Origin: a virus
Strand: one strand, 5' to 3'
Virus record (IMG/VR): IMGVR_UViG_3300050016_000116
Span: 1-64,000 of that record
DNA length: 64,000 nt
Positions 1 to 64,000 of the stretch are shown piece by piece (the stretch's first letter is position 1; every line of letters begins with the position of its first letter). A program made the position numbers and the translations under genes. The notes beneath the pieces are model-generated. The model had not been told where the DNA came from, searched no databases, and worked only from the letters and a program-made list of their open reading frames with translations.

Positions 1-135
1 CACTCCTCGCCGCACTCGCCGCACTCGCCGCACTCGCCGCACTCCTCGCCGCACTCGCCGCACTCGCCGCACTCGCCGCACTCGCCGCACTCCTCGCCGC
101 ACTCGCCGCACTCGCCGCACTCGCCGCCGCACTCT
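1..135. repeat. 9-bp tandem repeat (CACTCGCCG unit)
   Basis: About 15 copies of CACTCGCCG, interrupted by CTC triplets, in phase with the minus-strand reading frame where each unit encodes Ser-Ala-Ala and each CTC adds Arg. This is a coding repeat that can expand or contract without breaking the frame. Confidence 0.9.
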
Positions 136-565
136 CATCAACTTTCTCTCCCTTCGTCAGTGGGATGAGAACATCGGCGCACTTCTTGATTGCATCCTTC
201 ACAAGAGGATGAACAATCCCGGGATTCACTTTCTCATCGGTCAGAAGCCAATGTAAGAATTGCCACCCGACTCGTGACAAGTCTGAACCGGGTTTGATTG
301 CAGTCATGAACCTGACTGGCCACGCTTTCGCTTTCCCATTGGGCAGTCCCTCGAAGATGCAATCTTCCAGACGCGCAAGCATCTGAGGGATTCCAAAGCG
401 GGATTCGTACTCGACGTGGTTGTTGGAGTGGATAGTGCAACCGACTGCACAACCCTTCCCCTTTTCCCAATACACCCCCTTGATGATCTCATCTGCTTCA
501 GCGTGTTTTCGGAGCTGTTTGATGATCTTCGTCTTCTCTGTTCGCTTCCCGTGGTACGCGATCAT
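1..565 (-). CDS. Ala/Ser-repeat hypothetical protein (cut by window edge)
   Basis: Read from the ATG at 565 on the minus strand, the frame stays open to base 1, so the C-terminus lies outside the window. The first ~147 residues are a normal globular sequence starting MIAYHGKRTEK and containing GCAVGCTIHSNN and LPNGKAKAWPVRF. The rest is a Ser-Ala-Ala repeat with occasional Arg, encoded by a 9-base tandem repeat at 1-135. I recall this head plus Ala/Ser-rich tail from uncharacterised phage and bacterial proteins, so the family is recognised but the function is not known. It is the only substantial minus-strand gene here and is divergent from the tail gene at 612. A GAGAGAGG ribosome site lies just upstream. 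Confidence 0.8.
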   Translation of the reverse strand, partial: MIAYHGKRTEKTKIIKQLRKHAEADEIIKGVYWEKGKGCAVGCTIHSNNHVEYESRFGIPQMLARLEDCIFEGLPNGKAKAWPVRFMTAIKPGSDLSRVGWQFLHWLLTDEKVNPGIVHPLVKDAIKKCADVLIPLTKGEKVDESAAASAASAASAARSAASAASAASAASAARSAASAASAASAARS

Positions 566-586
566 AGTTCTACCTCTCTCCGCAAC

Positions 587-595
587 GAGTGCCGT
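587..595 (-). promoter_or_regulatory. ACGGCACTC box, minus orientation
   Basis: The complement reads ACGGCACTC and lies 21 bases upstream of the start of the minus-strand gene at 565. It is the only box found on the minus strand, and it precedes the only substantial minus-strand gene. That suggests the box acts in the direction of transcription. Confidence 0.5.
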
Positions 596-611
596 CGTGT
601 AGACTCCGGGC

Positions 612-3236
612 ATGGCGCTCCCGGGAAAAGGTACGTTCTATCCAAGCTGCAAGATGCGGCTCACCATCCGCTTTGAGGAGTTCGGGGACGTCTCGAAGAT
701 TGCAGCTCCTCCCGCGCTAACGACCAAGGCGCTCAGTGGTCTCGGAGGGAACAGGAACACTCTACAGGTCATCGCAGATCCAGCGAACCCGGGAGCGCTC
801 CTGCTCAGTTCGAAAGGGCAGACCCAGGCGCAGCCGTCCACACAGCAGTCATCCTCTTCTGATGACCTCACCTTCGACGTCACGGTTATCCCGAAGACGT
901 TGGACTGGAGCCTGAACGGGATCCGGACCGCAGACCAAGTCACCGCCACCGTCCTCTTCACCGATCTCCCCATTGACCCGCGCACTGTCCGGTCTGTCGC
1001 GGTGGAGGTCTTCATGGGGACGGTCACCGAGGCGGACTGGAATGCAGGCATCCAGGGAAAGCGCCGTGACGGTCCCACCATCGCTGGACAAGGAGAGCCG
1101 CTCAACCTTCTCTCCGACCAGTACGTTGATGGGAATGGGGCTCAGCGCACCAACTCCCGCTTTCAAGGATGGGTCGACAAGTGGAGTGTCGACTTCAAGA
1201 AAGAGGAGTTCATCATCCACCTTGAATGCACGGACAACATACGTCTGTTCATCAACCAGGAGGCTTCCCCTTCCCACGTCATCTCGATGGCAGACCCACT
1301 CGACAAGGCAGTGGCGAACTACCTGGCGAACTTCCCCCAATTCAACGGGCTCTCCGTCCAGTACCTCCCGGTGAACACCGCTCCCCCCGTCCTGAAGAAC
1401 GTGCTCCTCAACACCGCGTTCCGCCCGAACCTTGGTCCTCAACCGACCGGGGGAGGCGCTACGACGCAGCGGATGAGTGTGTGGGACTACCTGACGGACG
1501 TGTGCCGATCCATCGGTCACTCGATTCGGATTGTTGGGACTCGGGTTGTCATCCAACCAGTTCGTTCACTCACATCGAGTGCGAGCACGCAGCGACCGGA
1601 CGATCCCTACCGCCCCAGGAACGTGGATGGGACCGACTACCCGTACCGCACGGTCATCTACGGGTGGAACGTCAAAGAGATGAAGATGTCGCGCCAGTAC
1701 GCGAAGAAGGCACCAACGAATGTGGAGGTGAGGTGCTTTCCGGGAGACACGATCGTTTCAGCCAGGGGCATCGAGCGCATCTACCGTCGTCCCTACTCGG
1801 GGATGATGGTAGCGGCCGACACGAAGGGGACCGGGACTCTCTCCGGAACCCCGAATCACCCAATACTCACCACGCGGGGGTGGGTTCCTCTTGGAGAACT
1901 CCAAGAGGGAGACCACCTTGTCGGCTGCTCTTTCGGTGAGCGGCGAAGCATCCGAGACCCATATGTAGATGCAGGACCAACCCAGCTTTCCAAGCTCTTC
2001 GCTGCGCTTTTGAATGTAGGAGCTGCGAAACGGGTTCGCACCACTGACGACGACTTCCACGGCGATGGGACGGAGACCGAGATCGACGTTGTAGATGTCG
2101 ACGGCTTGTTGGGGAACCGGCTTGAACCCGCGGGAGCGGAGCCACTTCTCCAGTCGCTTTTCTCCGAATCCAATGAGAGCTTTCGTTTTCTGAAGCGCCT
2201 TCGCGCGAGCTACGAGCGAACGGTGAACTTGGTCACGAGGAAGCTTCTTGCCGCGTACCGAGTCTTGAGCCGACTTGGCGATGTTTCGTTTTTCCTCCGT
2301 GGTCATGCGACTGAACCGCAGTTGGCTGGCATCGCAGAGTCCTCGCAACGGAACTCCGTTGCGCTTGAAGATGCGCCTGAAAGTGATCTCGGGGCGTCCT
2401 TCTACGCGCGAGATGGAAGTGATCGATTCCCCGGCGAGGTAACGTTTCACGAGGTCATCAAGATTCGGAAGTACGAGTGGTCGGGTCACGTCTACAACCT
2501 CCAGACTGCTTCTGAGTGGTACATCGCCGGGGGGATCATAACTCATAATTGTTACCAGACTGACCGCAAGGTCGTGATGGTGTCGCGCTGGCCCGCGAAC
2601 AACAAGACCTCTCCCAACGCCGGACGCCTCACGAGTCCCATCCCCGGCAACGCGCAGCCGGACAACAAGTGGACCGTGTTCAACGTCTCGGGCATCAAGG
2701 ACCAAGCGACGCTCGACACCATCGCGCAGTCCACCTACGAAGCTCTCGGACGTCAGGAGTTCGAAGTGGAGGTGGAGACGGACGATCTCACTTCCTTCGG
2801 TGGGGACAACACGGACCCGGACATCTTTGACATGACCGCGGGTGACACGTTCGAGGTCTTCACCCAGCGTGACAAGAACGAGCGCAGCTCTGTCACCTAC
2901 GCAGAGACGAAGCTCTCTGCTCTCTCACTCAACTCCGCGTACATGCAAACGCTCGGGTTCTCCGCGGAGTTCGCGAACCGCTACGCCAAGGCGTACACCA
3001 ACGCGGGCTTCCTCACGACGTTCCGACTCCGGAACATGAAGGTGCGGTGGTCGATCGAGGGAGGGGACGGAGGAGGCATCGCGTTCAGACTTCTCGGGGT
3101 GAACTACCTTGAGGTGAGGATGGACAAGAGCCTCCCTGCTGGTCAGGAGCCTGGTACGTCTGCTCCCACCGCTACTCCAGCGCTTCCTGCCAACAACCAA
3201 CCGCAGTCCACGAACCCGACGATCGAGTTTCCATGA
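612..3236 (+). CDS. Tail/baseplate hub-like protein interrupted by an intein
   Basis: 874 codons, of which residues 375-646 are an intein, leaving a ~602-residue mature protein. Just downstream are a spike protein, a gp25-like protein and a J-like protein, which is the usual place of a baseplate hub (late-control D / gp27 type). I infer hub from position and size; no diagnostic motif proves it. The C-terminal end is Pro/Thr/Asn-rich. The stop overlaps the ATG of the spike gene (ATGA). An alternative role is another tail structural protein. Confidence 0.7.
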   Translation: MALPGKGTFYPSCKMRLTIRFEEFGDVSKIAAPPALTTKALSGLGGNRNTLQVIADPANPGALLLSSKGQTQAQPSTQQSSSSDDLTFDVTVIPKTLDWSLNGIRTADQVTATVLFTDLPIDPRTVRSVAVEVFMGTVTEADWNAGIQGKRRDGPTIAGQGEPLNLLSDQYVDGNGAQRTNSRFQGWVDKWSVDFKKEEFIIHLECTDNIRLFINQEASPSHVISMADPLDKAVANYLANFPQFNGLSVQYLPVNTAPPVLKNVLLNTAFRPNLGPQPTGGGATTQRMSVWDYLTDVCRSIGHSIRIVGTRVVIQPVRSLTSSASTQRPDDPYRPRNVDGTDYPYRTVIYGWNVKEMKMSRQYAKKAPTNVEVRCFPGDTIVSARGIERIYRRPYSGMMVAADTKGTGTLSGTPNHPILTTRGWVPLGELQEGDHLVGCSFGERRSIRDPYVDAGPTQLSKLFAALLNVGAAKRVRTTDDDFHGDGTETEIDVVDVDGLLGNRLEPAGAEPLLQSLFSESNESFRFLKRLRASYERTVNLVTRKLLAAYRVLSRLGDVSFFLRGHATEPQLAGIAESSQRNSVALEDAPESDLGASFYARDGSDRFPGEVTFHEVIKIRKYEWSGHVYNLQTASEWYIAGGIITHNCYQTDRKVVMVSRWPANNKTSPNAGRLTSPIPGNAQPDNKWTVFNVSGIKDQATLDTIAQSTYEALGRQEFEVEVETDDLTSFGGDNTDPDIFDMTAGDTFEVFTQRDKNERSSVTYAETKLSALSLNSAYMQTLGFSAEFANRYAKAYTNAGFLTTFRLRNMKVRWSIEGGDGGGIAFRLLGVNYLEVRMDKSLPAGQEPGTSAPTATPALPANNQPQSTNPTIEFP
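1734..2549 (+). other. Intein in the tail hub-like protein
   Basis: 272 residues. Block A begins Cys-Phe-Pro-Gly-Asp-Thr-Ile-Val. Block B is Gly-Thr-Pro-Asn-His-Pro-Ile-Leu, with the His codon at 1857-1859. Blocks F/G read HVYNLQTASEWYIAGG and end Thr-His-Asn, followed by extein Cys (TGT at 2550). These are the standard class 1 splicing residues (C1, TxxH, HN, C+1). Between the Hint halves the sense strand has no endonuclease motif; the endonuclease is on the opposite strand. Confidence 0.93.
1758..2546 (-). CDS. Antisense Vsr/EDxHD-type homing endonuclease inside the intein
   Basis: 262 codons from the ATG at 2546, covering nearly the whole intein on the other strand, with codons in register with the sense codons. 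Residues ~30-70 look like the helix-turn-helix head of this family (YLAGESITSISR, GVPLRG, RMTTEEKR). Residues ~129-197 are the Vsr-like nuclease core (EKRLEKWLRSRGF, PQQAVDIYNVDL, IAVEV, GWSCIYIWV). The end of the fold, EYWVIRGSGE, is the exact complement of intein block B. Where relatives usually have a Trp-His after the AVE strand, this one has Asn-Pro-Phe, so activity is uncertain. No ribosome site is visible before the ATG; other starts are possible. Confidence 0.75.
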   Translation of the reverse strand: MSYDPPGDVPLRSSLEVVDVTRPLVLPNLDDLVKRYLAGESITSISRVEGRPEITFRRIFKRNGVPLRGLCDASQLRFSRMTTEEKRNIAKSAQDSVRGKKLPRDQVHRSLVARAKALQKTKALIGFGEKRLEKWLRSRGFKPVPQQAVDIYNVDLGLRPIAVEVVVSGANPFRSSYIQKRSEELGKLGWSCIYIWVSDASPLTERAADKVVSLLEFSKRNPPPRGEYWVIRGSGESPGPLRVGRYHHPRVGTTVDALDAPG

Positions 3237-4300
3237 ACCTCTCCGAGATGGACATCGCATCCCTTCGGGACCTCTTCTCGGGTCCTGGAGTGGATACGCG
3301 TTCGTGGCTGGAGTACGGGCAGGTTCAACCCGACAGCGGGGACTCGCACTCGGTCCGCTTCAACGATGAGGACGGCAACCCTCTGCCCCAGGGGGTCATG
3401 GTGGACGTGAAGCTCCAACCGGGAGGGATCATCCTTCCTTGCCGGGTTGGAGGACATCTAGCGGGCACGGGTGAGGCTGAGTATTCGCCATTCGGTCCTG
3501 GTGACGAAGTGCTTGTGGCGATTCCTTCGGGGGACGAGCGCCAGGGAGGGGTCATCATCTCCCGGCTCACGAATACCTACGACACGTTCCCGCGTCAGGT
3601 CGCTGGGCAGGATGTCACACTCAACAACGTCACCTTCAAGCGGCTCAAGACCCCCTACATCCTGGAGACAGCGGCTTCCTATCTCGTGCGCTCAGCGCTC
3701 ACGGGCGCGCAGCTCGCGATGGACGCATCGGGCAACCTCTTCTTCTCCGATGGGGAAGGGTCACTGCTCTCGATCTCGCAGAGCGTCATCACTCTCCAGA
3801 CCCCGAAGGGGGAAGCGCTTCTCCAGATCGATCCAGTCGGGTTCAGCGTCGCTCTCCAGTCGAATGCAACGAGCCTTGTGCTCGATGACGCGAACGGGTC
3901 TAACTTCCTCTCCGGCAACACCCTCTCGATCGGAACACTCGGGATCAATCCAGGGCAGCACGCGGTTACGCTCGAACAGGTGCTCGGTATCATCGCGAAC
4001 ACGATCTGCATGCTCGGGAACACTCTCGCCTTCGACCAGCTCGGACCGTACGCTTCGGCCGCGTGGAGTGCGGGCGCGCCCGCACTCCTCACCGCGATCT
4101 TTGCGGGCGTGATACCGGGCTGCGTCCTACCGACCCCCGTTGGGACGGGGGGTCTCCCAGGTGGGCTCCTCGATGCGCTCGGGTTGGCAGTGCTTCTTCC
4201 CGTTGCGCTCGGGCAACCAGATCTGCACGGTCCCGACAAGCCGATTCCCGTTCCTGCACCCTTCGCTCCCGGACTTGGGCGCGGGGGTCTGTTCATTTAG
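3233..4300 (+). CDS. Baseplate spike / gpV-gp45-like protein
   Basis: 355 residues. Residues ~60-125 contain the OB-fold signature of tail-spike proteins (FGPGDEVLVAIPSGDERQGG then VIISRLTN). They are followed by a repetitive beta-rich stretch (SGNLFFSDGEGS, LQTPKGEALLQI) typical of a trimeric beta-helix shaft. The C-terminus is hydrophobic and Pro/Gly-rich. The family punctures the outer layer of the cell during tail contraction. The start overlaps the upstream stop by four bases. Confidence 0.75.
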   Translation: MNLSEMDIASLRDLFSGPGVDTRSWLEYGQVQPDSGDSHSVRFNDEDGNPLPQGVMVDVKLQPGGIILPCRVGGHLAGTGEAEYSPFGPGDEVLVAIPSGDERQGGVIISRLTNTYDTFPRQVAGQDVTLNNVTFKRLKTPYILETAASYLVRSALTGAQLAMDASGNLFFSDGEGSLLSISQSVITLQTPKGEALLQIDPVGFSVALQSNATSLVLDDANGSNFLSGNTLSIGTLGINPGQHAVTLEQVLGIIANTICMLGNTLAFDQLGPYASAAWSAGAPALLTAIFAGVIPGCVLPTPVGTGGLPGGLLDALGLAVLLPVALGQPDLHGPDKPIPVPAPFAPGLGRGGLFI

Positions 4301-4334
4301 TGAAGCGGCTAGGATCATTCGCTACATTCGTCTG

Positions 4335-4676
4335 GTGCCCCAATTCCAACTAGGCGTCACCCCTCCTCCGCTTCCCGTTCTCCCGGTCAATCTCGGAGGA
4401 GGGGACTTCAACGTTGGGGTGAGCTTGTTGCCACCCCCCATCGTGCTCCCCTGTGGGTTCACGATCGCGCTTCCCAAGATCGTCTTGGGGCTCAACCTCG
4501 GTCTTCTGCTCAAGCTCCTTCTCGGGCTCCAGCTCCCCTCGTTCTTCTTCGCGTTCTCAATCTCCTGCGACCTCTCGAACCCCATCAACATCACCGCGGG
4601 GTTGAGTCTTCCGTTCGGGGGTGGGAGAGTTCCAAACGCGCCTCCCGATCCAGATCTCGATGACAGCTTCCCCTGA
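4335..4676 (+). CDS. Small hydrophobic Pro/Leu-rich tail-module protein
   Basis: About 113 residues if started at the GTG at 4335 (VPQFQLGVTPPP). The frame is open further upstream, but that part overlaps the spike gene and is not protein-like. Contents are a Pro-rich head, a Leu/Phe-rich middle (LGLNLGLLLKLLLGLQLP) and a Gly/Pro-rich acidic tail. Function is unknown; its place between spike and gp25-like genes suggests a baseplate tip or tail component. The start is uncertain because no clear ribosome site is near. Confidence 0.5.
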   Translation: MPQFQLGVTPPPLPVLPVNLGGGDFNVGVSLLPPPIVLPCGFTIALPKIVLGLNLGLLLKLLLGLQLPSFFFAFSISCDLSNPINITAGLSLPFGGGRVPNAPPDPDLDDSFP

Positions 4677-4680
4677 CATT

Positions 4681-4700
4681 GGCAAAGCGCTTTTCGAATC
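4681..4700. repeat. AAAGCGCTTT palindrome, hybrid copy
   Basis: Left arm of the GGC type and right arm of the TTCGAATC type around the common core at 4684-4693. It lies 9 bases before the TTG start of the next gene. Confidence 0.8.
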
Positions 4701-4709
4701 GAGGACAAC

Positions 4710-5648
4710 TTGGGCAATCTCGCACTGACGATCGGATTCGGCGCAGAACCGTGGGGAGACGGACCCTCGGGATGGGGCAGTCCCGTCCCCACCGACAACC
4801 TGGAACTACTCTCGGCAGTAGCGATCCGTGAGAACGTCTTCCAGCTCACATTCTCGCTGCCCATCTACCTCTCGGGATTGCTCGACCTCCCGGATGGATC
4901 AATCCCATCGAAGTACGCAATCGCGGCGATCAACACGACAGGACTCGATGGGAACCGGGTGCGCCCGGTCACTGCGGTCAACGTGGCCTACGCGCAGCCC
5001 ATCTCAGCCGGGGGAGACCTTCCGAACGGAGCGACGTACGGAGCAGTGCTCGACGTGACCACGGACCGGCCAATGAGCCCGTACCCGTGCCAGTACCAGA
5101 TCACGCTCACGAACCTGTTCGACACGACTCTCGCATCTGCACTCGACCCACTGAACTCCTCCCTCGCAGTGCTCGCGGTGTGGAGGCAGTTCGTCCCTCC
5201 CCAAGTGCAGCTCCCGACACCTACGCGTGACTTCGCCAACCCGCAGACCCTCTCCGCGGTGCTTGACCCTCTCCCGAACCCAGGCAACCCCCTCAACCTC
5301 GGCATCTTCCCGGTCGCGGATGGGGACTACGCCCTGGACCAGGGACTCGTGAGCTACAAGAAGCGTGTCTTTCGTCGGCTCGTCACGAAGCCAGGTGGGT
5401 TCCTGCATCTCGGACAGAGCTACGGGGTTGGGATCGGGCTCCACGGAAAGCAGCTTGCGAAGCCGTCCACACGCAACTCTCTCGCTTCGAACGCGGAGAG
5501 TCAGATCGGACAGGAGCCGGAGACAGAAGCTTGCACCGTGAACGCAGTGGTCGATGCGAATGCTCCGGGACTCACACGATTCGTCATCCTCGCGAAGACC
5601 AAAGGCGGACAGGTCTCGAAGTTCACGGCTGCATTCCCTCCCCCGTAG
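4710..5648 (+). CDS. Baseplate protein with gp25-like C-terminal region
   Basis: 312 residues from a TTG start. The N-terminal ~200 residues are beta-rich and unrecognised. Residues ~210-310 contain YKKRVFRRLVTKPGGFLHL, GYG-like YGVGIGLHG and EPETEACTVNAVVDA. This resembles the gp25/W baseplate wedge arrangement, where a tract of RR...PGxF.h...YG is followed by EPRV. Assignment rests on this similarity plus the adjacent J-like gene. Confidence 0.5.
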   Translation: MGNLALTIGFGAEPWGDGPSGWGSPVPTDNLELLSAVAIRENVFQLTFSLPIYLSGLLDLPDGSIPSKYAIAAINTTGLDGNRVRPVTAVNVAYAQPISAGGDLPNGATYGAVLDVTTDRPMSPYPCQYQITLTNLFDTTLASALDPLNSSLAVLAVWRQFVPPQVQLPTPTRDFANPQTLSAVLDPLPNPGNPLNLGIFPVADGDYALDQGLVSYKKRVFRRLVTKPGGFLHLGQSYGVGIGLHGKQLAKPSTRNSLASNAESQIGQEPETEACTVNAVVDANAPGLTRFVILAKTKGGQVSKFTAAFPPP

Positions 5649-5656
5649 CAGTGACG

Positions 5657-5673
5657 CTCTACCGCTGGTAGAG
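5657..5673. terminator. Short hairpin after the gp25-like gene
   Basis: Perfect 7-bp stem CTCTACC/GGTAGAG with a 3-base loop, just after the stop at 5648. There is no T-tract, so it may be a processing or stability hairpin rather than a terminator. Confidence 0.35.
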
Positions 5674-5747
5674 TCTGCGAATGATGGACTCAGCTACTAC
5701 CTCCACTTGGAGTGGTGAGAATCTTCATTGGGGAAAGGTATAGTCGA

Positions 5748-6917
5748 GTGGACCTCCCCTCGCGTCTCACTTTGTACAGCATTGGGCGGGACTACATCGT
5801 ATCGAGGAACACGAAGATCGACCCGGGGCAGGTCGATGTCCTCGGATCGGATGCCAACGTCTTCGTCGGTTCCAACTCCGTCATCGGTGCATCGATCGTC
5901 CGCCAGCTCGGGTACGCGGCAGCGCGGATGTTCCTCGATGGGGCGGTGGGGGACGATCTTGATCGTCTCGCGTTCGATCGCTACGGGATGACCAGGAAGG
6001 GAGCGAGCGCGGCTCTCGGTTCTGTCTCGTTCACGCGCCCTACCTTCGGAGCGGGCGGTGGAAGTCTTCTCGTAGGGACCATTCTCCAGACGCTCACGGG
6101 GGTTCAGTACATCACGACCACCGCAGCGACATTCGGACCGACCGATCTCGGGACTCCGACCGCGAACGTGCGCGCGGTCCAGGCAGGGAAGGCGTCTCAG
6201 GTCGGCATCAACTCGATCACGAAGATCATCCCATCTCCCGCTGCACCCCTCTTCGACCCGTCGATCATCGTCACTAATCCCCTCGCGACAGCAGGCGGGG
6301 AGGACACGGAGAATGACGACATCTTCCGGGCGCGCATCCGCAACTTCTGGAACACGGCGCGCCGCGGTGTCCTCTCTGCGATCGAGTTCGGCGCGACGAG
6401 TGTGCCCGGTGTCGTCTCAGCGCAGGCGTTCGAGTTCTTCACCGGGGGAGGGTTCCCAGCTCGAATCGTGGCGCTCTACATCGCGGATTCGAGCGGAGTA
6501 GCAAGTCAGGCGCTCGCAGCGCTCGTAGATGCGTCCCTTCAGGACTTCCGTGCAGCGGGCATCACTGTCCTCATCTTCACCAGTCTCCCATTCATCGTGA
6601 GCGTGCAGCTCAAGCTCGCATTCGAGACTGGCGTGGACACCATCACCCTTTCCAACACCATCCTCGCGGCGGTGGTCAGCTTCATCAACTCCATCCCCGT
6701 CAACTCTCCGCTCTACCTGAACCAACTCGGCGCAGTGCTCGCGCGGTTCGTCTCTCTCGGGCTTGTGCCTGGTGACTCGTCTGTCGTCTCTCCGGTGGGA
6801 GACGTCTTCCCGACTCCCGGTCAGACCATTCGCGCGACTCCCCAGAGCGTCACGTTGGCTCCCACGAGTACAGCTCAACCCAGGTCTCTTCTGCTCAGAG
6901 CTTCGCGGCTCATCTGA
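5748..6917 (+). CDS. Baseplate J-like protein
   Basis: About 389 residues. The order of sequence features fits the J / gp47 / gp6 wedge family: GDDLDRLAFDRYGMTRKGA near the N-terminus, GEDTENDDIFRARIRNFW in the middle, then ARRGVLSAIEFGATSVPGV and a beta-rich C-terminal part. I prefer the GTG at 5748 because GGGGAAAGG lies 9 bases upstream; GTG codons at 5712 and 5715 are also in frame. It overlaps the next gene by one base (TGATG). Confidence 0.85.
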   Translation: MDLPSRLTLYSIGRDYIVSRNTKIDPGQVDVLGSDANVFVGSNSVIGASIVRQLGYAAARMFLDGAVGDDLDRLAFDRYGMTRKGASAALGSVSFTRPTFGAGGGSLLVGTILQTLTGVQYITTTAATFGPTDLGTPTANVRAVQAGKASQVGINSITKIIPSPAAPLFDPSIIVTNPLATAGGEDTENDDIFRARIRNFWNTARRGVLSAIEFGATSVPGVVSAQAFEFFTGGGFPARIVALYIADSSGVASQALAALVDASLQDFRAAGITVLIFTSLPFIVSVQLKLAFETGVDTITLSNTILAAVVSFINSIPVNSPLYLNQLGAVLARFVSLGLVPGDSSVVSPVGDVFPTPGQTIRATPQSVTLAPTSTAQPRSLLLRASRLI

Positions 6918-8854
6918 TGAGCGTCACATCGGGACCTCTCAGCGTTGCTGACTTGCTTGCGATCTGGACGCAGGCAGTAGACGAAAGCTATGCGCAGCCG
7001 TTCCTTGCAGTGGGAGAGGGGAACGGACTCGAAGCGTACACGCAGGCATTCGCGCAATACGCGCGCATCAGCACTGCAATCGATGTCACGACGCAAGCGT
7101 GCTTCACGCTCCCCTGGAGTGGGCAGACGAACCTTCCCGCATCAGGAGCCAACCTATCCACCGTCACGCTCACCTTCCAGCGCTCGAAGCGCATGGACCA
7201 ACCGCTCATCCTCTCTGCGGGCACGGTCTTCTACGATGAACAGGTGAACGACTGGAGCGAGACGGGAAGTGTCCCCGTGCTCAGCGGGCTCCGGTACACC
7301 CTCCAACAGGATCTCGTCTTCCAACCGGGGGACATGGGCCCGCTCACCGCGGTCGCTCAGGCAGAGAAAGCTGGCTACAGCTACAACAACCCGCTTCCTG
7401 GAGCGATCCGTGTGGTCGACCAGGAAGGGACTCAGTTCACGAACATCGATGCGACGGTGCTCGTGCAGGTTCCTGTCGCGGTTGACCCGGGGAGCATGAG
7501 TTTCTTCCAGCTCCAAGTCTTCAACGCGCCCGACGTCGTCATCCCAGCGCACGTTGGGCAATACTTCCAATTCACGTCGGGTGTGAACGCGGGACCGACC
7601 ATCTACCACGCGATCGGGTACGTGCCTCCGAACCCACCCGCGAATGGAGGCACCCTCACCTTCGAGTCCTTGGTTACGATCGTGAGTCACTTCACCACGG
7701 GGACGTTCGTTCCAGGGGAAGTGGTGCAGGTCAACGGTCCCATCATCGGGAGCATCGCGGGGTATCTGCTCTATCGTGGCGGGTACGTCCTCAATGGGAA
7801 CTTCACTGCGACGTACGCAGTGCGGTGCGGAACATTGGGGACGACAGACACTCTCCAAGGACTGACGAGTGGAGCGACGGGAAACGTCACCTCGATCCTC
7901 ACAACCCCTTTGGCGGGAGAGACGAGTGACGCAACCTGGGTCATCCTTGATTGGATTCAAGACCTCGGACTCACGGTCACGAACAAGCAGCAACCAACCG
8001 GGGGAACGTTCCCGATGCTCGACGGGATCGGGATCGACAAGAATCTCCCACGTCAGTTCGGGGAGATGGATCCTGGGTACCGCACACGCATCTCTCGAAT
8101 CGCCGATGTCGTTTCCCCCAACGCGATTCGCAGATCTCTCAACCAGACACTTGGGGCGATTCCCTGGTGCTTTCGGGAAGTGGGGTATCCCCTCCTCCCG
8201 GGGTTCTTCTATGATCACGACTTCTACGACTACGATGCAGTGTTGTTCACCCCCACACTTCTCGGGTTCGCAGGGTTCCTCAATGGGGAAAAGGTTTTCC
8301 AGACCCAAGCAGGTGGACAGGTAGCAGTCGGGCGTGCGCTCAACCGAGCAGAGCAGATTGCTCACGCCGGCGTGAGCACGGGCATCCTCAACAACGTGTT
8401 CTACATCCCCGGTGCAGCAGGGACGACGGGTGTGCCCAACATCAACGAGTTCATCGGGGTTGCGAACATCTGGACAACTCCCTTCGTGACCGGACTTCCT
8501 TGTATTGGGAAGGTGAGCGGGACCTCCACCACCCCGGCATCTCTCGCGGGAGGTATCTCGGTCATCCCAACGAATCGTTGGCGTGTGTACCTCGACTATC
8601 TCCGGTTCAGAGCCTACTTCCTCGTCTCTCTACCGCGCCTGGGAGCAGGAGACTTTGGGTTCTTCTACGGCGCTGGGAATGGGTCGTACGGGCTACTCAA
8701 CTTCTACGATCTCCCAGGAGCGCTCAACGACTTCTACGACGGGTTCCCCGTCACTGTCGCCACGCTCTACCGAAACGTCTACAACGCGATAGACAAGATT
8801 CGAGCAAGTGGCGTGTACTTCGAGTTCGCCCCGGCAGATTCCCCGTGCGTGTGA
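6917..8854 (+). CDS. Large baseplate/tail protein
   Basis: 645 residues, not recognised by motif. It is beta-rich with many Gly/Pro/Asn turns. It includes GYRTRISRIADVVSPNAIRR, reminiscent of the middle of J-like wedge proteins, and a Tyr/Asp/Phe-rich stretch (YDHDFYDYD). Directly downstream of the J-like gene and coupled to it, it is probably a second wedge or a tail-fibre attachment protein. Confidence 0.6.
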   Translation: MSVTSGPLSVADLLAIWTQAVDESYAQPFLAVGEGNGLEAYTQAFAQYARISTAIDVTTQACFTLPWSGQTNLPASGANLSTVTLTFQRSKRMDQPLILSAGTVFYDEQVNDWSETGSVPVLSGLRYTLQQDLVFQPGDMGPLTAVAQAEKAGYSYNNPLPGAIRVVDQEGTQFTNIDATVLVQVPVAVDPGSMSFFQLQVFNAPDVVIPAHVGQYFQFTSGVNAGPTIYHAIGYVPPNPPANGGTLTFESLVTIVSHFTTGTFVPGEVVQVNGPIIGSIAGYLLYRGGYVLNGNFTATYAVRCGTLGTTDTLQGLTSGATGNVTSILTTPLAGETSDATWVILDWIQDLGLTVTNKQQPTGGTFPMLDGIGIDKNLPRQFGEMDPGYRTRISRIADVVSPNAIRRSLNQTLGAIPWCFREVGYPLLPGFFYDHDFYDYDAVLFTPTLLGFAGFLNGEKVFQTQAGGQVAVGRALNRAEQIAHAGVSTGILNNVFYIPGAAGTTGVPNINEFIGVANIWTTPFVTGLPCIGKVSGTSTTPASLAGGISVIPTNRWRVYLDYLRFRAYFLVSLPRLGAGDFGFFYGAGNGSYGLLNFYDLPGALNDFYDGFPVTVATLYRNVYNAIDKIRASGVYFEFAPADSPCV

Positions 8855-8866
8855 AAGGATAGGACC

Positions 8867-10525
8867 ATGTCGTCTTCCGGTGGCAAGCAGCTTCAGATGA
8901 ACCCGCTCGAAAGGGCGCTCAGCATGGACATCAACCGCCTTCAGGAGTTTGCGGGTTCGAACCTGTCGACCGTGCTTCAAGCACTGTTCGACAACGGTAC
9001 GGGATTCGATGATGTCTGGGCTGGCGCTCAGCTCATCGTGAACTCGACGGTGGGCAACCCTGCGTTCGCAGAGGTGCTCGCTGGCATCGTCTTCGTCCCC
9101 ACCAACGCTGCCACCGCTTGCACCGTCCTTGGTGGTCTCGTGGCGATGCTCGATCCGGACACCACGCCGAACCCGGATGACAGTCAGTACAAGGTCATCA
9201 CCGATCCGGGCACGAACTCGACGCTCACCCCTTCGCTCGTCTTCACTGCCAACGCTTCTGGCTCGATTCGCATCGATGTCCTGGAGTGCAGCAGGGTGCA
9301 ACCAGACACGGTCATCGAGACTGACAACCGGGACGTCTACAACCCCGTGCTCGGGACATTCACCGCGGTCACCCTCAACAAGGTCACGCAGGCGAATCTC
9401 CAGTACCGCATCCGTCTCGGAGTCGGGGGAGCTGGATTCCCGGGGACAGCAGCGGGGTGGATGCCGATCTGCGTGATGAGCGTTCCGACCGGCACGGTGA
9501 ATTGGGACAACGTCTGCATCTGGGATGTGCGCCCACTTCTCGAAGACCGGGTGAAGGCGCCGCTGAACGCTTCCGTCGACATGCCCCGTGGGCGTGGCGG
9601 GATGTTCTACTCGTTCTCGACCGCAGCCGGGTTCTACATGACCGGGCTCACCAACGTTGCCTACGTCTCCCGCTTCCTGGGAGGGAGGGTCGGCAGAGGG
9701 TCACCGGGCGCTGACTCCTCGGGTGGTGTGGAGGTCAACTTTGTCGACTTCAACGACACTGCGAACCAAGAGCTGGCGATGTCAACAGCCGATGGGCTGA
9801 AGCACATCTACTTGCTCACCCCCTTCGGGCTTCCCAGGTGGGCGCGGTTCACGGACGCAGCAGTGGGAGTGCGCCAGGCGCGCAGCCCACGCGGCATCAT
9901 GCTCATGTCCGCAGTGGGACCGGCGCACGCGTACGGTGTGCCGTCTGCCCCCATCACGTTCCCTGCAATCTTCGGCTTCGGTGCCGCCACTACACTCGCT
10001 GGTGTGTGTATCGCCAGTGTGCAGATGACAGCAACCGTGCTGCGTCGACAGACATGCGCGGCTGGCAAGGTCGGGCTCGATATCTTGTTCTCTTCCATTT
10101 CGGTAGGTGGTTCAGGATTCGGTGGCCAACCTCCGACCAGCGTGTTCACGCTCACGGAGAACGTCAACCTTCCAGCCGGCGTGCGGCGAGTTCACCTCCT
10201 CGCGCAGGGAACGTTCACGACCGCGAGCGGTGTGGCGAACTCCTTCTATGGCAACCCCCGGGTGAGCATCGGACCGGCAGGGAATCCCACCGAAGCCGTG
10301 GTGGTCGACCTCTCTACTCAAGTCAGCCAGAACCCTGGTGGCGGTGCCTTCGGAGCCACGTATAAATGGGACTTCTGGATCGAGCTACCGAATGACTACC
10401 CCGCCACCACGCCCGACGCCTACACGGTGACGATCGACTTCGACCTCGCGAACCTCTCCACGCCGGGTCTCACGTCAGTGAATCCAATTCTCATCGTCAT
10501 GGGCTGGGAGTATGGTGACCTCTGA
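8867..10525 (+). CDS. Probable tail fibre / structural protein
   Basis: 552 residues, preceded by an AAAGGA ribosome site. Beta-rich with Gly/Ser/Thr-rich segments. The second half has a jelly-roll-like composition (ADSSGGVEVNFVDFND, GGSGFGGQPPTSVFTLTENV). There is no clear family. Being last in the tail block and before the putative lysis genes fits a fibre or decoration protein. The stop at 10523-10525 runs into the palindrome at 10524. Confidence 0.5.
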   Translation: MSSSGGKQLQMNPLERALSMDINRLQEFAGSNLSTVLQALFDNGTGFDDVWAGAQLIVNSTVGNPAFAEVLAGIVFVPTNAATACTVLGGLVAMLDPDTTPNPDDSQYKVITDPGTNSTLTPSLVFTANASGSIRIDVLECSRVQPDTVIETDNRDVYNPVLGTFTAVTLNKVTQANLQYRIRLGVGGAGFPGTAAGWMPICVMSVPTGTVNWDNVCIWDVRPLLEDRVKAPLNASVDMPRGRGGMFYSFSTAAGFYMTGLTNVAYVSRFLGGRVGRGSPGADSSGGVEVNFVDFNDTANQELAMSTADGLKHIYLLTPFGLPRWARFTDAAVGVRQARSPRGIMLMSAVGPAHAYGVPSAPITFPAIFGFGAATTLAGVCIASVQMTATVLRRQTCAAGKVGLDILFSSISVGGSGFGGQPPTSVFTLTENVNLPAGVRRVHLLAQGTFTTASGVANSFYGNPRVSIGPAGNPTEAVVVDLSTQVSQNPGGGAFGATYKWDFWIELPNDYPATTPDAYTVTIDFDLANLSTPGLTSVNPILIVMGWEYGDL

Positions 10526-10547
10526 TTCGAAAAGCGCTTTTCGAATC
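10524..10547. repeat. AAAGCGCTTT palindrome, perfect 24-bp copy
   Basis: GATTCG arm, AAAAGCGCTTTT centre and CGAATC arm form a perfect palindrome that begins inside the stop codon of the structural gene. It can fold as a 10-bp stem with a 4-base loop but has no following T-run. Confidence 0.9.
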
Positions 10548-10637
10548 CACCTGGGGAAGTGGGCGTAAGAACCCACCGCGCTGCACCTAGGAGCCTCTCA
10601 GACGCGCTTTGGGGTCAGGGTATGACCGAACCCATGG

Positions 10638-10658
10638 GGAGCCCCTTCACGGGGCTCC
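10638..10658. terminator. Strong hairpin between tail and lysis-like genes
   Basis: Perfect 8-bp GC-rich stem GGAGCCCC / GGGGCTCC with the 5-base loop TTCAC, 23 bases before the next start. There is no U-tract. It probably ends or attenuates the structural transcript. Bases 10548-10637 hold no gene; they contain a 16-base sequence (10589-10604) repeated at 32262-32277. Confidence 0.5.
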
Positions 10659-10680
10659 TAGGGGCTGCTAGAAGAACCTC

Positions 10681-11001
10681 ATGAACAAGATCAAGGCGCT
10701 CCTCGCGATTCAGCTCTGGAAGGGTTCCAAGTTCGACATCGGGCACTTGATGCTCGCGGTCACCTTCCTCATCACCTACCTCCCGCAGTTCCAGACCGTC
10801 CTGGATGGAATGGGGCTCACGAAGTACGACACGGTCATTCCGGAGGTCGTGAAGATCCTCACGTCTCTGCGACTGCTCTACAAGCAGTGGGCCCCGGACA
10901 GTGTGGCAGCAGCAAGTGATGCAGCCAAGGCACCGGCCAACACTGTCGCGCTCGAACGCGCAACCCAGGTCTCTTCTGCGAGCGACACGAAGAAGTCGTG
11001 A
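10681..11001 (+). CDS. Small one-TM protein (possible lysis protein)
   Basis: 106 residues: a basic amphipathic start, one hydrophobic segment at ~24-42 (HLMLAVTFLITYLPQF) and an Ala/Lys-rich tail. It is first of a run of four short genes linked by GTGA or ATGA overlaps, the third encoding a lipoprotein. That is the pattern of a holin/spanin block, but no endolysin is seen next to it, so the role is an inference. Confidence 0.5.
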   Translation: MNKIKALLAIQLWKGSKFDIGHLMLAVTFLITYLPQFQTVLDGMGLTKYDTVIPEVVKILTSLRLLYKQWAPDSVAAASDAAKAPANTVALERATQVSSASDTKKS

Positions 11002-11168
11002 TTCCGTCTCCAGACGACACGTGGCCAGTACCTTCCCCGGAGTTGCTTCCGCGGGATGGGATGACTCTGCCTTCGTTGGGAGCCGCGGAGGGAATGGAGA
11101 TCTGGCTCGATGAGAGCGAGCTGGATTGGGATGATGACTCCGAGGTCGAGTGGAAGGAGGGCTCATGA
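10998..11168 (+). CDS. Short acidic protein
   Basis: 56 residues from a GTG that overlaps the previous stop (GTGA). Pro/Leu-rich head and a strongly acidic, Trp-containing tail (IWLDESELDWDDDSEVEW). No family recognised. Support comes from exact overlaps at both ends with neighbours in the same run. Confidence 0.6.
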   Translation: MIPSPDDTWPVPSPELLPRDGMTLPSLGAAEGMEIWLDESELDWDDDSEVEWKEGS

Positions 11169-11428
11169 AGCTGCGTACGGTTCTCCTTCTCGACTTCCTC
11201 GCAACGGTTCTGCTCACCACCCTCCTTGGGTTGCTTCTCGCCGGATGCCCAGCAGCGATTGCCGGCGCGACGACAGCTTGCAAGGTGGTCAGCGTCATCG
11301 ACCAGGCGTGCATGGTCCTGACGTTCATCGGGTCAGACGGGAAGCCGCACACGGTCACGTTCAGCCAACGTGAGCTGAACGAGTGGGGGTCGTACGTCGA
11401 AGCCAAGCACGCGACAGATCCGAAGTGA
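11165..11428 (+). CDS. Small lipoprotein (possible outer spanin)
   Basis: 87 residues starting at ATG 11165, overlapping the previous stop (ATGA) and preceded by AAGGAGGG. Signal sequence with a lipobox ending Leu-Leu-Ala-Gly-Cys near residue 29, then a short mature part containing a second Cys pair. Size, lipobox and position fit an Rz1-like outer spanin. A plain phage lipoprotein is the alternative. Confidence 0.6.
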   Translation: MKLRTVLLLDFLATVLLTTLLGLLLAGCPAAIAGATTACKVVSVIDQACMVLTFIGSDGKPHTVTFSQRELNEWGSYVEAKHATDPK

Positions 11429-11643
11429 AGCTACTCGCTGCGATTGGCTACGCGCTCACCCTCACCTCTTCTCTTCCTGCTGAACCTCCTTCAGTTCTCT
11501 CTCCGGATCCCTGGCTCTCAGGAGGGAGTGTCTACCGAGGAAGAGTCCATCTCGGGATTCGTCCCGCAGTGACCCTTACCAATGAAGGACCCGAGTGGGG
11601 AGTAGGGGGGACTCTTCAGGTGACTCTCTTCACTCCCTGGTGA
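11425..11643 (+). CDS. Small protein with signal-like N-terminus
   Basis: 72 residues from a GTG overlapping the previous stop. Residues 1-18 are hydrophobic (KLLAAIGYALTLTSSLPA) like a signal peptide; the rest is beta-prone (SVYRGRVHLGIRPAVTL). No family recognised. It closes the run of coupled small genes. Confidence 0.5.
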   Translation: MKLLAAIGYALTLTSSLPAEPPSVLSPDPWLSGGSVYRGRVHLGIRPAVTLTNEGPEWGVGGTLQVTLFTPW

Positions 11644-12108
11644 GTCTCTTCCCATGACTTCCCCAATAGGACGCCCAAGAGGGGTCGTCCCTGGTTCTCA
11701 TCTCCTGCTGGGAGAGGAACGAACTCGCGACAGCTCTATGGTGAGAGTCTCCGAGGGTACGCGGGGTGGTGAAGCTCCCTCCCTTGGGCTTGGTACGTGA
11801 GGGGTTCACTTCGACTGCGGTACAGGGGTGAGGTTCCGCTTACCGGGATTGCGCTGACGGGGGTACGTCGTGCGGGACGCCCAATGGGTATTGCTCCCAT
11901 TGCCGGGTTGGGACCAGTGCTCACTCCAGGCTCTCTACTTCCTCCCATTCGCATCACATGAGGATGCCCGCGGGGGGTTCGTTCGATGTAGTAGGGGGGT
12001 CTCATCGGTCTACGTGACCAAGAGCGGGTCACGAGATGGGGAGTGCCGTGCTCTTTCGGTTGAGCTGAGAATGGCAAAGCGCTTTGCCAATGACGGCAAT
12101 CGGGGAGG
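11644..12108 (+). other. 465-bp stretch without a recognisable gene
   Basis: Four micro-frames tile it end to end, each stop overlapping the next start by four bases: 11654-11800 (48 aa), 11797-11961 (54 aa), 11958-12017 (19 aa) and 12014-12112 (32 aa, ending on the next gene's ATG). None resembles a known protein. They may be real coupled peptides, a decayed gene, or chance in GC-rich DNA where TGA is common. A palindrome copy is at 12072-12089. Confidence 0.3.
12072..12089. repeat. AAAGCGCTTT palindrome, GGC-arm copy
   Basis: TGGCAAAGCGCTTTGCCA, a perfect 18-bp palindrome with GGC instead of TTCG arms. Two bases later comes the box variant ACGGCAATC, then 7 bases, then the ATG of the next gene. 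Confidence 0.85.
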
Positions 12109-12630
12109 ATGAAGCCCACCTCCCGGACTCAGCGCTTGCTTGACCTTGCGAAGAGAATCGCAGCGCTCGAAGATCGGTTGCGCGATCTGCACGTCGAGTT
12201 CGCACGCGCGCTGAATGGGGAAGAGAACCAGACACCCGATTGGGCGTTGTGTAATGCCCGTTTGATTCGCCCATCGCGGCGGAAGTACAAGACGCAGAGG
12301 AGCGTCGTGCAGGCAGTGCTCGATGGGTCGGAGCATCCCCTGGACAGCTACGCGGTGGCTCAAGAGACCAAGCTCCCGTTGGACAACGTTCGCACCCTTC
12401 TCTCGAAGCTCACCGATCTGGGGAGCGCGAAGCGGATATCCACCGGGCTCTACATCACGGCACTAGCGAAGGATGGACGAGAAGACGGAAGTAGACGTGA
12501 AGGAGGTGGTAGCGACGATCCGCAGCAACCTCCGGGGAGCAGTGGGGGACCTTCGGAACGTGAGCACGGTCCTGGACGCGTTCGAGATGCTGGTGAAGGC
12601 ATCGACGCAGACGGCACTCCGAAGGGGTGA
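12109..12630 (+). CDS. HTH-containing DNA-binding protein
   Basis: 173 codons. Residues 1-35 form a coiled helix (RLLDLAKRIAALEDRLRDLHVEF). Residues ~60-115 look like a winged helix (SVVQAVLDGSEHPLDSYAVAQ, LPLDNVRTLLSKLTDLGSAKRI). After residue ~122 the sequence turns into Gly/Ser/Arg/Asp-rich text that is the shifted shadow of another frame starting at 12473, so the true C-terminus may lie near 12480. Its start is preceded by ACGGCAATC and GGGGAGG. Confidence 0.55.
   Translation: MKPTSRTQRLLDLAKRIAALEDRLRDLHVEFARALNGEENQTPDWALCNARLIRPSRRKYKTQRSVVQAVLDGSEHPLDSYAVAQETKLPLDNVRTLLSKLTDLGSAKRISTGLYITALAKDGREDGSRREGGGSDDPQQPPGSSGGPSEREHGPGRVRDAGEGIDADGTPKG
12473..12626 (+). CDS. Small helical protein overlapping the HTH gene (3' end unclear)
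   Basis: From the ATG at 12473 about 50 residues look genuine and helical (TEVDVKEVVATIRSNL, LRNVSTVLDAFEMLV). The ATG stands 8 bases after ACGGCACT, the same spacing seen at other starts. The frame has no stop before 12880, deep in the helicase gene. One extra G in the GGGG run at 12623-12626 would end it exactly at the helicase start. The end given here is therefore the likely, not the literal, end. Confidence 0.4.
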
Positions 12631-14195
12631 GCGAAGCGCGCATCATCCTAGACAACCGGATCCGCATCCGCACGGACGACGTTCCCGAGGATGCGATCCG
12701 TTCTCTCAAGCAGGAGTTCGAACACTCCAACCCGGAGTTCTTCAAGCGGCGTGCGCTCGGGTTCTACGTCGGGAACATTCCCAAGGAAGTGAAGACGTGG
12801 AGCGAGGAGCATCACGTTGGCGCGCACTGGCTCTCCCTTCCCCGTGGTGGACTCGCCCGCGTTCGGAAGGTGCTCGATGACCACGACGTAGACAGGAACT
12901 TCGAGGACAAGCGCACGACGGGGGAGAAGGTCAACATCCCGGACCACAAGCTCACCCCCTACCCATTCCAGGAGCGGCTCATTGCAGCCGCGCTGGAGAA
13001 GGGGACGTGCCTTCTCAGAGCCCCCACGGCAGCCGGTAAGACGTGCATCGCTTTCGCGCTCGCATCTCGCCTGAAGCTCCAGACGCTCGTGGTGGTTCCG
13101 AACCGGGCGATCTTGGACCAGTGGGTGCGTAGGGCTCAGAAGGAGCTGGGGCTGCGAAAGAAGGACATCGGCATCATCCAGGGCTCCCGGTACAAGCTCG
13201 CACCCCTCACCATCGCCATGGCCCCGTCCTTGGCCGCTAAGGGGGTCTCTGGGGCTCTTGCTCGCTCCTTTGGGCTCGTGCTGTTCGATGAGGTGCAGAG
13301 GGCTCCTGCGGCATCCTTCTTCGCAGCAATCGACCCCTTCACCGCCAAGTACCGGATCGGGGTCTCTGCGGACCATCGGCGCAAGGATGGGAAGGAGTTC
13401 ATGACGGTGGACCTCTTCGGACCCGTGGCAGCGGAGGTCAGCAGGAAGGAGCTGATCGACGCGGGGTACATCCTTGATGTTGAGGTCCGGGTCATCCCGA
13501 CCGAGTTCAAGGCGCCTTGGTACGGGAGACCGGATGATGAGGATCCCGAGGATGAAGACGAGAACGAGAAAGTTGGAAAAGCGCTTTTCGAAACCCCCGA
13601 AGAGAAGAACATAGACACCAATCGGTTGTACGCGGAGATGGCGGAGGACGACGCGCGCAACACCCTAGTTGTGGATTCGACACTCTGGGGTGTGGATGAC
13701 CAGAAAGAGATCACGCTCGTCATGTCCCACCGACGCGAGCATTGTCGGTTGTTGGAGCGGCTCATCATCTACCGAGGCGGGAAAGTCGCGGGTACGCAGG
13801 ACACTGCGCGCATTCGAGCTGGCTTCCTCATTGGAGGGCCAGCGGATCATCTCGTCTTCGAGCGTACGGTCACCGAGATCGAGGCAGGGCGCATCGACGT
13901 AGCGGTGGGAACGTTCCAGGCGATTGGCACTGGTCTCGATCTGCCAAAGGCAGCAGTCTGCGTCGCTGCCATGCCTATCGCTGCCAATCGGTACTTCTTC
14001 AATCAGGTGCGTGGACGCATCTGCCGTGCTCCCAAGGGGAAGCGAGGAGCGTGGATGGTCTACCTCTGGGACCAGCACGTCTTTGGCGATAAGCATGTTC
14101 GCAATCTTCTCAACTGGAATCGCAATGTGGTTGTTTGGGACCACGGGAAGTGGATTGACGCGAAGACGTGGCTTCGAGCGCGAAGAGTGAAGTAG
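12627..14195 (+). CDS. SF2 helicase, UvsW/XPB-like
   Basis: 522 residues from a GTG. Motif I is RAPTAAGKT (residues ~130-138), motif Ia VVVPNRAILDQW, motif II DEVQ at ~218 (LVLFDEVQRAPA) and motif III-like GVSADHRRKDG. The helicase C half has AVGTFQAIGTGLDLP and QVRGRICRAPKGK (motif VI). An acidic insert at ~305-318 (DDEDPEDEDENEK) is followed by a palindrome copy read as codons. The protein likely remodels branched DNA or R-loops during phage replication. The GTG follows ACGGCACTC plus 7 bases. Confidence 0.85.
   Translation: MSEARIILDNRIRIRTDDVPEDAIRSLKQEFEHSNPEFFKRRALGFYVGNIPKEVKTWSEEHHVGAHWLSLPRGGLARVRKVLDDHDVDRNFEDKRTTGEKVNIPDHKLTPYPFQERLIAAALEKGTCLLRAPTAAGKTCIAFALASRLKLQTLVVVPNRAILDQWVRRAQKELGLRKKDIGIIQGSRYKLAPLTIAMAPSLAAKGVSGALARSFGLVLFDEVQRAPAASFFAAIDPFTAKYRIGVSADHRRKDGKEFMTVDLFGPVAAEVSRKELIDAGYILDVEVRVIPTEFKAPWYGRPDDEDPEDEDENEKVGKALFETPEEKNIDTNRLYAEMAEDDARNTLVVDSTLWGVDDQKEITLVMSHRREHCRLLERLIIYRGGKVAGTQDTARIRAGFLIGGPADHLVFERTVTEIEAGRIDVAVGTFQAIGTGLDLPKAAVCVAAMPIAANRYFFNQVRGRICRAPKGKRGAWMVYLWDQHVFGDKHVRNLLNWNRNVVVWDHGKWIDAKTWLRARRVK
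13576..13589. repeat. AAAGCGCTTT palindrome inside the helicase gene
   Basis: GAAAAGCGCTTTTC read in frame as Gly-Lys-Ala-Leu-Phe, right after the acidic insert. The right side continues GAA as in full copies. This is a copy sitting in coding sequence in a part of the protein that looks like an insertion. Confidence 0.8.
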
Positions 14196-14236
14196 ACTCT
14201 CTTTTCCCTGCGGGGAAAGGACGGCACTCGAAGGAC

Positions 14237-15133
14237 ATGCGAAAACGATCTGAGGTTGCCCAAGATTCGCGTCAGCAGGATCTCCCCCACACTGCACCGA
14301 AGCCTCCCGAGTCAGGACCGAAGACCACCACGCAGATCCCAGAGGGGTTCTGGGTCGAGCAAGGAACTCTCTTCACCCGTTGTCCGGACTGCGGACTCGT
14401 GCAGTCAACGGAGACGGGCAGGAAGAAGCTGCAAGAGGATGGACGAGTGGCCCGTCAGTGCGTCCGGTGCCGCGGGAACATCGATCCCACGTTCCAGGTC
14501 TCCGCGGCTCTCCTGAGTCACTGCGAGGGGATGCAGTCGGGTGGGAAGAAGAGCCCGAAGCCGGAAGCAGAGAAAGCTCCCGAGGGCGAGGGGTGCGCTG
14601 AGTGCGGTACGCGTCTCACGCAGACGAGCATTGGTGTCTTCTGCCCACGAGGGTGCGAGCAGAAGCCGAAGGCAGAGGAACCGAAGAAGGAGACGACAAA
14701 ACCCAAGTCGGCGGAGGAGCGAGCGACCGCAGCGGAGGCACGTCAGTCAACTCCTCTCCCCGCGGAGAAGACCACCATCAAGCAGGAGTTCAAGCAGGAG
14801 TTCAAGGAAGCTGATCCCGACAAGGTCTCCCGGACGATGCAAGAGAGTTTGCGGAAGGTGAAGGACAATGTAGCTCCTTCGTCACGCAACGAACCGATCG
14901 ACGCCTACGCGGACACGGTCACCGTCACGTTCGGCAAGGAGACGTTCTGCCCGGTGCGTGACAACTTCTTCGGCTTCGGGGAGTTCACGATGACCACGAA
15001 GGTTCGCCCCGGGGAGACCCCTCTGGAAGCGATGCGCCGTCTCCAGTCCGATCTCGACATCTTCGCCGAGGAAGAGTTCAAGCGGAAGCTCAAGGGCTTC
15101 ACCTCCCGACTCGACCGCGCGAAGGAGGGTTGA
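14237..15133 (+). CDS. Zinc-ribbon protein with N-terminal MRKRSEV tag
   Basis: 298 residues from ATG 14237, placed by ACGGCACTC 8 bases before it and by the shared MRKRSEV start. Two zinc ribbons: CPDCG...CVRC at ~54-84 and CAECG...CPRGC at ~123-144. Then comes a long Lys/Glu/Ala linker, and a C-terminal folded part (ADTVTVTFGKETFCPVRDN, FTMTTKVRPGE). It has no known family. Zn ribbons and position among replication genes suggest nucleic-acid binding. Confidence 0.7.
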   Translation: MRKRSEVAQDSRQQDLPHTAPKPPESGPKTTTQIPEGFWVEQGTLFTRCPDCGLVQSTETGRKKLQEDGRVARQCVRCRGNIDPTFQVSAALLSHCEGMQSGGKKSPKPEAEKAPEGEGCAECGTRLTQTSIGVFCPRGCEQKPKAEEPKKETTKPKSAEERATAAEARQSTPLPAEKTTIKQEFKQEFKEADPDKVSRTMQESLRKVKDNVAPSSRNEPIDAYADTVTVTFGKETFCPVRDNFFGFGEFTMTTKVRPGETPLEAMRRLQSDLDIFAEEEFKRKLKGFTSRLDRAKEG

Positions 15134-15609
15134 TGAGCGCCGTGGCCAGGAAGTTCCCCGAGGAGCCGGAGTCAGGGGAGCTTCAGAAGTTCCTGCACCG
15201 TTCGGAGAAGACGAAGAACCGATCGCTGGGGGAGGCAGCGTGGCGCAAGGCCAAGGAGGACGCAGCCAGGCGCATGGAGAGCACGGATTGGACCGGGTCT
15301 CAGTGCCGGACCTTCCTTGCGGCCTACGCACTCCTCCATGAGCAGATCTACGGGGTCGAAGCAGAGGAGCTGACCCCGACCGAGCGACAGTTCGCGCTCC
15401 CGATCATCGGCAACTTCCTGCACCGGAAGTTCAACGACGATCCGAACCTCCTCGCAGCGTTCCTCCGATGGGTGTGGGTGCGCGAGAAGGGACGCGAGGA
15501 GTGGCGGCGGCAGAACAACCAGCCAGGACGTCGCATCCTCTGGCGCCTCCAGTTCTCGGGTTCGCTCCTCACCGACTACAAGCTGGATCTCGCGCGAGGT
15601 CGGCGGTGA
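15133..15609 (+). CDS. Hypothetical protein, replication region
   Basis: 158 residues, overlapping the upstream stop by one base (TGATG). Charged and largely helical, with a Trp/Arg-rich end (FLRWVWVREKGREEWRRQN). No family recognised. It lies between a zinc-ribbon gene and small genes leading into the DnaB-like helicase. Confidence 0.65.
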   Translation: MSAVARKFPEEPESGELQKFLHRSEKTKNRSLGEAAWRKAKEDAARRMESTDWTGSQCRTFLAAYALLHEQIYGVEAEELTPTERQFALPIIGNFLHRKFNDDPNLLAAFLRWVWVREKGREEWRRQNNQPGRRILWRLQFSGSLLTDYKLDLARGRR

Positions 15610-15830
15610 GACGCGTCACGGTCAAGCGCGCAGACTCCGGCTTCCCGAGTCAGACGAGACCTCACGAGGTTGAGGTGAGGTGGTTCAAGCTGCTGAGCTT
15701 CACGCCCCAACCGGGTTCGCACTGCATCACCGCCCGTCGTGAAGCGGAGTCCGCGTTCAAGGCGAGAGAGCAGTGGGCGAAGGAGCTGCATTGTGACCCG
15801 CAGACCCTCACGGTGGAGCTGGACGAGTGA
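15606..15830 (+). CDS. Small hypothetical protein
   Basis: 74 residues from a GTG overlapping the upstream stop. Basic N-terminus, then TARREAESAFKAREQWAKEL, a short helix. It resembles small phage proteins with a single beta-helix unit; function unknown. Confidence 0.55.
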   Translation: MRRVTVKRADSGFPSQTRPHEVEVRWFKLLSFTPQPGSHCITARREAESAFKAREQWAKELHCDPQTLTVELDE

Positions 15831-16087
15831 GGAGGTTCGATCACGTCCTCATGGGAAACGGTTCGGGGGATGGGGAGGTCTACGAGGTCTTCGATCCTCC
15901 CTGGTGGAAGCTCCTGCGCTGGCTCTCGTGGTGGTTCCTCTTCCGCGGTCGAGCCAGGGGAGTCCTCACCATCCTCATCTCCGGTAAGCCAAGGAACGTG
16001 CGTTGCAGACAGGTCCCTCGTGTCATCCCGCATCCCATCACCTACCCCACAAGCCGAAGCTTCTACCGTTCCCCCGATGACACCTGA
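15827..16087 (+). CDS. Small Trp-rich protein, possibly membrane-associated
   Basis: 86 residues from a GTG overlapping the upstream stop. Contains WWKLLRWLSWWFLF (residues ~26-39), a short aromatic hydrophobic stretch that could dip into the membrane, and a basic Pro-rich end. No family recognised. Confidence 0.45.
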   Translation: MRRFDHVLMGNGSGDGEVYEVFDPPWWKLLRWLSWWFLFRGRARGVLTILISGKPRNVRCRQVPRVIPHPITYPTSRSFYRSPDDT

Positions 16088-16093
16088 GTCTTC

Positions 16094-16207
16094 ATGCGCA
16101 AGCCGAAGCGAAAGCTGACTGAGCAGGATTGGCGCGATGTGTTCACCGCCCGTTGTCGTTCCAAGCGCGGTGAACGTCTCACCGCAGCAGCACGAGCGAG
16201 ACGCTAG
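16094..16207 (+). CDS. Very small basic protein
   Basis: 37 residues, MRKPKRKLTEQDWRDVFTAR then an Arg/Ala-rich end. Its last base is the first base of the helicase GTG, which supports it as a real coupled gene. It also begins with an Arg-Lys-rich tag. Confidence 0.55.
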   Translation: MRKPKRKLTEQDWRDVFTARCRSKRGERLTAAARARR

Positions 16208-17694
16208 TGCGCAAGCGATCGGAAGTGGATGAGGAACGCCCGACGACTGAGTTCAAGGTCCCGGTCGACACCACGAATGAAGCAATCGTGGTTGCGGCCG
16301 CTTTCACGGTGGATGCAGAGCTGCGGACCAAGCTCCTGGCCCGACTCCCCCCTGAGACCTTCTTCGTAGACGCTCACCGTGCCCTCTGGTGGGCCCTAGG
16401 AGAGCTTCAGCGGCGCAGGTTGGCCCTCTCCTGGGATACGGTCCAAAGCCTCGTAGGAGACCGCGTACGCCCGGCGTTCATGGCGGAACTCCTCTCCCCC
16501 GCTCCCTCGGAGCAGACACTCCAGAATCTCGACTTTCACGTCAACGCGCTCCAGTGGGATCGAAAGCGCTCCACGATCGCGTCTGGTCCTCTTTCCTCGC
16601 TCTTGGAGGCGTTCTCCGACACGACCGCGGCACCGGAGCGAGTCCGGGCGCTCGCGCGGTCGGTCGCAGAGGGTCTCGCGGGGTACGCAGAGAAGCAGTA
16701 CGTGTACGACCCGGCAGCGCTCGTTGCGGAGACGATGACGGACATCCGGAAGCGCATCAACGGCAGGGAGGTGTGGCCCTACGGTATCCCTGGGCTCGAC
16801 TACTTCGAGGCAGATCTCTCAGGGACCAGGAAGCGCCGGATGATCCCTGGGTGTGCCCCGGGACAGATCACGTTCATCACGGGTGTCCCGAGGAGTGGCA
16901 AGAGCACGGTGGCGGGGCATGTTGCTCTCGGGCAGGCGAAGCTCAAGAGGCGCACGGCCTACGGAGCCTGGGAGGTGCAGGCCCCGATGACGATCGCGAT
17001 CCTCGCCTGCATCCATCTCAACTGGCCCCACGCAGACTTCCTGGATCCCGAGGGGAACCCAAAGGGGGTGGATCCGGAGCATCTGGTCCTCCTTGAAGAC
17101 ACGATGCACGAGATCTTGAAGTACGTGGTGTTCATCAAGAACCCCTTCCGGCGCTCTTCTGGGGAGAAACGCTCCAACGATCGCAACCTGGATCTTGTGC
17201 AAGCGGTGCTCGCGGACACGGGAGCTTCGGTGTTCATTGCCGATATGTGGCGGCGTTGCCTCGTGTCCTCGAAGCCGGATGACGAGGAGGAAGCGATCTT
17301 CAGGCAGCAGGCGATGCTGGAGGAGATGGGGATCCACGGGTTCTTCGTCCACCAGCAGACCCACAAGGACATGAAGCGGCGCGACAAGCGACCCACGACC
17401 GATGGGTTGAAAGGGTCGGGCGCGTTCTTCGAGTCCGCAGACTCCGTGATCGGCATTCACCGTCAGGCGCTCTGGAAGGACGTGGAAGACGACACTATGG
17501 AGATGATCATCCTCAAGCAGCGCTACGGGGGAGGTCCCTACGCGGTCGAGTTCAACTGGAACCCGGCACTCCGTTCCTTGAAGGGTGGACGTTCGACCAA
17601 GTACGACTTCAGCGACAGCGAAGGGAACGAAGCGACCCTGAGCAACTTCAAGGCTCCGGGAGTGAGTGGAGACCGACGTGGCAGCAAACGTTGA
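16207..17694 (+). CDS. Replicative DNA helicase, DnaB-like
   Basis: 495 residues from a GTG; starts with M-R-K-R-S-E-V. Residues ~20-130 are an N-terminal helical domain (NEAIVVAAAFTVD, FFVDAHRALWWAL). The RecA-like core begins near 215, with Walker A GVPRSGKST at ~226-234. Walker B is probably SVFIADMWR, followed by FFVHQQTHK and GSGAFFESADSVIGI, which match the sensor and arginine-finger end of the DnaB core. It should unwind at the fork with the adjacent primase, whose gene overlaps by 29 bases. Confidence 0.8.
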   Translation: MRKRSEVDEERPTTEFKVPVDTTNEAIVVAAAFTVDAELRTKLLARLPPETFFVDAHRALWWALGELQRRRLALSWDTVQSLVGDRVRPAFMAELLSPAPSEQTLQNLDFHVNALQWDRKRSTIASGPLSSLLEAFSDTTAAPERVRALARSVAEGLAGYAEKQYVYDPAALVAETMTDIRKRINGREVWPYGIPGLDYFEADLSGTRKRRMIPGCAPGQITFITGVPRSGKSTVAGHVALGQAKLKRRTAYGAWEVQAPMTIAILACIHLNWPHADFLDPEGNPKGVDPEHLVLLEDTMHEILKYVVFIKNPFRRSSGEKRSNDRNLDLVQAVLADTGASVFIADMWRRCLVSSKPDDEEEAIFRQQAMLEEMGIHGFFVHQQTHKDMKRRDKRPTTDGLKGSGAFFESADSVIGIHRQALWKDVEDDTMEMIILKQRYGGGPYAVEFNWNPALRSLKGGRSTKYDFSDSEGNEATLSNFKAPGVSGDRRGSKR

Positions 17695-18622
17695 GCGGAT
17701 TCTGAAGCGGCTCAAGATCGACGCTGAGAAGCGGGGGGATGAGTGGTTCGCGCTCTGCCTCAATCACGAGGAGCAGACTGCGAGCTGGCACATCAAGGAT
17801 GACCCGGACTCGAAGCGGCACGGGCTCCACAACTGCTGGAGTTGCGGGTTTTCGGGAGACCTCATCGATCTCATCCGGTTCGTTCGTGGCTGCGCGTTCC
17901 CGACCGCGAAGGAGTGGCTGGGCGGTGAGGTGGAGACACCCGAGGAGGAGAAGAAGGTAGCGCCAGTGCGGGTGGAGGTTGTTCCCCGGAGCACACAAAC
18001 AAAGCGCTTCGTGTTCCCCTCTGAGGTCGAGTTCGGATTGCTGGAGACCTTCCCTTCTCCGGCGAAGCGCTACTTGCGGGAGCGAGGGGTCACCGCGAAC
18101 GAAGTGCTGCTGTTCCGTCTTGGGTACGCGACCCACGGACGACTCGAAGGACGGATCATCCTCACGACGTGGCATGATCCGAAGAGGGCAGCGAGCTACA
18201 TGGCGCGCGACTTCTGCGAGAACGGCAAGCGCTACCTCTACCCAGCAGCGCACGAGAACGCGAACTTGGATGCGCTCTTCGGTTCCCACCTCTGGCAGCA
18301 GCACATCCAGGATGAGATCTACGTCACTGAGGGTGCCTTCAACGCGATGGCGATTCGCCGTGCTCTCGGGGAGTACACGAATGTTGCGGCGATCGGAGGA
18401 TCGTCTCTGCGTTCTGCCCACGCGCGAGCGTTGGCGCGGTTCGCCAAGGTCGTACTCGTCACCGACTCGGACAAGGCGGGGGACAAGGCAGCGAAGGAGC
18501 TGCGAGCGGCTCTGGCTCGTCACACGTCTGTTCTTCGTGTTAGGTTACCTCTGCCGAAAGGTCAGGACGCGAACGATGTGTCCAGCCCCACTCTGCGGAG
18601 CATGCTCGGAGCAAGACCGTGA
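17666..18622 (+). CDS. DNA primase, DnaG-like
   Basis: 318 residues. Zinc-binding head: CLNH at ~31-34 and CWSC at ~58-61, in the CHC2 pattern. A Toprim-like part follows: EIYVTEGAFNAMAI (acidic motif) and VVLVTDSDKAGDKAA (DxD) at ~220-275. It is short for DnaG and lacks an obvious helicase-binding domain, as in other phage primases. The start overlaps the helicase gene; a GTG at 17678 is an alternative. Confidence 0.8.
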   Translation: METDVAANVERILKRLKIDAEKRGDEWFALCLNHEEQTASWHIKDDPDSKRHGLHNCWSCGFSGDLIDLIRFVRGCAFPTAKEWLGGEVETPEEEKKVAPVRVEVVPRSTQTKRFVFPSEVEFGLLETFPSPAKRYLRERGVTANEVLLFRLGYATHGRLEGRIILTTWHDPKRAASYMARDFCENGKRYLYPAAHENANLDALFGSHLWQQHIQDEIYVTEGAFNAMAIRRALGEYTNVAAIGGSSLRSAHARALARFAKVVLVTDSDKAGDKAAKELRAALARHTSVLRVRLPLPKGQDANDVSSPTLRSMLGARP

Positions 18623-18849
18623 CCGACGAAACGTACAGGAAAGGGATCCTCGCAGTCCTCTGGCGCAACGCTGGCCGGCAGCAGACCGCTGCGGCTGAGT
18701 TCGGGGTCGACATCCGGATGTTCCTGAAGGAATGCCGGCAGTACGGCATCACGACCGCGGACATCAAGAAGATCCGCAACTACTGCTCCTCCCGCTTCAC
18801 CCTCACCGATTCGAAAAGCGCTTTGCGAATCACGGCACTCCCCGGGTAG
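18619..18849 (+). CDS. Small HTH protein with palindrome-encoded tail
   Basis: 76 residues from a GTG overlapping the primase stop. HTH-like core GRQQTAAAEFGVDIRMFLK. The last ~12 residues (DSKSALRITALPG) are encoded by a palindrome copy plus an ACGGCACTC box. The element seems to have landed on the 3' end and supplied the new stop. Confidence 0.55.
   Translation: MTDETYRKGILAVLWRNAGRQQTAAAEFGVDIRMFLKECRQYGITTADIKKIRNYCSSRFTLTDSKSALRITALPG
18808..18831. repeat. AAAGCGCTTT palindrome, 24-bp copy with one mismatch
   Basis: GATTCG / AAAAGCGCTTTG / CGAATC; one position differs from the perfect copy. It is directly followed by ACGGCACTC. Confidence 0.85.
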
Positions 18850-18854
18850 AGCAG

Positions 18855-19139
18855 ATGCCGTACCGCAAGCCCACCCTCTCCCCGATTGTCCTTGTGGACC
18901 CCGAGAAAGCTCGGCGGTTGATCCGCAAGGCGTTCCGCGATGCGCTCTGCAAGCGCGGGGAAGCCTGCAAAGCTCTCGACTGTTCGACGTCTACGCTCCA
19001 GGGTTGGATCCGGCAGCTCGGGATGGAGCAAGAGCTTCTCGATCTGGAGGAGACTGCGAAGAAGGAGGGTTGGCACCACGGAGACGTTGGTGGACGTCCT
19101 CCCGGAAAGGTGGGGAGGCGTTTGCATGTTCCGGAGTAA
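18855..19139 (+). CDS. Small HTH protein
   Basis: 94 residues from ATG 18855. RRLIRKAFRDALCKRGEACK then LDCSTSTLQGWIRQLGM reads as a helix-turn-helix of the Fis or resolvase type (short helix, turn, recognition helix). Possible regulator. An ACGGCACTC box lies 16 bases upstream of the ATG. Confidence 0.55.
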   Translation: MPYRKPTLSPIVLVDPEKARRLIRKAFRDALCKRGEACKALDCSTSTLQGWIRQLGMEQELLDLEETAKKEGWHHGDVGGRPPGKVGRRLHVPE

Positions 19140-19629
19140 CGCAGCGATGAAGACGAAGGACCTCCTCACGAAGACCCGCACTGCTTCTGCGCATGTCGTG
19201 TACGTGCGTTCGACTGCGCGCGTGGAAGCGATCCGGGCGATCCGTGAGCTGGAGAAAGCTCTGCAAGCAGCTCTCGCCGGGGACACGATCCGAGGTCTCC
19301 CGGATGCGCTCTCGTTCCGTCACGATCCCCCGCTCCAGGCACTTCGAGTCGGCTCTGAGACCAACTGGCTCCCTCTCGACGGGAGGGAAGTCCTTCTGCT
19401 CTCTCGACGCGGTGAGCTTCTCTTCGGACGAGTGCTCGGGCAGGGACGCTATTGCACGCGCGAGGTCGGTGACGAGGAGTTGCGCGCTCAGGACCTCGAA
19501 CACGTCACCAGGACGGTGCAGCGGGCTCTGGTGACGCATCTCGCGCGGACGGAGAAGGTAGCCGCGAACTACGAGACCGCTTCGAACCTCGCGCAAACAC
19601 TGGCGAAGGCAGTGGGTTTTCGGCTGTAG
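19126..19629 (+). CDS. Hypothetical protein
   Basis: 167 residues from ATG 19126, with GGGGAGG 7 bases upstream; overlaps the previous gene by 14 bases. Mixed alpha/beta with LDGREVLLLSRRGELLFGRVLG in the middle and a helical end. No family recognised. Confidence 0.55.
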   Translation: MFRSNAAMKTKDLLTKTRTASAHVVYVRSTARVEAIRAIRELEKALQAALAGDTIRGLPDALSFRHDPPLQALRVGSETNWLPLDGREVLLLSRRGELLFGRVLGQGRYCTREVGDEELRAQDLEHVTRTVQRALVTHLARTEKVAANYETASNLAQTLAKAVGFRL

Positions 19630-19650
19630 AAAAAAGATCGTAAAAAGGTG

Positions 19651-19743
19651 TTGCGAAGCTTCGAGAAAGGATTATCTTCTCTCTCGACCTCACCGAACTC
19701 TCCCGAACAAGGGAGGCTCTTTCGGGGTCAGGAGGATTCGAAG
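19651..19743 (+). promoter_or_regulatory. Promoter plus leader, copy 1
   Basis: TTGCGA (19651-19656), 16-base spacer, TATCTT (19673-19678), with an A-rich stretch just upstream that could be an UP element. The -35 overlaps the palindrome GCGAAGCTTCG. The leader has a CCCGAA/TTCGGG hairpin and ends TCAGGAGGATTCGAAG-ATG. A near-copy of the whole unit is at 47905-47994. Confidence 0.6.
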
Positions 19744-19896
19744 ATGACAAAGGAGCAGAAGATTCTTGCGGCGATGCGCGCTCATTCCGATCCCGCCATT
19801 CGTGCAGCCGCGGAGAAGGTCGCGAAGGTTCCCGGTTGGAAGGCTCAGGATATGGTCGTGGTTCTCCGTGAGATGCTCGCCGCGGTGCAGTCGTGA
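19744..19896 (+). CDS. Small helical protein
   Basis: 50 residues (MTKEQKILAAMRAHSDPAIR...) with a strong AGGAGG site. Two short helices; no family recognised. It is the first gene after a strong promoter, so it is probably made early and in quantity. Confidence 0.6.
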   Translation: MTKEQKILAAMRAHSDPAIRAAAEKVAKVPGWKAQDMVVVLREMLAAVQS

Positions 19897-20405
19897 TCTC
19901 CCGCGGGCGCATCCGGGAGTTCCGGAACCAGGCGTACGAGGTCGGGAACCTCCTCCACGCCGCGGTCGCAGAGCTGGTGATGGATCGCAGCGCGTCCTTC
20001 CTCGACCTCACCGACAAGATGGACTCTGCGGAGCGTGCAGAGGTCCGGTCGGTCGTCGGCGGAGGGGAGACGATGAGCGAGGGTGGCAACCCCATCGGCG
20101 ACAAGCACCGCGCGATGGTCGCGGTCGAGATGTGGATCGAGGAAGAGGAAGCGGCGCGAACCGCGGGCTACGTCGTGACCTACACGACGGCTCCGAGCGA
20201 CTACGATTGGTTCGGGACCAAGGCGCTCATCGAGAACGTCGGGATGACGACGGGGGCTCACCCCAAGACGATCCGCAAGGTCCACGGACCGGCTGACCTA
20301 GTTGAGGCGCAGCGTGGTCGCTACGGCTCTGGGCTCCACATGGCCGCGGACGAGATCGAGTGGAAGAAGCTGGTGGACTACAAGCTGGTCACGGTGCTCC
20401 CGTGA
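19893..20405 (+). CDS. Hypothetical protein
   Basis: 170 residues from a GTG overlapping the previous stop. Helical N-terminal half with acidic patches (AVEMWIEEEEAARTAG), mixed C-terminal half. Second gene of the 19.7-kb transcript. No family recognised. Confidence 0.6.
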   Translation: MISRGRIREFRNQAYEVGNLLHAAVAELVMDRSASFLDLTDKMDSAERAEVRSVVGGGETMSEGGNPIGDKHRAMVAVEMWIEEEEAARTAGYVVTYTTAPSDYDWFGTKALIENVGMTTGAHPKTIRKVHGPADLVEAQRGRYGSGLHMAADEIEWKKLVDYKLVTVLP

Positions 20406-20749
20406 GCATCACCTTCTCCCCCTCGTCATTCAAAGTGCCGGAAGAGGAGATCTTCAACCTCTCGAACATGAACGCTCTCGCGTTCCTCTCCTTCCTCGGG
20501 TTCGTCGCCACCTACGAGGGGCAGGAGACCATCCCGACCATCCGGCAGAAGATCATGGTTACTCGCGCGACCATGGACACACGGGTCAGGAAGTTCACGC
20601 GCCCGTCCACCGACACGCAGCGACCCTGGCAGTGCAGGGTCATCGATCAGGGGATCGACAACGAATACTTCGAGCGCCGTCTCAACCACTTCGCGAAACT
20701 TGTGGAGGCTTGGGCAAAGCTGGGCGCTACGCACATCTCTTGGGGTTGA
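20402..20749 (+). CDS. Hypothetical protein
   Basis: 115 residues from a GTG overlapping the previous stop. Beta start (SITFSPSSFKVP), a hydrophobic middle (NALAFLSFLGF) and a helical end (RRLNHFAKLVEAWAKL). No family recognised. Bases 20750-20835 after it are AT-richer and carry a GGGC-TGCG-GCCC hairpin; they may hold a promoter (TTTACTACT) for the next gene. Confidence 0.6.
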   Translation: MSITFSPSSFKVPEEEIFNLSNMNALAFLSFLGFVATYEGQETIPTIRQKIMVTRATMDTRVRKFTRPSTDTQRPWQCRVIDQGIDNEYFERRLNHFAKLVEAWAKLGATHISWG

Positions 20750-20835
20750 GGTTCTAGGGAACTCGACTTCGTGATTGGTTTCGGTTTACTACTCTCCTCC
20801 CGGGCTGCGGCCCACTACTCGAAAGGTTCCAAGTC

Positions 20836-22005
20836 ATGCTCCACCACCATTCCCAGGCAGACTACAAGACCACCGTGTCCGAGGCAGCGCGCCTTGCCCG
20901 CACGATGATGGAGAAGAAGATCGAGACGGGCCGCGCCAGTGCCGGCGCTCTCCTCGAACACGTGAACACGTGCATGCCCACCGACGTCGTGGCGCGCGGT
21001 TCCGCGATGCAGTTCACCATGGGGGAGAAGGGACTCTCCCTCGGGTTGAAGTCGGTCAACGAGGACCCTTACTCGATCCACGGGCACGCTCTTTCGCAGC
21101 TCGCAGCCACGGCTCACATCCCCCTCGCGTACCTGCGTTCGAACCTCGACAGCACCTCCACCGCCCGGAAGGACCTCGCGATCCGCATCCTCAACGACCA
21201 CTACGCCAAGCCCGGCTTCTACGTCGCGAAGGAGGACGAGAAGGATCTCTCTCGCTCACGCTTCCTGGTGCGCTCGGTCCACGGTCAGACCCGCGCAGTG
21301 CTCTCCGACCGCTATCGCCGGCTGGACTCTCGCCCCCTCGTGGAGGCATTCGCCGAGTCCTGCCAGGCTCTCGGTGCAGTTCCGGTCGAAGGGGTCGTCA
21401 CCGACACGCGCGTTGCGCTGAAGGCGTTCCTCCCCATGGTCTTCGAGCCGGTCGAAGGGGAGGTCATGTGCCTCGGAGTCGAGTGGAGCAACTCCGACTT
21501 CGGTGCAGGCAAGCACGGGCTGCGCGCCTTCATCTACCGTCTCTGGTGCTCCAACGGGGCGTGCATGGAGGACATGCTCTCTCAGGTCCACTTCGGCGGT
21601 CGCCTGGCCGATGACATCGAGTTCTCGGATCGCACCTTCCGACTCGACACGCAGGCGCAGGTTTCGGCGCTGAAGGACATCGTCTACGCAGCTCTCGCCC
21701 CGAAGGGCGTCAACACCCTCCTCGCCACCATCAAGTCGGCGGACGAGCAGGAGATCGAGTGGAGGAAGATCTCCACCGTCCTTGGCAAGAAGCTCCTGAA
21801 GGACGAGATGAAGCTGGTCCGGGATGCCTTCGAGTCCGACGACGTCATCAACCTCCCTGCTAAGAAGAGCATCTGGCGCGCGAGCAATGCGGTCTCGTGG
21901 ATCGCGGGCAAGGTGGAGGACCAGGACCGGAGGTTGGAGCTTCAGCGCTTCGCCGGTCAGGTCATTCACGGGAAGAACGAGCAGGCTGACGAGGTTGCGG
22001 CCTAG
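20836..22005 (+). CDS. DUF932 / phage-plasmid-like protein
   Basis: 389 residues with the pattern of the DUF932 (TIGR03299-like) family: FTMGEKGLSLGLKSVNEDPYSIH, LRSVHG-like segment, ALSDRYRRLD and CSNGACM in the middle. The family is common in large phages and plasmids; its biochemical role is not established. Own upstream region of ~86 bases suggests a separate promoter. Confidence 0.75.
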   Translation: MLHHHSQADYKTTVSEAARLARTMMEKKIETGRASAGALLEHVNTCMPTDVVARGSAMQFTMGEKGLSLGLKSVNEDPYSIHGHALSQLAATAHIPLAYLRSNLDSTSTARKDLAIRILNDHYAKPGFYVAKEDEKDLSRSRFLVRSVHGQTRAVLSDRYRRLDSRPLVEAFAESCQALGAVPVEGVVTDTRVALKAFLPMVFEPVEGEVMCLGVEWSNSDFGAGKHGLRAFIYRLWCSNGACMEDMLSQVHFGGRLADDIEFSDRTFRLDTQAQVSALKDIVYAALAPKGVNTLLATIKSADEQEIEWRKISTVLGKKLLKDEMKLVRDAFESDDVINLPAKKSIWRASNAVSWIAGKVEDQDRRLELQRFAGQVIHGKNEQADEVAA

Positions 22006-22021
22006 CGGCTCTCCGGGGGGA

Positions 22022-22067
22022 GGGTCAGGGGGAGACTTGGGTTGGACACCCGGGCTCTTCCTGACCC
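22022..22067. terminator. Nested hairpin after the DUF932 gene
   Basis: Outer stem GGGTCAGG/CCTGACCC with an inner GGGT/ACCC hairpin. No T-run. It lies between the DUF932 stop and the sigma-like start. Confidence 0.4.
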
Positions 22068-22095
22068 CCTTCCTGGCCCGGGAAACCCCACCCTC

Positions 22096-22758
22096 ATGCA
22101 GACCATCGACGACTACTTCACTGCGCTTCGGACGGGCACCATCGACGCGCAGACCTTCTTTCAGGGCACTGATTCTCTCTGGCTACGTCTGTCCCGCTAC
22201 CTCCTCCGGCGCTTCAAGAGCCCGGTGTGGGTTACGGAGGATGAGTTGGCCCAGGACCTCCGGATGGGCGCCTGGAAAGCCGTCTGGGACTACGAGGAGA
22301 CGATGAGCAACGGTCGGTCGCTCGCGCGGTACGCAGAGTGGCATGCGGTCGACAAGGCGAAGAAGCGCCTGCACAAGTACCGAGGCGCGAAGCTCTCGGG
22401 CAACGCAGACGCCAACCCTTCGCGGTTCGAGACTCCCCTGTCTGCACTCGGGGATGACGAGACCACGATGGAGTGGCTGGAGGGGCTGGCGGTCACTGCG
22501 GCCACCCAGCTCGAAGACTGCGCCCGGTCAGAGCTTCTCCGGCGCATCGACAAGGTGTTCAACAACGACGGAGCACGGTACGTCGCTCGTCTCCTTCTCG
22601 ACAATGGGGGGAACGTGGAGGAGACCGCGATCGGGGTGTTCCAGGATGAGGTGGCGATGCGCCGTTGCAGGTTGACGCAACGGGAGCCACGCGAGGTCGG
22701 GAGGTTCGTGGCTACTACCGCGGTGGCGGTGGCCGTGTTGCTACAGGAGAGCGCCTAG
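22096..22758 (+). CDS. Sigma-70-like factor (region 2 recognisable)
   Basis: 220 residues from ATG 22096; a TTG at 22042 is an alternative start. Residues ~27-90 match sigma region 2 in outline: LWLRLSRYLLRRFK, DELAQDLRMGAWKAVWDYE and LARYAEWHAVDKAKKRLHKYR. Region 4 is weak: DGARYVARLLLDNGGNVEETAIGV may be a degenerate HTH, and the last ~30 residues look atypical. It could direct host polymerase to phage promoters, but this is an inference from region 2 only. Confidence 0.55.
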   Translation: MQTIDDYFTALRTGTIDAQTFFQGTDSLWLRLSRYLLRRFKSPVWVTEDELAQDLRMGAWKAVWDYEETMSNGRSLARYAEWHAVDKAKKRLHKYRGAKLSGNADANPSRFETPLSALGDDETTMEWLEGLAVTAATQLEDCARSELLRRIDKVFNNDGARYVARLLLDNGGNVEETAIGVFQDEVAMRRCRLTQREPREVGRFVATTAVAVAVLLQESA

Positions 22759-22775
22759 AGCGCTGGAGAGACGTC

Positions 22776-24020
22776 ATGACAACGACAGTGGACGCAACGA
22801 AGAAGGGCCCCGGAGTGAAGAAGGCAGCAGGTGGACGAGCGAACGGCATCACGGGCATCCTGGTGGAGTGCTTGAACCGCGCGCTCATCCTGAAGGCGCT
22901 CATCGCCCGGGGCATCATCGACAAGGACGACGTGGACGATGGCGACACGACCACGGAGACACTTTCGGTCCAGCTCTGGTCCGACATCACCGAGAAAACG
23001 GTGCTCAAGGATCAATGTCGTTGCAAACAGTGCAGGGGCATCGGATCGTACGCAGACGACTTGTGCCCCTACTGCGGGCACGACACGGCAGAAGACGTAG
23101 ACGCATCACCCGCAACTCCCGAGGCGCCTGCTGCGAAAGCAGCGGGGGAAGAGAAACCCATGAAGATGAGCGAGACCACCGAGATGAAGAAGGACAAGCC
23201 GGCGAAGGAGAAGACGAACGGCGCTGCTGCGAAGGCAGACACCGGCAGCGCGGCGATCGTCAAGGACGACACGAAGACGTCCAGCATGACGTTCACGGAG
23301 CGCGATCTCGACACCGCGATCCGCGACATCCAGGCCCTCAAGGGAGCCGGCGCAGTCTCGATGTACCTCCTGGGCAAGCGGCTCTCCGAGGTCCACGCGG
23401 GCATCTGGAAGCTGCGCACGGAGAAGGACGACAAGGGCAAGGAGAAGCCCAAGTACAAGACTTTCGAGGCGTTTTGCACGGCGGAGATCGGGATGACCCC
23501 CGCCAACGCCTACTCCCTCATGGACGTCTCCACGCACTACTCCGAGGAGCAAGTGCGCGCCTGGGGGACCTCCAAGCTGGATCTCGTGCTCAAGGCCCCG
23601 GTGGAGAACCGCAAGGAGCTGGAGGAGAAGATTGCCAAGGGTGCTTCGCACCGCGAGATCAAGGAGGAGGTGCAGAAGATCAAGAAGAAGACGGGCCACG
23701 TACGTGAGACCCGCTCTGCCTCCGGTCGCGGCGGCAAGCGCTCCGCGGCTGCAACGAAGCCGTCGAAGAAGGCAGCGATCACGGTCGCCAACCTCATCGG
23801 CACTGCGACGGTGAAGCTGTTCCGCAAGCCCCCCAGCATCACCGGCATCACCCCCGAGAAGATCGACGGGCTCCCCCGCGCCAAGAAGGTGGGTGACACC
23901 CCCTTCGGCTACGAAGAGCTGCCCAACGGGGTCATCCGCTACTACACCCTCGATTCGACCCCCGGAGGAGAGCTGTTCATCCGGATCGTGACGAAGCACG
24001 CGGAGGAGACCGAGGAGTAG
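22776..24020 (+). CDS. Zinc-ribbon plus KorB/DUF3102-like DNA-binding protein
   Basis: 414 residues from ATG 22776 with GGAGAG upstream. Residues ~80-105 are a zinc ribbon (CRCKQC...CPYCG), then an Ala/Lys-rich linker. Residues ~170-270 form a helical DNA-binding unit (YLLGKRLSEVHAGIWKLR, FEAFCTAEIGMTPANAYSLM, WGTSKLDLVLKAP) like KorB/DUF3102 proteins. A basic segment and a small C-terminal domain follow. It may be a partition or transcription factor. Confidence 0.6.
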   Translation: MTTTVDATKKGPGVKKAAGGRANGITGILVECLNRALILKALIARGIIDKDDVDDGDTTTETLSVQLWSDITEKTVLKDQCRCKQCRGIGSYADDLCPYCGHDTAEDVDASPATPEAPAAKAAGEEKPMKMSETTEMKKDKPAKEKTNGAAAKADTGSAAIVKDDTKTSSMTFTERDLDTAIRDIQALKGAGAVSMYLLGKRLSEVHAGIWKLRTEKDDKGKEKPKYKTFEAFCTAEIGMTPANAYSLMDVSTHYSEEQVRAWGTSKLDLVLKAPVENRKELEEKIAKGASHREIKEEVQKIKKKTGHVRETRSASGRGGKRSAAATKPSKKAAITVANLIGTATVKLFRKPPSITGITPEKIDGLPRAKKVGDTPFGYEELPNGVIRYYTLDSTPGGELFIRIVTKHAEETEE

Positions 24021-24031
24021 AACACACGAGA

Positions 24032-24060
24032 GGGCGAACCTTCGGGTTCGCCCGTCTTGT
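24032..24060 (+). terminator. Rho-independent terminator
   Basis: 9-bp stem GGGCGAACC/GGTTCGCCC closing a TTCG tetraloop, followed by GTCTTGTT. It ends the transcript of the DNA-binding protein. Its 3' side overlaps the left arm of a 21-bp inverted repeat. Confidence 0.8.
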
Positions 24061-24179
24061 TCAGCCTACGTCGCTCGGGGCTGCGTTCGGGGTTTTTGCC
24101 GGCGCGGACGATAAAACGACAGGAGGCGAGGAGCCCTGCACCCCGATCCCACCGGGAGGACGTAGGCTGAACAAGACGG
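24052..24179. repeat. 21-bp perfect inverted repeat around an 86-base spacer
   Basis: Left arm 24052-24072 and right arm 24159-24179 are exact reverse complements (CCGTCTTGTTCAGCC... and its complement). The spacer includes a GTTTTT tract and AGGAGG but no gene. The right arm runs straight into the ACGGCACTC box of the DNA polymerase gene, so folding would bring terminator and polymerase start together. Confidence 0.85.
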
Positions 24180-24191
24180 CACTCTCTGCGC

Positions 24192-26555
24192 ATGGAGCTA
24201 CTCAACGCGTATCTGGTCAACGACCATTCGATCGCTACCGTCACCAGGGATGAGACCGGGAGAAGAGTCCTGCGTCACGTTCCTGCGGAGTGGGTGGCTT
24301 TCTTCCTAGGGACGGATGTGGACGAGGATCTGCGGAGACAGCTCCGCACCAGCGTCTATGTCTCGGGGGTGCGGGACGAGAAAGGGGGTTGGGTTCGTGT
24401 TGCCTTCGTCAACAAGGTGGCGCGCGAGGACTTCTGCCTGGGCAGGCGCTCCTTCGTCTCCCAGCTCGGTCTGAAGACCTACGAGGCAGACGTCTCTCCC
24501 GTCATCCGGTGGATGGTCGACCATGACGTGAAGGTCGCGAAGCCGCGCCGCGCGTACCTTGATCTTGAAACAGACTCCCGTGTCCCTTTCTCGAAGAAGG
24601 AGCAGATGCGAGTCCTCTGCTTCGCAATCGAGGATGAGGACGAGACAGTCCAAGCCGGGATCCTGGAGGAGAACACCGACCGCAGTGAGAAGCAGCTCCT
24701 AGACCGGCTCTGGCGAGCGCTACAGCCCTACGACCAAGTGCTTGCGTGGAACGGGGATGGGTTCGACTTCCCGGTGCTCTTCGCGAGGTCTGCGGATCGA
24801 GGGGTGGATGTTGACGCGCGGATGTGGCTTTGGCTCGACCATCTGGAGCTGTACGCGCGCATGAACAAGAACGCTTCCGAGTCCGCGGAAGAGAAGCGAT
24901 CGATGCGTCTCAATGACATCGCGTTCGCAGAGCTGAAGATGGGCAAGGAGGAAACACCCGACTTTGTTGTGGAGAGGTTCGGGGCGAAGGGACTCGGAGC
25001 GCTCTCCTGGCAGCTCTGGGAAGCGGGTGGGGACTTCTCCGATGCACTCGAACGGTACAACTACCGGGACACCGATCTGCTCCGGCGCATCGAGAAGAAG
25101 ACGGGCTATGTGGGGGTCTTCGACGCGCTCTGCGAGGCGTGTGGGATCTTCGGGGACACGAACGGGCTGAACCCGACACACCAGGTTGACGGCTTCCTCT
25201 TCCGCCTTGGGAAAGAGCGGGGGATGCACTTCGCAACGAAGAGCTTCTACGAGGGGTCGGAGAAGTTCAAAGGTGCGTTCGTCATGGAGCCGAAGGTGAA
25301 CGGCATCATGCGTGACGTCCACGTGTGCGACTTCAAGAGCCTCTACCCGAGCATCATCCTCACGTGGAACATGAGTCCGGAGACGAAGAGGACGGGAGGC
25401 GCGGGAGCCTCGGACACCATCTCGTTCTCCCCCCTCACCAACGTCTACTTCTCCACGGTCGATGAAGGGATCCTCCCCGAAGCTCTTCGGGAGATGATCC
25501 GACTTCGCAAGCAGTGGAGCGACATCAAGAGTCAGTGCGCCCCGGGAACTCCCGAGTGGCACGACGCGAACCGGAAGAGCATGGCCTACAAGGTCGCTGC
25601 CAACTCATTCTACGGCGTGGTCGGGTCTCCTTTCTCCCGGTTCTTCGACCGTCAGGTGGCTGAGTCCTGCACGCAATGCGGAGTGTGGCTCATCAGGAAG
25701 ACGATCGAGATGGTGGAGGATCAGGGGTGGAGCGCGATCTACGGCGACACCGACTCCGTTTTTGTGACGGGCTGCACCGAGGATGAGTTCAGGCACTTCA
25801 CGGAGTGGTGCAATGAGAATCTCTACCCGGAGTTGCTCCAGGGCGTAGGGTGCAAGGAGAACCACATCAAGCTCGCATACGAGAAGCAGTTTGACCGGCT
25901 CGTGATGACCTCGGCCAAGCGTTACATCGCGAGCTACGTTCACGCAGACGGGAAGCGTGCGACGAAGGACTCCAAGCCGGAGATCAAGGGGCTGGAGTTC
26001 AAGCGCGGGGACACCGCGATCCTCGCAACGAACCTACAAGCGGAAGTCATCGACCTTCTCGTAGGAGGGCTCCACTTCAACGACCTTGGGCCTACGGAAG
26101 ATCTCGCCCACTACCACGACGCGCTAGCGCGTGTTCGCTCCCACGTCCTCACCGACACGTTGCCCGTGGAAGAGATCCGCATATCCAAGCAGCTCACGAA
26201 GCCGATCCGCGAGTACGTGAAGAAGCTCAAGAAGGATGGGAACGAAGCGGCGCAGCCGGCGCACGTTCAGGTGGCGAAGATCCTGGAGAAGCGCGGGGAA
26301 GCGGTCGGAGAGGGGACGCGCATCGAGTACATCGTGGCGGACGGGGCAGCGAAGCCTGCGAAGAACATCCCCACGAGCGACTACACGGGTGTCGAGGTCG
26401 ACCGCTACCACCTCTGGGAGAACTTGGTGTTTCCTGCGACCGAGCGGCTGCTACAGGCAGCGTTCCCGACCCACGATTGGGATTCGTGGGGGAAGGTTCG
26501 CCCGAAGAAGGAACGGGCAGCGCGGAAGACGAAGCAGACGGCACTCCTTGGGTGA
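24192..26555 (+). CDS. DNA polymerase, family B
   Basis: 787 residues. Exonuclease I motif AYLDLETDS (D124, E126). Polymerase motif A DFKSLYPSI near residue 380, motif B KVAANSFYGVVGSPF, and motif C YGDTDS with D519. The intact 3'-5' exonuclease and polymerase motifs suggest an active replicase. The ATG is 8 bases after ACGGCACT. Its 3' end contains another box (26538) and the stop lies at a palindrome copy (26554). Confidence 0.93.
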   Translation: MELLNAYLVNDHSIATVTRDETGRRVLRHVPAEWVAFFLGTDVDEDLRRQLRTSVYVSGVRDEKGGWVRVAFVNKVAREDFCLGRRSFVSQLGLKTYEADVSPVIRWMVDHDVKVAKPRRAYLDLETDSRVPFSKKEQMRVLCFAIEDEDETVQAGILEENTDRSEKQLLDRLWRALQPYDQVLAWNGDGFDFPVLFARSADRGVDVDARMWLWLDHLELYARMNKNASESAEEKRSMRLNDIAFAELKMGKEETPDFVVERFGAKGLGALSWQLWEAGGDFSDALERYNYRDTDLLRRIEKKTGYVGVFDALCEACGIFGDTNGLNPTHQVDGFLFRLGKERGMHFATKSFYEGSEKFKGAFVMEPKVNGIMRDVHVCDFKSLYPSIILTWNMSPETKRTGGAGASDTISFSPLTNVYFSTVDEGILPEALREMIRLRKQWSDIKSQCAPGTPEWHDANRKSMAYKVAANSFYGVVGSPFSRFFDRQVAESCTQCGVWLIRKTIEMVEDQGWSAIYGDTDSVFVTGCTEDEFRHFTEWCNENLYPELLQGVGCKENHIKLAYEKQFDRLVMTSAKRYIASYVHADGKRATKDSKPEIKGLEFKRGDTAILATNLQAEVIDLLVGGLHFNDLGPTEDLAHYHDALARVRSHVLTDTLPVEEIRISKQLTKPIREYVKKLKKDGNEAAQPAHVQVAKILEKRGEAVGEGTRIEYIVADGAAKPAKNIPTSDYTGVEVDRYHLWENLVFPATERLLQAAFPTHDWDSWGKVRPKKERAARKTKQTALLG

Positions 26556-26577
26556 TTCGAAAAGCGCTTTTCGAATC
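26554..26577. repeat. AAAGCGCTTT palindrome, perfect 24-bp copy
   Basis: Starts within the stop codon of the polymerase gene and ends 12 bases before the next ATG. An ACGGCACTC box (26538-26546) precedes it. Confidence 0.9.
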
Positions 26578-26589
26578 TCTGGAGGTCCG

Positions 26590-27279
26590 ATGCGACGAAG
26601 AAGTGAAGCAGCAGATAAGAGTGATGAACCGAAGGATGCGCGCAGCGATATGCGCGAGCACACGACTCCCGAACCCGAGAAGAACATCGCAGACAAGTTG
26701 AACGAGAAGCTGGAGGGGAAGACCCTGAAGGAGGAGATGGACAAGAACGCTCCCCAGCGGCGTGACCATGTGGAGTTCGAACGTGCGAACAAGCGGGCTC
26801 CTGCACCCCTGCACGAGGGGTTCGAGAAGATCGTGGAGACCCTCTTCGTGGAGAAGCCGTTCGAGGTCTACCAGAAGCTCGAAGCGGCTCTCAAGGTCGG
26901 TGACGACCGCGGTGAGCACTCAGCGCTCAACCGCTCCCTCGACAACGCGGAGAGCAACGCGCGTCTCGCTCACCGTCTCTGGATGACCGCCAAGGTCGAG
27001 CGGGAGAGGTGGGAGATCGAGAATGGGATCATCTTCGGGGCGATGAAGCACGAGGCGTCCAAGACCCTTCAGCGGGAGAAAGACCAAGGGCTGCGTTCGA
27101 AGCAGATCACCGATGCTGACGTCGAGACGATGTGCGCCGTCATCTTCCCGGACGAGTACAAGGCGCAGGAGGTGAAGCGGAAGAAGGTGAAGGCAGTGGA
27201 GGAGTCCATGGCCAACCTCACGGAGATGTGGATCTCTCGATGCCGCTCGCTCAACGCGATGCTCTCCAAGTCGCGATGA
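26590..27279 (+). CDS. Helical protein with MRRRSEA start
   Basis: 229 residues; a CTGGAGGT ribosome site is 4-8 bases upstream. Charged linker to ~75, then helical throughout (VYQKLEAALKVGDDRGEHSALN, ARLAHRLWMTAKVERERWEIE). No family recognised. Position between DNA polymerase and an SSB-like gene suggests a replication or recombination accessory. Confidence 0.6.
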   Translation: MRRRSEAADKSDEPKDARSDMREHTTPEPEKNIADKLNEKLEGKTLKEEMDKNAPQRRDHVEFERANKRAPAPLHEGFEKIVETLFVEKPFEVYQKLEAALKVGDDRGEHSALNRSLDNAESNARLAHRLWMTAKVERERWEIENGIIFGAMKHEASKTLQREKDQGLRSKQITDADVETMCAVIFPDEYKAQEVKRKKVKAVEESMANLTEMWISRCRSLNAMLSKSR

Positions 27280-27578
27280 TCGTCCATGGGACGGTTGTTC
27301 TGACGGTCGAGATCGTCTGCACTTCCTGCATGCGCACACTCACCCTGTCGAAGTCCCCACCTCCCGATTCTCTCTTCACCGGCAACAACACGCAGCAAGC
27401 GTCCTACTGGTACCGAGGGATGGTGATGTCGATCGAGGGAGACGCGAAACGACGGGAGTGGGGAGTAGTTGGGGACTCACACGATTCGCAGCAGAACGAG
27501 TGCTCATGGTGCAGGCATAGGAGGACTGATCCCTCAATCGGAGATGCACCGATTGACCCGCCAATCCCGAGAACGTGA
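27276..27578 (+). CDS. Small protein with Cys pairs
   Basis: 100 residues, overlapping the previous stop (ATGA). Two CxxC-type pairs, CTSC at ~16-19 and CSWC at ~78-81, could bind one zinc. The Pro-rich end overlaps an ACGGCACTC box at 27579. No family recognised. Confidence 0.5.
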   Translation: MIVHGTVVLTVEIVCTSCMRTLTLSKSPPPDSLFTGNNTQQASYWYRGMVMSIEGDAKRREWGVVGDSHDSQQNECSWCRHRRTDPSIGDAPIDPPIPRT

Positions 27579-27615
27579 CGGCACTCCCCTCTTCAGAGAC
27601 CACGAAGGAGCGAAC

Positions 27616-28932
27616 ATGAGTCGAGCGATGGTTCCCAACAGCGTAGATGCGTTCCTGAAGCACCGGACCACGGAGCGGTCTGGAGGACGTCTGAAGTGGA
27701 AGGACAACACTCCTCCCCGAGTCGACGTGTGGATGCACAAGTTGGTCATCCCCATCGCGCTCTGGTCCCACCCGTTCCCGCGGCTCGTGGTGCGGGAGAA
27801 CAAGAAGGAGGACACGTCCAAGACGGAGGTGTGGGGAGGGGATCTGAACTGCCGGGAGGACGAAGCGATTCTCATCCGCCAGTACAAGCGCAACGATGAC
27901 GGTTCGCGGCGTGCTCCTCCGAAGTCGTGTCCGCAGTGCAAGCTGGTGGAGACGGTTCGGGAGATGATCGAGGAGGGCCAGTTGGACTGGACCAAGGTGA
28001 TCTTTCGGTTCGACGGAGACGAGGACCGACGCGTCATCCACGCGGGAGGTCTCTGCGGGCTGTTCGACGATCGCGACAACGACATGAGCGATGAGGCGAA
28101 GGAACAGCTTCGCGAAGCCGGCATCAAGCTCGGCGGCAAGGAGGGAGCGTGGCGCGAGAAGGGCATGGCGAAGTGCGCCTACGTCTTCGCCGTCGTGGAC
28201 AACGACGATCCCGGAGCTGGCATCCAGATCACGACCGAGGCGCAGATGCTCGGGGACCGGGTGAAGGATGTCATCAACGACACCATCGAGAGCCTGGAGG
28301 ATCCGGTGGCTGGCAACCCCTTCCTCTCGCCCTACGCGGTCCGGTGGGAGTTCAATGACGCGAAGGGGATCCCCTGGGACAAGATGTACAAGGCGCGGCG
28401 GATGGAGAAGATCGTTCTCACTCCCGAGATCGAGAAGCTCATCTCTTCGCCACGCCCGGACCTTTCCCACGTCACGGAGTTGCCGAACCTCAAGAGCATG
28501 CGCGCGACGCTGGAGAAGCACTGCACGCTGAAGGAGATGCCCTGGGACCACATCTTCGACGTGCAGGTAGACGAGGAAGAGAACAAGGACGACTTCCCTC
28601 CGAAGGAGGAGAAGAAGCCACGCGGGCGCATCCCGGAGGTCTCCACGAAGGAGAAGGAAGAGAAGCCGAAACGCGCTCAGCCCAAGCCTCCCGCATCCGA
28701 GCCGGAGATCGACAACAACGCGCCGGCAGACGTGGACCCTGACAGCGACGACTGCCCGATCTGCAAGGACCAGTCGAAGTGCCCGCACATCGGGTGTGAC
28801 GACTGCAACCAGCCCATCCTCCCCACCGACGCGAAGTGTAAGCACTGCGGGCACGTCTACCGCGTTGAACCCGAGGAGCAGGCACCCAAGGGTCGGAAGC
28901 GGGCGCGCGAGACCGGCGACAAGGTGGACTGA
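27616..28932 (+). CDS. Probable ssDNA-binding protein (gp32-like)
   Basis: 438 residues from ATG 27616 with AAGGAGCG upstream. N-terminal OB-like region with CPQC (~106-109) and a later Cys. NPFLSPYAVRWEFND and the long acidic Glu/Lys tail recall T4 gp32, which has a zinc-containing core and an acidic tail. There is an extra zinc ribbon near the C-terminus (CDDCNQPILPTDAKCKHCG). The gene directly precedes and touches a RecA-like gene, as expected for an SSB-recombinase pair. Function is inferred. Confidence 0.5.
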   Translation: MSRAMVPNSVDAFLKHRTTERSGGRLKWKDNTPPRVDVWMHKLVIPIALWSHPFPRLVVRENKKEDTSKTEVWGGDLNCREDEAILIRQYKRNDDGSRRAPPKSCPQCKLVETVREMIEEGQLDWTKVIFRFDGDEDRRVIHAGGLCGLFDDRDNDMSDEAKEQLREAGIKLGGKEGAWREKGMAKCAYVFAVVDNDDPGAGIQITTEAQMLGDRVKDVINDTIESLEDPVAGNPFLSPYAVRWEFNDAKGIPWDKMYKARRMEKIVLTPEIEKLISSPRPDLSHVTELPNLKSMRATLEKHCTLKEMPWDHIFDVQVDEEENKDDFPPKEEKKPRGRIPEVSTKEKEEKPKRAQPKPPASEPEIDNNAPADVDPDSDDCPICKDQSKCPHIGCDDCNQPILPTDAKCKHCGHVYRVEPEEQAPKGRKRARETGDKVD

Positions 28933-31169
28933 TGCGAAAGCGCGTGAAGGAGAAGGAGGAGCGTGCGGCGTCGCAGAAGCGGGTCACGGGACTCGCGGCT
29001 GCGGCCAAGGCGTTCGGAGCGTTCCGCCCGGCAACGGAGGTGCTGAAGCGAGTTCGGGCGGTCCCAACGCGGTTCGTGCAGTTCGATCACGCCACACGAG
29101 TTGGTGGATTCCCGATCGAGCGCTTCTCCCTCCTTCACGGTCCCTCCAATGAGGGGAAGGCCCAGCCTACTTCGGAGTCTGTTCTGACTCCGAGTGGATG
29201 GGTCCCGATTGGAGAGCTTTGTGTAGGGGATAAGGTCATTGGAAGTTCTGGCGAAGCAACGCGCGTTACAGGAGTTTTTCCGCAGGGGCGTAAGAAGATT
29301 GTGCGCGTGGTCCTCGATGATGGGACGAGTACAAGGTGCTGCAAAGAACACCTTTGGTTTACGACCACGATTGTGGAGTTGAATCGTGGTCGTTACGTTC
29401 GACTTCCACGTCCGGGAAGGAGTCGTGTCACAACTGGAAAGGAAGGGAAGGGGAGCGTCAAGAAGACGGAGGACATTGCACGTACTATTGACGATGGGCA
29501 CTATCTTCCGGCTCATGGTGTAGTTCAGTTCGATCTTGGTCTCCCGGATCCATTGCCCCTCGATCCGTACACGTTGGGTGCCTTGTTGGGAGATGGGTCA
29601 TTGACCGTCAACTCTCCCTTTCTCACATCGAGCGACTACGAGATCATGCACTCGGTTGCTGGGGGAGTGCGGGCAGTCGGAGATTGGGTCACTTGGGTAG
29701 AAGGAAAGACCTGTCTTGGGCTGCGCATCAATGGTGGTCGGACGCGGGAGATTCTGAAGAAGTTGGGAATCTGGGGTCACAAGTCAGACACGAAGACGGT
29801 TCCTGACACATACCTCTTTGCTTCTCCCGAGAAGCGATTGGATCTGCTTCGCGGTCTTATGGACACCGATGGGACGTTGAACAGTTCCACGACTAACGCT
29901 CAGTTTTGTACGACGTCGGTACATCTGCGTGATGCTGTTCTTCACTTGGTTCGCTCTCTTGGAGGTAGCGCGACTTTTTGGTTGAAGGAGACTCCGACGT
30001 TGCCAGCTTGGATTGTCGGGATCTGCTTCCAAGATGGGACGTGCCCGTTTCGTCTCAGGCGCAAGGCTGAGAAGTGGACGAGGATGCGAAAGCGGGTTGT
30101 TCGACGTCGAATCGTGAGAGTGGAGGATTGTGGGGAGAGTCAGTGTGTTTGCATACGGGTTGCAGCGAAGGATTCGCTGTATCTGACGGAAGACTTCATC
30201 CCAACTCACAACTCTCTATGGGCATTGGGACTCGTGGCGTCCTTCCTCCAGCGGGAGCACTTCGCGCTCTACGTGGACGCAGAGCGAACTACCCCGATCG
30301 ATTGGGTGCAGAACCTCCTCGGTCCTCTGCACTCCCATCCAGGCTTCTACGCGATCCGTCCGGACAACTACGAGGACACGATCGGAAAGGTGCGCTCCTT
30401 CCTGAACCTCGTGGCGCAGGTTCGGGCTGATGGGACTGTCCCACCGGACACCAGTGCGATCGTGGTGGTTGACAGCCTCAAGAAGCTAGTCCCGAAGGAT
30501 CTCATGGCGGAGATCCTGGAGGAGGTGAAGAAGCCAGCGGAGATCACCGCGGGGAGGGATCGGAAGGGGCAGATCCAGGCGAAGATGAATGCAGCTTGGA
30601 TGGACGAGTTGGTCCCCCTCCTCGAACACGCTCAGGCAGGCTTCCTCGCAATCGCCCGGGAGATGATCGATCCGGACAACACCGACGTCTGGGCGAAGAA
30701 GGCAGGGACCAACTACAAGGTCGGCGGAGGCACCGCGATCTACTACGACGCATCCCTGGTGGTTCGGGTCGAGCGCGATGGGTGGGTGGCGAAGAAGAGT
30801 GCGGAGAAGGGGGTCAGAGACATCACCTACGGGGAGCGCCACAAGGTCACTGTCCGGAAGACGAAGATCGGCGGGAAGGAAGGGCGGGACACGGTCTGCT
30901 ACTTCCACTCTTCCAACGGAGTCCTCATCCCCGAAGGGTTCGACCGAGCCAGGGACGTGCTGGAACTCGGGGTCAAGTTCGGGGTCATCGAGCAGTCAGG
31001 CGCCTGGTTCTCGTTCGAGGGAGAGAAGCTCGGAGCTGGGCTGCATGCGGTAGTGAAGGCGCTCACGGAGCACCCGGAGCTGCTGGCGACGATCGAGTCA
31101 GTGGTGCGTGGGCAGTTCCGGAAGGTGGAACCCGAGGACTTCGATCCCGAGCCAGGGGAAGTGACGTGA
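28932..31169 (+). CDS. RecA/UvsX-like recombinase interrupted by an intein
   Basis: 745 codons; residues 77-427 are an intein, leaving 394 residues. The Walker A loop is split as GPSNEGK | intein | SLWALG, so the P-loop exists only after splicing. Walker B is SAIVVVDSLKKL. Later come GTNYKVGGGTAIYYDASLVVRV (L2 region) and a C-terminal lid. It starts MRKRVKEKEER. It should form filaments on ssDNA for recombination-dependent replication with the nearby SSB, UvsW-like and Mre11/Rad50-like proteins. Confidence 0.85.
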   Translation: MRKRVKEKEERAASQKRVTGLAAAAKAFGAFRPATEVLKRVRAVPTRFVQFDHATRVGGFPIERFSLLHGPSNEGKAQPTSESVLTPSGWVPIGELCVGDKVIGSSGEATRVTGVFPQGRKKIVRVVLDDGTSTRCCKEHLWFTTTIVELNRGRYVRLPRPGRSRVTTGKEGKGSVKKTEDIARTIDDGHYLPAHGVVQFDLGLPDPLPLDPYTLGALLGDGSLTVNSPFLTSSDYEIMHSVAGGVRAVGDWVTWVEGKTCLGLRINGGRTREILKKLGIWGHKSDTKTVPDTYLFASPEKRLDLLRGLMDTDGTLNSSTTNAQFCTTSVHLRDAVLHLVRSLGGSATFWLKETPTLPAWIVGICFQDGTCPFRLRRKAEKWTRMRKRVVRRRIVRVEDCGESQCVCIRVAAKDSLYLTEDFIPTHNSLWALGLVASFLQREHFALYVDAERTTPIDWVQNLLGPLHSHPGFYAIRPDNYEDTIGKVRSFLNLVAQVRADGTVPPDTSAIVVVDSLKKLVPKDLMAEILEEVKKPAEITAGRDRKGQIQAKMNAAWMDELVPLLEHAQAGFLAIAREMIDPDNTDVWAKKAGTNYKVGGGTAIYYDASLVVRVERDGWVAKKSAEKGVRDITYGERHKVTVRKTKIGGKEGRDTVCYFHSSNGVLIPEGFDRARDVLELGVKFGVIEQSGAWFSFEGEKLGAGLHAVVKALTEHPELLATIESVVRGQFRKVEPEDFDPEPGEVT
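29160..30212 (+). other. Class 3-type intein with LAGLIDADG endonuclease in the recombinase
   Basis: 351 residues starting with Ala instead of Cys or Ser. Block B is KEHLWFTT, with Trp two after His. Block F has ESQCVCIRVAAKDSLYLTEDF, and the end is Thr-His-Asn before extein Ser. Ala1 plus Trp(B), Cys(F) and Thr(G) is the class 3 signature. Dodecapeptide motifs LGALLGDGSL and LLRGLMDTDG mark a LAGLIDADG homing endonuclease. The insert is visibly more AT-rich than the flanking gene. Confidence 0.9.
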
Positions 31170-31525
31170 GTTGGATCCGAGATGCGATCCGGATCTTAGT
31201 CTGCGGCATTCTGCGTGAGCGACGTCACAAGAGGGGCAAGCGAGCTTCTCTGGGACTCGTTCCGAAGTTCGATGCGTATCTCCAGCAGCGGCGCCTCTAC
31301 GACTTCCCGGTATGTGAGCAGCTAGCAGAGCGCCAGGACCGACTCATCAAGCGGCATCCCCACGTGCACATGAGTCAGATGACCGTGTTGGATCCGAGAC
31401 TCGGGATTGCGGAACGACATCGGTACGGACGGTCGACAGCACCCGTCCAACTTCCTCCACCTCCCCTTGCAGCTCTCCCACCGAAGAAGCCTGCGATGAT
31501 CACCGCGAAGAAGGGATCCAAGTGA
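31166..31525 (+). CDS. Hypothetical basic protein
   Basis: 119 residues from a GTG overlapping the recombinase stop. N-terminal helix (WIRDAIRILVCGILRER), basic middle, Pro/Lys-rich end. No family recognised. It sits in a tight run between the recombinase and the Mre11-like gene. Confidence 0.6.
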   Translation: MSWIRDAIRILVCGILRERRHKRGKRASLGLVPKFDAYLQQRRLYDFPVCEQLAERQDRLIKRHPHVHMSQMTVLDPRLGIAERHRYGRSTAPVQLPPPPLAALPPKKPAMITAKKGSK

Positions 31526-32241
31526 AGCTTCTCTGCACGTCAGACTGGCACGGGGACCACATCACCGAGGGTGTCTCCCGGTTCGAGGACATCGCGAAGG
31601 CAGTGGAGCAGACGGTGCGCGCTGCGGTGGATGAGAAGGTGGACCACTACTGCTTCCTCGGAGACCTCGCAGACCCGGACAAGAGCATGACGGTGTTCCG
31701 CACCATTGGTCTTGCGCAGGATGTTGCGATGGAGCTGCGCCAGTATCCGATCTGCTCCCACTGGCTCGCGGGTAACCACGACGTCATCGAGGATGGGTCC
31801 GACACAACTACTCTCACCCCTCTCCGCTCTCTTCAGCTCGAAGGGCTCACCCACGTCTACGAGAACCCTGGCTACGTCAAGCTCTCAGCGGGACCGGAGC
31901 CGACACGTCTTCTTGCGCTCCCCTACACCGCGACGAGCAACCCCTACGACCCTGTCCACTTCGCGAGCAACGAACTCGATTCCCAGGACACCCTCATCGT
32001 CCTCTCCCATCTCAACCTCTCCGGCATCACCCCGGGCTCAGAGACGAAGGAGATCCCGAGAGGGCGGGAGGTCTGTCTGCCATTCGGGATGTTCCGTTCA
32101 CGTCCGGGGAAGACGATCTTGCTGAGCGGCCACTACCACGAGCGCCAGCGCTACGAGAACGTAGAGATCGTCGGATCTCTGGTTCGGCTCTCCTTCGGGG
32201 AAGAGGGGCACACCCCCGGCTTCCTCATCCTGGAGGTCTAG
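31522..32241 (+). CDS. Mre11/SbcD-like metallophosphoesterase
   Basis: 239 residues. Phosphoesterase motifs in order: SDWHGD (8-13), GDLADPD (~47), GNHDVIEDG (~84), SHLN (~152) and GHYHERQ (~199). This matches the nuclease subunit of the gp47/SbcD/Mre11 complex. The partner ATPase is encoded at 33167. It likely processes DNA ends. Confidence 0.85.
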   Translation: MKLLCTSDWHGDHITEGVSRFEDIAKAVEQTVRAAVDEKVDHYCFLGDLADPDKSMTVFRTIGLAQDVAMELRQYPICSHWLAGNHDVIEDGSDTTTLTPLRSLQLEGLTHVYENPGYVKLSAGPEPTRLLALPYTATSNPYDPVHFASNELDSQDTLIVLSHLNLSGITPGSETKEIPRGREVCLPFGMFRSRPGKTILLSGHYHERQRYENVEIVGSLVRLSFGEEGHTPGFLILEV

Positions 32242-32247
32242 GACACC

Positions 32248-32745
32248 ATGAGGAAGCGCTCAGGAGCCTCTCAGACGTGTCCGGACCCCTCTGAGGCTTC
32301 GGACCCCCATACCACCCCCCAAGACGCGTCTGAGTGGCAGCAGGGAGCAGACGCGAGGGATTCGAAAAGCGCTTTTCGAATGCGCTTCATCCCGACGAAG
32401 GACGCGAAGACGTTTCTTACGATCGGTCCCGAGGGTGATGATTGGACAGGGGAAGACTATCCGGAGTGCGAGTTCATTCCAGCGACTTTTGTTCGGTTGC
32501 GACCTCCTCCCGGAGTGACTCAGGACTACATCGAGCGGATGCGCAAAGGAGCAGAGAAAGCTGGAGCGGTGGTGAAGTACCTCCCCGCGACAGAGGCAGC
32601 GGTGGTCACCGACCAAGCTGCACCCGTCACCGATGCGAAGAGCATCCGGGAGACGGTCTCGCAGCTCGTGGAGGAAGCGCGAACCTCTGACCGAGAAGCG
32701 CTCTCAGCGCTGGTTGAATCCACTCTCGCCAAGGTGTCCCTATGA
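32248..32745 (+). CDS. Hypothetical protein with palindrome in its N-terminal part
   Basis: 165 residues from ATG 32248 (MRKRSGAS...). A second possible start is ATG 32383 (MRFIPTKD), right after the palindrome copy at 32359-32381. The N-terminal 45 residues are low complexity and include the palindrome read as Asp-Ser-Lys-Ser-Ala-Phe-Arg. The rest is folded (FIPATFVRLRPPPGV, helical C-terminus). Function unknown. Confidence 0.55.
   Translation: MRKRSGASQTCPDPSEASDPHTTPQDASEWQQGADARDSKSAFRMRFIPTKDAKTFLTIGPEGDDWTGEDYPECEFIPATFVRLRPPPGVTQDYIERMRKGAEKAGAVVKYLPATEAAVVTDQAAPVTDAKSIRETVSQLVEEARTSDREALSALVESTLAKVSL
32359..32381. repeat. AAAGCGCTTT palindrome
   Basis: GATTCG arm, core and CGAAT arm; 23 of 24 positions of the perfect copy. 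It lies in coding sequence or just upstream of an internal start at 32383. A 16-base sequence shared with 10589-10604 lies upstream at 32262-32277. Confidence 0.88.
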
Positions 32746-33167
32746 GACCGAGCTTCCGATCCATCTACATGAACCTTGCTTCCAACATGAGCGAGCGGTC
32801 GACTTGCGCCAGGCTCCACGTGGGCTGCGTCATCTCCTCCCCGGACTTCCGGCGCATCTACGCAGTCGGGTACAACGGGAACGCATCCGGGACGAGGAAC
32901 GAGTGTGACCTCACGGGGGAGGCTGCGGTGGGCAACTGCGGGTGCCTCCACGCGGAGGAGAACGCGATCATCAACTGCGACACACCGCGCGAGCGGGAGA
33001 AGATCGTGTTTTGCACGAACCTCCCATGCCTCATGTGCGCCAAGAGGCTCATCAACCTCGGAGGAGTCCGCGACGTCTACTTCAAGGAGGACTATCGGAA
33101 GAAGGAAGGGCAGGAGCTTCTGACCCGGGTGGGGATCCGAGTCGTCCAGTTCGCTGGTGACTCCTGA
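32742..33167 (+). CDS. dCMP/cytidine deaminase family protein
   Basis: 141 residues. Zinc deaminase motifs HAEENAI (~70-76) and PCLMCAK (~95-101), plus the added CDLTG...C segment typical of ComEB/dCMP deaminases. Converts dCMP to dUMP and so feeds thymidylate synthesis, fitting the ThyX gene at 41130 and the thymine-modification genes. Confidence 0.88.
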   Translation: MRPSFRSIYMNLASNMSERSTCARLHVGCVISSPDFRRIYAVGYNGNASGTRNECDLTGEAAVGNCGCLHAEENAIINCDTPREREKIVFCTNLPCLMCAKRLINLGGVRDVYFKEDYRKKEGQELLTRVGIRVVQFAGDS

Positions 33168-35083
33168 TGTGGATCAAGAAGTTGCGACTCCACAACTGGA
33201 TGTCCTTCCGCGGGGAGATGGTGCTGGACCTTGAGCCCAAGATCTACGCTCTCTCTGCGCGCCACGTGAAGGACCCAGGGCGTTCCAACTTCCTCGGCAA
33301 GTCAGCTCTCCTGGAAGCAATCTTCTTCGCGCTCACCGGCAAGCTCAACCCGGATCGGCATCTCGGGGCAGACGGGTGGGTGTCGGATGGGGAGAAGGAA
33401 GGAGCCGTCTCTATCGTCTTCAACGACGGGAAGGAGATCCGACGCGAGCGCAAGAAGACCACGCAGATCTACTTCGACAAGGCGAAGGGGGACGAAGCGC
33501 AAGCGCTCATTGACGGGTTTGTGGGGCTCACCCCAGAGGACTTCCTGGCTACCTGCTACTTCCAGCAACGCCAGATGGCCCGGTTGGTACTCGCAGATCC
33601 GGGGGAGCGGATGAAGTACGTGCGCGCCTGGTTTCAGCTCGAACCTCTCGAACGAGGGGAGGAGATGCTGCGCGATGAGGCGGCACGTCTTGCTGCGGAG
33701 ATCGAGCAGTGCAACGCGAGCATCCGGAGCACCACCGAGGTAGAAGCACGCGAGGGAACACTGGAGGGGCTGAAGGAGGTTCTTCTCCAACTAGAGCGCG
33801 ATCTGGAGATCGTTATCGACAGGGAGGCGCGACTCACAACGCTCGTGCGCGAGAACGATGACCGGATGCGCGCCAAGGGGAGGGTGAAGGAGCACGAGGA
33901 GATCAAGCGGGAGATCGCAGAGCTTGAGACCCAGATGGAGCAGATGGCGTCACACACTGCTGCCATGATGCTCACTGAGGCACGCGAGGTCGCGACGAAG
34001 GCTCACACCAAGTTCTCTGACGTTCACCGTCAGCTTGAACAGAAGAAGAAGCTTTCCCTCAAGCAGTTCGATGGGCACTGTCCGGTGGGGGAGATGAAGT
34101 GCCCGGTCACGAAGGAACTCAACTCCCAGACTGCCCACAACGCGAAGCTGGTCACCGAGGTCGAGAAGGAGCTGGCAGTGGCCCGGGAAGATCTCGATGA
34201 CGCGAAGTCATCCGAGCGGAGTGCCGACTTGAAGATGCAGAGTGTGGAGCGGATACGAACCCGCATTGAGGAGCTTCAGAATCGGGAAGTGAAGCTCTCG
34301 ATTCTCATCTCTGAGGTCGACCCAATCCCCCCTGCGGATCCCGAAGATCTCCAAGCACGTCTCTCCAGAGCTTCTCAACAGGTTGGGGACAAACGTTCTG
34401 CGTTTCGTCTCCGCCAAGAGGGACTTGGACTTGTGGAGAACGCACGAGCGCAACGGGAGAAGTACACCGCGAAGAAGGAAGGCTACGAGAAGCAGCTCCA
34501 GACACACCGGGAAGCGATCGTCATCTTCGGCAAGCAGGGAGCCCAGCGACGAGTGGCGGAGCCCGCTCTCAGGGAGATCCAGAACGGGGGCAACGCGATG
34601 CTCCAGGAGTGCTCCATTCCTCTCGACTTCGAGATCTCCTGGTCTCGGGAGGGAGCGGGACCGGCGAAGACGTGTGACGCCTGCGGCTCCCCTTTCCCAG
34701 CTTCTCGTGCGGTGAAGGAGTGCTCCCGGTGCAAGACACCCAGAGGTCAGCTCCTCGTGAACAAGCTGGACCTCATCCTCTCCGAGCAGTCAGGCGCAGC
34801 AGAAGACCTCATCGGCGCTAGTATCCAGTTTGCTGCGTCAGCTTGGCTCCGGAGACGTCGCGGTAGCTTCTGGTCGACAGCGCTCCTGGACGAGCCAGCG
34901 GGGCAGTTGGACGAGACGCACCGCGCTGCGTTCGCATCCCATCTCGCGGCGCTCCTCGGGACTCGCTACGGGTTCGAGCAAGCGATCGTCACCGCGCACC
35001 ACCGCTCATTCCTCGATGTGCTCCCAGGCAAGATCGAGATTCTGCACGACGGCAAACGAGCGACAGCGAGGGTCGTCATATGA
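33167..35083 (+). CDS. Rad50/SbcC-like (gp46) ATPase
   Basis: 638 residues. The N-terminal P-loop is degenerate but recognisable: SNFLGKSALLEAIFFALTGK (~43-62). Two coiled-coil arms flank a zinc-hook-like CPVGEMKCPV at ~305. The C-terminal lobe has a CDACGSPF...CSRCKTP zinc pair, LLDEPAGQLDE (Walker B / D-loop) and VTAHHRSF (H-loop). Partner of the Mre11-like nuclease at 31522. Confidence 0.85.
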   Translation: MWIKKLRLHNWMSFRGEMVLDLEPKIYALSARHVKDPGRSNFLGKSALLEAIFFALTGKLNPDRHLGADGWVSDGEKEGAVSIVFNDGKEIRRERKKTTQIYFDKAKGDEAQALIDGFVGLTPEDFLATCYFQQRQMARLVLADPGERMKYVRAWFQLEPLERGEEMLRDEAARLAAEIEQCNASIRSTTEVEAREGTLEGLKEVLLQLERDLEIVIDREARLTTLVRENDDRMRAKGRVKEHEEIKREIAELETQMEQMASHTAAMMLTEAREVATKAHTKFSDVHRQLEQKKKLSLKQFDGHCPVGEMKCPVTKELNSQTAHNAKLVTEVEKELAVAREDLDDAKSSERSADLKMQSVERIRTRIEELQNREVKLSILISEVDPIPPADPEDLQARLSRASQQVGDKRSAFRLRQEGLGLVENARAQREKYTAKKEGYEKQLQTHREAIVIFGKQGAQRRVAEPALREIQNGGNAMLQECSIPLDFEISWSREGAGPAKTCDACGSPFPASRAVKECSRCKTPRGQLLVNKLDLILSEQSGAAEDLIGASIQFAASAWLRRRRGSFWSTALLDEPAGQLDETHRAAFASHLAALLGTRYGFEQAIVTAHHRSFLDVLPGKIEILHDGKRATARVVI

Positions 35084-35652
35084 GGAAGCGTGTTGCTCCC
35101 ATCCGGGCAGAACAACCGATGCCCAATGGCGGACTCGCGACGATCGGGTTGGACCTCTCGCTCAGGCGCTCTGCCTTCTGCGTCATCCCGTCAACGTGGA
35201 GCCCGGGGGATTGGGAGCGACTTCACACGGGAGTCGTCCAGCCAGAAGGAGATGGGATTCTCCGCATCGCAGCGATCATTGAGTCGTTTTCAATGGTCGT
35301 AGATGGGGTCTATCGAGGGGAGTTGGTCAAGCACGTCTTCATCGAGCAGTACGCGTGGAGCGCGATGGGCAGTTCGTCCAAGCAGCACGAGATCATGGAG
35401 ATGGGGGGAGCGCTCAAGCTGAGGCTCTATCAGAAGTTCGGGCTGTTCACGACATCGTTCAATGCGTCTTCTGCGCGCAAGACTCTCTTCGGCAAGCTCC
35501 CGAGGATGAAGCGAGCGGAGTGGAAGAAGTTCGTGGTTCACCAGCTTCAGAAGATGGGAGCCCCATGGGATGATGACGACACGTGCGATGCGTTCGTGAT
35601 CGCGAACCACGGGCGCGGTGAGCTTGGACTCCCGGTGCTCTCCGTGGGGTGA
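35080..35652 (+). CDS. RuvC-like Holliday junction resolvase
   Basis: 190 residues, starts MRKRVAP. RNase H-fold acidic residues: GLDLSL (~23-28), FIEQYAWS (~88) and DDDDTCDAFVIA (~166-177). These correspond to the D-E-DD set of RuvC. It overlaps the Rad50-like gene by four bases, so it is part of the recombination operon. Confidence 0.75.
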   Translation: MRKRVAPIRAEQPMPNGGLATIGLDLSLRRSAFCVIPSTWSPGDWERLHTGVVQPEGDGILRIAAIIESFSMVVDGVYRGELVKHVFIEQYAWSAMGSSSKQHEIMEMGGALKLRLYQKFGLFTTSFNASSARKTLFGKLPRMKRAEWKKFVVHQLQKMGAPWDDDDTCDAFVIANHGRGELGLPVLSVG

Positions 35653-35689
35653 AGGTTCGTGGTAGGTTCTCGGTTCTCTGGAGGCGCAC

Positions 35690-36385
35690 ATGAGGAAGAG
35701 GGAAGAGAAGAAGGTCACGGAAGGACCGAGGTTCACGGGAGCCCTTCCCACGCTCACGGCGCTCCCGGTCGTGAAGCCGAATACGTGGAACCCGTTCGCG
35801 ATGACCCCCTTCATGCGGGAGTCTCTCAAGCACGGGCTCCAGACGGATGGGTGGCTCTCTTCCCAATCACTTCTCATCTGGGCGTCTGACGAGAAGGGGA
35901 AGAGCAAGAACATCATCATCGACGGTGAGCACCGCTGGACGGTGGCTCTGGAGCTGGGCTTCAAGGAAGGTCCGATGGTCTTCCTGCATAAGATCACCGA
36001 GGCCGAGGCGAAGAAGCTCACTGCGGCGCTGAACAACAAGCACGGGCGTCCGGACGATGACAAGATGGGTGCTCTGCTCCGCTCCATCCAGTCCGAGGAG
36101 GCACCGACTTCGCTGGACGTCGGTATCGAGAATGACCAGCTGATGAAGCTCCTCGCAGAGCCCAAGATCCCGATGAAGGATCCGGACGGACCGGGTGCCA
36201 ACGGGAAGCCGGAGTCCCACGATCCTCTCCCTGCGTCCAACGCGAGGATGGTGCAGCTCTACTTCGTGAAGGAGACCCACGAGGAGTTCACGAAGCTCAC
36301 GCGTGCGCTCGCAGAGAGGTACAACGTGAAGAACACAACCGACGCTGTTCTCGAAGCGTGCCGCCAGGCTTACAAGAAGAAGTAG
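35690..36385 (+). CDS. ParB-like nuclease-domain protein
   Basis: 231 residues, starts MRKREEKK. Contains VVKPNTWNPFAM, SLKHGLQTDGW and IIIDGEHRWTVALELGF, the ParB N-terminal (ParB/Srx) motif with the GEHR signature. A long C-terminal part lacks a clear HTH. It has its own 37-base upstream gap with GGAGG. It could act on DNA, or as a ParB-type CTPase; which one cannot be told. Confidence 0.65.
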   Translation: MRKREEKKVTEGPRFTGALPTLTALPVVKPNTWNPFAMTPFMRESLKHGLQTDGWLSSQSLLIWASDEKGKSKNIIIDGEHRWTVALELGFKEGPMVFLHKITEAEAKKLTAALNNKHGRPDDDKMGALLRSIQSEEAPTSLDVGIENDQLMKLLAEPKIPMKDPDGPGANGKPESHDPLPASNARMVQLYFVKETHEEFTKLTRALAERYNVKNTTDAVLEACRQAYKKK

Positions 36386-36389
36386 CCAC

Positions 36390-37265
36390 GTGCTCGTCCA
36401 GCTTCGCTCCCAGGCTTCCGCAGACGAGGTCAAGAAGCTCATCGCTTCCCGACCCGCACCCGAGCACGCGTCCCTCTTCCTCACGCAAGAGGCGACGATC
36501 TACAAGCCGAACGGGGACCGACTTCTGACGCTCGTGCGAGGGGGCATCTCCGAGAAGACCGCGGAGAGAGCGCGACCCTTCTATCACTCCCTCCACACTG
36601 TCATGACTCGCAATCGCGGTGCCTACGCTGGCGCCAGAAGGGCTCGCCCGGTCAGGAGCAACGGTACCCTGTCCAACACCTTTGAGACCGTCCCGGTGCG
36701 TTCCTGCATCCTCGGAGCTATGGATCGCTACCCTCGCAATCCCTTCTGCCGGCAGGCAGCGATCGTCGGGCAAGATCCTGAGGGATGGGAGATCGGACAG
36801 GAGCTTGTGCGGGAGGTCTCAGACGTCTTCAAGAGCCACTACCCCGAGCGGTTCCTCATCCAGCAGGCAATCGCAGAGACCACCCACAAGGACTACATCA
36901 TCAAGGGCACCCCCTTCACGACCATCACCGTGAACAACACGGTTCCTGCGGCCTATCACCGCGACGCTGGCGACTTCAAGCCGGGCTTCGGGGTCATGAC
37001 GGTTCTTCGGCGTGGCATCTACCGAGGGTGTGAGTTGGTCCTCCCTGCGTTCGGCGTGGCAGTCGACCTCCAGGACCGGGACGTCATCCTGTTCGATGTC
37101 CACGAGGTCCACGCCAATCTCCCTTTCATCGCGACGCAGGGGAAAGAGGTGGAGGATTGGGAAAGGATTAGCATAGTAGCGTATTATAGAGAACGAATGA
37201 TAGATTGCCTTCCACCTCGGGAAGAGGTTGAGAGGGCGAATAATCTACATGGGACGGTTCGATGA
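36390..37265 (+). CDS. Tet/JBP-like 2-oxoglutarate Fe(II) dioxygenase
   Basis: 291 residues. The double-stranded beta-helix core spans ~170-275. It has VNNTVPAAYHRDAGDF with the H190-x-D192 iron motif, GIYRGCELVLPAFGVAVDL, then DVILFDVHEVHANLPF with the distal His (H238 or H241), and an Arg after ISIVAYYR for 2-oxoglutarate. This is the pattern of the Tet/JBP family, which oxidises the methyl group of thymine or 5-methylcytosine in DNA. The neighbours (amino acid:DNA transferase, hmdU kinase) point to thymine as substrate. The last ~30 codons are AT-rich compared with the rest. Confidence 0.8.
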   Translation: MLVQLRSQASADEVKKLIASRPAPEHASLFLTQEATIYKPNGDRLLTLVRGGISEKTAERARPFYHSLHTVMTRNRGAYAGARRARPVRSNGTLSNTFETVPVRSCILGAMDRYPRNPFCRQAAIVGQDPEGWEIGQELVREVSDVFKSHYPERFLIQQAIAETTHKDYIIKGTPFTTITVNNTVPAAYHRDAGDFKPGFGVMTVLRRGIYRGCELVLPAFGVAVDLQDRDVILFDVHEVHANLPFIATQGKEVEDWERISIVAYYRERMIDCLPPREEVERANNLHGTVR

Positions 37266-37353
37266 TCCCGCTGAGTTTTGGAGGAACGTAAAGAAGCGGT
37301 CTGGAAGTGATGAGACAACGGCCATTCTTGGGTGCATCTGGGTCGTTAGATGA
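37249..37353 (+). pseudogene. Possible remnant of an HNH endonuclease N-terminus
   Basis: A 34-residue frame, MGRFDDPAEFWRNVKKR then SGSDETTAILGCIWVVR, bridges the end of the dioxygenase and the start of the next gene in an AT-rich patch (about 37150-37350). The 'DPAEFW..V.KR.G....C' pattern is like the start of many phage HNH endonucleases, which I recall as continuing with a Cys-Trp-x-Trp stretch. If so, the nuclease body was lost. It could also be chance. Confidence 0.3.
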
Positions 37354-38227
37354 CGACTTCAAGACGTTCGCCAAGGCGCAGATCAAGACAGGAGACCTTG
37401 ACCCGACCTACTGGCTCCTGAAGCGAGCCTACGCGCGGGAAGGTCTTACGAAGGACATCGCTCTCTGGCGCACGCTTCTCTACGTGACTTGGTACCACCT
37501 CGGGTCATCGGAGAAGATGTGGACCCTTTTCCGATTCCCTCAGAAGATCCGTGAGCAGTTCGTGAAGGGACTCTCCACGGGAACGGAGCGAAGAGGGTTC
37601 AGGGGGAACGTCAACGCGGCTGCGTTCATCAACGACGTCCTGAACCGTGCTGCTACTTGCGGGGGAACTCTTCACGGGTGGATTGAACGAGTCGCAGGAG
37701 GGCACCTCTGGGCTTTTGGATGGAACAACATTCAGGTTGAGCTGATGATGGTGAAGAACGCAGGACCGTGGGCGAGCTACAAGTGGGCTGACCTTCTCAA
37801 GAACGTTCACAACTACGACATCACTGCGCCCGATCTCGGAGTCGGAGGAGGGAGCGCGACAGCGGGACCTATCCCGGGGATGGTTCGGCTCACTGGCAAG
37901 GACTGGAAGCAGTGCGCAACGGACATAGGACTTCAGTGCGCGCTTCTCGATCGCTACGTGGCGGAGGGTGTTCCCTTCTCGGGTCTCGACCAGTTGGAGA
38001 CGGCGCTCTGCGACTTCAACTCGCTCTGCAAGGGCGGGTACTACGTGGGGCACGACATCGACGGGATGATGAGTAATCTGCCTCCGAACAGTCCTCTCTG
38101 GCTCTCCCGAGACGTCTTCACCGAGTCAGTGCGCGGTGAGCGCCAAGGGTGGAACGGGGTTCGGAAGGAGCGGAAGAGCGTCTACAAGAACACGGGGCGA
38201 ATCATCCTCCCTTGGGAGCAGATGTGA
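37310..38227 (+). CDS. Amino acid:DNA transferase (AADT/aGPT-Pplase clade)
   Basis: 305 residues from ATG 37310. Recognised from the order of motifs in the family once named alpha-glutamyl/putrescinyl thymine pyrophosphorylase: DLDPTYWLLKRA (~29), a Tyr/Trp-rich helix, ERRGFRGN (~93), GPWASYKWADLL (~152), and the closing ETALCDFNS with GGYYVGHDI (~230-250). Family members join an amino acid to phosphorylated 5-hydroxymethyl-dU in DNA. The gene lies between the dioxygenase and the FAD enzyme and overlaps the latter by four bases. Confidence 0.72.
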   Translation: MRQRPFLGASGSLDDDFKTFAKAQIKTGDLDPTYWLLKRAYAREGLTKDIALWRTLLYVTWYHLGSSEKMWTLFRFPQKIREQFVKGLSTGTERRGFRGNVNAAAFINDVLNRAATCGGTLHGWIERVAGGHLWAFGWNNIQVELMMVKNAGPWASYKWADLLKNVHNYDITAPDLGVGGGSATAGPIPGMVRLTGKDWKQCATDIGLQCALLDRYVAEGVPFSGLDQLETALCDFNSLCKGGYYVGHDIDGMMSNLPPNSPLWLSRDVFTESVRGERQGWNGVRKERKSVYKNTGRIILPWEQM

Positions 38228-39117
38228 TTCACCTTCAGGGCATGGGGGTAGTCGGTTCCCTTCTCGCGTGGCAGCTCCTCCAGCGGAAGGTTCCCTTCAC
38301 GTGGAACGATGCAGAGACCAACATCAACGCGTGGAGCGCCAGCACGGGCTGTATCTATCCTTCGGGAGACCCACTCGACACCATTGCCTACAACGTCTGG
38401 AAGAATTGGGTAGCCAGTCCTCCGTGGAGGGTACCCGGGATGGTCGAGACGTCGGGCTACTGGTTCTGCACGAAGTCAGCTCCCAACGGGTTGAAGGGCG
38501 GGATCGAGGCTCAGGTGGGACCTCTCCGGCGCTCCACCTTCCCTGCGATGAACTTCAACGCGCAGGCGTTCGTGGCCATGACCAGGAAGATGTTCGCGAT
38601 GAAGCGGCTCACGTACTCAGCACCACGCGCAAAGAAGGTCGTGGTCACGCACGGATTCGGGGAGCGGCTTCACCACTACGTCTGGGGTTGGCATCGGAAG
38701 GTGAGGCTTCGCTTCCACGAGGACTTGGTCAACGCGGAGTTCTGCAAGCGCATGACCATCTCCCTCACGCGCGGGCGGTTCGTCATGGCGTACGCCTATC
38801 CCATGCCTGGCTATCCTGAGTGGTACTACGCGGGTTCTGACCGGGTGGTGCAGAAGACCGCCAAGGAGCTTGAGGTGCTCCCGAAGTATGAGGCGTGGCG
38901 CCGCAACTTCACGTCACTCTCGGGTGGGTTGATCGAGATCATGGAGGAGGGGGGAATCGCGCAGGGGTGGAGACCCGCAGGTCGTCCTGACGATGATGCG
39001 ATGGTCATGGAACTCACTGGACGGTTCGGGTCAGTGTTGGTCAAGCCTCAACGAGGGAACGGGGTTCGGCACGCTCCTCTGGTCTGTCGAGCGGTGATGA
39101 CAGCGTTGGGCTTCTGA
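38224..39117 (+). CDS. FAD-dependent oxidoreductase (amino acid oxidase-like) of the thymine-modification cassette
   Basis: 297 residues from a GTG overlapping the transferase stop. N-terminal Rossmann signature QGMGVVGSLLAWQLL with the acidic residue of WNDAE at the end of strand 2. STGCIYPSGDP resembles the ASxxxGG-type FAD contact of glycine and D-amino acid oxidases. The C-terminal GRPDDDAMV closes the FAD site. In known thymidine hypermodification pathways an FAD enzyme tailors the attached amino acid; that role is inferred here. Confidence 0.65.
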   Translation: MIHLQGMGVVGSLLAWQLLQRKVPFTWNDAETNINAWSASTGCIYPSGDPLDTIAYNVWKNWVASPPWRVPGMVETSGYWFCTKSAPNGLKGGIEAQVGPLRRSTFPAMNFNAQAFVAMTRKMFAMKRLTYSAPRAKKVVVTHGFGERLHHYVWGWHRKVRLRFHEDLVNAEFCKRMTISLTRGRFVMAYAYPMPGYPEWYYAGSDRVVQKTAKELEVLPKYEAWRRNFTSLSGGLIEIMEEGGIAQGWRPAGRPDDDAMVMELTGRFGSVLVKPQRGNGVRHAPLVCRAVMTALGF

Positions 39118-39132
39118 CGGCACTCTCGGGGG

Positions 39133-39657
39133 ATGAACATGATCCTCTACGTTGTCGGTGCGCCTGGATGCGGGAAGACCACCCTGGTTCGTCGACTCCT
39201 GGAAGCGGACAACTACTTCAACGTTCGACCGAAGTGGACGATCGGGAACGGGCAGAAGGTCTGCGCAGCGGGGCACTATACGGGTGGAACGTTTGATGGA
39301 GCCGACACGGTTCCGTACAACGGGTTTCAGCTGGCGCTCGACTTCTGGAAGGCGAACCTCATCAACTTCGAGCTGACGATCTTCGATGGGGATCGCTTCA
39401 GCGACAAGCGCACGATCGAGTTCTTCCAGTCTCAACCCGTCCACCAGCGGGTGATTCACTGCATCGCATCTGCGCAGCTCCTCGCAGAGCGCCGGCAGGA
39501 GCGAGGTTCGACTCAGAACCCCTCGTGGATGAAGGGACGGGAGACGAAGTCTGAGCGCTTTGCCACTGACCTCTTCTCACCCGAGGACAACCGACTCATT
39601 CTCCAGATGCACGAGAAGCCGGAGAACTTGGAGCGGAAGGTGCGGAAGTGGCTCTGA
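39133..39657 (+). CDS. 5-hydroxymethyl-dU DNA kinase (P-loop)
   Basis: 174 residues. Walker A GAPGCGKTT (9-17). Then the segment distinctive for phage hmdU kinases: CAAGHYTGGTFDGADTVPYN (~44-63), followed by LTIFDGDRFSDKR with the Walker B/DxD-like acidic pair. The family phosphorylates 5-hydroxymethyl-dU in DNA, creating the leaving group for the transferase. ATG lies 8 bases after ACGGCACT. It closes the cassette. Confidence 0.8.
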   Translation: MNMILYVVGAPGCGKTTLVRRLLEADNYFNVRPKWTIGNGQKVCAAGHYTGGTFDGADTVPYNGFQLALDFWKANLINFELTIFDGDRFSDKRTIEFFQSQPVHQRVIHCIASAQLLAERRQERGSTQNPSWMKGRETKSERFATDLFSPEDNRLILQMHEKPENLERKVRKWL

Positions 39658-40061
39658 CCCCTTTCGCCCGATGGTGGCGGAAGGTCCGAGAATCACTTCA
39701 GGCGCGGTACTACGAGGGGCCACACCCTCCACGCAGGCTCAATGAGATCGTCCTAGCGTTTGCCAACGAGCACCCCGCAGCCACACGTCTGGAGTGGGTG
39801 ACGTTCGCGATCGAGCACGCACGGGAGACCTACCGAACGGGATGGGTGCGGGGAATGGAGTACACCGAGCGGTCTCCCGAGGAGCGCACGGCAATTCGCA
39901 CCGCCGATCCCGATGCAGCCGCGGACATGCTTGATCCGGACTGGAAGTGGCAGCCAGCGATCAACCTGGAGTACGACCCTCACGCGGTCCCCATTGCGCA
40001 GCCAGGGGAACGTGAAGCGATCGAGAGAATGTTCACGAAACCGAAGGAGAAGAAGACATGA
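39648..40061 (+). CDS. Hypothetical protein
   Basis: 137 residues from a GTG, overlapping the kinase gene by 10 bases. Helical N-terminal half (VTFAIEHARETYRTGWVRGMEY); Asp/Pro-rich end. Similar helix patterns occur in small phage proteins of unknown role. Possible accessory of the cassette by position only. Confidence 0.55.
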   Translation: MALTPFARWWRKVRESLQARYYEGPHPPRRLNEIVLAFANEHPAATRLEWVTFAIEHARETYRTGWVRGMEYTERSPEERTAIRTADPDAAADMLDPDWKWQPAINLEYDPHAVPIAQPGEREAIERMFTKPKEKKT

Positions 40062-40486
40062 CCGAAGAGACGAAGTGGGATCCGCAGTCGCTCCTGGGCA
40101 AGTTCGTGCTCTATGTGCCGGCGAAGTTCATCGGGAGGGTCACCGACTTCTTCGATGGGACTACGAAGAAGTTCACTTCCCCCATCAACAACCAGCAAGT
40201 GAAGGGTCCTGTTCTCCAGATCGATGGGCAGCACCATCTCGTCGCAGTCGAGTCCTCGTTCATCGAGCTTCAGGAGGGGGAGGCAGCGTTCTTCGCTGCG
40301 GTCCAGCAGGCGCTCACCGGAGCGCTCGCAGAGGTCGTGAAGATCGGGGCGGAGATGAAGATCCCCCCTCCGACCCTCGCACTCCTCCTCGTAGCCACAC
40401 TGCGGACGCAGGGCATGGCTTTGGAGGCATTCCACAAGAACGATCTCCCCCAGCAGGCACCTCCCGAGACGGCATTCCAGGGGTAA
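40058..40486 (+). CDS. Hypothetical protein
   Basis: 142 residues, ATGA overlap with the previous gene. Beta-rich first half (KFVLYVPAKFIGRVTDFF, VKGPVLQIDGQHHLVAVE), Ala-rich helical second half. The 3' end carries the box variant ACGGCATTC, followed by a palindrome copy. No family recognised. Confidence 0.55.
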   Translation: MTEETKWDPQSLLGKFVLYVPAKFIGRVTDFFDGTTKKFTSPINNQQVKGPVLQIDGQHHLVAVESSFIELQEGEAAFFAAVQQALTGALAEVVKIGAEMKIPPPTLALLLVATLRTQGMALEAFHKNDLPQQAPPETAFQG

Positions 40487-40491
40487 GGCGC

Positions 40492-40514
40492 GATTCGAAA
40501 AGCGCTTTTCGAAT
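40492..40514. repeat. AAAGCGCTTT palindrome
   Basis: GATTCG arm, core, CGAAT arm; intergenic, 11 bases before the next ATG. The box variant ACGGCATTC lies just upstream (40469-40477), as at 26538. Confidence 0.9.
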
Positions 40515-40525
40515 GGAGACCGACC

Positions 40526-40774
40526 ATGGCAGACCTTCCCCCGCAGAACCCAGGCTTGACCTCCAACGCGGCTCACAACGCGGCTGCTGCGCTCGTGGAG
40601 ATGTACCGGGGCATCCTCGTGGACAACGAGCGGGAGAAGCAACTGCTGCGGATCCGGTTGCTGCGTCTGGAGGACGAGATCAAGAACATCAGGACTCTCT
40701 ACGCGAACGTGGTGGGTGTGCAGCCGAAGGTGAGTGTCGCTGACCCGCTACCCGAGGAACCGGAGCACGACTGA
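40526..40774 (+). CDS. Small coiled-coil protein
   Basis: 82 residues; GGAGACCGACC upstream of the ATG. Ala-rich start, then a helix (REKQLLRIRLLRLEDEIKNI), and an acidic end. No family recognised. Confidence 0.55.
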   Translation: MADLPPQNPGLTSNAAHNAAAALVEMYRGILVDNEREKQLLRIRLLRLEDEIKNIRTLYANVVGVQPKVSVADPLPEEPEHD

Positions 40775-41133
40775 TGCGCGGCTTCCTCTCCAAGACGTTC
40801 CAGGAACAGCTCCGGGTCTTCGACCAGGAGAAGGGGATCGATCATCGCCTGGACTTCTGGGTGGAGCAGTTCGGGGGTGGAGCCGGGGCTTGGCTCCTCT
40901 GGAACTATCGCAAGCAGATCCACAACGCGGGTGCGGTCGACTTCCAGATCCCCAGGGAGATCCCCACACCTAACTGGATGCGAGTTGCACTTGAGGCGAT
41001 CAAGAGACTCCCTTACTGGTCCGTGAATATCGTTGGAGGAACGAAGGACCCCATGAGGCGCTTCCGAGTTCGCTGGCATCGTCACGGTCACTTCAAACGC
41101 AAGCCGTCCCTACCCCCGGAGCAACTCTCATGA
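40774..41133 (+). CDS. Hypothetical protein
   Basis: 119 residues, one-base overlap with the previous stop and a four-base overlap with ThyX. Helical with aromatic patches (LDFWVEQFGGGAGAWLLWNYR) and a basic C-terminus. No family recognised. Confidence 0.55.
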   Translation: MRGFLSKTFQEQLRVFDQEKGIDHRLDFWVEQFGGGAGAWLLWNYRKQIHNAGAVDFQIPREIPTPNWMRVALEAIKRLPYWSVNIVGGTKDPMRRFRVRWHRHGHFKRKPSLPPEQLS

Positions 41134-42731
41134 CAATGGTGAATTATTCGGTTCTTGATCACGGCTACTTGGGACTAGTGGAGAGCTGGGGGAGTGACGA
41201 GCGCATCGTGGAGGCGGCGCGCATGTCGACGGGCAAGGGTTTCCTAGGGTGGGGGCCGAGCACCGTTTGCCAGTGTGGTCGGGAGGTCACTGAAGCCAAC
41301 GCGCTTGATCATCGCGAGTGCGGCTCACCCACGAAGTTCACGACGAGCCCCGGTGACGAGAAGCTCCTTCGCTACCTCTGGGAGAACAAGCACGCGACGC
41401 CATTCGAGATGGCGGGGATGACGATCGAGGTGCAGGCGCCCATCTTCGTCTTCCGGGAGTGGCACCGGCACCGAACGCAATGCCTCGTCGGCGAGACGAT
41501 GATCGCTTGCGTCTCGCCGAATGGCACGACCTATCAGCGCAGCATCAAGAACATCTTCGACCTCAAGTACGGTGGTGTCGAAGACACGCAACCGCGAACG
41601 AGGAACGGGACGAGCCGGGGTGGCACGCCCGTCAGACGAGAGGCGCGGCGGGTGGTCCCGTGGCGCAAGCGTGTTCTGCCCAACTGCCAGGCGCGCGCTC
41701 TCCGCGTGCTCAACGAGACGACGGGAGAGTTCGAGACAGCGCCGATGGCCGACGTTTGGGAGTCGGGCACGAAGCCCGTCTTCTGCGTGAAGACTGAGAC
41801 CGGGCGCACCGTCGAGGCGAGCGCTGAGCACCCGTTCTTCACGCGCGACGGCTGGAAGAAGCTCAAGGAGCTTCGCGTCGGCGATTCGCTTGCTCGCATC
41901 GGCGTCGTCGCTACGCGTGAGCGACCGCTCCCTCCGGCGCTCCGGGCCGGCATCGGCGTGTGGACATCGATGATGAGGGCTCGCCTCATTCGGCAGCCGA
42001 CGGACTTTTGTTATCTCTGCGAGACGGAGTTCAAGTTCTCGATCCTCGAACTCGACCACGTCGTGCCGGTGTCGGCGGACCTGTTGCGGGCGCTCGACGC
42101 GACGAACCTCCGCCCCATCTGCCCGCGATGCCACAAGAACAAGAGCGCTGCGGAGCAGCCCTCACGGGAGGGGATGACTCGCCGAGGCGTACGGTGGGAG
42201 CGCGTCGTCGAGGTCCGCGAAGTCGGCGACGCGCCTACCTACGACATCGAGGTCGACGGGCCGCACCACAACTTCGTCGCCAACGGGCTAGTGGTCCACA
42301 ACAGCTACAACGAGATGAGCAGTCGCTACATGCCGCTACCGGACGTGAACTACATCCCGAGTGTTGAGAGGTTGATGCTCAATTCGAAGACGAACAAGCA
42401 GGCGGGGACGGTAAAGGGCTCGGAGGAGATGACTGAGCCGAAGGCTGGGGCGGTGCGTCATGCGCTGTCGCTCCTCTACGGGGACCAGCAGCGTGCATAT
42501 GAGGAGTTCCTCAAGTGGGGCGTCCCGAAGGAGCTAGCCCGCGTCCACCTTCCCGTGGGTCGCTACTCGCGGATGCGCGCGAGCGCGAACCTGCGCAACT
42601 GGCTCGCGTTCCTCACGCTCCGGATGGACGAGAAAGCTCAGTGGGAGATCCGTCAGTACGCGAATGTAGTGGGGGAGATCATCTCTGCACAATTCCCGCG
42701 TACGTGGGCACTCTTCTCTGAGAAGCGCTGA
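41130..42731 (+). CDS. thyX: Flavin-dependent thymidylate synthase ThyX interrupted by an intein
   Basis: 533 codons; residues 118-391 are an intein, leaving 259 residues, a normal ThyX length. The ThyX motif RHRxxSxNExSxRY is split: RHRTQ | intein | SYNEMSSRY. Other ThyX parts are NKHATPFE and the C-terminal LPVGRYSRMRASANLRNWLAFL with the catalytic-site Ser/Arg region. The enzyme makes dTMP from dUMP; in this context it could also make a modified pyrimidine, which the sequence does not show. Confidence 0.9.
   Translation: MTMVNYSVLDHGYLGLVESWGSDERIVEAARMSTGKGFLGWGPSTVCQCGREVTEANALDHRECGSPTKFTTSPGDEKLLRYLWENKHATPFEMAGMTIEVQAPIFVFREWHRHRTQCLVGETMIACVSPNGTTYQRSIKNIFDLKYGGVEDTQPRTRNGTSRGGTPVRREARRVVPWRKRVLPNCQARALRVLNETTGEFETAPMADVWESGTKPVFCVKTETGRTVEASAEHPFFTRDGWKKLKELRVGDSLARIGVVATRERPLPPALRAGIGVWTSMMRARLIRQPTDFCYLCETEFKFSILELDHVVPVSADLLRALDATNLRPICPRCHKNKSAAEQPSREGMTRRGVRWERVVEVREVGDAPTYDIEVDGPHHNFVANGLVVHNSYNEMSSRYMPLPDVNYIPSVERLMLNSKTNKQAGTVKGSEEMTEPKAGAVRHALSLLYGDQQRAYEEFLKWGVPKELARVHLPVGRYSRMRASANLRNWLAFLTLRMDEKAQWEIRQYANVVGEIISAQFPRTWALFSEKR
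41481..42302 (+). other. Intein with HNH endonuclease in ThyX
   Basis: 274 residues. Starts Cys-Leu-Val-Gly-Glu-Thr; block B-like VEASAEHPFFTRDGW; ends VVHN before extein Ser. Inside is an HNH nuclease: CYLCETEF, LELDHVVPVS, NLRPICPRCHKNKS (two Cys pairs plus the DH). The insertion site is the most conserved ThyX motif, the usual niche of a homing element. Confidence 0.9.
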
Positions 42732-43537
42732 TGCGCGAGGTCATCATTGTTCCCCCAGAGAACTCGGCGCGAAAGGGGCGATCGTTCCGCGCAGTCTGTC
42801 TTGCGACGATTGAAGCGGACACACTCTGGGGGGAGACCATCACTGACGACACGCGCCCGGTGCTTGCGGTGTTCGCGGGTTCGGACCAGGAGATGCGTCC
42901 CTTCCAGGCGAACCTGCGAATGGGGAGGAAGGCGAACATCATCAACGCGGGCAGGAACTCCTACCGGAAGAAGACAGACCGGATGGAGTTCCTGCGGTCA
43001 GTCGATTACGAGTACACGTGGCAGCGGGAAGCAGAGGGATCGATCCTCACCGTGCGGCTCTCGGAGCTATTCATGCTCGACCCGGGGATGGTCGACCCAT
43101 GGGGCGCCAAGTTCATCGTCCTCCCCTCCTCCACGTGGGCAGCAGAGCAGACGATCGATCCCACTCCCGCGGTGATGCACGTGCGAGGTCTTGGGTTCAA
43201 GGGTATCGAGCATGAACAGCTCACTGCTCTCGTGCCTCTTGCCGCTCTCTTCGCGGTATATCTCGACCGGCGCACGCGTTGTCCAATCGTCATGGACGAA
43301 CGGTTCTACCTCCAGCTCTTCTGCGCCAGTCTCGGGCAAGGACTCGCATCGTTCGCGTGGGACGGGAGGTACAGCGAGGACTTCGGGGTGAACAAGTCGT
43401 TCAAGTTCTCGCAGGACACGGACGACGTTGGGTGCTTCGCGAAGGGTGTCGCGTTCAAGGCGAACCACGAGCAGATTGAGACCCTTCTCGCAGAGCAAAC
43501 CACCTACTTCTTCGAGGCTACTCATGGCGCGTCCTGA
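42731..43537 (+). CDS. Hypothetical protein upstream of the methyltransferase-helicase
   Basis: 268 residues, one-base overlap with thyX. Mixed alpha/beta; MREVIIVPPENSARKGRSFR at the start and a hydrophobic core segment TALVPLAALFAVYLDRRTRCP. It overlaps the next gene by 14 bases, so the two are probably co-translated. No family recognised; a partner role is only suggested by position. Confidence 0.6.
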   Translation: MREVIIVPPENSARKGRSFRAVCLATIEADTLWGETITDDTRPVLAVFAGSDQEMRPFQANLRMGRKANIINAGRNSYRKKTDRMEFLRSVDYEYTWQREAEGSILTVRLSELFMLDPGMVDPWGAKFIVLPSSTWAAEQTIDPTPAVMHVRGLGFKGIEHEQLTALVPLAALFAVYLDRRTRCPIVMDERFYLQLFCASLGQGLASFAWDGRYSEDFGVNKSFKFSQDTDDVGCFAKGVAFKANHEQIETLLAEQTTYFFEATHGAS

Positions 43538-46500
43538 ATCGCAGGCATTTGCCGGGTTCTTCCCGACACCACTGCATCTCCTCCCGCGCATCGCACGTCT
43601 GCTCTCTCCCAGGAGAGAGGAAGGTGCTGAGACATCGATTCTTGATCCCTGCGCGGGGGAGGGTCATGCGGTCGTGGAGCTGGCGAAGTACCTCTGCAAG
43701 CGCAGTCCGAACATCTTCGTGTGTGAGATGGAGTTCACGCGCTACGAAGCGCTTGAGAAGACACTCAGAGGAGTCGGGTGCTGGAAGAACGTTCTCCACG
43801 GAGACGCATTCCGGGTCACGTTCAAGAAGGGGAGCAATGAGGGGGTCTCTGTTCTCTACCTGAACCCTCCCTACGACACGCACCCGGTCTACGGACGGTT
43901 GGAGCACAAGTTCCTGGAGAGGTTCACCGACACCCTCAAGGATGGTGGGATTCTCTTCTACGTGGTTCCGTACTACTCCCTCAAGGCATCGGCGGACTTC
44001 TTCGCCTCACGATTCTCTGAGCTGCACTGCTACAAGTTCCCGGGCTCCGACTTTGAGGCGTTCAAGCAAGTTGTCTTGGTCGGGCAGAAGGGAAGTGGAC
44101 TATTCGGGGAGAGCAACAAGAAGCTGCGCCAAGACGTGCTCACGTGGGCGGAGGACCCGGAGCGAATCCAGAAGCTCCCAGCGATCCCGGAGCCGCTCTG
44201 GGAGGTCCCTTCTTCCCCGCGGTACCACGATGGGTTGGAGGAGTGGATCATCCGCCCGGTCGACATCACGGCGCTCACGAAGAAGGTGCGCCCATGGATG
44301 CAGTCAGCTCGGAATGGAGCGCTCATCCCCATCCCGGGGATCGTTCCCGATCTCCCGGTCCAAGAGATGCTCCTGCGCCAGTACCCCGTAGCGACCCCTC
44401 CTAGACCCGCGCACATCGCGGCAGGCATCGCATCAGGCATCTTCAACGGAGCCCGTCTGAAGCCATCCTACCGCGAAAGAAGGGCACTCCCGGCTCTCCT
44501 CGTGAAGGGGTGCTTTGACAAGGAGTACCGGACGGTGGAGGAGAAGAAGGACAAGAACGGGAACACCAAGGGTCTCGTTCAGGTTCAGCAGCCGAAGCTG
44601 GTCACCACCGTGCTCGACCTCTCAACGTTCCGCTACCACGTGCTCAAGAGTGGTGTGGAGCCCTGTAAGGGTATCCCCAAGGTCGAGACGATGAGCGTGG
44701 CAGACCTCATCGAGCACTATGGGGACTCGATGACGGGGGTGATGGGGGTGCAGTGCCCGGTGCTCTACGACCCGAGAAGGGACGCGGACTCCATCCCCAT
44801 CCCGGAGACACCCAGGAAGCTCTTCAACGCCCAAGCGCACGCGGTTCGAGCGCTGGTGAAGCTTCTCGGAGGACCATCATCGACGAAGAGGAAGCGAAGG
44901 GGGAAGGCAGCGATCCTCCTGGGGGAGATTGGGGTAGGCAAGAGCACGGTCGCAGCAATGGCAGCAGAGACCATCAAGGCGAAGCGCATCCTCATCATGT
45001 GCCCACCTCACCTCTTGACCTCGTGGACGAACGAGTGCGCGGCAGTGCTCCCGCACGCAGAGGTGGTCGTCCTCAACAATGTGGAGGACGTGGACGCGCT
45101 CGTTTCGAGGAAGCAGCGGAGGGGGACGACCAAGCGCACGATCGTCACGCTCCTCACACGCGAGACAGCGAAGCTATCGCACTCCCGGGAAGGAGTTGGG
45201 GGAACTTGCCCGAAGTGCGGGTCATCCCTTCCCTTCGACCCCGAGGATCTTGCGAAGAAGCGGGAGCGCTGCGAGCACATCCCCAAGACACCCTCCAACA
45301 AGCTCGCAGAGATCTCCATCCGACTTGGCTATCGGCTCCTCCCGTTCTCGGGGGACGTGGCTGCATACTTCGGTGGGTTCTTCGACAAGCAGCGCGCGAA
45401 TGCCTACGACTCGATGGAGAAGCGGCCGCAATTCCGAGGGCTCACCCTCGGGGAGCTGGATGACGCGCTCGTGGAGCTTCTCATGCTTCTCCCGCAGTCT
45501 CTCGACAGCGAGACGCGTACCAAGGTCGAGAATGCGATCGTGGTCATCCTCCATGCAGCGGGAGACGAGGAGCGCACGTTGAAGACAGCGGCAATCGTCG
45601 CTGCGAACAACAACTCATGGACCCACTTCGAGCAGGACTTGCTCCTCTTGCTTCCTCCTGGCGATCCGCGGGTAGCGCAGTTCATCAAGGAAGTGAAGGA
45701 AGCTGAGAAGCCCAAGAGCTACGGCGGTGACGTTTGGCACGCGTTCGAACAGCGAGTGCAGGATTCGAAGGAGGGGAAGGCAAAGGCAGGTTCGATCGAT
45801 GTCTCCTGGGCATCGGGGGAGCTGATGCTGCACTCGAAGTGCAAGCGCGGGTCTCTCGAAGCAGCACGTGCAGCGTTCATTGGGATTCGGGTTTTCTCCA
45901 CCTTCGAGGATGGTGAGCCGTGCGGGGAGTTCCTCTTCCAGGCAGTTCCGACCCCGAGACGTGTTGCGCTCTCTTCCTACATCACGAAGTACCACCCGGA
46001 GCTGTTCGACTTCCTCGTGCTCGACGAAGGACACGAGTACAGCTCTGACTCCAGCGCGCAGAGCTTCGCTGCCCACCGTCTCACCGCACTCGGGCTCCCC
46101 ACGATCTTGATGACCGGGACGATCATGAACGGGTACGCAGAGAGCTTGTTCACGAACCTCTGGGCGCTCTCCCCCGCGTTTCGTTCGGAGTTCGATCGCA
46201 ACGAGCGCCAGCGGTTCATCGACCGCTACGGGTATCGCAAGCGAATCGTGGAGGACCGGGACAAGGAGACCAAACAAGTGGTCGAGTTCGGTTCGCAGTC
46301 GGATCGAGTGGTCCGCTCAGAGCGGGTTGTCGGCAATGCTCCCGGGCTCCTCCCGCTCTTCCTCCTGCGCCACCTTCTCCCCATCTCCGTCACGCTCCAC
46401 AAGACGGACTTGGCGATCGATCTCCCTCCCCTGCGTCAGGAGAGGTTCCGCGTGAAGCCGACAATCAAGCAGCACCAGTTCTACGACCAGCTCAAGGATG

Positions 46501-47258
46501 CTCTGGTGACGCAGATCAAGGCAGACCGTTACGTGGAAGGACTTGCGGGGAAGCTCTGGGGTCAGCTTGCAGAGCTACCGTCCTACTTGGACCGGGCGCA
46601 CGAGGGGTTTGAGATTCGCTACCCGGAGTCGGTGGGTGGAGCCATTGTGGCAAGCGTTCCCCCTCTCCCGCTCACCCCCGTGCTCCCAAAGGAGCGATGG
46701 ATCCTCGACAAGGTGCAGAGCGAGCTGGACGAGGGAAGGAACGTGATGGTGTTCTCTTGGCACCTCTCGCTCCTCCCGCGACTTCAGCGGCTCATCTCCG
46801 AACACATCGGGGAGGACGTTCCTATCCTCTTCGCGGACAAGGTCCCGACAGCGAAGCGCCAGGATTGGATCGATCGCGAGGTCATCCGGAAGGGAGCGCG
46901 GGTGATGTGCGCGAACCCTGTCGCTATCCAGACGGGGCTCAACAACTTGGTCTACTTCGCCACGGAGATCTGGCACGAGAACCCGGCGTGCAACCCCATC
47001 ACCTACCGCCAAGCGGTCGGGCGGGTGGATCGTATCGGGCAGAAGAAGGACACACGGATCTTCTTCCCGATCTACGAGGAGACACTCCAGGAAGCGCTCT
47101 ACGACCTCCTGATGAAGAAGGTCGCTGTTTCCGTCAGCACGGATGGACTAGATCCCGAGTCAGCACTTCAGGCAGCGGGAGCCGGAGAGGACGAGTACAT
47201 GATGGGTCTGTCGATTGGTCGGCAGCTCTGGAAGATGATGAACGAAGAGGCAGCATGA
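43524..47258 (+). CDS. Methyltransferase-SNF2 helicase fusion (DarB-like)
   Basis: 1244 residues from ATG 43524. Residues ~1-220: methyltransferase with DPCAGEGHAV (SAM site) and NPPYD (catalytic), in the style of DUF6094. Residues ~440-1200: SNF2-type helicase with GEIGVGKST (motif I), LIMCPPHLLTSW (Ia), DEGHEYSSD (II), LMTGTIMNG (III), VMVFSWHLSLL (IV) and QAVGRVDRIGQKK (VI). A zinc pair, CPKCG...C, lies near ~558. This layout resembles DarB, the large P1 antirestriction methyltransferase-helicase. That role is an inference; a DNA-modifying translocase is the safe description. Confidence 0.8.
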   Translation: MARPESQAFAGFFPTPLHLLPRIARLLSPRREEGAETSILDPCAGEGHAVVELAKYLCKRSPNIFVCEMEFTRYEALEKTLRGVGCWKNVLHGDAFRVTFKKGSNEGVSVLYLNPPYDTHPVYGRLEHKFLERFTDTLKDGGILFYVVPYYSLKASADFFASRFSELHCYKFPGSDFEAFKQVVLVGQKGSGLFGESNKKLRQDVLTWAEDPERIQKLPAIPEPLWEVPSSPRYHDGLEEWIIRPVDITALTKKVRPWMQSARNGALIPIPGIVPDLPVQEMLLRQYPVATPPRPAHIAAGIASGIFNGARLKPSYRERRALPALLVKGCFDKEYRTVEEKKDKNGNTKGLVQVQQPKLVTTVLDLSTFRYHVLKSGVEPCKGIPKVETMSVADLIEHYGDSMTGVMGVQCPVLYDPRRDADSIPIPETPRKLFNAQAHAVRALVKLLGGPSSTKRKRRGKAAILLGEIGVGKSTVAAMAAETIKAKRILIMCPPHLLTSWTNECAAVLPHAEVVVLNNVEDVDALVSRKQRRGTTKRTIVTLLTRETAKLSHSREGVGGTCPKCGSSLPFDPEDLAKKRERCEHIPKTPSNKLAEISIRLGYRLLPFSGDVAAYFGGFFDKQRANAYDSMEKRPQFRGLTLGELDDALVELLMLLPQSLDSETRTKVENAIVVILHAAGDEERTLKTAAIVAANNNSWTHFEQDLLLLLPPGDPRVAQFIKEVKEAEKPKSYGGDVWHAFEQRVQDSKEGKAKAGSIDVSWASGELMLHSKCKRGSLEAARAAFIGIRVFSTFEDGEPCGEFLFQAVPTPRRVALSSYITKYHPELFDFLVLDEGHEYSSDSSAQSFAAHRLTALGLPTILMTGTIMNGYAESLFTNLWALSPAFRSEFDRNERQRFIDRYGYRKRIVEDRDKETKQVVEFGSQSDRVVRSERVVGNAPGLLPLFLLRHLLPISVTLHKTDLAIDLPPLRQERFRVKPTIKQHQFYDQLKDALVTQIKADRYVEGLAGKLWGQLAELPSYLDRAHEGFEIRYPESVGGAIVASVPPLPLTPVLPKERWILDKVQSELDEGRNVMVFSWHLSLLPRLQRLISEHIGEDVPILFADKVPTAKRQDWIDREVIRKGARVMCANPVAIQTGLNNLVYFATEIWHENPACNPITYRQAVGRVDRIGQKKDTRIFFPIYEETLQEALYDLLMKKVAVSVSTDGLDPESALQAAGAGEDEYMMGLSIGRQLWKMMNEEAA

Positions 47259-47485
47259 GTGAGGAGAGGTCATGGCAAGAGTATCGACCACGGTGGGCTC
47301 AGCACGTCAGAGGCGAGCACACGACAAGAGGACTGACCCCGAGCGACAGCCAGGTGTGGAAGGTGACGTGCGAGACGTGCGGGGAGACGTACGGACCCCT
47401 CCCCTGCAACACGGGGATGGTGCGCAACCACATCGCGAAGTTCGCGCTTCAGCACGCACATCGGGATCCTCTTCTCCCGAAGTGA
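47255..47485 (+). CDS. Small zinc-finger protein
   Basis: 76 residues, ATGA overlap with the fusion gene. CETCGETYGPLPC with HIAKFALQHAH suggests a C2H2-like or C-C-H-H zinc site. Basic and small; possible DNA-binding accessory. Confidence 0.6.
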   Translation: MSEERSWQEYRPRWAQHVRGEHTTRGLTPSDSQVWKVTCETCGETYGPLPCNTGMVRNHIAKFALQHAHRDPLLPK

Positions 47486-47895
47486 AGCGGGTCCCGGTCG
47501 ACTTCCGTTACGATGCGGTGAACCCGGACTTCCTTCTGGCGCTCGCGAAGATCGGATCGTACGCGTCGGAAAAGTACGGGAGCTGGTCGCAATACACCGG
47601 AGCACGTCTCCTCGGAGATAAGGATCCCGTCAATCACATCTACGAACACCTCCGGCAGTACCAGATGAACGAGGGGTACGATCACTTTGACGGAGACGTG
47701 CGCTGGCATCTCGTCGCGGTCGCTTACAATGCCATGATGAGCTTCTGGTACCACTCGAAGTGGGGCGCGCTTCGTCACCCCCTCGACCTCAAGGAGGATT
47801 CGAAAAGCGCTTTTCGAACCGGGGAGGTTCGCTCCGTTCCCGGCATCCGCATCTACGAGTTTCCAGGGGAAAAGAAGCCCTCCAAGAAAAAGTAA
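47482..47895 (+). CDS. dATP/dGTP diphosphohydrolase-like protein
   Basis: 137 residues from a GTG overlapping the previous stop. Residues ~12-90 match the family's helical pattern: LLALAKIGSYASEKYG-SW, HIYEHLRQYQMNEG, VRWHLVAVAYNAMM. A palindrome copy lies at ~residues 105-112. Relatives remove dATP or dGTP in phages with altered DNA (MazZ type) or serve nucleotide control; no PurZ is visible in the window. Confidence 0.6.
   Translation: MKRVPVDFRYDAVNPDFLLALAKIGSYASEKYGSWSQYTGARLLGDKDPVNHIYEHLRQYQMNEGYDHFDGDVRWHLVAVAYNAMMSFWYHSKWGALRHPLDLKEDSKSAFRTGEVRSVPGIRIYEFPGEKKPSKKK
47797..47818. repeat. AAAGCGCTTT palindrome inside a gene
   Basis: GATTCG arm, core and CGAA; read in frame as Asp-Ser-Lys-Ala-type residues (DSKSAFR) in a loop-like part of the diphosphohydrolase-like protein. 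Confidence 0.88.
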
Positions 47896-47904
47896 GAAAA
47901 GAAC

Positions 47905-47994
47905 TTGCGAAGCTTCGCAGAAGGTTTATAGTCTCTCTTGTCCCCGCCGCTCTCCGAGAGAAACGGAGCGCTTCCGGGGCAGGAGGATACGAAG
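47905..47994 (+). promoter_or_regulatory. Promoter plus leader, copy 2
   Basis: TTGCGA (47905-47910), 16-base spacer, TATAGT (47927-47932); A-rich upstream. The -35 is in the perfect palindrome TGCGAAGCTTCGCA. The leader ends GGCAGGAGGATACGAAG-ATG, almost the same as the unit at 19651-19743. Confidence 0.65.
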
Positions 47995-48072
47995 ATGAAC
48001 ATCGCGCAGCTCCAGGCTCTCCGGTCGTTGGCTCTTCCCCTCACGGGCCGCCTGTGCGCTACGAGGCACTGA
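47995..48072 (+). CDS. 25-residue leader peptide before the methyltransferase
   Basis: MNIAQLQALRSLALPLTGRL then CATRH, in front of a perfect AGGAGG site; its TGA overlaps the methyltransferase ATG (TGATG). It may be the stump of the gene that this promoter once served, interrupted by arrival of the methyltransferase gene, or a true leader. Confidence 0.4.
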   Translation: MNIAQLQALRSLALPLTGRLCATRH

Positions 48073-48929
48073 TGGTTGCTCGAACATCGAAGGCGAGCCA
48101 CGGCGCGGCGGTGAAGTTGATCGTGGGCGACACGCGCGACGAGTTGCAGCGGCTCTCTGCCGGGATGTTCAACTGTTGCGTAACGAGCCCCCCGTACTGG
48201 GGACTCCGCGACTACGGGCACAAGACGCAGATCGGCGCAGAGGACACCGTGGACGCCTACATTGCTTCGCTCGTGCAAGTGTTCCGTGAGGTGCGGCGCA
48301 CGTTGCGTGACGACGGTACCCTCTGGCTCAACATCGGAGACAGCTACACGAGCGGCAACCGCACGTGGCGCGACCCGGACAAAAAGAACCCGGCGCGCGG
48401 GATGAGCTACCGTGCCCCAACCCCAAAGGGGTTGAAGCCGAAGGATCTGATCGGCGTGCCGTGGCGCCTGGCGTTCGCTCTCCAGGCGGACGGGTGGTTC
48501 TTGCGGTCGGACATCATCTGGTACAAGCCCAACTGCCAGCCCGAATCGGTGAAGGATCGTCCGACCCAGTCGCACGAGTACATCTTTCTGCTCTCCAAGT
48601 CGCAGGACTACTACTACGACACGGAGTCGGTCCGGCAGCCCACGAAGGACGGGCGCTCTACGCGCATGCGTCGCTCGGTGTGGGAGGTCAACACGGAGCC
48701 GTACGCAGGGGCGCATTTCGCCGTGTTCCCGCCGTCACTCGTCCGGCCATGCGTCCTCGCAGGCAGTCCGAAGAGCGGTCTTGTGCTGGACCCGTTCTTC
48801 GGCTCCGGCGCTCTCGGCGTCGCGTGCCTTGAGACGGATCGTTCCTGCATCGGTATCGAGGTAAAGGAGGAGTACGCGGAGCTGGCTAGGGAGCGGCTGC
48901 GAGGTCTCCAGCTTGGGCTACTAGGATGA
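48072..48929 (+). CDS. DNA methyltransferase (beta-class, TSPPYWG)
   Basis: 285 residues. Motif IV TSPPYWGLRDYG (~39-50) precedes motif I DPFFGSGALG (~237-246), the beta-class order of N4-cytosine/N6-adenine methyltransferases. No specificity domain is separately visible. It likely protects phage DNA from host restriction. It is the first real gene after the promoter copy at 47905. Confidence 0.88.
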   Translation: MVARTSKASHGAAVKLIVGDTRDELQRLSAGMFNCCVTSPPYWGLRDYGHKTQIGAEDTVDAYIASLVQVFREVRRTLRDDGTLWLNIGDSYTSGNRTWRDPDKKNPARGMSYRAPTPKGLKPKDLIGVPWRLAFALQADGWFLRSDIIWYKPNCQPESVKDRPTQSHEYIFLLSKSQDYYYDTESVRQPTKDGRSTRMRRSVWEVNTEPYAGAHFAVFPPSLVRPCVLAGSPKSGLVLDPFFGSGALGVACLETDRSCIGIEVKEEYAELARERLRGLQLGLLG

Positions 48930-49124
48930 GCGCGCGAATTGCCAGTCAGCGTGTACGACGCATGCGCTCTTTTGGAGGTGGCGAACCTGGAGCTTCCGCT
49001 CCGTCCCACCGTCGAAGTACAACTCGAACAGTGGCTTTCCGTCGTTCCCTAGGACTTCGCAGGTACCCGGTCGTGGCATCTGCCGGCTCTCGTCCATCAT
49101 CGTCAGCTCTACATCCACGGCCAT
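48921..49124 (-). CDS. Small minus-strand hypothetical protein
   Basis: 67 residues, with a credible protein texture (GTCEVLGNDGKPLFELYFDG, LQVRHLQKSACV). The + strand of the same DNA gives only Arg/Ser-rich text. It overlaps the methyltransferase end by 9 bases. No good ribosome site precedes the ATG, so the start is uncertain. It may be a passenger that came with the methyltransferase. Confidence 0.5.
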   Translation of the reverse strand: MAVDVELTMMDESRQMPRPGTCEVLGNDGKPLFELYFDGGTERKLQVRHLQKSACVVHADWQFARSS

Positions 49125-49179
49125 GTACGTCGGGGTCGAAAGGGACGGCTATGTCCACTCGTGAAGCAGGGAGGGCGTC

Positions 49180-49560
49180 ATGACCAAGTGTCAGTGTGGG
49201 AAGGAGTACCGGAAGGGGACTCTTGCAGTCGTGGTTGGGGGTCCCAGCAAGAAGCTCGCGGGCAAGAGGGTTTGTCCGGAGTGCGCTGCGGGCGGGATCC
49301 TCCTCGTCGCATCGAAGCGTCCCGTTGTTCACTCCGACGATGGTTCGATTGCGAGGGAGGAGCGAACAATCCTCCGCTCAGCTCTGAAGCCCATCATCAA
49401 GAATCTGGATGCTCAGGTGAAGGCGTTGACCATGACAGAACGTCCTGCCGGCTCGCTCTCACCTGAGCAAGTAGAGGCAGTGCAGTTCGTCAAGGGCAAG
49501 ATCGAAGGCATGGAGAACATGCTGGCAGTCCTCAAGAACGCAGCGAAGGAGGCGTCATGA
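49180..49560 (+). CDS. Small zinc-ribbon protein
   Basis: 126 residues. N-terminal CQCG...CPEC ribbon (residues 4-35), helical C-terminus (ERPAGSLSPEQVEAVQFVKG). GGAGGG upstream. The last four bases overlap the next gene. Unknown function. Confidence 0.65.
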   Translation: MTKCQCGKEYRKGTLAVVVGGPSKKLAGKRVCPECAAGGILLVASKRPVVHSDDGSIAREERTILRSALKPIIKNLDAQVKALTMTERPAGSLSPEQVEAVQFVKGKIEGMENMLAVLKNAAKEAS

Positions 49561-49772
49561 TCACCGAACTTCAGGCTGCTTCTCGCAATTACCAGCGAGC
49601 GCTGGAAGACCAAGAGATCATCCTTCACTTCGGGTACGAGGTACCCGTTTCGGTCTTGCTCCGGATCGTCGAGACCAGAACGGTTCTCACGAAGCTCATT
49701 CTGAGTGTCCTGAAGCCCTCTCCTGCGCCTTTCGACCCCTCTTCCAGCTCCGAGTCCATCCCCTTCCCTTGA
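49557..49772 (+). CDS. Small helical protein
   Basis: 71 residues, ATGA overlap with the zinc-ribbon gene. Amphipathic helices (LQAASRNYQRALEDQEIIL, VLLRIVETRTVLTKLIL) and a Pro/Ser-rich end. No family recognised. The 207 bases after it hold no gene, only a perfect palindrome ACACGTCGCGACGTGT and the hairpin at 49936. Confidence 0.55.
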   Translation: MITELQAASRNYQRALEDQEIILHFGYEVPVSVLLRIVETRTVLTKLILSVLKPSPAPFDPSSSSESIPFP

Positions 49773-49935
49773 GTGCGTCCTAAGGCATCCTAGGCGCAGC
49801 AATCACGTACGGTCCCCTAAGCAATACCGCGCTGAGGTAACACGTCGCGACGTGTCCTCGGAAAGGCAACGGGACGGGCGGACAGCGAACGGTAACGTGC
49901 TGGTCCGCCACTATTCTTTCATCCCCCCTCACTCT

Positions 49936-49979
49936 GGGGTAGGCTTCTCCGGTAACTCAACCAACGGAGAAGCTACCCC
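49936..49979 (+). promoter_or_regulatory. Hairpin abutting the adhesin start codon
   Basis: 15-bp stem with one bulged G (49936-49951 with 49965-49979), loop of 13 bases, ending directly at the ATG. The only ribosome-site candidate, GGAG, is in the 3' strand of the stem and would be hidden when folded. Confidence 0.6.
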
Positions 49980-51134
49980 ATGGCAGTCCTCGCGCTCCTT
50001 CCTGCGTACCTCATCAACCAAGTTGCAATCGGTGGTGGGGCGTCTGGTCCCCTGGTGCTTCGAGCTGGAGAGAAGATCTCCGACTCTGCAACCCTTGCAT
50101 TGGTGCTTGGTGCCGGTGGGCAGGTTGCATCGACGTCGGATCCCATCGTGTCCGCTGCGCAGTTGGTCGTCACCAAGTTGCGTGCGAACGGAGCAGATGA
50201 GCGGATCTGCAACGAGATGATGATCGCAGCACTGGCTGCATCGTTCGGTTCGGGCGAGGGCAACGCGGAGTTCGGCGATGGGTCGGATGGAGCCGTCGTG
50301 TTTGACGGTGTCGCAACCGTCCTCGGTCTCGTCCCTTCCACGAAGGCGTACACCCTCACGAAGGACATCTTTGTGAAGACTGCCGTAGTGGCAGCGGGTG
50401 CGATCATCATCGGCGCGGGCTTCCGGATCTTCGCCTCGGTGTCTCTCACGAACAACGGGACCATCCACAACGGCGGCAACCCGGGACTCATCGGTTCCGC
50501 GGGAGCGGGCGGCGCAGCGGGTGGCGCAGTCGCAGCCGGTTCTCTCGGTGGAGGTAGCGCCGGAGGAGCGGGTGGGTCTGCGGGTGTCGGAGCGGCTGGC
50601 GCGGCTCAGACGGCCAACACGGGCTTCCCGGGTGGCACTGGCATCGGCGGTGTCGGTGGAGGGGACGGCACGCACCTCGGTGGTGCAGCCGGCACGTGGA
50701 GCGCGATGGCAGCCGCGGACGGTAACTTCCGCACCCTCTCTGCGGCGGTCAACGGCTGGGTCATCAGCGGTGCCGGCACCACCTTCACGCTCAAGGGTGG
50801 GTCGGGCGGTGGCGGTGGCGCTTCCGACAACGCAGACGGTGGCGGCGGTGGCGGTGGGTCGGGCGCAGGCGTGATGGTCATCGCGGCCTACTTGCTCATC
50901 AACAACGGCGTCATCCACTGCAACGGGGGACTCGGCGGAGCTGGCTTCTCGCCCGGCAACAACGCGGGTGGGGGTGCTGGCGGCGGCGCAGGCGACCTCA
51001 TCACGGTGGCGCGCACCTACTTGGGCACGGGCACCTACTCGGTCGCAGGGGGTGTCGGTGGCGCCAAGGTCGGAGCTGCGGGAGTCGCGGGGCTCCCCGG
51101 AGCGGTCGGAACGTTCCTCCAGCTCGCGGCCTGA
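49980..51134 (+). CDS. Glycine-rich adhesin-like tail protein
   Basis: 384 residues. The N-terminal ~130 residues are a folded region; residues ~160-350 are dominated by Gly (GGAAGGAVAAGSLGGGSAGG and similar blocks) alternating with short beta segments (NNGTIHNGG, NNGVIHCNGG). This pattern resembles phage receptor-binding adhesins with polyglycine helices. Host recognition is a reasonable inference; it could instead be a head decoration protein. Confidence 0.5.
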   Translation: MAVLALLPAYLINQVAIGGGASGPLVLRAGEKISDSATLALVLGAGGQVASTSDPIVSAAQLVVTKLRANGADERICNEMMIAALAASFGSGEGNAEFGDGSDGAVVFDGVATVLGLVPSTKAYTLTKDIFVKTAVVAAGAIIIGAGFRIFASVSLTNNGTIHNGGNPGLIGSAGAGGAAGGAVAAGSLGGGSAGGAGGSAGVGAAGAAQTANTGFPGGTGIGGVGGGDGTHLGGAAGTWSAMAAADGNFRTLSAAVNGWVISGAGTTFTLKGGSGGGGGASDNADGGGGGGGSGAGVMVIAAYLLINNGVIHCNGGLGGAGFSPGNNAGGGAGGGAGDLITVARTYLGTGTYSVAGGVGGAKVGAAGVAGLPGAVGTFLQLAA

Positions 51135-51154
51135 TTCGAAAAGCGCTTTTCGAA
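51133..51154. repeat. AAAGCGCTTT palindrome followed by box
   Basis: GATTCG arm, core, CGAA; starts in the adhesin stop codon. ACGGCACTC follows at 51158-51166, and the next gene's AGGAGG site after that. Confidence 0.9.
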
Positions 51155-51188
51155 AGGACGGCACTCGGGTGGGTAGGAGGATTCCCTC

Positions 51189-51635
51189 ATGCCCACTCAA
51201 GTGTCGGATCAGTTTCGCGAGCAGCTTCTCATCTCGGTAGTCACTGCTCTCGTTCGGGAGCACGCGAACACGCAGGATCAGCCTTCGTGGATCGATGTAG
51301 CCGGTGAAGCAGAGATTCTTGTGGAAGCGGTCATCGCTCGGGAGGAGCGACGGCTGACCAAGGACTCCCTTGCGTTCGTCGACCAAGCGCTCAGCGCGTT
51401 CAACGACCTCACCGAGAAGAAGGAGTGGCGCAAAGCAGGCGTCCTCTTGGCGCTCTTCAAGCAAGGGCTCAGTGCCACATGCTCTGCCCCTCTCCAGGTC
51501 GTCAACGCGGCGCTCCTCGGTCTGATGCAGGGGAAGTCCCCGGGGAGCATCGGATCCGAGGAGGTGGCGACGGTGTTGGAGATGTTCACCAACGCCAAGC
51601 GACAGCTCGAAGCTGACTTGGGTATCCCGCAGTGA
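51189..51635 (+). CDS. Hypothetical helical protein
   Basis: 148 residues, with TAGGAGGA 7-9 bases upstream. All-helical with a hydrophobic core (VVNAALLGLMQGKSPGS). Located between the adhesin-like gene and the packaging genes; a chaperone or tail-assembly role is possible, not shown. Confidence 0.6.
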   Translation: MPTQVSDQFREQLLISVVTALVREHANTQDQPSWIDVAGEAEILVEAVIAREERRLTKDSLAFVDQALSAFNDLTEKKEWRKAGVLLALFKQGLSATCSAPLQVVNAALLGLMQGKSPGSIGSEEVATVLEMFTNAKRQLEADLGIPQ

Positions 51636-52018
51636 ACGACAGAACCGAGGTCAAGTTTGGTGCAGCAACGATCCTAGTCAGGGAGGAGACGTTCTGGAAC
51701 GTGGAGCTGAGCTTCCCCAACGGACCTCGGTTCAGCCTTCACAACTTCCCCGTGCATGTCGAGTTGGTGTCGCTCTACGACTCCTTTCAGCAGCATTACA
51801 AGTGGGAAGTGGTCCTCCACGTCTGCGATCGGGTCACGAAGAGACCGACCACGATTCGCCGCATCTTCCTGGTGGACAGGTACGTGGCTGACCGCGAACC
51901 CACTTACTTTAGCTACGCGGTTCATTGTTCGATTCTCGAAGTGCTCCGGCACGAGCTGGACGAAGCTTTCCACTTCCAAGGGGAGCGCATCTACGACCCG
52001 CACAAGGATGAACCGTGA
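51632..52018 (+). CDS. Hypothetical protein
   Basis: 128 residues from a GTG overlapping the previous stop. Beta-rich with paired aromatic strands (FWNVELSFPNGPRFSLHNF, YKWEVVLHVCDRV). No family recognised. Confidence 0.6.
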   Translation: MNDRTEVKFGAATILVREETFWNVELSFPNGPRFSLHNFPVHVELVSLYDSFQQHYKWEVVLHVCDRVTKRPTTIRRIFLVDRYVADREPTYFSYAVHCSILEVLRHELDEAFHFQGERIYDPHKDEP

Positions 52019-52314
52019 TGAGGAAGCGATCCGAGGTCACCGCTACCCCCCTGCACAAACCACCCCCGACCCAGAAGGACCGGACGAAGCAGGAGGTGAG
52101 GAAGCTCCTGGCCCAATACGACCTCCTCCGCGCCTCCCAGACAGCCCTAGGACGCGTTTTCAGGGAGCCGGATGACTCTTCCCTCACCTTCACCGAGCGG
52201 GGCCATTACAACGTCACCCAGGACCTTCTTTCGGAGCTGCTGACCCGGCTCTTCATGGAGGTACAGAAGCTCCAGTGCTCGAAGTGCGCGGACACTTGGG
52301 AAGAAGCCACATGA
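52018..52314 (+). CDS. Small protein with MRKRSEV start and C-terminal Cys pair
   Basis: 98 residues from ATG 52018 (GTG at 52015 also possible). Tag M-R-K-R-S-E-V-T, a basic Pro-rich linker, a helical core and a final CSKC. No family recognised. Confidence 0.6.
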   Translation: MRKRSEVTATPLHKPPPTQKDRTKQEVRKLLAQYDLLRASQTALGRVFREPDDSSLTFTERGHYNVTQDLLSELLTRLFMEVQKLQCSKCADTWEEAT

Positions 52315-52403
52315 CCCGGGAGCTTCTCTTCTGCACCAAGATGGTTGTCCTAGCTGTCTTCCTCTTGCTTCAGATCTACGGGTATCTCAAGTTTCATCGA
52401 TGA
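52311..52403 (+). CDS. 30-residue single-TM peptide
   Basis: MTRELLFCTKMVVLAVFLLL plus QIYGYLKFHR: one hydrophobic helix. Four-base overlaps with the genes on both sides make it a convincing small gene. Confidence 0.6.
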   Translation: MTRELLFCTKMVVLAVFLLLQIYGYLKFHR

Positions 52404-52660
52404 ATGCCCCCATCGACATCGCGTTGTGCATCCACTGCGACTCCCTCACGCTCAACGCGGTCTCCGACAAGTGCAACTGCGGCGGCGAACTCTACCCCAG
52501 CACGAAGCGAGTTCCCCCTGGCACCCGAATCCGGCAGATGCGTCCCTGCTCAACGAATCGCGGATCGTCTTCTCAAGGAAGAGGGGGACGACCTCTCGAC
52601 GCTCGTGCGAAAGATACAGCAGGGATGGGGAACGAAGTAACCTGCACTCTGCACGTGTAA
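52400..52660 (+). CDS. Zinc-ribbon protein, probably frameshifted
   Basis: Residues 1-47 look genuine (CIHC...CNCGG ribbon, then RVPPGTRIRQ). After about base 52545 the frame becomes Ser/Arg-rich. The credible continuation (AQRIADRLLKEEGDDLSTLV and a stop at 52640) is in the +1 frame. Either an indel, a programmed shift or a recent mutation. The likely product is ~80 residues. Confidence 0.45.
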   Translation: MNAPIDIALCIHCDSLTLNAVSDKCNCGGELYPSTKRVPPGTRIRQMRPCSTNRGSSSQGRGGRPLDARAKDTAGMGNEVTCTLHV

Positions 52661-52690
52661 TTACCTTCTCTGAAGGTTCTGAGTTAGAAT
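52661..52690 (+). promoter_or_regulatory. Candidate promoter for the terminase genes
   Basis: TTACCT (52661-52666), 18-base spacer, TAGAAT (52685-52690) in a locally AT-rich stretch. The ATG at 52700 is only about 3 bases after the expected start of transcription. Confidence 0.35.
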
Positions 52691-52699
52691 TGGAAAACC

Positions 52700-53278
52700 A
52701 TGGGTAAGAGAGCAGACACCATCGAGAAGCCTTACATCACGCATCCCAACGGAAAGCAGATCATCCGATGGGCAAAGCGGGAGGTCTTCAAGCACGAGGT
52801 CTTCATCGAGAAGCTGATGCTCTCTGCTTGTTCCGAGAGGCAGATCGAATCCCTCTGTGCGCAGGAGCTAGGACTCAAGACACTGCGCACCCGCATCCTC
52901 CGTCACCGCATCCTCGAACGGTGGAAGCTCGCGGGTGCAGCGGAGTCGGAGACGAACCGCATCCAGGCTCAGAGGCGCATCCAGAGGAACATCACCGACG
53001 TTCACTCCGAGTTCGCAGCGGACATCCCGAAGATGAGCGCGGCTGCGAAGCACTCTGCCCTCGCGCGCTACGAGTCGATCCTCATCCAGCTCCAGGGCAC
53101 TTCTGCCCCCATCCAGATCAACATGGACGTCACGGTGTCGGCGAACCTCCAGGGTGTCATCGCCAACCTCACCCCCGAGCAGACGCAGAAGTACATCACC
53201 CGGGCGAAGGAGCGGGCTCTCAAAGCCGCGGAGTACGACAGGCTTCACGGCAACGATGTTCCTGACGCAGCGGAGTGA
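52700..53278 (+). CDS. Probable small terminase subunit
   Basis: 192 residues. HTH-like N-terminal part (ACSERQIESLCAQELGLKTL), a long middle helix (RIQAQRRIQRNITDVHSEF) and a C-terminal helical part. It lies directly upstream of the large terminase and has the usual small-subunit size. Assigned by position and architecture. Confidence 0.55.
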   Translation: MGKRADTIEKPYITHPNGKQIIRWAKREVFKHEVFIEKLMLSACSERQIESLCAQELGLKTLRTRILRHRILERWKLAGAAESETNRIQAQRRIQRNITDVHSEFAADIPKMSAAAKHSALARYESILIQLQGTSAPIQINMDVTVSANLQGVIANLTPEQTQKYITRAKERALKAAEYDRLHGNDVPDAAE

Positions 53279-53281
53279 ATC

Positions 53282-53295
53282 GCAAAGCGCTTTGC
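53282..53295. repeat. AAAGCGCTTT palindrome followed by box
   Basis: GCAAAGCGCTTTGC just after the small terminase stop; ACGGCACTC follows at 53299-53307. The rest of 53308-53413 holds an inverted repeat TCCTAG/CTAGGA near 53375 but no gene. Confidence 0.85.
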
Positions 53296-53413
53296 CAAAC
53301 GGCACTCTCTCCTCGGAGGTAGCGAAGGTCCAACCCAGCGGCCCCCTCTTCGCCGTGACGTCTCGCTGAGACCATCCTAGAGGCGCCTAGGAGCCGCGTG
53401 CTAGCTTCTCGGG

Positions 53414-55168
53414 ATGAAGTCAGCACGCAGGCGCGCGCCCGAACCCTCTCCCCCCAAGCCTGATTCGAAAAGCGCTTTTCGAAACTCCTCAACTTCTGGA
53501 GCCCAAGTGCTCGAAGCGGGGGATGTAGCGCTCGCTTCCATCCTTCGGGATGAAGTCTTCGCAGACGCGATGAAGGCAAGGGAGGACATCTTCACGTTCT
53601 TCGAGTTCGTGATGCGTCGCTTCGACAAGCGTGAGCCCATCCAGCTTGCAGCGCATCAACGTGTGCTCCTGGAGTTCTTCATGGCGCACGATCGTTCTGT
53701 CGCAATGTGTCCGGTCGGTTCCTCGAAGACGTGGATCGCGGTTGGGCTTGCGCTCTTCTTCCTTGGTCAGAACCCCGAGTCACGAGGGGCAGTTGTCTCT
53801 GCGACCGAGGGGCAGGCGAAGAAGTTCGTGCAGCTTGTTCGCGGGTACATCACTGAGTCCCCCGAGCTGAGGATGGTCTTCCCTCACCTCATCCCTTCGC
53901 AGAGGGACGGAGAGCAGTGGACGCAGACAAGCATCACCGTGCAGAGGTCAGTCGGCATCAAGGATGCGTCTCTCACCGCGTACGGGATTGACAGCCCTTC
54001 GATCGTCGGTTCTCGTCTCGCCTGGGTCATTGTCGACGACATCCTCAGTGACGAGAACACGTACACCCCCGAGTCACGTGACCACGTCCTTCGGCTCTTG
54101 AACGGGCAGGTTCTCTCCCGTCTCGATCCCATCGGCTCCAAGGTCATCATGATCAACACCCCCTGGCATCCTGACGACGTGGTTCATCACGCCAGGGACA
54201 AGCGCGGGTGGGCGACAATCCGCATGGACATCTACGGTGACATCGAGGTCTGGGACGACGCCTCCACGGAGATCGAGACCCATCCGCACTACGGGAAGTA
54301 TTGGGACAGCGACATGCTCCGTCCCGCAGAGCCGGCGAACACGAACAACCGCTGCTGCCGACTCGTCGCGCACGAACCCGACCCTGACAACTCGGTTCCC
54401 CTTTGGCCGGAGGAGCGCCCGATCGAGTGGATTGAGAACACGAAGCGGGAGCTGAACTTCAACACCCTTGTCTTCAATCGCAACTACCGCTGCCTAGTGC
54501 GCGATGACGAGAGCAGCATGTGCAAGCAAGTTTTCGTGGACCGCTGCTTGAAGATGGCGCGTGACCTCGGCATCTACGGTCTCGTCTCGGTCTACAAGGG
54601 CCCTTACCTCACGTTTACCGGGGTGGACCTCGCGTTTGCAGAGCACGACAAGGCGGATGAGACCGCGTTCTTCACCTTTGAGGCGAGACCGGGCGGCATC
54701 AACGTCATCTTGGACATCGAGATCGGACGTTGGGACAGTCCGACCGTCATCCAAAAGATCATCGACAAGCAGAAGGCATTCAACAGCACGGTCAGGGTCG
54801 AGAGCAACGCTGCGCAGATTGCGATCAAGCAGTTCGCGCTCCAGAGGGACAAGAGCTTGCCTATCAAGGCGCACATGACGGGAAGGGCGAAAGCTCACCC
54901 CGAGTACGGCGTGCCGGGGCTCTTCTCGGAGATGGAGAATGCGGCGTGGGTTCTCCCGAACTCCCCCCGTGGTCAGCAGAGCCCGCAGATCGAGCGCTTC
55001 ATCCGGGACTGCCTTCACTACGTCCCGAGCAAGCACACCGCGGACATCCTCATGGCCGCGTACTTCGCCCGGGAACAGAAGCGCGAGTGGATGGGGCTCT
55101 CGGGGAAGGGCAACCAGGCAGGTACCCCGGGGCAACCGTCTGCTATCGCGGGGGTCATGTCTCGGTAG
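53414..55168 (+). CDS. Terminase large subunit
   Basis: 584 residues. ATPase: Walker A-like CPVGSSKTW (~97-105), Walker B LAWVIVDDIL (~197-206) and the coupling motif INTPWHPDD. Nuclease: TFTGVDLAFAEHD (first Asp), DIEIGRWDSP, and a late Asp in HTADILMAAYF. This is the standard two-domain packaging motor with RNase H-type nuclease. The first ~30 residues are low complexity and include a palindrome copy (53462), so translation may start later. Confidence 0.85.
   Translation: MKSARRRAPEPSPPKPDSKSAFRNSSTSGAQVLEAGDVALASILRDEVFADAMKAREDIFTFFEFVMRRFDKREPIQLAAHQRVLLEFFMAHDRSVAMCPVGSSKTWIAVGLALFFLGQNPESRGAVVSATEGQAKKFVQLVRGYITESPELRMVFPHLIPSQRDGEQWTQTSITVQRSVGIKDASLTAYGIDSPSIVGSRLAWVIVDDILSDENTYTPESRDHVLRLLNGQVLSRLDPIGSKVIMINTPWHPDDVVHHARDKRGWATIRMDIYGDIEVWDDASTEIETHPHYGKYWDSDMLRPAEPANTNNRCCRLVAHEPDPDNSVPLWPEERPIEWIENTKRELNFNTLVFNRNYRCLVRDDESSMCKQVFVDRCLKMARDLGIYGLVSVYKGPYLTFTGVDLAFAEHDKADETAFFTFEARPGGINVILDIEIGRWDSPTVIQKIIDKQKAFNSTVRVESNAAQIAIKQFALQRDKSLPIKAHMTGRAKAHPEYGVPGLFSEMENAAWVLPNSPRGQQSPQIERFIRDCLHYVPSKHTADILMAAYFAREQKREWMGLSGKGNQAGTPGQPSAIAGVMSR
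53462..53483. repeat. AAAGCGCTTT palindrome in the terminase N-terminus
   Basis: GATTCG arm, core, CGAA; read in frame as Asp-Ser-Lys-Ser-Ala-Phe-Arg, the same reading as at 32359 and 47797. Confidence 0.88.
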
Positions 55169-55184
55169 CGGCATTCCTTTGGGT

Positions 55185-55469
55185 ATGAACTACCTTGTCA
55201 CTGCCCCAAGTCCCACACGGCTCTCCTACCTCTTCGTCCGCCCCAACGGGAAGGGAGCGCAAGCGCGCTGGCTGAACTTCACTGGGCTCGTCCTCCGGTA
55301 CTTGAGCCGGTATGACATCACGATCGCGCATCATCCCTCTGACCTAGATCCACCGGTCTGGACGGGACGTAGGTGGGAGCCGTACAAGCCGCACTTCTTC
55401 GCCGGCAACCTCCTCGTGGACCTCGCGGATGCGAAGCCGGTCATCATCAGCGAGGCTTGGGACCGATGA
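55185..55469 (+). CDS. Hypothetical protein
   Basis: 94 residues from ATG 55185, preceded by the box variant GCGGCATTC. Mixed alpha/beta (RLSYLFVRPNGKGAQARWLN, RYLSRYDITIAHHP). No family recognised. Confidence 0.55.
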   Translation: MNYLVTAPSPTRLSYLFVRPNGKGAQARWLNFTGLVLRYLSRYDITIAHHPSDLDPPVWTGRRWEPYKPHFFAGNLLVDLADAKPVIISEAWDR

Positions 55470-55548
55470 AGCGATTCAAGCGCTCCAACTTCCCTGAGTC
55501 GGTCCAACTCCCTCACGGTTCAATCCGAGACCAGGGAGCAACCAGCGC

Positions 55549-55591
55549 TTCAGTCGGGTTCACTTCTTCAATGGCGGAGATCTCACGTCGG
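55549..55591. repeat. 43-bp direct repeat, copy 1
   Basis: TTCAGTCGGGTTCACTTCTT and following bases, identical to 55689-55731. Spacing 140 bases, not a multiple of three. Confidence 0.95.
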
Positions 55592-55688
55592 TTCTCAGTG
55601 CAGTGCATTCCCTCTCCGGGGACCATCTACGCAGCGGCACGGGCTATCGAACGTGAGTGCGATGGGCGCACGGTGGAGTTCCGTGGGA

Positions 55689-55731
55689 TTCAGTCGGGTT
55701 CACTTCTTCAATGGCGGAGATCTCACGTCGG
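55689..55731. repeat. 43-bp direct repeat, copy 2
   Basis: Exact second copy of 55549-55591. Confidence 0.95.
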
Positions 55732-55832
55732 ACGGGCGATTCGCGTGAGGCAGCGCTACCTTCGTCTACTTGCAGCGGAGATGTGGAGGACATCGTCATC
55801 CGTTTCGACGGAGGAGATGCAGGAGTTGGTTC

Positions 55833-55846
55833 GCAAAGCGCTTTGC
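55833..55846. repeat. AAAGCGCTTT palindrome, GCAAA-arm copy
   Basis: GCAAAGCGCTTTGC with partly matching outer arms (TTGG...CCAA). An ACGGCACTC box stands 66 bases downstream at 55912-55920, 7 bases before an ATG that begins only a 12-codon frame. Confidence 0.82.
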
Positions 55847-55946
55847 CAATCCCTTCCTCCCCTCACTGACCAAGGGTGCGAACCAACCCCCTGGCGCTTG
55901 CGGAGAGCAGACGGCACTCTTTGGCCATGTGCGTATTCTTACTCAC

Positions 55947-56141
55947 ATGGCGACGATCACCGTGAAGAAAGCCGGGTACCGATGCGAACGATGCGAGCAC
56001 GAGTGGTCCCCACGAGGGCCACGAGCGGAGAACCTGCCTCGGGGCGTGGCTGCCGAGGACGTGAAGCCGCGCATCTGCCCCAAGTGCAAGTCGGCGTACT
56101 GGGAGACCGCAAAGCGGACGACCACGAAGGACGGAAAGTGA
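55947..56141 (+). CDS. Small zinc-ribbon protein
   Basis: 64 residues, MATITVKKAGYRCERCEHEW; CERC...CPKC ribbon typical of small phage and bacterial proteins. The real start is 18 bases beyond the box-associated ATG at 55929, in another frame. Confidence 0.65.
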   Translation: MATITVKKAGYRCERCEHEWSPRGPRAENLPRGVAAEDVKPRICPKCKSAYWETAKRTTTKDGK

Positions 56142-56196
56142 TGGCCCCGGCGCTTTCACTCTTGTGCGCGGGCGGCGAGAGGGTGACGTGGCGATC

Positions 56197-56964
56197 ATGA
56201 CCGAGCGTCGAGGAGCCACCGCCCTAAAGCTTGTCGCCGAGCCACCGCCGCCTGTTCGGCTTGTGCGGCGGAAGGGAAAGAAGCCCAGGAAAGCCCCGGT
56301 TGGCGTCGCTACAAACGACCTCATCTTCAGCGCGCACGTAGGGTCTAACGCCGCCGTCTTCCCGATGGTCCTCGCCCTCTACGTGCCTGAGAAGAGCGTC
56401 GTAGCGGACGTCACGCATGGCAAAGGGGCGTTCTGGCGCGGCATCCCCAAGGCGCAGTACGACGTTCGGGCCACCGATCTCAAGTCAGGGACGGATTGTC
56501 GCAAGCTCCCCTACAAGGACGCGGTGATCGATTGCGTCGTCCTCGACCCGCCGTACATGCACACGCCTGGCGGCACGGCCCATGATGGGCACCAGAACTT
56601 CGAGGGGTACTACCAGAACAACGCAGCGGCCTCGAACCTCAAGTACCACGAAGCGGTGCTCGACCTTTACTACGGCGCCGGCCGCGAGGCGCTTCGAGTG
56701 CTCCGGGATGACGGCATCTTCATCGTCAAGTGCCAGGACGAGGTTTGCGCGAACAAGCAACGGCTAACCCACGTGGAGCTGGTCGTCGAGTACGCAAGGT
56801 ACGGGTTCGTGGTTGAGGACTGCTTCGTGCTAGTTCGGACCAATCGGCCCGGCGTAAGCCGGATGCTGAAGCAGCGCCACGCACGGAAGAACCACTCCTA
56901 TTTCATGGTGTTCCGAAAGCGACGACAGCCTCGTCAGAGTGTGTCGGCTTCGAGGAAGAAGTGA
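56197..56964 (+). CDS. DNA methyltransferase (DPPY type)
   Basis: 255 residues from ATG 56197 (GTG at 56188 also in frame). VLDPPYMHTPGG (~112-123) is the catalytic motif IV; VVADVTHGKGAFW is the SAM-site motif I, altered from the usual DPFxGxG. Later ALRVLRDDGIFIVKCQDEV fits motif V-VI. N6-adenine or N4-cytosine specificity. It overlaps the next methyltransferase by four bases. Confidence 0.75.
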   Translation: MTERRGATALKLVAEPPPPVRLVRRKGKKPRKAPVGVATNDLIFSAHVGSNAAVFPMVLALYVPEKSVVADVTHGKGAFWRGIPKAQYDVRATDLKSGTDCRKLPYKDAVIDCVVLDPPYMHTPGGTAHDGHQNFEGYYQNNAAASNLKYHEAVLDLYYGAGREALRVLRDDGIFIVKCQDEVCANKQRLTHVELVVEYARYGFVVEDCFVLVRTNRPGVSRMLKQRHARKNHSYFMVFRKRRQPRQSVSASRKK

Positions 56965-57086
56965 CCGAACCCCTTGACGTCGATCTTCGGGTACTCGCTC
57001 GACATCGCCGAGTAGCCGGTTGGGATGTCGAGGTAGTAGACGCGCGTGAGCCAAGCGATGAACATCTGGTAGATCCTCCACTGGTC
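56934..57086 (-). pseudogene. C-terminal fragment of a minus-strand gene
   Basis: On the minus strand ~50 residues read like real protein and end in a stop (DQWRIYQMFIAWLTRVYYLD, GFGHFFLEADTL). No matching upstream part is present beyond ~57087. The same bases form the odd N-terminus of the + strand methyltransferase. Likely the stump of a gene cut by the methyltransferase insertion. Confidence 0.4.
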
Positions 57087-58319
57087 TGGAAGACACTCGC
57101 CCATCTCACGTTCAAGGGGAACCTGAAGGCCACCCGATACGGGTGGCTCCGACTCACCCCGGCTTACTCCGTACATCTAGTCGCCGAGTTGCTTGAGACC
57201 AAGTTGGCGGAGGGCGATCAAGTGCTCGACCCATTCTGCGGCACAGGAACGACGGCGCTTGTTTGCGCAGAGCGCGGTATTTCGTGCGACACGACGGACA
57301 TCAACCCGTTCCTGCTATGGCTCGCGAGGGCAAAGACCGCGACCTACACGGCATCGCACGTGAGAGCGTTCAACGAAAAGGCGGCCGTCGTTCGCAAGAC
57401 GATGCTCCGGGCAAACGGGCATGCGCCGTGGGCGCCGCCGCTTCATCAGATCGAGAAGTGGTGGAGCGGACGCACCCTCGCAAGCCTCGCTCGTGGAATG
57501 GAGATCATTCGATCCGAGAAAGGGCCGACGGGCGACCTCCTGCGAATCGCGTTCTGCCGGACGATGATCGAACGGGCAAACGTGAGCTTCGGCCACCAGT
57601 CGATGTCCTTCAAGAAGCCAGAGGACGCGCTCTCTCTGTTACCCGATGCCGAAGACGAGCGTGACGTGGCCACGGCTTGGTCTAAAGCCGTCGAAGCCAT
57701 CGCCGGAGCGGCGCGGTCAGACATTCTCGTAGAACCGAAGCCTGTCTTGTGCGACGCCCGCGACCTTCGGACAGCTCTCAAACCGAACACGTACGGGTGC
57801 GTGATCACCTCGCCGCCGTACCCGAACAGAATGAGCTACATCCGCGAGCTTCGCCCGTACATGTACTGGCTAGGCTACCTGGAGGACGGCCGTGCAGCAG
57901 GTGAGCTTGACTGGCTGGCCATCGGCGGCACGTGGGGCTGCGCCACAAGCAACGTTGCGAAGTGGACACCGAGCACGCCTGTGGAGATCCCCTACAAGGG
58001 CTTCACTGAGATCATCGGCGCTATCACGGCCACCGGCCCCAAAGCGAAAGTGCTCGGCCGCTACGTCGCCAAGTATTTTCACGACATGGTCGGGCACTGC
58101 GAGTCACTCTTCGCCGTGACCGCACCCGGAGGGGCCGTGCACTACATCGTCGGGAACTCGAAGTTCTACGATGTCATGTTGCCGGTGGAGGGCATCTATG
58201 CCGCGATGTTCGAGTCGGTTGGGTTCAAGAACGTTGAGATCAAGACGATCCGCAAGCGGACTTCAAAAAAGGAGTTGTTCGAGTATGTCGTCAGCGCTCG
58301 CAAGCCACTCAGGCGGTAA
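56961..58319 (+). CDS. DNA methyltransferase, two-domain
   Basis: 452 codons from a GTG overlapping the previous gene. Motif I DPFCGTGTTALVCAERG (~90) comes first, then TSPPYPNRMSYIRELRPYMY (~279) as motif IV, with a long middle insert. The SPPYxNR signature with the following Arg-Glu-Leu-Arg is typical of a group of methylases found in prophages and defence islands. The first ~42 residues overlap a minus-strand gene fragment and may not belong to the original enzyme. Confidence 0.8.
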   Translation: MTEPLDVDLRVLARHRRVAGWDVEVVDAREPSDEHLVDPPLVWKTLAHLTFKGNLKATRYGWLRLTPAYSVHLVAELLETKLAEGDQVLDPFCGTGTTALVCAERGISCDTTDINPFLLWLARAKTATYTASHVRAFNEKAAVVRKTMLRANGHAPWAPPLHQIEKWWSGRTLASLARGMEIIRSEKGPTGDLLRIAFCRTMIERANVSFGHQSMSFKKPEDALSLLPDAEDERDVATAWSKAVEAIAGAARSDILVEPKPVLCDARDLRTALKPNTYGCVITSPPYPNRMSYIRELRPYMYWLGYLEDGRAAGELDWLAIGGTWGCATSNVAKWTPSTPVEIPYKGFTEIIGAITATGPKAKVLGRYVAKYFHDMVGHCESLFAVTAPGGAVHYIVGNSKFYDVMLPVEGIYAAMFESVGFKNVEIKTIRKRTSKKELFEYVVSARKPLRR

Positions 58320-58410
58320 GGATCGCCTTCAAGATCGCATCTATCTCGGCTTTGATCGCCTTGAGAAGCGTGAAGAGGTACTGCCCGTCGCGGTCCGCTT
58401 CGCTCGGCAT
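58309..58410 (-). CDS. Minus-strand small protein or fragment
   Basis: 33 residues (MPSEADRDGQYLFTLLKAIK then AEIDAILKAILTA), helical and protein-like, ending inside the tail of the methyltransferase. The frame extends upstream to 58494, but that part is less credible. Could be a passenger peptide or a fragment. Confidence 0.35.
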   Translation of the reverse strand: MPSEADRDGQYLFTLLKAIKAEIDAILKAILTA

Positions 58411-58459
58411 GGGGCGAATGTTGCCGAGCTGGCAAGGCGTGGGCCAAGTTCGGCATCCG

Positions 58460-58515
58460 CGAATTACCGGGCAGCGCGCGGAATTAGCGGGCAACCCTCA
58501 AATGGCGGGCAAAGC
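58460..58515. repeat. Three degenerate ~20-bp repeats
   Basis: GAATTACCGGGCA, GAATTAGCGGGCA and AAATGGCGGGCA follow each other at about 20-base steps right after the methyltransferase block. They may mark its right border. Confidence 0.5.
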
Positions 58516-58536
58516 CCGTGCGTTCCACCGACGAAC

Positions 58537-58650
58537 GTGACGTGTCTCTTCGCCGCGGACTGTTCGAACACGATGTGCAGCGGGACTTGGTGCTGCGACG
58601 TGGCCACGCGCCAGTGTTACGAAGGGGCGACCTCTTCCCCCTGCCCGTGA
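58537..58650 (+). CDS. Cysteine-rich short frame
   Basis: 37 codons from a GTG at 58537 with seven cysteines, including CSGTWCC (eight if the frame is read from slightly further upstream). The frame is open upstream into the methyltransferase, so the start is unclear. Cys spacing is like small secreted disulfide proteins. Its stop directly precedes an ACGGCACTC box. Probably a fragment. Confidence 0.3.
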   Translation: MTCLFAADCSNTMCSGTWCCDVATRQCYEGATSSPCP

Positions 58651-58666
58651 ACGGCACTCTTTGGGC

Positions 58667-58867
58667 ATGAGCACCATGGCCCAAAGGAAGTTGGTTCGAG
58701 AGCTGGGACCGTACACGCTGGGGAAGGACGGTGTGTTGCGGGACAATAACGGTTTCTCGCTCGGGTTCTCCCTGCGTCCGAACGCGAACAGCAAGGAATG
58801 CGCATGGGACCGCGCGATGGTCGCGGTTCTGAATGACGTCTTGGAGATGCAGGGTCCACCGCGATGA
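58667..58867 (+). CDS. Small hypothetical protein
   Basis: 66 residues from ATG 58667, exactly 7 bases after an ACGGCACTC box. GPYTLGKDGVLRDNNGFSLG suggests a small beta unit; helical end. No family recognised. Confidence 0.6.
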   Translation: MSTMAQRKLVRELGPYTLGKDGVLRDNNGFSLGFSLRPNANSKECAWDRAMVAVLNDVLEMQGPPR

Positions 58868-59166
58868 AAGACACGAAGCGCCCGAAGTGGTCCCCGGGAA
58901 CCTGCCGAACGTTGATGAGGCGAACGGCAGACGAACTCGCGAGCGAAGGACAGAAGGGGGTGAACCCCGAGTACAAGCGCGTTTTCTACGCCCAAGCCGG
59001 TGCGTTCTACTTCGCGCTCAACATGGACGCTGGCGCCAGGACGCGGGAGGACTTCGAGAACTTCCTCATGCGCGAAGTCTTGTGGACTCCCGCCAGTGCA
59101 GTCGCATCGGCGGATGAGGTCGAACGAGTCGACGCAGCGAACAAGGTCCCATATCCGAAGGGATGA
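58864..59166 (+). CDS. Hypothetical protein
   Basis: 100 residues, ATGA overlap with the previous gene and the next. Helical, with a TPR-like piece (YKRVFYAQAGAFYFALNMD). No family recognised. Confidence 0.6.
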   Translation: MKDTKRPKWSPGTCRTLMRRTADELASEGQKGVNPEYKRVFYAQAGAFYFALNMDAGARTREDFENFLMREVLWTPASAVASADEVERVDAANKVPYPKG

Positions 59167-59663
59167 ACCCAACAGCGGGGCGTGTTACGTTCCGCTTCAT
59201 GGTCGGTGCCGGTTACTCCTCCAACGCCGCGGTTTCGAAGTCTGCGATGGACTCCTCCAAGAAAGCGGAGGCAGCGTCATCTGCGGCGAAGGACGATTGG
59301 GAGAGCCAGAGCCGCGCGGCGAACGCGCACTACCAGGCTGCCCAGGCGCATCGTCAGGCCGGCAACGAGACGAAGGCAGCCGACCACGACAAGAAAGCCA
59401 AGATCCACGACGAGAAGGCAGTAGCCGCGCAGCGGGACCAGGGGCACGCGGAGATGGTCGGGCAGGACGCGGAGAAGCTCTCGAAGAAAGCTCACCTCGC
59501 GGCCTACGGACAGGATCCGAAGGAGCCGCGGACCGAGAAGGAGCTGCACGAGTGCGCCGCGGACATGCACGACAAGGCGAGCAAGGCGTACGACGCAGCC
59601 GGGATGGAGCGGGAAGCTCACTATCACGCAGACATGAGCAAGAACCACGCAGAGCACGCGTAA
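59163..59663 (+). CDS. Ala/His/Lys-rich helical protein
   Basis: 166 residues, ATGA overlap. Repeated heptad-like blocks (ANAHYQAAQAHRQAGNETKA, AADMHDKASKAYDAAGMER) indicate a long alpha-helical or TPR-like rod. I recall similar Ala/His-rich proteins as possible virion proteins in other phages; here the function is unknown. Confidence 0.6.
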   Translation: MNPTAGRVTFRFMVGAGYSSNAAVSKSAMDSSKKAEAASSAAKDDWESQSRAANAHYQAAQAHRQAGNETKAADHDKKAKIHDEKAVAAQRDQGHAEMVGQDAEKLSKKAHLAAYGQDPKEPRTEKELHECAADMHDKASKAYDAAGMEREAHYHADMSKNHAEHA

Positions 59664-59671
59664 CCGGAGTC

Positions 59672-59693
59672 ATTCGCAAAGCGCTTTTCGAAT
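59672..59693. repeat. AAAGCGCTTT palindrome, hybrid copy
   Basis: ATTCGC left arm and TTCGAAT right arm; 14 bases before the next ATG, with AAGGAGAG between. Confidence 0.85.
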
Positions 59694-59707
59694 CAAGGAG
59701 AGCAGTG

Positions 59708-60463
59708 ATGCTAGATACGGGTTGCGAGATGCCGAACCGCTCATACCCCCATGACATTCAGAACCTTGATCCCGAGTTCCTGAGACGTAGCAGCTCACCG
59801 CCGGAGAAGACGATGGCTGACGAAGTGAAGACCGAGGATGTGAAGACGATCCTTCAGAAGCTCGATGGGCTTGCGTCCGCAGAGCTTCTCAGACGAATGC
59901 AGGGTCAACAGGTCACGGACAAACGGGAGATCCTGGAGAGTATCGATGGACTGCGAAAGGAGACCCGGACCGAGATTCAGTCCATCCGTCATTCGCAGGA
60001 CGTGACCAACACCGCAGTCAATGCGGTCACTGAGCGTGTGAAGAAGCTCGAAGTGCTGCGCTCTATCCCGCCGCGTTCCGGTTCACCGATGCCGCGCACG
60101 TACGACCTCTCCAACGTGGAGAAGACGGCCACCGGAGGGCTTCCGACAAGCGAAGCGGAGAAGCTGGTCAAGCGGCTCAATGAGCTGGAGCTGGACCAAG
60201 AGGTCATCGGTGCAGAACTTCACTCGATGGTCACCGAGCGGGATGAGGCGAAGAAGTTGGCCCTTGTGGCGCAGGAGAAGGAGCACATTGCGCAGGACAA
60301 GGAGCGCATTGCGCAGGAGCGCCAAGGGGCAATCGATCTCTACGCGCGAGGGCTGGAGAAGGAAGCGAAGCGGAAGCGGGCCAGGCTCATGAAGATCGGG
60401 GGAGCGCTTCTCCCTGTCGCGCTCGCAATCGGTGGAGCGCTCGCGAAGCTTCTTCACCTCTGA
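59708..60463 (+). CDS. Coiled-coil protein with C-terminal TM segment
   Basis: 251 residues from ATG 59708 with AGGAG upstream. Long coiled coil (~170-225, repeats of AQEKEHIAQDKERIAQE) then a C-terminal hydrophobic helix (GGALLPVALAIGGALAKLL). Tail-anchored membrane topology. Could be a lysis-related or virion-associated protein. Confidence 0.6.
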   Translation: MLDTGCEMPNRSYPHDIQNLDPEFLRRSSSPPEKTMADEVKTEDVKTILQKLDGLASAELLRRMQGQQVTDKREILESIDGLRKETRTEIQSIRHSQDVTNTAVNAVTERVKKLEVLRSIPPRSGSPMPRTYDLSNVEKTATGGLPTSEAEKLVKRLNELELDQEVIGAELHSMVTERDEAKKLALVAQEKEHIAQDKERIAQERQGAIDLYARGLEKEAKRKRARLMKIGGALLPVALAIGGALAKLLHL

Positions 60464-60834
60464 TGGGCTTCGACCCACGCACCAACTCGGCGCAGCTCGC
60501 AGCCCTCGTGGCTCGTTGCGACTACAAGCAATTCGCGCTGACGAGTGTGCCCACGAAGTTGAGCAACGCGGGACATCCCTACCAAGGCGAGTTCCCGGGA
60601 CCAGCGGTGTCACCGACCGCAGTGGGGTGGACTGCGGTGTACCGAGGTCGAATCCTCAACGGCTCGCAGCAACCCCCTCTCATCGCCAGCGCTTCGGTTG
60701 CAGGTTCCTTCGGGGAAGCGGCAGTGCTCACCGCGGCAAAGGACTTCCTTGATGGACTTGACCTCATGGCAGCGAGTCAGGGAGCGAACCCCAACCCTTA
60801 CGACCCGCGCCTTGGTGGCGGACAGGCTGGCTGA
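60463..60834 (+). CDS. Hypothetical protein
   Basis: 123 residues, one-base overlap with the previous stop. Small beta-type domain (TAVGWTAVYRGRILNGSQ), Ala-rich helix, Pro/Gly-rich end. Stop merges with an ACGGCACTC box. Confidence 0.55.
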   Translation: MGFDPRTNSAQLAALVARCDYKQFALTSVPTKLSNAGHPYQGEFPGPAVSPTAVGWTAVYRGRILNGSQQPPLIASASVAGSFGEAAVLTAAKDFLDGLDLMAASQGANPNPYDPRLGGGQAG

Positions 60835-60849
60835 CGGCACTCTCTCGGG

Positions 60850-61128
60850 ATGAGCGAACACGACATCGTCATTCTCAAAGGGGTCAGCGTTGGTGAGGAT
60901 CCCATGGTTGCGGGCTTCCTCGTTCACGCAGTCATCAAGGAGTCGGTGAGACTCGTGAGCCGGCTGGTGGGAGGAGTTTGCTCAGTGACCGTTGCAGCGA
61001 GAACCCTCACCATCAAGTACCACATCCGGGACTCTGTCCCGATGGAGCAGAGGACCATCGATCTGGAGAACATCAAAGCGCTCTTCTCCGAGGTCGCGCG
61101 GGTGGCGTACAAGAAGAGCGGGGGATGA
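60850..61128 (+). CDS. Hypothetical protein
   Basis: 92 residues, ATG 7 bases after the box at 60834-60842. Alpha/beta (VAGFLVHAVIKESVRLVS, CSVTVAARTLTIKYHI). No family recognised. Confidence 0.6.
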   Translation: MSEHDIVILKGVSVGEDPMVAGFLVHAVIKESVRLVSRLVGGVCSVTVAARTLTIKYHIRDSVPMEQRTIDLENIKALFSEVARVAYKKSGG

Positions 61129-61180
61129 ATCGACATCGGCTCAGCTTGTAGTCCTAGCTTTGAGTCGTAGGGTCTTCCCC

Positions 61181-61408
61181 ATGGACCTCGTAGCGCTCTT
61201 CGTCTGGTTGCTGGTGCTCTGTCTGGTCTTGGGGCTCCTCTATTGGATCGTGACGCTGGTGGTTGCAGTGCTCCCTCCTCCCATCGCAGTGCCAGCGAGA
61301 GTCATCCTCCTCGTGATCCTCGCGCTCATCGGGATCAGTGTCCTCCTCGGTGCAGTCGGGATGTATGACGCGCCTTGGAGCTACGGGCACCATCACTTTG
61401 TTCGGTAG
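61181..61408 (+). CDS. Two-TM protein (possible holin)
   Basis: 75 residues: TM1 ~3-30 (LVALFVWLLVLCLVLGLLYW), a Pro-rich turn, TM2 ~42-62 (VILLVILALIGISVLLGAVG), and a short His-rich end. Size and topology fit a class II holin, but no lysis enzyme is adjacent. The ATG follows CTTCCCC with no ribosome site. Bases 61129-61180 hold no gene. Confidence 0.5.
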   Translation: MDLVALFVWLLVLCLVLGLLYWIVTLVVAVLPPPIAVPARVILLVILALIGISVLLGAVGMYDAPWSYGHHHFVR

Positions 61409-61428
61409 CGGGCGGAGGAAGTGAAGTC

Positions 61429-61458
61429 GGGTTATCCTCCGCGGAAGGAGGCTAACCC
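61429..61458 (+). promoter_or_regulatory. Hairpin hiding the ribosome site of the next gene
   Basis: Stem 61429-61440 with 61447-61458 (one mismatch), loop GCGGAA. The AGGAGG site at 61446-61451 is paired in the stem, and ATG follows at 61460. Same design as at 49936. Confidence 0.6.
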
Positions 61459-61459
61459 C

Positions 61460-61888
61460 ATGCCCATCACGATTCAGCTTTGCCCTCACGGGATGAACGA
61501 GAGGTCTTGTCCGACTTGCTATCGGATGAAGCCGGCAGCTCCCAAGCCCGCAGACAGTCTCCCGGGAACACGCCCAGGAGTTCCCCTGGGTAACGTCATC
61601 TCGATGGCAGACGCGTTCCAGGCGTCGCAGCGTGCCATGGCCGCGCGAGCCGCTGCTGCCCCGGCAATCAAGCGAGCGGATGGGAGCCAGGTGGCGCAGC
61701 AACAGCCCTACTCCTCCGCCAACACTGCCTCTTCCGAGGCGCACACCGAGGACGGTGTCTGGAAGCCTCCCGCTCATCCCCAGGTCGCAGACCGCCAACC
61801 GAGGCACCCGCACGAAGGCGAAGGGAAGGTGTCTTACTCGGGACCTCTCTTCGTCCCCATTGACCCGACCACGATCAAAGCGCGCTGA
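61460..61888 (+). CDS. Small zinc-binding, disordered protein
   Basis: 142 residues from ATG 61460 (GTG 61421 possible, which would place the hairpin in the coding region). N-terminal CPHGMNERSCPTCY zinc motif (residues 7-20), the rest Ala/Pro/Gln-rich and probably disordered. Confidence 0.6.
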   Translation: MPITIQLCPHGMNERSCPTCYRMKPAAPKPADSLPGTRPGVPLGNVISMADAFQASQRAMAARAAAAPAIKRADGSQVAQQQPYSSANTASSEAHTEDGVWKPPAHPQVADRQPRHPHEGEGKVSYSGPLFVPIDPTTIKAR

Positions 61889-61922
61889 CGGCACTCATCG
61901 GTCATGAGGAAGGGAGTTGCCA

Positions 61923-62180
61923 ATGTTCACCGACGAGCAAGCGCACTTGTTCGAGCAGTGCAGAAGGATCGCTCCGGGGATCGAGATTCATCACGAGATC
62001 TTCCGCTCGGGCATCCCCGGGATCGAAGTCCTTCCCGTGCTATGCGCGTACGCGACCCCGCAACGACCTCTCGCGCGGATACAGGCAAACGCGTGCAAGT
62101 GCGGCGCACCGAAGTGCTTGGAGGTGGCAGTGTTGCACCTTCTGACAGCGTCTCTGTTTGTCCTTCGCCAATCGAATTGA
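61923..62180 (+). CDS. Hypothetical protein with CxC...C motif
   Basis: 85 residues from ATG 61923, with AAGGGAG upstream. FTDEQAHLFEQCRRIAPGIE, then CKCGAPKCLEVAVLHLL. The ATG at 61904 placed by the box begins a different frame (MRKGVANV) and is 19 bases upstream. Confidence 0.55.
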   Translation: MFTDEQAHLFEQCRRIAPGIEIHHEIFRSGIPGIEVLPVLCAYATPQRPLARIQANACKCGAPKCLEVAVLHLLTASLFVLRQSN

Positions 62181-62560
62181 CGGGCTTCTTCTCATTCCCT
62201 CCGGAGGTCGTGAGGGAATGGGAGGAGCTGTACCGACTCTCCGGGGGGACGTTCCGAGTTCATGGGTTCCTGACGAAGTGTCAGCGACCAGGAACCGTCA
62301 ATCCGAAGCCGCTGAACTACGCGGTCATGTGGAGAGCGTACTTGGCTCCGAGACGTCTCTACTTGGCGAACAAGGAGCCGGCGCAGGTTCCCGTTCTGGA
62401 CGTGGAGCAAGTCGGGCTCTTCCCGCTCGGGGGAGGTGACATCACGGATGGGATCGAGGTCTCGTCTGCGGTCGCAATCCTTCCAAGGCTCTTCAGGGAA
62501 GCGCGAACCATCATCCAGCTCGCGGCACTCCGAGCAGTGGGGAGAGGAGCAATCGCATGA
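62177..62560 (+). CDS. Hypothetical protein
   Basis: 127 residues if started at TTG 62177, which overlaps the previous stop. PPEVVREWEELYRLSGG, then VMWRAYLAPRRLYLANKEP; helical C-terminus. The same frame is open back to ATG 61904 behind a box, but the sequence before 62170 is the shadow of the neighbouring gene. Confidence 0.5.
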   Translation: MTGFFSFPPEVVREWEELYRLSGGTFRVHGFLTKCQRPGTVNPKPLNYAVMWRAYLAPRRLYLANKEPAQVPVLDVEQVGLFPLGGGDITDGIEVSSAVAILPRLFREARTIIQLAALRAVGRGAIA

Positions 62561-62928
62561 GCAACAAGACGCTGGACGAAGCGGTGGAGGCGTTCAAGGG
62601 GGGAGCCTCCAAGCGCAAGTCGAAGAAGCCGCACGAGATTGCAGAGCTGGCCACGAAGGTCCTCAATGCGGTCGAGAAGGACCATGCAGGAGGGCTGGAG
62701 CACTTCACGGAAACGGATGAACCGTTGGTGACGGGAGAGGAAGTTCTCCAGCAGATTCTCGCCGGGAAGAAGATCGTGGCGAAGAAGCGCGAGGACGATG
62801 AGACGGCAGCACCAGAGGTGGCACTTCCCGGACAAGGTGAGCTTCCTGCTGCGCAGGAGAAGGACTTGCGGAAACCACCTACGAACAGACTCTCTATCGC
62901 GAAGAAGCCGATAGTGGAGACGGGTTGA
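62557..62928 (+). CDS. Hypothetical basic protein
   Basis: 123 residues, ATGA overlap. Lys-rich head (KGGASKRKSKKPHE), a helix (IAELATKVLNAVEKDHAGG) and a charged disordered end. No family recognised. Confidence 0.55.
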   Translation: MSNKTLDEAVEAFKGGASKRKSKKPHEIAELATKVLNAVEKDHAGGLEHFTETDEPLVTGEEVLQQILAGKKIVAKKREDDETAAPEVALPGQGELPAAQEKDLRKPPTNRLSIAKKPIVETG

Positions 62929-62981
62929 AACGGTAATGCGCGCCCCTTGCGACAGAGGATGCGGGAAACGAAAGGAAGACC

Positions 62982-63317
62982 ATGACGACGGCACGTAAGA
63001 TCCGACTCGACCTTGCAACCCCTGCGGAGGTGGCCATCCGTGCGGCACAAGCCGCCGTGGAGGCGGTCCCCATACAGGGCTACGTCGACCGCGACAAGCT
63101 GACGCAGGCGGCCATCAAGATCGCAGAGGCCCTCGACCTCGTCGGGTCGTACGTGGACGAACGGATGATGGAGGCCGAACTTTGCGGGTCACGCACTCCA
63201 GGCTCGTGGAAACAGACTGCCGATACCTTCGGGCGAAGACTGCGTCACTCGAAGACGATGCCGCTCTCGGACAGCGTGGACAAGCCATGCAGTAACCCGG
63301 ACTGTTGCGAGCAATGA
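62982..63317 (+). CDS. Hypothetical protein
   Basis: 111 residues with an AAAGGAAG ribosome site. Helical N-terminal two thirds (AAIKIAEALDLVGSYVDERM), C-terminal CSNPDCC cluster. No family recognised. Confidence 0.6.
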   Translation: MTTARKIRLDLATPAEVAIRAAQAAVEAVPIQGYVDRDKLTQAAIKIAEALDLVGSYVDERMMEAELCGSRTPGSWKQTADTFGRRLRHSKTMPLSDSVDKPCSNPDCCEQ

Positions 63318-63433
63318 GCAAGATTCAGAGTGAGGTAAACGAGCGCTGGTCACGACAGCTCGGGAACCCGTGTCACAAGTCGGCCGGCACCGACCATGGA
63401 CCGAAGGTCCGTCTGAAGGAGCGAAGCGCATGA
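63314..63433 (+). CDS. Very small basic protein
   Basis: 39 residues (MSKIQSEVNERWSRQLGN...), four-base overlaps with both neighbours. No family recognised. Confidence 0.5.
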   Translation: MSKIQSEVNERWSRQLGNPCHKSAGTDHGPKVRLKERSA

Positions 63434-63633
63434 CCAGGATGATGAAGCTCAATATCGTCGATGTTGGGTGTCGGCTGTTACTGATCTCAGTGTGCCTGGT
63501 GCGCGGGCTGACGTCGCACGACCACGACTGGCTGTGGATTGGAGGGCTCTTCGCGCTCTTTCTTCCGAAGTCCATCAAACACCTGATACGCATGCGCGCT
63601 GGAGCGCAGGAGGAGAAGGGGACATGGCGGTAG
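63430..63633 (+). CDS. Small membrane protein
   Basis: 67 residues with hydrophobic segments at ~8-23 and ~33-45 (WLWIGGLFALFLP), basic end. ATGA overlap with the previous gene; its 3' end doubles as the ribosome-site module of the next gene. Confidence 0.5.
   Translation: MTRMMKLNIVDVGCRLLLISVCLVRGLTSHDHDWLWIGGLFALFLPKSIKHLIRMRAGAQEEKGTWR
63593..63619. repeat. 27-bp repeated ribosome-site module, copy 1
   Basis: TGCGCGCTGGAGCGCAGGAG and following bases, identical to 63920-63946. Contains a GCGC/GCGC hairpin and AGGAGGAGAAGG. Confidence 0.9.
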
Positions 63634-63917
63634 ATGCGAAGGGTCAGGAAGAGGCGCGCAAGCGGCGCGAGGTCGGGGCATGGTCGACGCCGGAGCGAGA
63701 GGCCCTACTTCAGCGCGTGCGTCCCATGACGGCACACGCAACGAAGGACGACCTCCTAGAGTTCGCACGTATCGAGTTGGAAGATGCTCTCGACAACGTC
63801 GAACCCATCGAAGGAGGGAGTCCGTTCCACGCTGGATGCTGTGTGATGCGGGCACGCGCGGCCATCGTGCGTGTACGTGATCGACTCCGTCTGTCCCCAC
63901 CCGAAGAGGCCAAATAA
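63624..63917 (+). CDS. Hypothetical protein
   Basis: 97 residues, AGGAGGAGAAGG upstream. Helical, charged start (DAKGQEEARKRREVG); middle LLEFARIELEDALDNVEP; CC pair near residue 73. No family recognised. Confidence 0.55.
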   Translation: MAVDAKGQEEARKRREVGAWSTPEREALLQRVRPMTAHATKDDLLEFARIELEDALDNVEPIEGGSPFHAGCCVMRARAAIVRVRDRLRLSPPEEAK

Positions 63918-63919
63918 CG

Positions 63920-63946
63920 TGCGCGCTGGAGCGCAGGAGGAGAAGG
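63920..63946. repeat. 27-bp repeated ribosome-site module, copy 2
   Basis: Exact copy of 63593-63619, placed just before the last gene of the window. Confidence 0.9.
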
Positions 63947-63948
63947 CA

Positions 63949-64000
63949 ATGCAGTACCTACTTGTGGAGATTCTTCGAGGGGGCCGCGCGGTCGATTGTG
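63949..64000 (+). CDS. Start of a gene cut by the window edge
   Basis: MQYLLVEILRGGRAVDC..., behind a strong AGGAGGAG site. Only 17 codons are visible. Confidence 0.5.
   Translation, partial: MQYLLVEILRGGRAVDC

Follow-up and report, generated by a model that had tools for sequence, protein, structure and literature searches.

The window analyzed here, a stretch of 64,000 nucleotides of viral DNA (IMG/VR record IMGVR_UViG_3300050016_000116), very likely carries a mobile intein with an antisense homing endonuclease: the nuclease gene lies within the intein, on the strand opposite the linker. Only slightly less assured is the broader view that this element represents a large and ancient class in tailed phages. 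In this class, the intein would occupy one strand and the homing endonuclease would lie fully inside it on the other, its ribosome-binding site, start and stop being written in intein codons and one segment, FHGD on the sense strand facing VAVE on the antisense strand, being doubly constrained.

The host gene (612-3236, plus strand) is a single continuous ORF of 874 amino acids including the intein, leaving an extein of 602 residues, and it is not a MuF gene. Its product is probably a component of the baseplate or tail hub, since the gene is located shortly upstream of a Baseplate_J gene (5712-6917). Homologs of its N-extein were sought in phages and in IMG/VR and none was found; likewise, no intein-less relative of the gene occurs in the collections searched. 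The intein (1734-2549, plus strand) is 272 amino acids long, from Cys1 to Asn272, and is followed by Cys+1. It had been described in an initial annotation as a normal intein, and it bears all the expected features: a block A Cys, a block B of the TxxH type (TPNHP, 1848-1862), a block F (GHVYNL, 2484-2501) and a block G in which HN precedes a Cys (ITHN/C, 2538-2552, read from the sequence), all on the plus strand. The Pfam family Intein_splicing matches the insert with an E-value of 4.7e-9, its PDB matches are inteins, and the block B His (H42) is invariant among 50 inteins. The AlphaFold2 model of the sense product reaches pLDDT values of 93-98 at residues 1-60 and 241-272; confident folding is limited to this splicing domain and a short segment, most of the linker being at ~40. 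Judged by its motifs, the sense strand of the window is a canonical intein, with splicing predicted. To note, a match of the 612-3236 product to PHROG 15127, ‘head protein’ (1.4e-32), spans residues 336-567, mostly intein, and the intein, not the host protein, is therefore the probable source of that label.

On the minus strand, the initial annotation had delineated an ORF of 262 codons (P0001, 1758-2546) starting with an ATG at 2546, each codon of which is the reverse complement of a sense intein codon. The frame is indeed open in codon register, the complement of block B does read WVIRG, and the ATG is the complement of the penultimate His of the intein. The proposed start, however, is probably not the true one. 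The better candidate is a GTG at 2489-2487, which lies opposite the codon of the block F His; a Shine-Dalgarno sequence, GGAGG (2502-2498, minus strand), conserved in the family, stands 8 nt ahead of it. The complement of block F carries this start codon and most of the Shine-Dalgarno. The likeliest extent of the gene is 1758-2489 (minus strand, 243 amino acids), with the stop codon at 1760-1758 within the intein. Residues 1-19 of P0001 are probably untranslated, and residues 240-262 are predicted to be disordered.

The same signals recur throughout the family. The start codon facing the block F His is ATG in 106 of 142 cases and GTG in 10 of 142, and the consensus upstream of it, GGAGGTTRTANAC, is a Shine-Dalgarno with 8-nt spacing. 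The codon choice of the intein is skewed to match: CAT is used for the block F His at a ratio of 106:10, versus 457:660 in exteins (p=1.4e-27), and at the block F Leu, whose codon specifies the Shine-Dalgarno on the other strand, CTC accounts for 84/104 (81%) versus 24% in exteins (p=1e-33). The antisense stop falls within the intein in 145 of 154 cases; when residue 2 of the intein is a Leu, its codon is TTA or CTA in 50/59 (p=7e-33). By this codon usage, the antisense start, stop and Shine-Dalgarno are under selection inside the intein motifs. No sigma-70 promoter was detected near the antisense start by a scan limited to the sigma-70 type, and the promoter/terminator scan came back empty. 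Part of the antisense gene of Salmonella phage sam (L018:2691-3092, plus strand) is already listed in GenBank as a hypothetical protein, unlinked to the intein.

Substitution patterns indicate which strand is selected. In this register, the antisense wobble base corresponds to the first position of the sense codon. Among 16 independent intein pairs, linker differences at sense positions 1/2/3 amount to 816/240/512, those of the flanking exteins to 290/196/770 (16 pairs), and position 1 exceeds position 3 in the linker of every pair (16/16). Identity in the linker is 0.82 for the antisense translation versus 0.72 for the sense one, the extein giving the reverse (0.56 versus 0.825). Furthermore, none of the first 23 loci has an antisense stop (0 in 23/23), while up to 21 would be expected from extein codon usage; in AT-rich phages 13-21 stops are expected and the frames are open. 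The window has a GC content of 0.58 and 2.3 expected stops, and the probability of finding none is ~0.1, so its open antisense frame means little alone and the weight rests on the family. The antisense strand has, in these alignments, the signature of a gene under purifying selection.

The family is widespread. A tblastn search with the antisense protein retrieved homologs in 125 phage records (among the matches listed, mostly in genes annotated as head morphogenesis, MuF or minor capsid), and further homologs were found at more than 200 loci in IMG/VR, on 2 plasmids and on 9 bacterial contigs. The combined set comprises 228 loci, 164 of them non-redundant at 80%. The sense strand is open in register at 227/228 of the loci found with the antisense protein (233/234 hits), and both intein ends are present in 221 of 229 sense frames. 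Since the 23 loci of the stop test had been ascertained by their match to the antisense protein, a control set of 80 inteins was collected with no criterion but the sense splicing motif. The antisense nuclease is present in 79 of these 80, intact as far as the contig runs. Three of four apparent exceptions were frame errors at contig ends; the remaining one, L261, is a 172-amino-acid mini-intein with a decayed nuclease remnant. A conserved intein over a broken antisense frame, named in the initial annotation as evidence that would count against it, is therefore seen once in 80, and this single case does not contradict the proposal because such mini-inteins are predicted by the homing cycle.

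Two independent loci depart from the nested arrangement. In L019, an intein-less MuF gene is directly followed by the nuclease, a free-standing gene in convergent orientation; the bacterial contig L230 has the same layout, with the nuclease beside an intein-less MuF gene. At both, the sense strand opposite the nuclease is closed. In a midpoint-rooted tree, both fall within the family of in-intein nucleases, which, as far as midpoint rooting can be trusted, makes them look like secondary escapes. An identification as a Vsr repair enzyme or an ordinary free-standing gene was rejected, as just these two independent free-standing lineages exist, both within the nested clade of that tree. A free-standing copy retains EYQVVWGDG, related to the YWVIRG end that had been put forward as a family hallmark; this end is weak evidence by itself, since it is partly dictated by block B.

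The antisense product combines an N-terminal helix-turn-helix (2361-2462, minus strand, P0001 residues 29-62; Pfam HTH_58/HTH_23 and AlphaFold2 helices) with a PD-(D/E)XK or Vsr-EDxHD-like nuclease domain (1851-2168, minus strand, residues 127-232). Single-sequence Pfam matches are weak (HTH_58, 0.0023; MTES_1575, 0.0098), and a PDB search with the single protein gave no match; the profile of 92 relatives alone succeeded, with I-Bth0305I (3R3P) on top (E=3.9e-6) and the endonuclease-like 3HRL second (8.7e-6). MTES_1575 is found in 63/92 members and resolvase-type HTH domains in many. The AlphaFold model has a mean pLDDT of 88.5, with 95-98 for the HTH and the nuclease core, as compared to ~40 for most of the sense linker; confidence is low only at residues 240-262 and over the initial ~20 residues, which precede the proposed GTG. 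The core comprises a helix (127-138), three strands (144-149, 152-158 and 161-167), a helix (176-187) and a strand (191-197), the arrangement of a PD-(D/E)XK fold, with D155 and E164 on core strands. A Foldseek search against the PDB also gave 3R3P as the best hit (probability 0.99, although with an E-value of 0.014). The assignment to the Vsr/EDxHD-type family made from the sequence alone is thus borne out by profile, Pfam family and fold, the match being significant by profile.

The catalytic core residues E129 (2160-2162), D155 of the YNVD motif (2082-2084) and E164 of the AVE motif (2055-2057), all on the minus strand, are invariant in 92/92 members. The EDxHD type is upheld by E129 and D155, but the window copy lacks the motif His: it has Asn171 where 76% of relatives have a His at the aligned position, the putative catalytic equivalent of the EDxHD His. 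R181 is kept beside E129, D155 and E164, and the motif His is also absent from several intact relatives. Because Asn171 replaces the common His, the activity of the window copy itself is uncertain; this copy may be weakened or may use a variant site. Profile and model together identify the antisense product as an HTH plus PD-(D/E)XK nuclease closest to I-Bth0305I, for which DNA cleavage is predicted. In the nuclease of a Streptomyces plasmid-prophage (L024:2321-2420), a zinc finger-like CxxC...C...C motif is found at the N-terminus, ahead of the HTH.

One spot appears to be read on both strands. The sense motif FHGD (2055-2066, plus strand) is the complement of the nuclease VAVE, E164 facing the sense residue F108, and its entropy is low at each of the three codon positions. 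Even the wobble bases of the antisense codons are nearly invariant here, which suggests that the sense FHGD residues matter too, and the mini-intein L261 keeps FHGD after the decay of its antisense gene. The segment is thus apparently constrained on both strands, judging from these alignments. The recurrent DFHGDG motif of phage MuF inteins finds here an explanation: it sits opposite the catalytic core.

Relatives with and without the insert, the comparison that the initial annotation had called for, reveal the mobility of the element. With the empty MuF site as query, the site is uninterrupted in 273 of 334 records, nearly all Salmonella phages, and in most of the remaining ones it is split at the same base. 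The inteins of E. coli phage Snoke and Salmonella phage sam are 95.7% identical, with flanks at 73.6%; conversely, the flanks of Snoke and KMB36 are 89.6% identical and their inteins are unrelated and occupy different sites. These empty sites and mismatches between intein and extein identity show that phages acquire and lose the element and pass it on to one another. All this evidence comes from the sites of relatives, since no intein-less relative of the window host gene turned up in the collections searched. In the closely related Kagunavirus pair L017 and L020, unrelated inteins of the antisense-nuclease class occupy two different sites of the same MuF gene.

The host genes are mostly MuF, and unrelated genes are also used. 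In Virus Rctr197k (L025:616-1968), the host is a dCMP deaminase (Pfam, 2.4e-15) whose PCxxC zinc motif is split by the intein; the gene is annotated as ‘putative head morphogenesis protein’, an annotation probably inherited from the intein. The host in L085 is possibly a glycosyltransferase, on a weak match. The intein-bearing MuF gene of Salmonella phage NBSal007 (L318:1072-2931) is annotated as ‘NAD+--asparagine ADP-ribosyltransferase’.

The element probably spreads by homing, through the nuclease made from its antisense strand. The host mRNA would yield a precursor from which the intein is spliced out, while an antisense transcript would provide the free nuclease. The latter would cleave the insertion site in host gene alleles that lack the intein; repair templated by the intein-bearing allele would then duplicate intein and nuclease together, the intein serving to hide the insertion from the host protein. 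Being a protein separate from the intein, the nuclease could be expressed at another time than the splicing activity.

Could the antisense conservation be a mere reflection, the intein being conserved on the sense strand and its complement looking conserved and nuclease-like through codon complementarity? In GC-rich DNA an in-register antisense frame is commonly free of stops, which the window value of ~0.1 illustrates, WVIRG is the complement of TPNHP, and FHGD is itself constrained on the sense strand. Yet the reversal of codon positions in all 16 pairs, the open frames of AT-rich phages, the selected start, Shine-Dalgarno and stop codons, and the confident nuclease fold with its I-Bth0305I match all speak against this explanation. 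It is refuted by the free-standing homologs with a closed sense strand and by the position-1 substitution excess, and we regard its probability as close to nil.

It is improbable, though less so, that the nuclease is real and does not home, serving the phage instead, for example by cutting intein-less competitors or through Vsr-like repair. Nuclease-mediated interference between phages is known, and the persistence of free-standing convergent copies beside intein-less MuF genes indicates that retention of the nuclease does not require an intein. Against this, the nuclease is almost always locked in an intein, and its sporadic presence at one site and its transfer with the intein form a homing pattern. 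The two roles are not exclusive. More plausible than these, and still unlikely, is that the family homes and the window copy is a decaying relic. Asn171, a GTG start instead of ATG, and a new host gene without close relatives would fit such a relic, whereas the open frame, the retention of E129, D155, E164 and R181, the perfect GGAGG, the pLDDT of 95-98 and the intact relatives that also lack the motif His do not. The preferred reading remains a mobile intein with an antisense homing endonuclease.

Each of the closest known systems shares part of this architecture. I-Bth0305I, an EDxHD enzyme, resembles the window nuclease by its catalytic domain, the invariant E and D, and DNA-binding modules beside the nuclease domain; it is filed in the PDB as a mobile intron protein, whereas the window gene is antisense inside an intein and lacks the His. 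Ordinary endonuclease-containing inteins (e.g., LAGLIDADG) have the same blocks A, B, F and G with the nuclease between B and F, but there it is fused in frame, and here the opposite strand encodes it as a protein of its own. Fractured genes, reportedly described by Dassa and colleagues in 2009, are said to have an intein split in two, its halves flanking a free-standing EDxHD-type nuclease. They too associate an intein with a separately translated Vsr-like nuclease, but their host gene is split, whereas here host gene and intein are continuous and overlapped by the nuclease on the other strand; the continuous host ORF (612-3236) rules out a fractured gene or split intein.

Antisense homing endonuclease genes also occur within a self-splicing element in nuclear rDNA group I introns (PMC9548176); those involve a His-Cys enzyme and an RNA intron, in which the overlapped strand need not code, whereas here both strands code. 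The ShiLan element (PMC11855218) is a hidden out-of-frame HNH in a phage methylase, with no splicing domain detected. It is likewise an insertion open in the host frame with an endonuclease in another frame, sporadic in phages, but its HNH lies on the same strand in a shifted frame. The antisense strand, the non-HNH nuclease and the splicing domain of the canonical intein rule out a hidden HNH of this type in the window.

The initial annotation had considered a fully overlapping antisense arrangement unknown. No description of an antisense nuclease in an intein was found in the literature searched, a coverage in which subscription journals are largely absent and which leaves priority uncertain; the arrangement is widespread and not unique to the window. 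What appears new, from the gene layout, is a mobile intein with an unusual genetic architecture, the nuclease being antisense. Splicing and homing, which together make up the intein life cycle, would be placed on opposite strands, so that production of the nuclease would depend neither on the host protein nor on its timing. Two unrelated protein functions, both well folded, also rarely share base pairs as they do here over ~730 bases, and with more than 160 non-redundant examples the evolution of an antisense overlap becomes measurable. Intein surveys reading the host frame alone miss such nucleases; in phages Snoke and KMB36, the annotators recorded the intein and not the nuclease.

Finally, positions 1-135 of the window consist of a tandem repeat of ~9-15 bases (cactcgccg / cactcctcgccg). 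It encodes the Ala/Ser/Arg-rich C-terminal tail (AASAASAARS) of a minus-strand ORF (2-613) that continues past the window edge.
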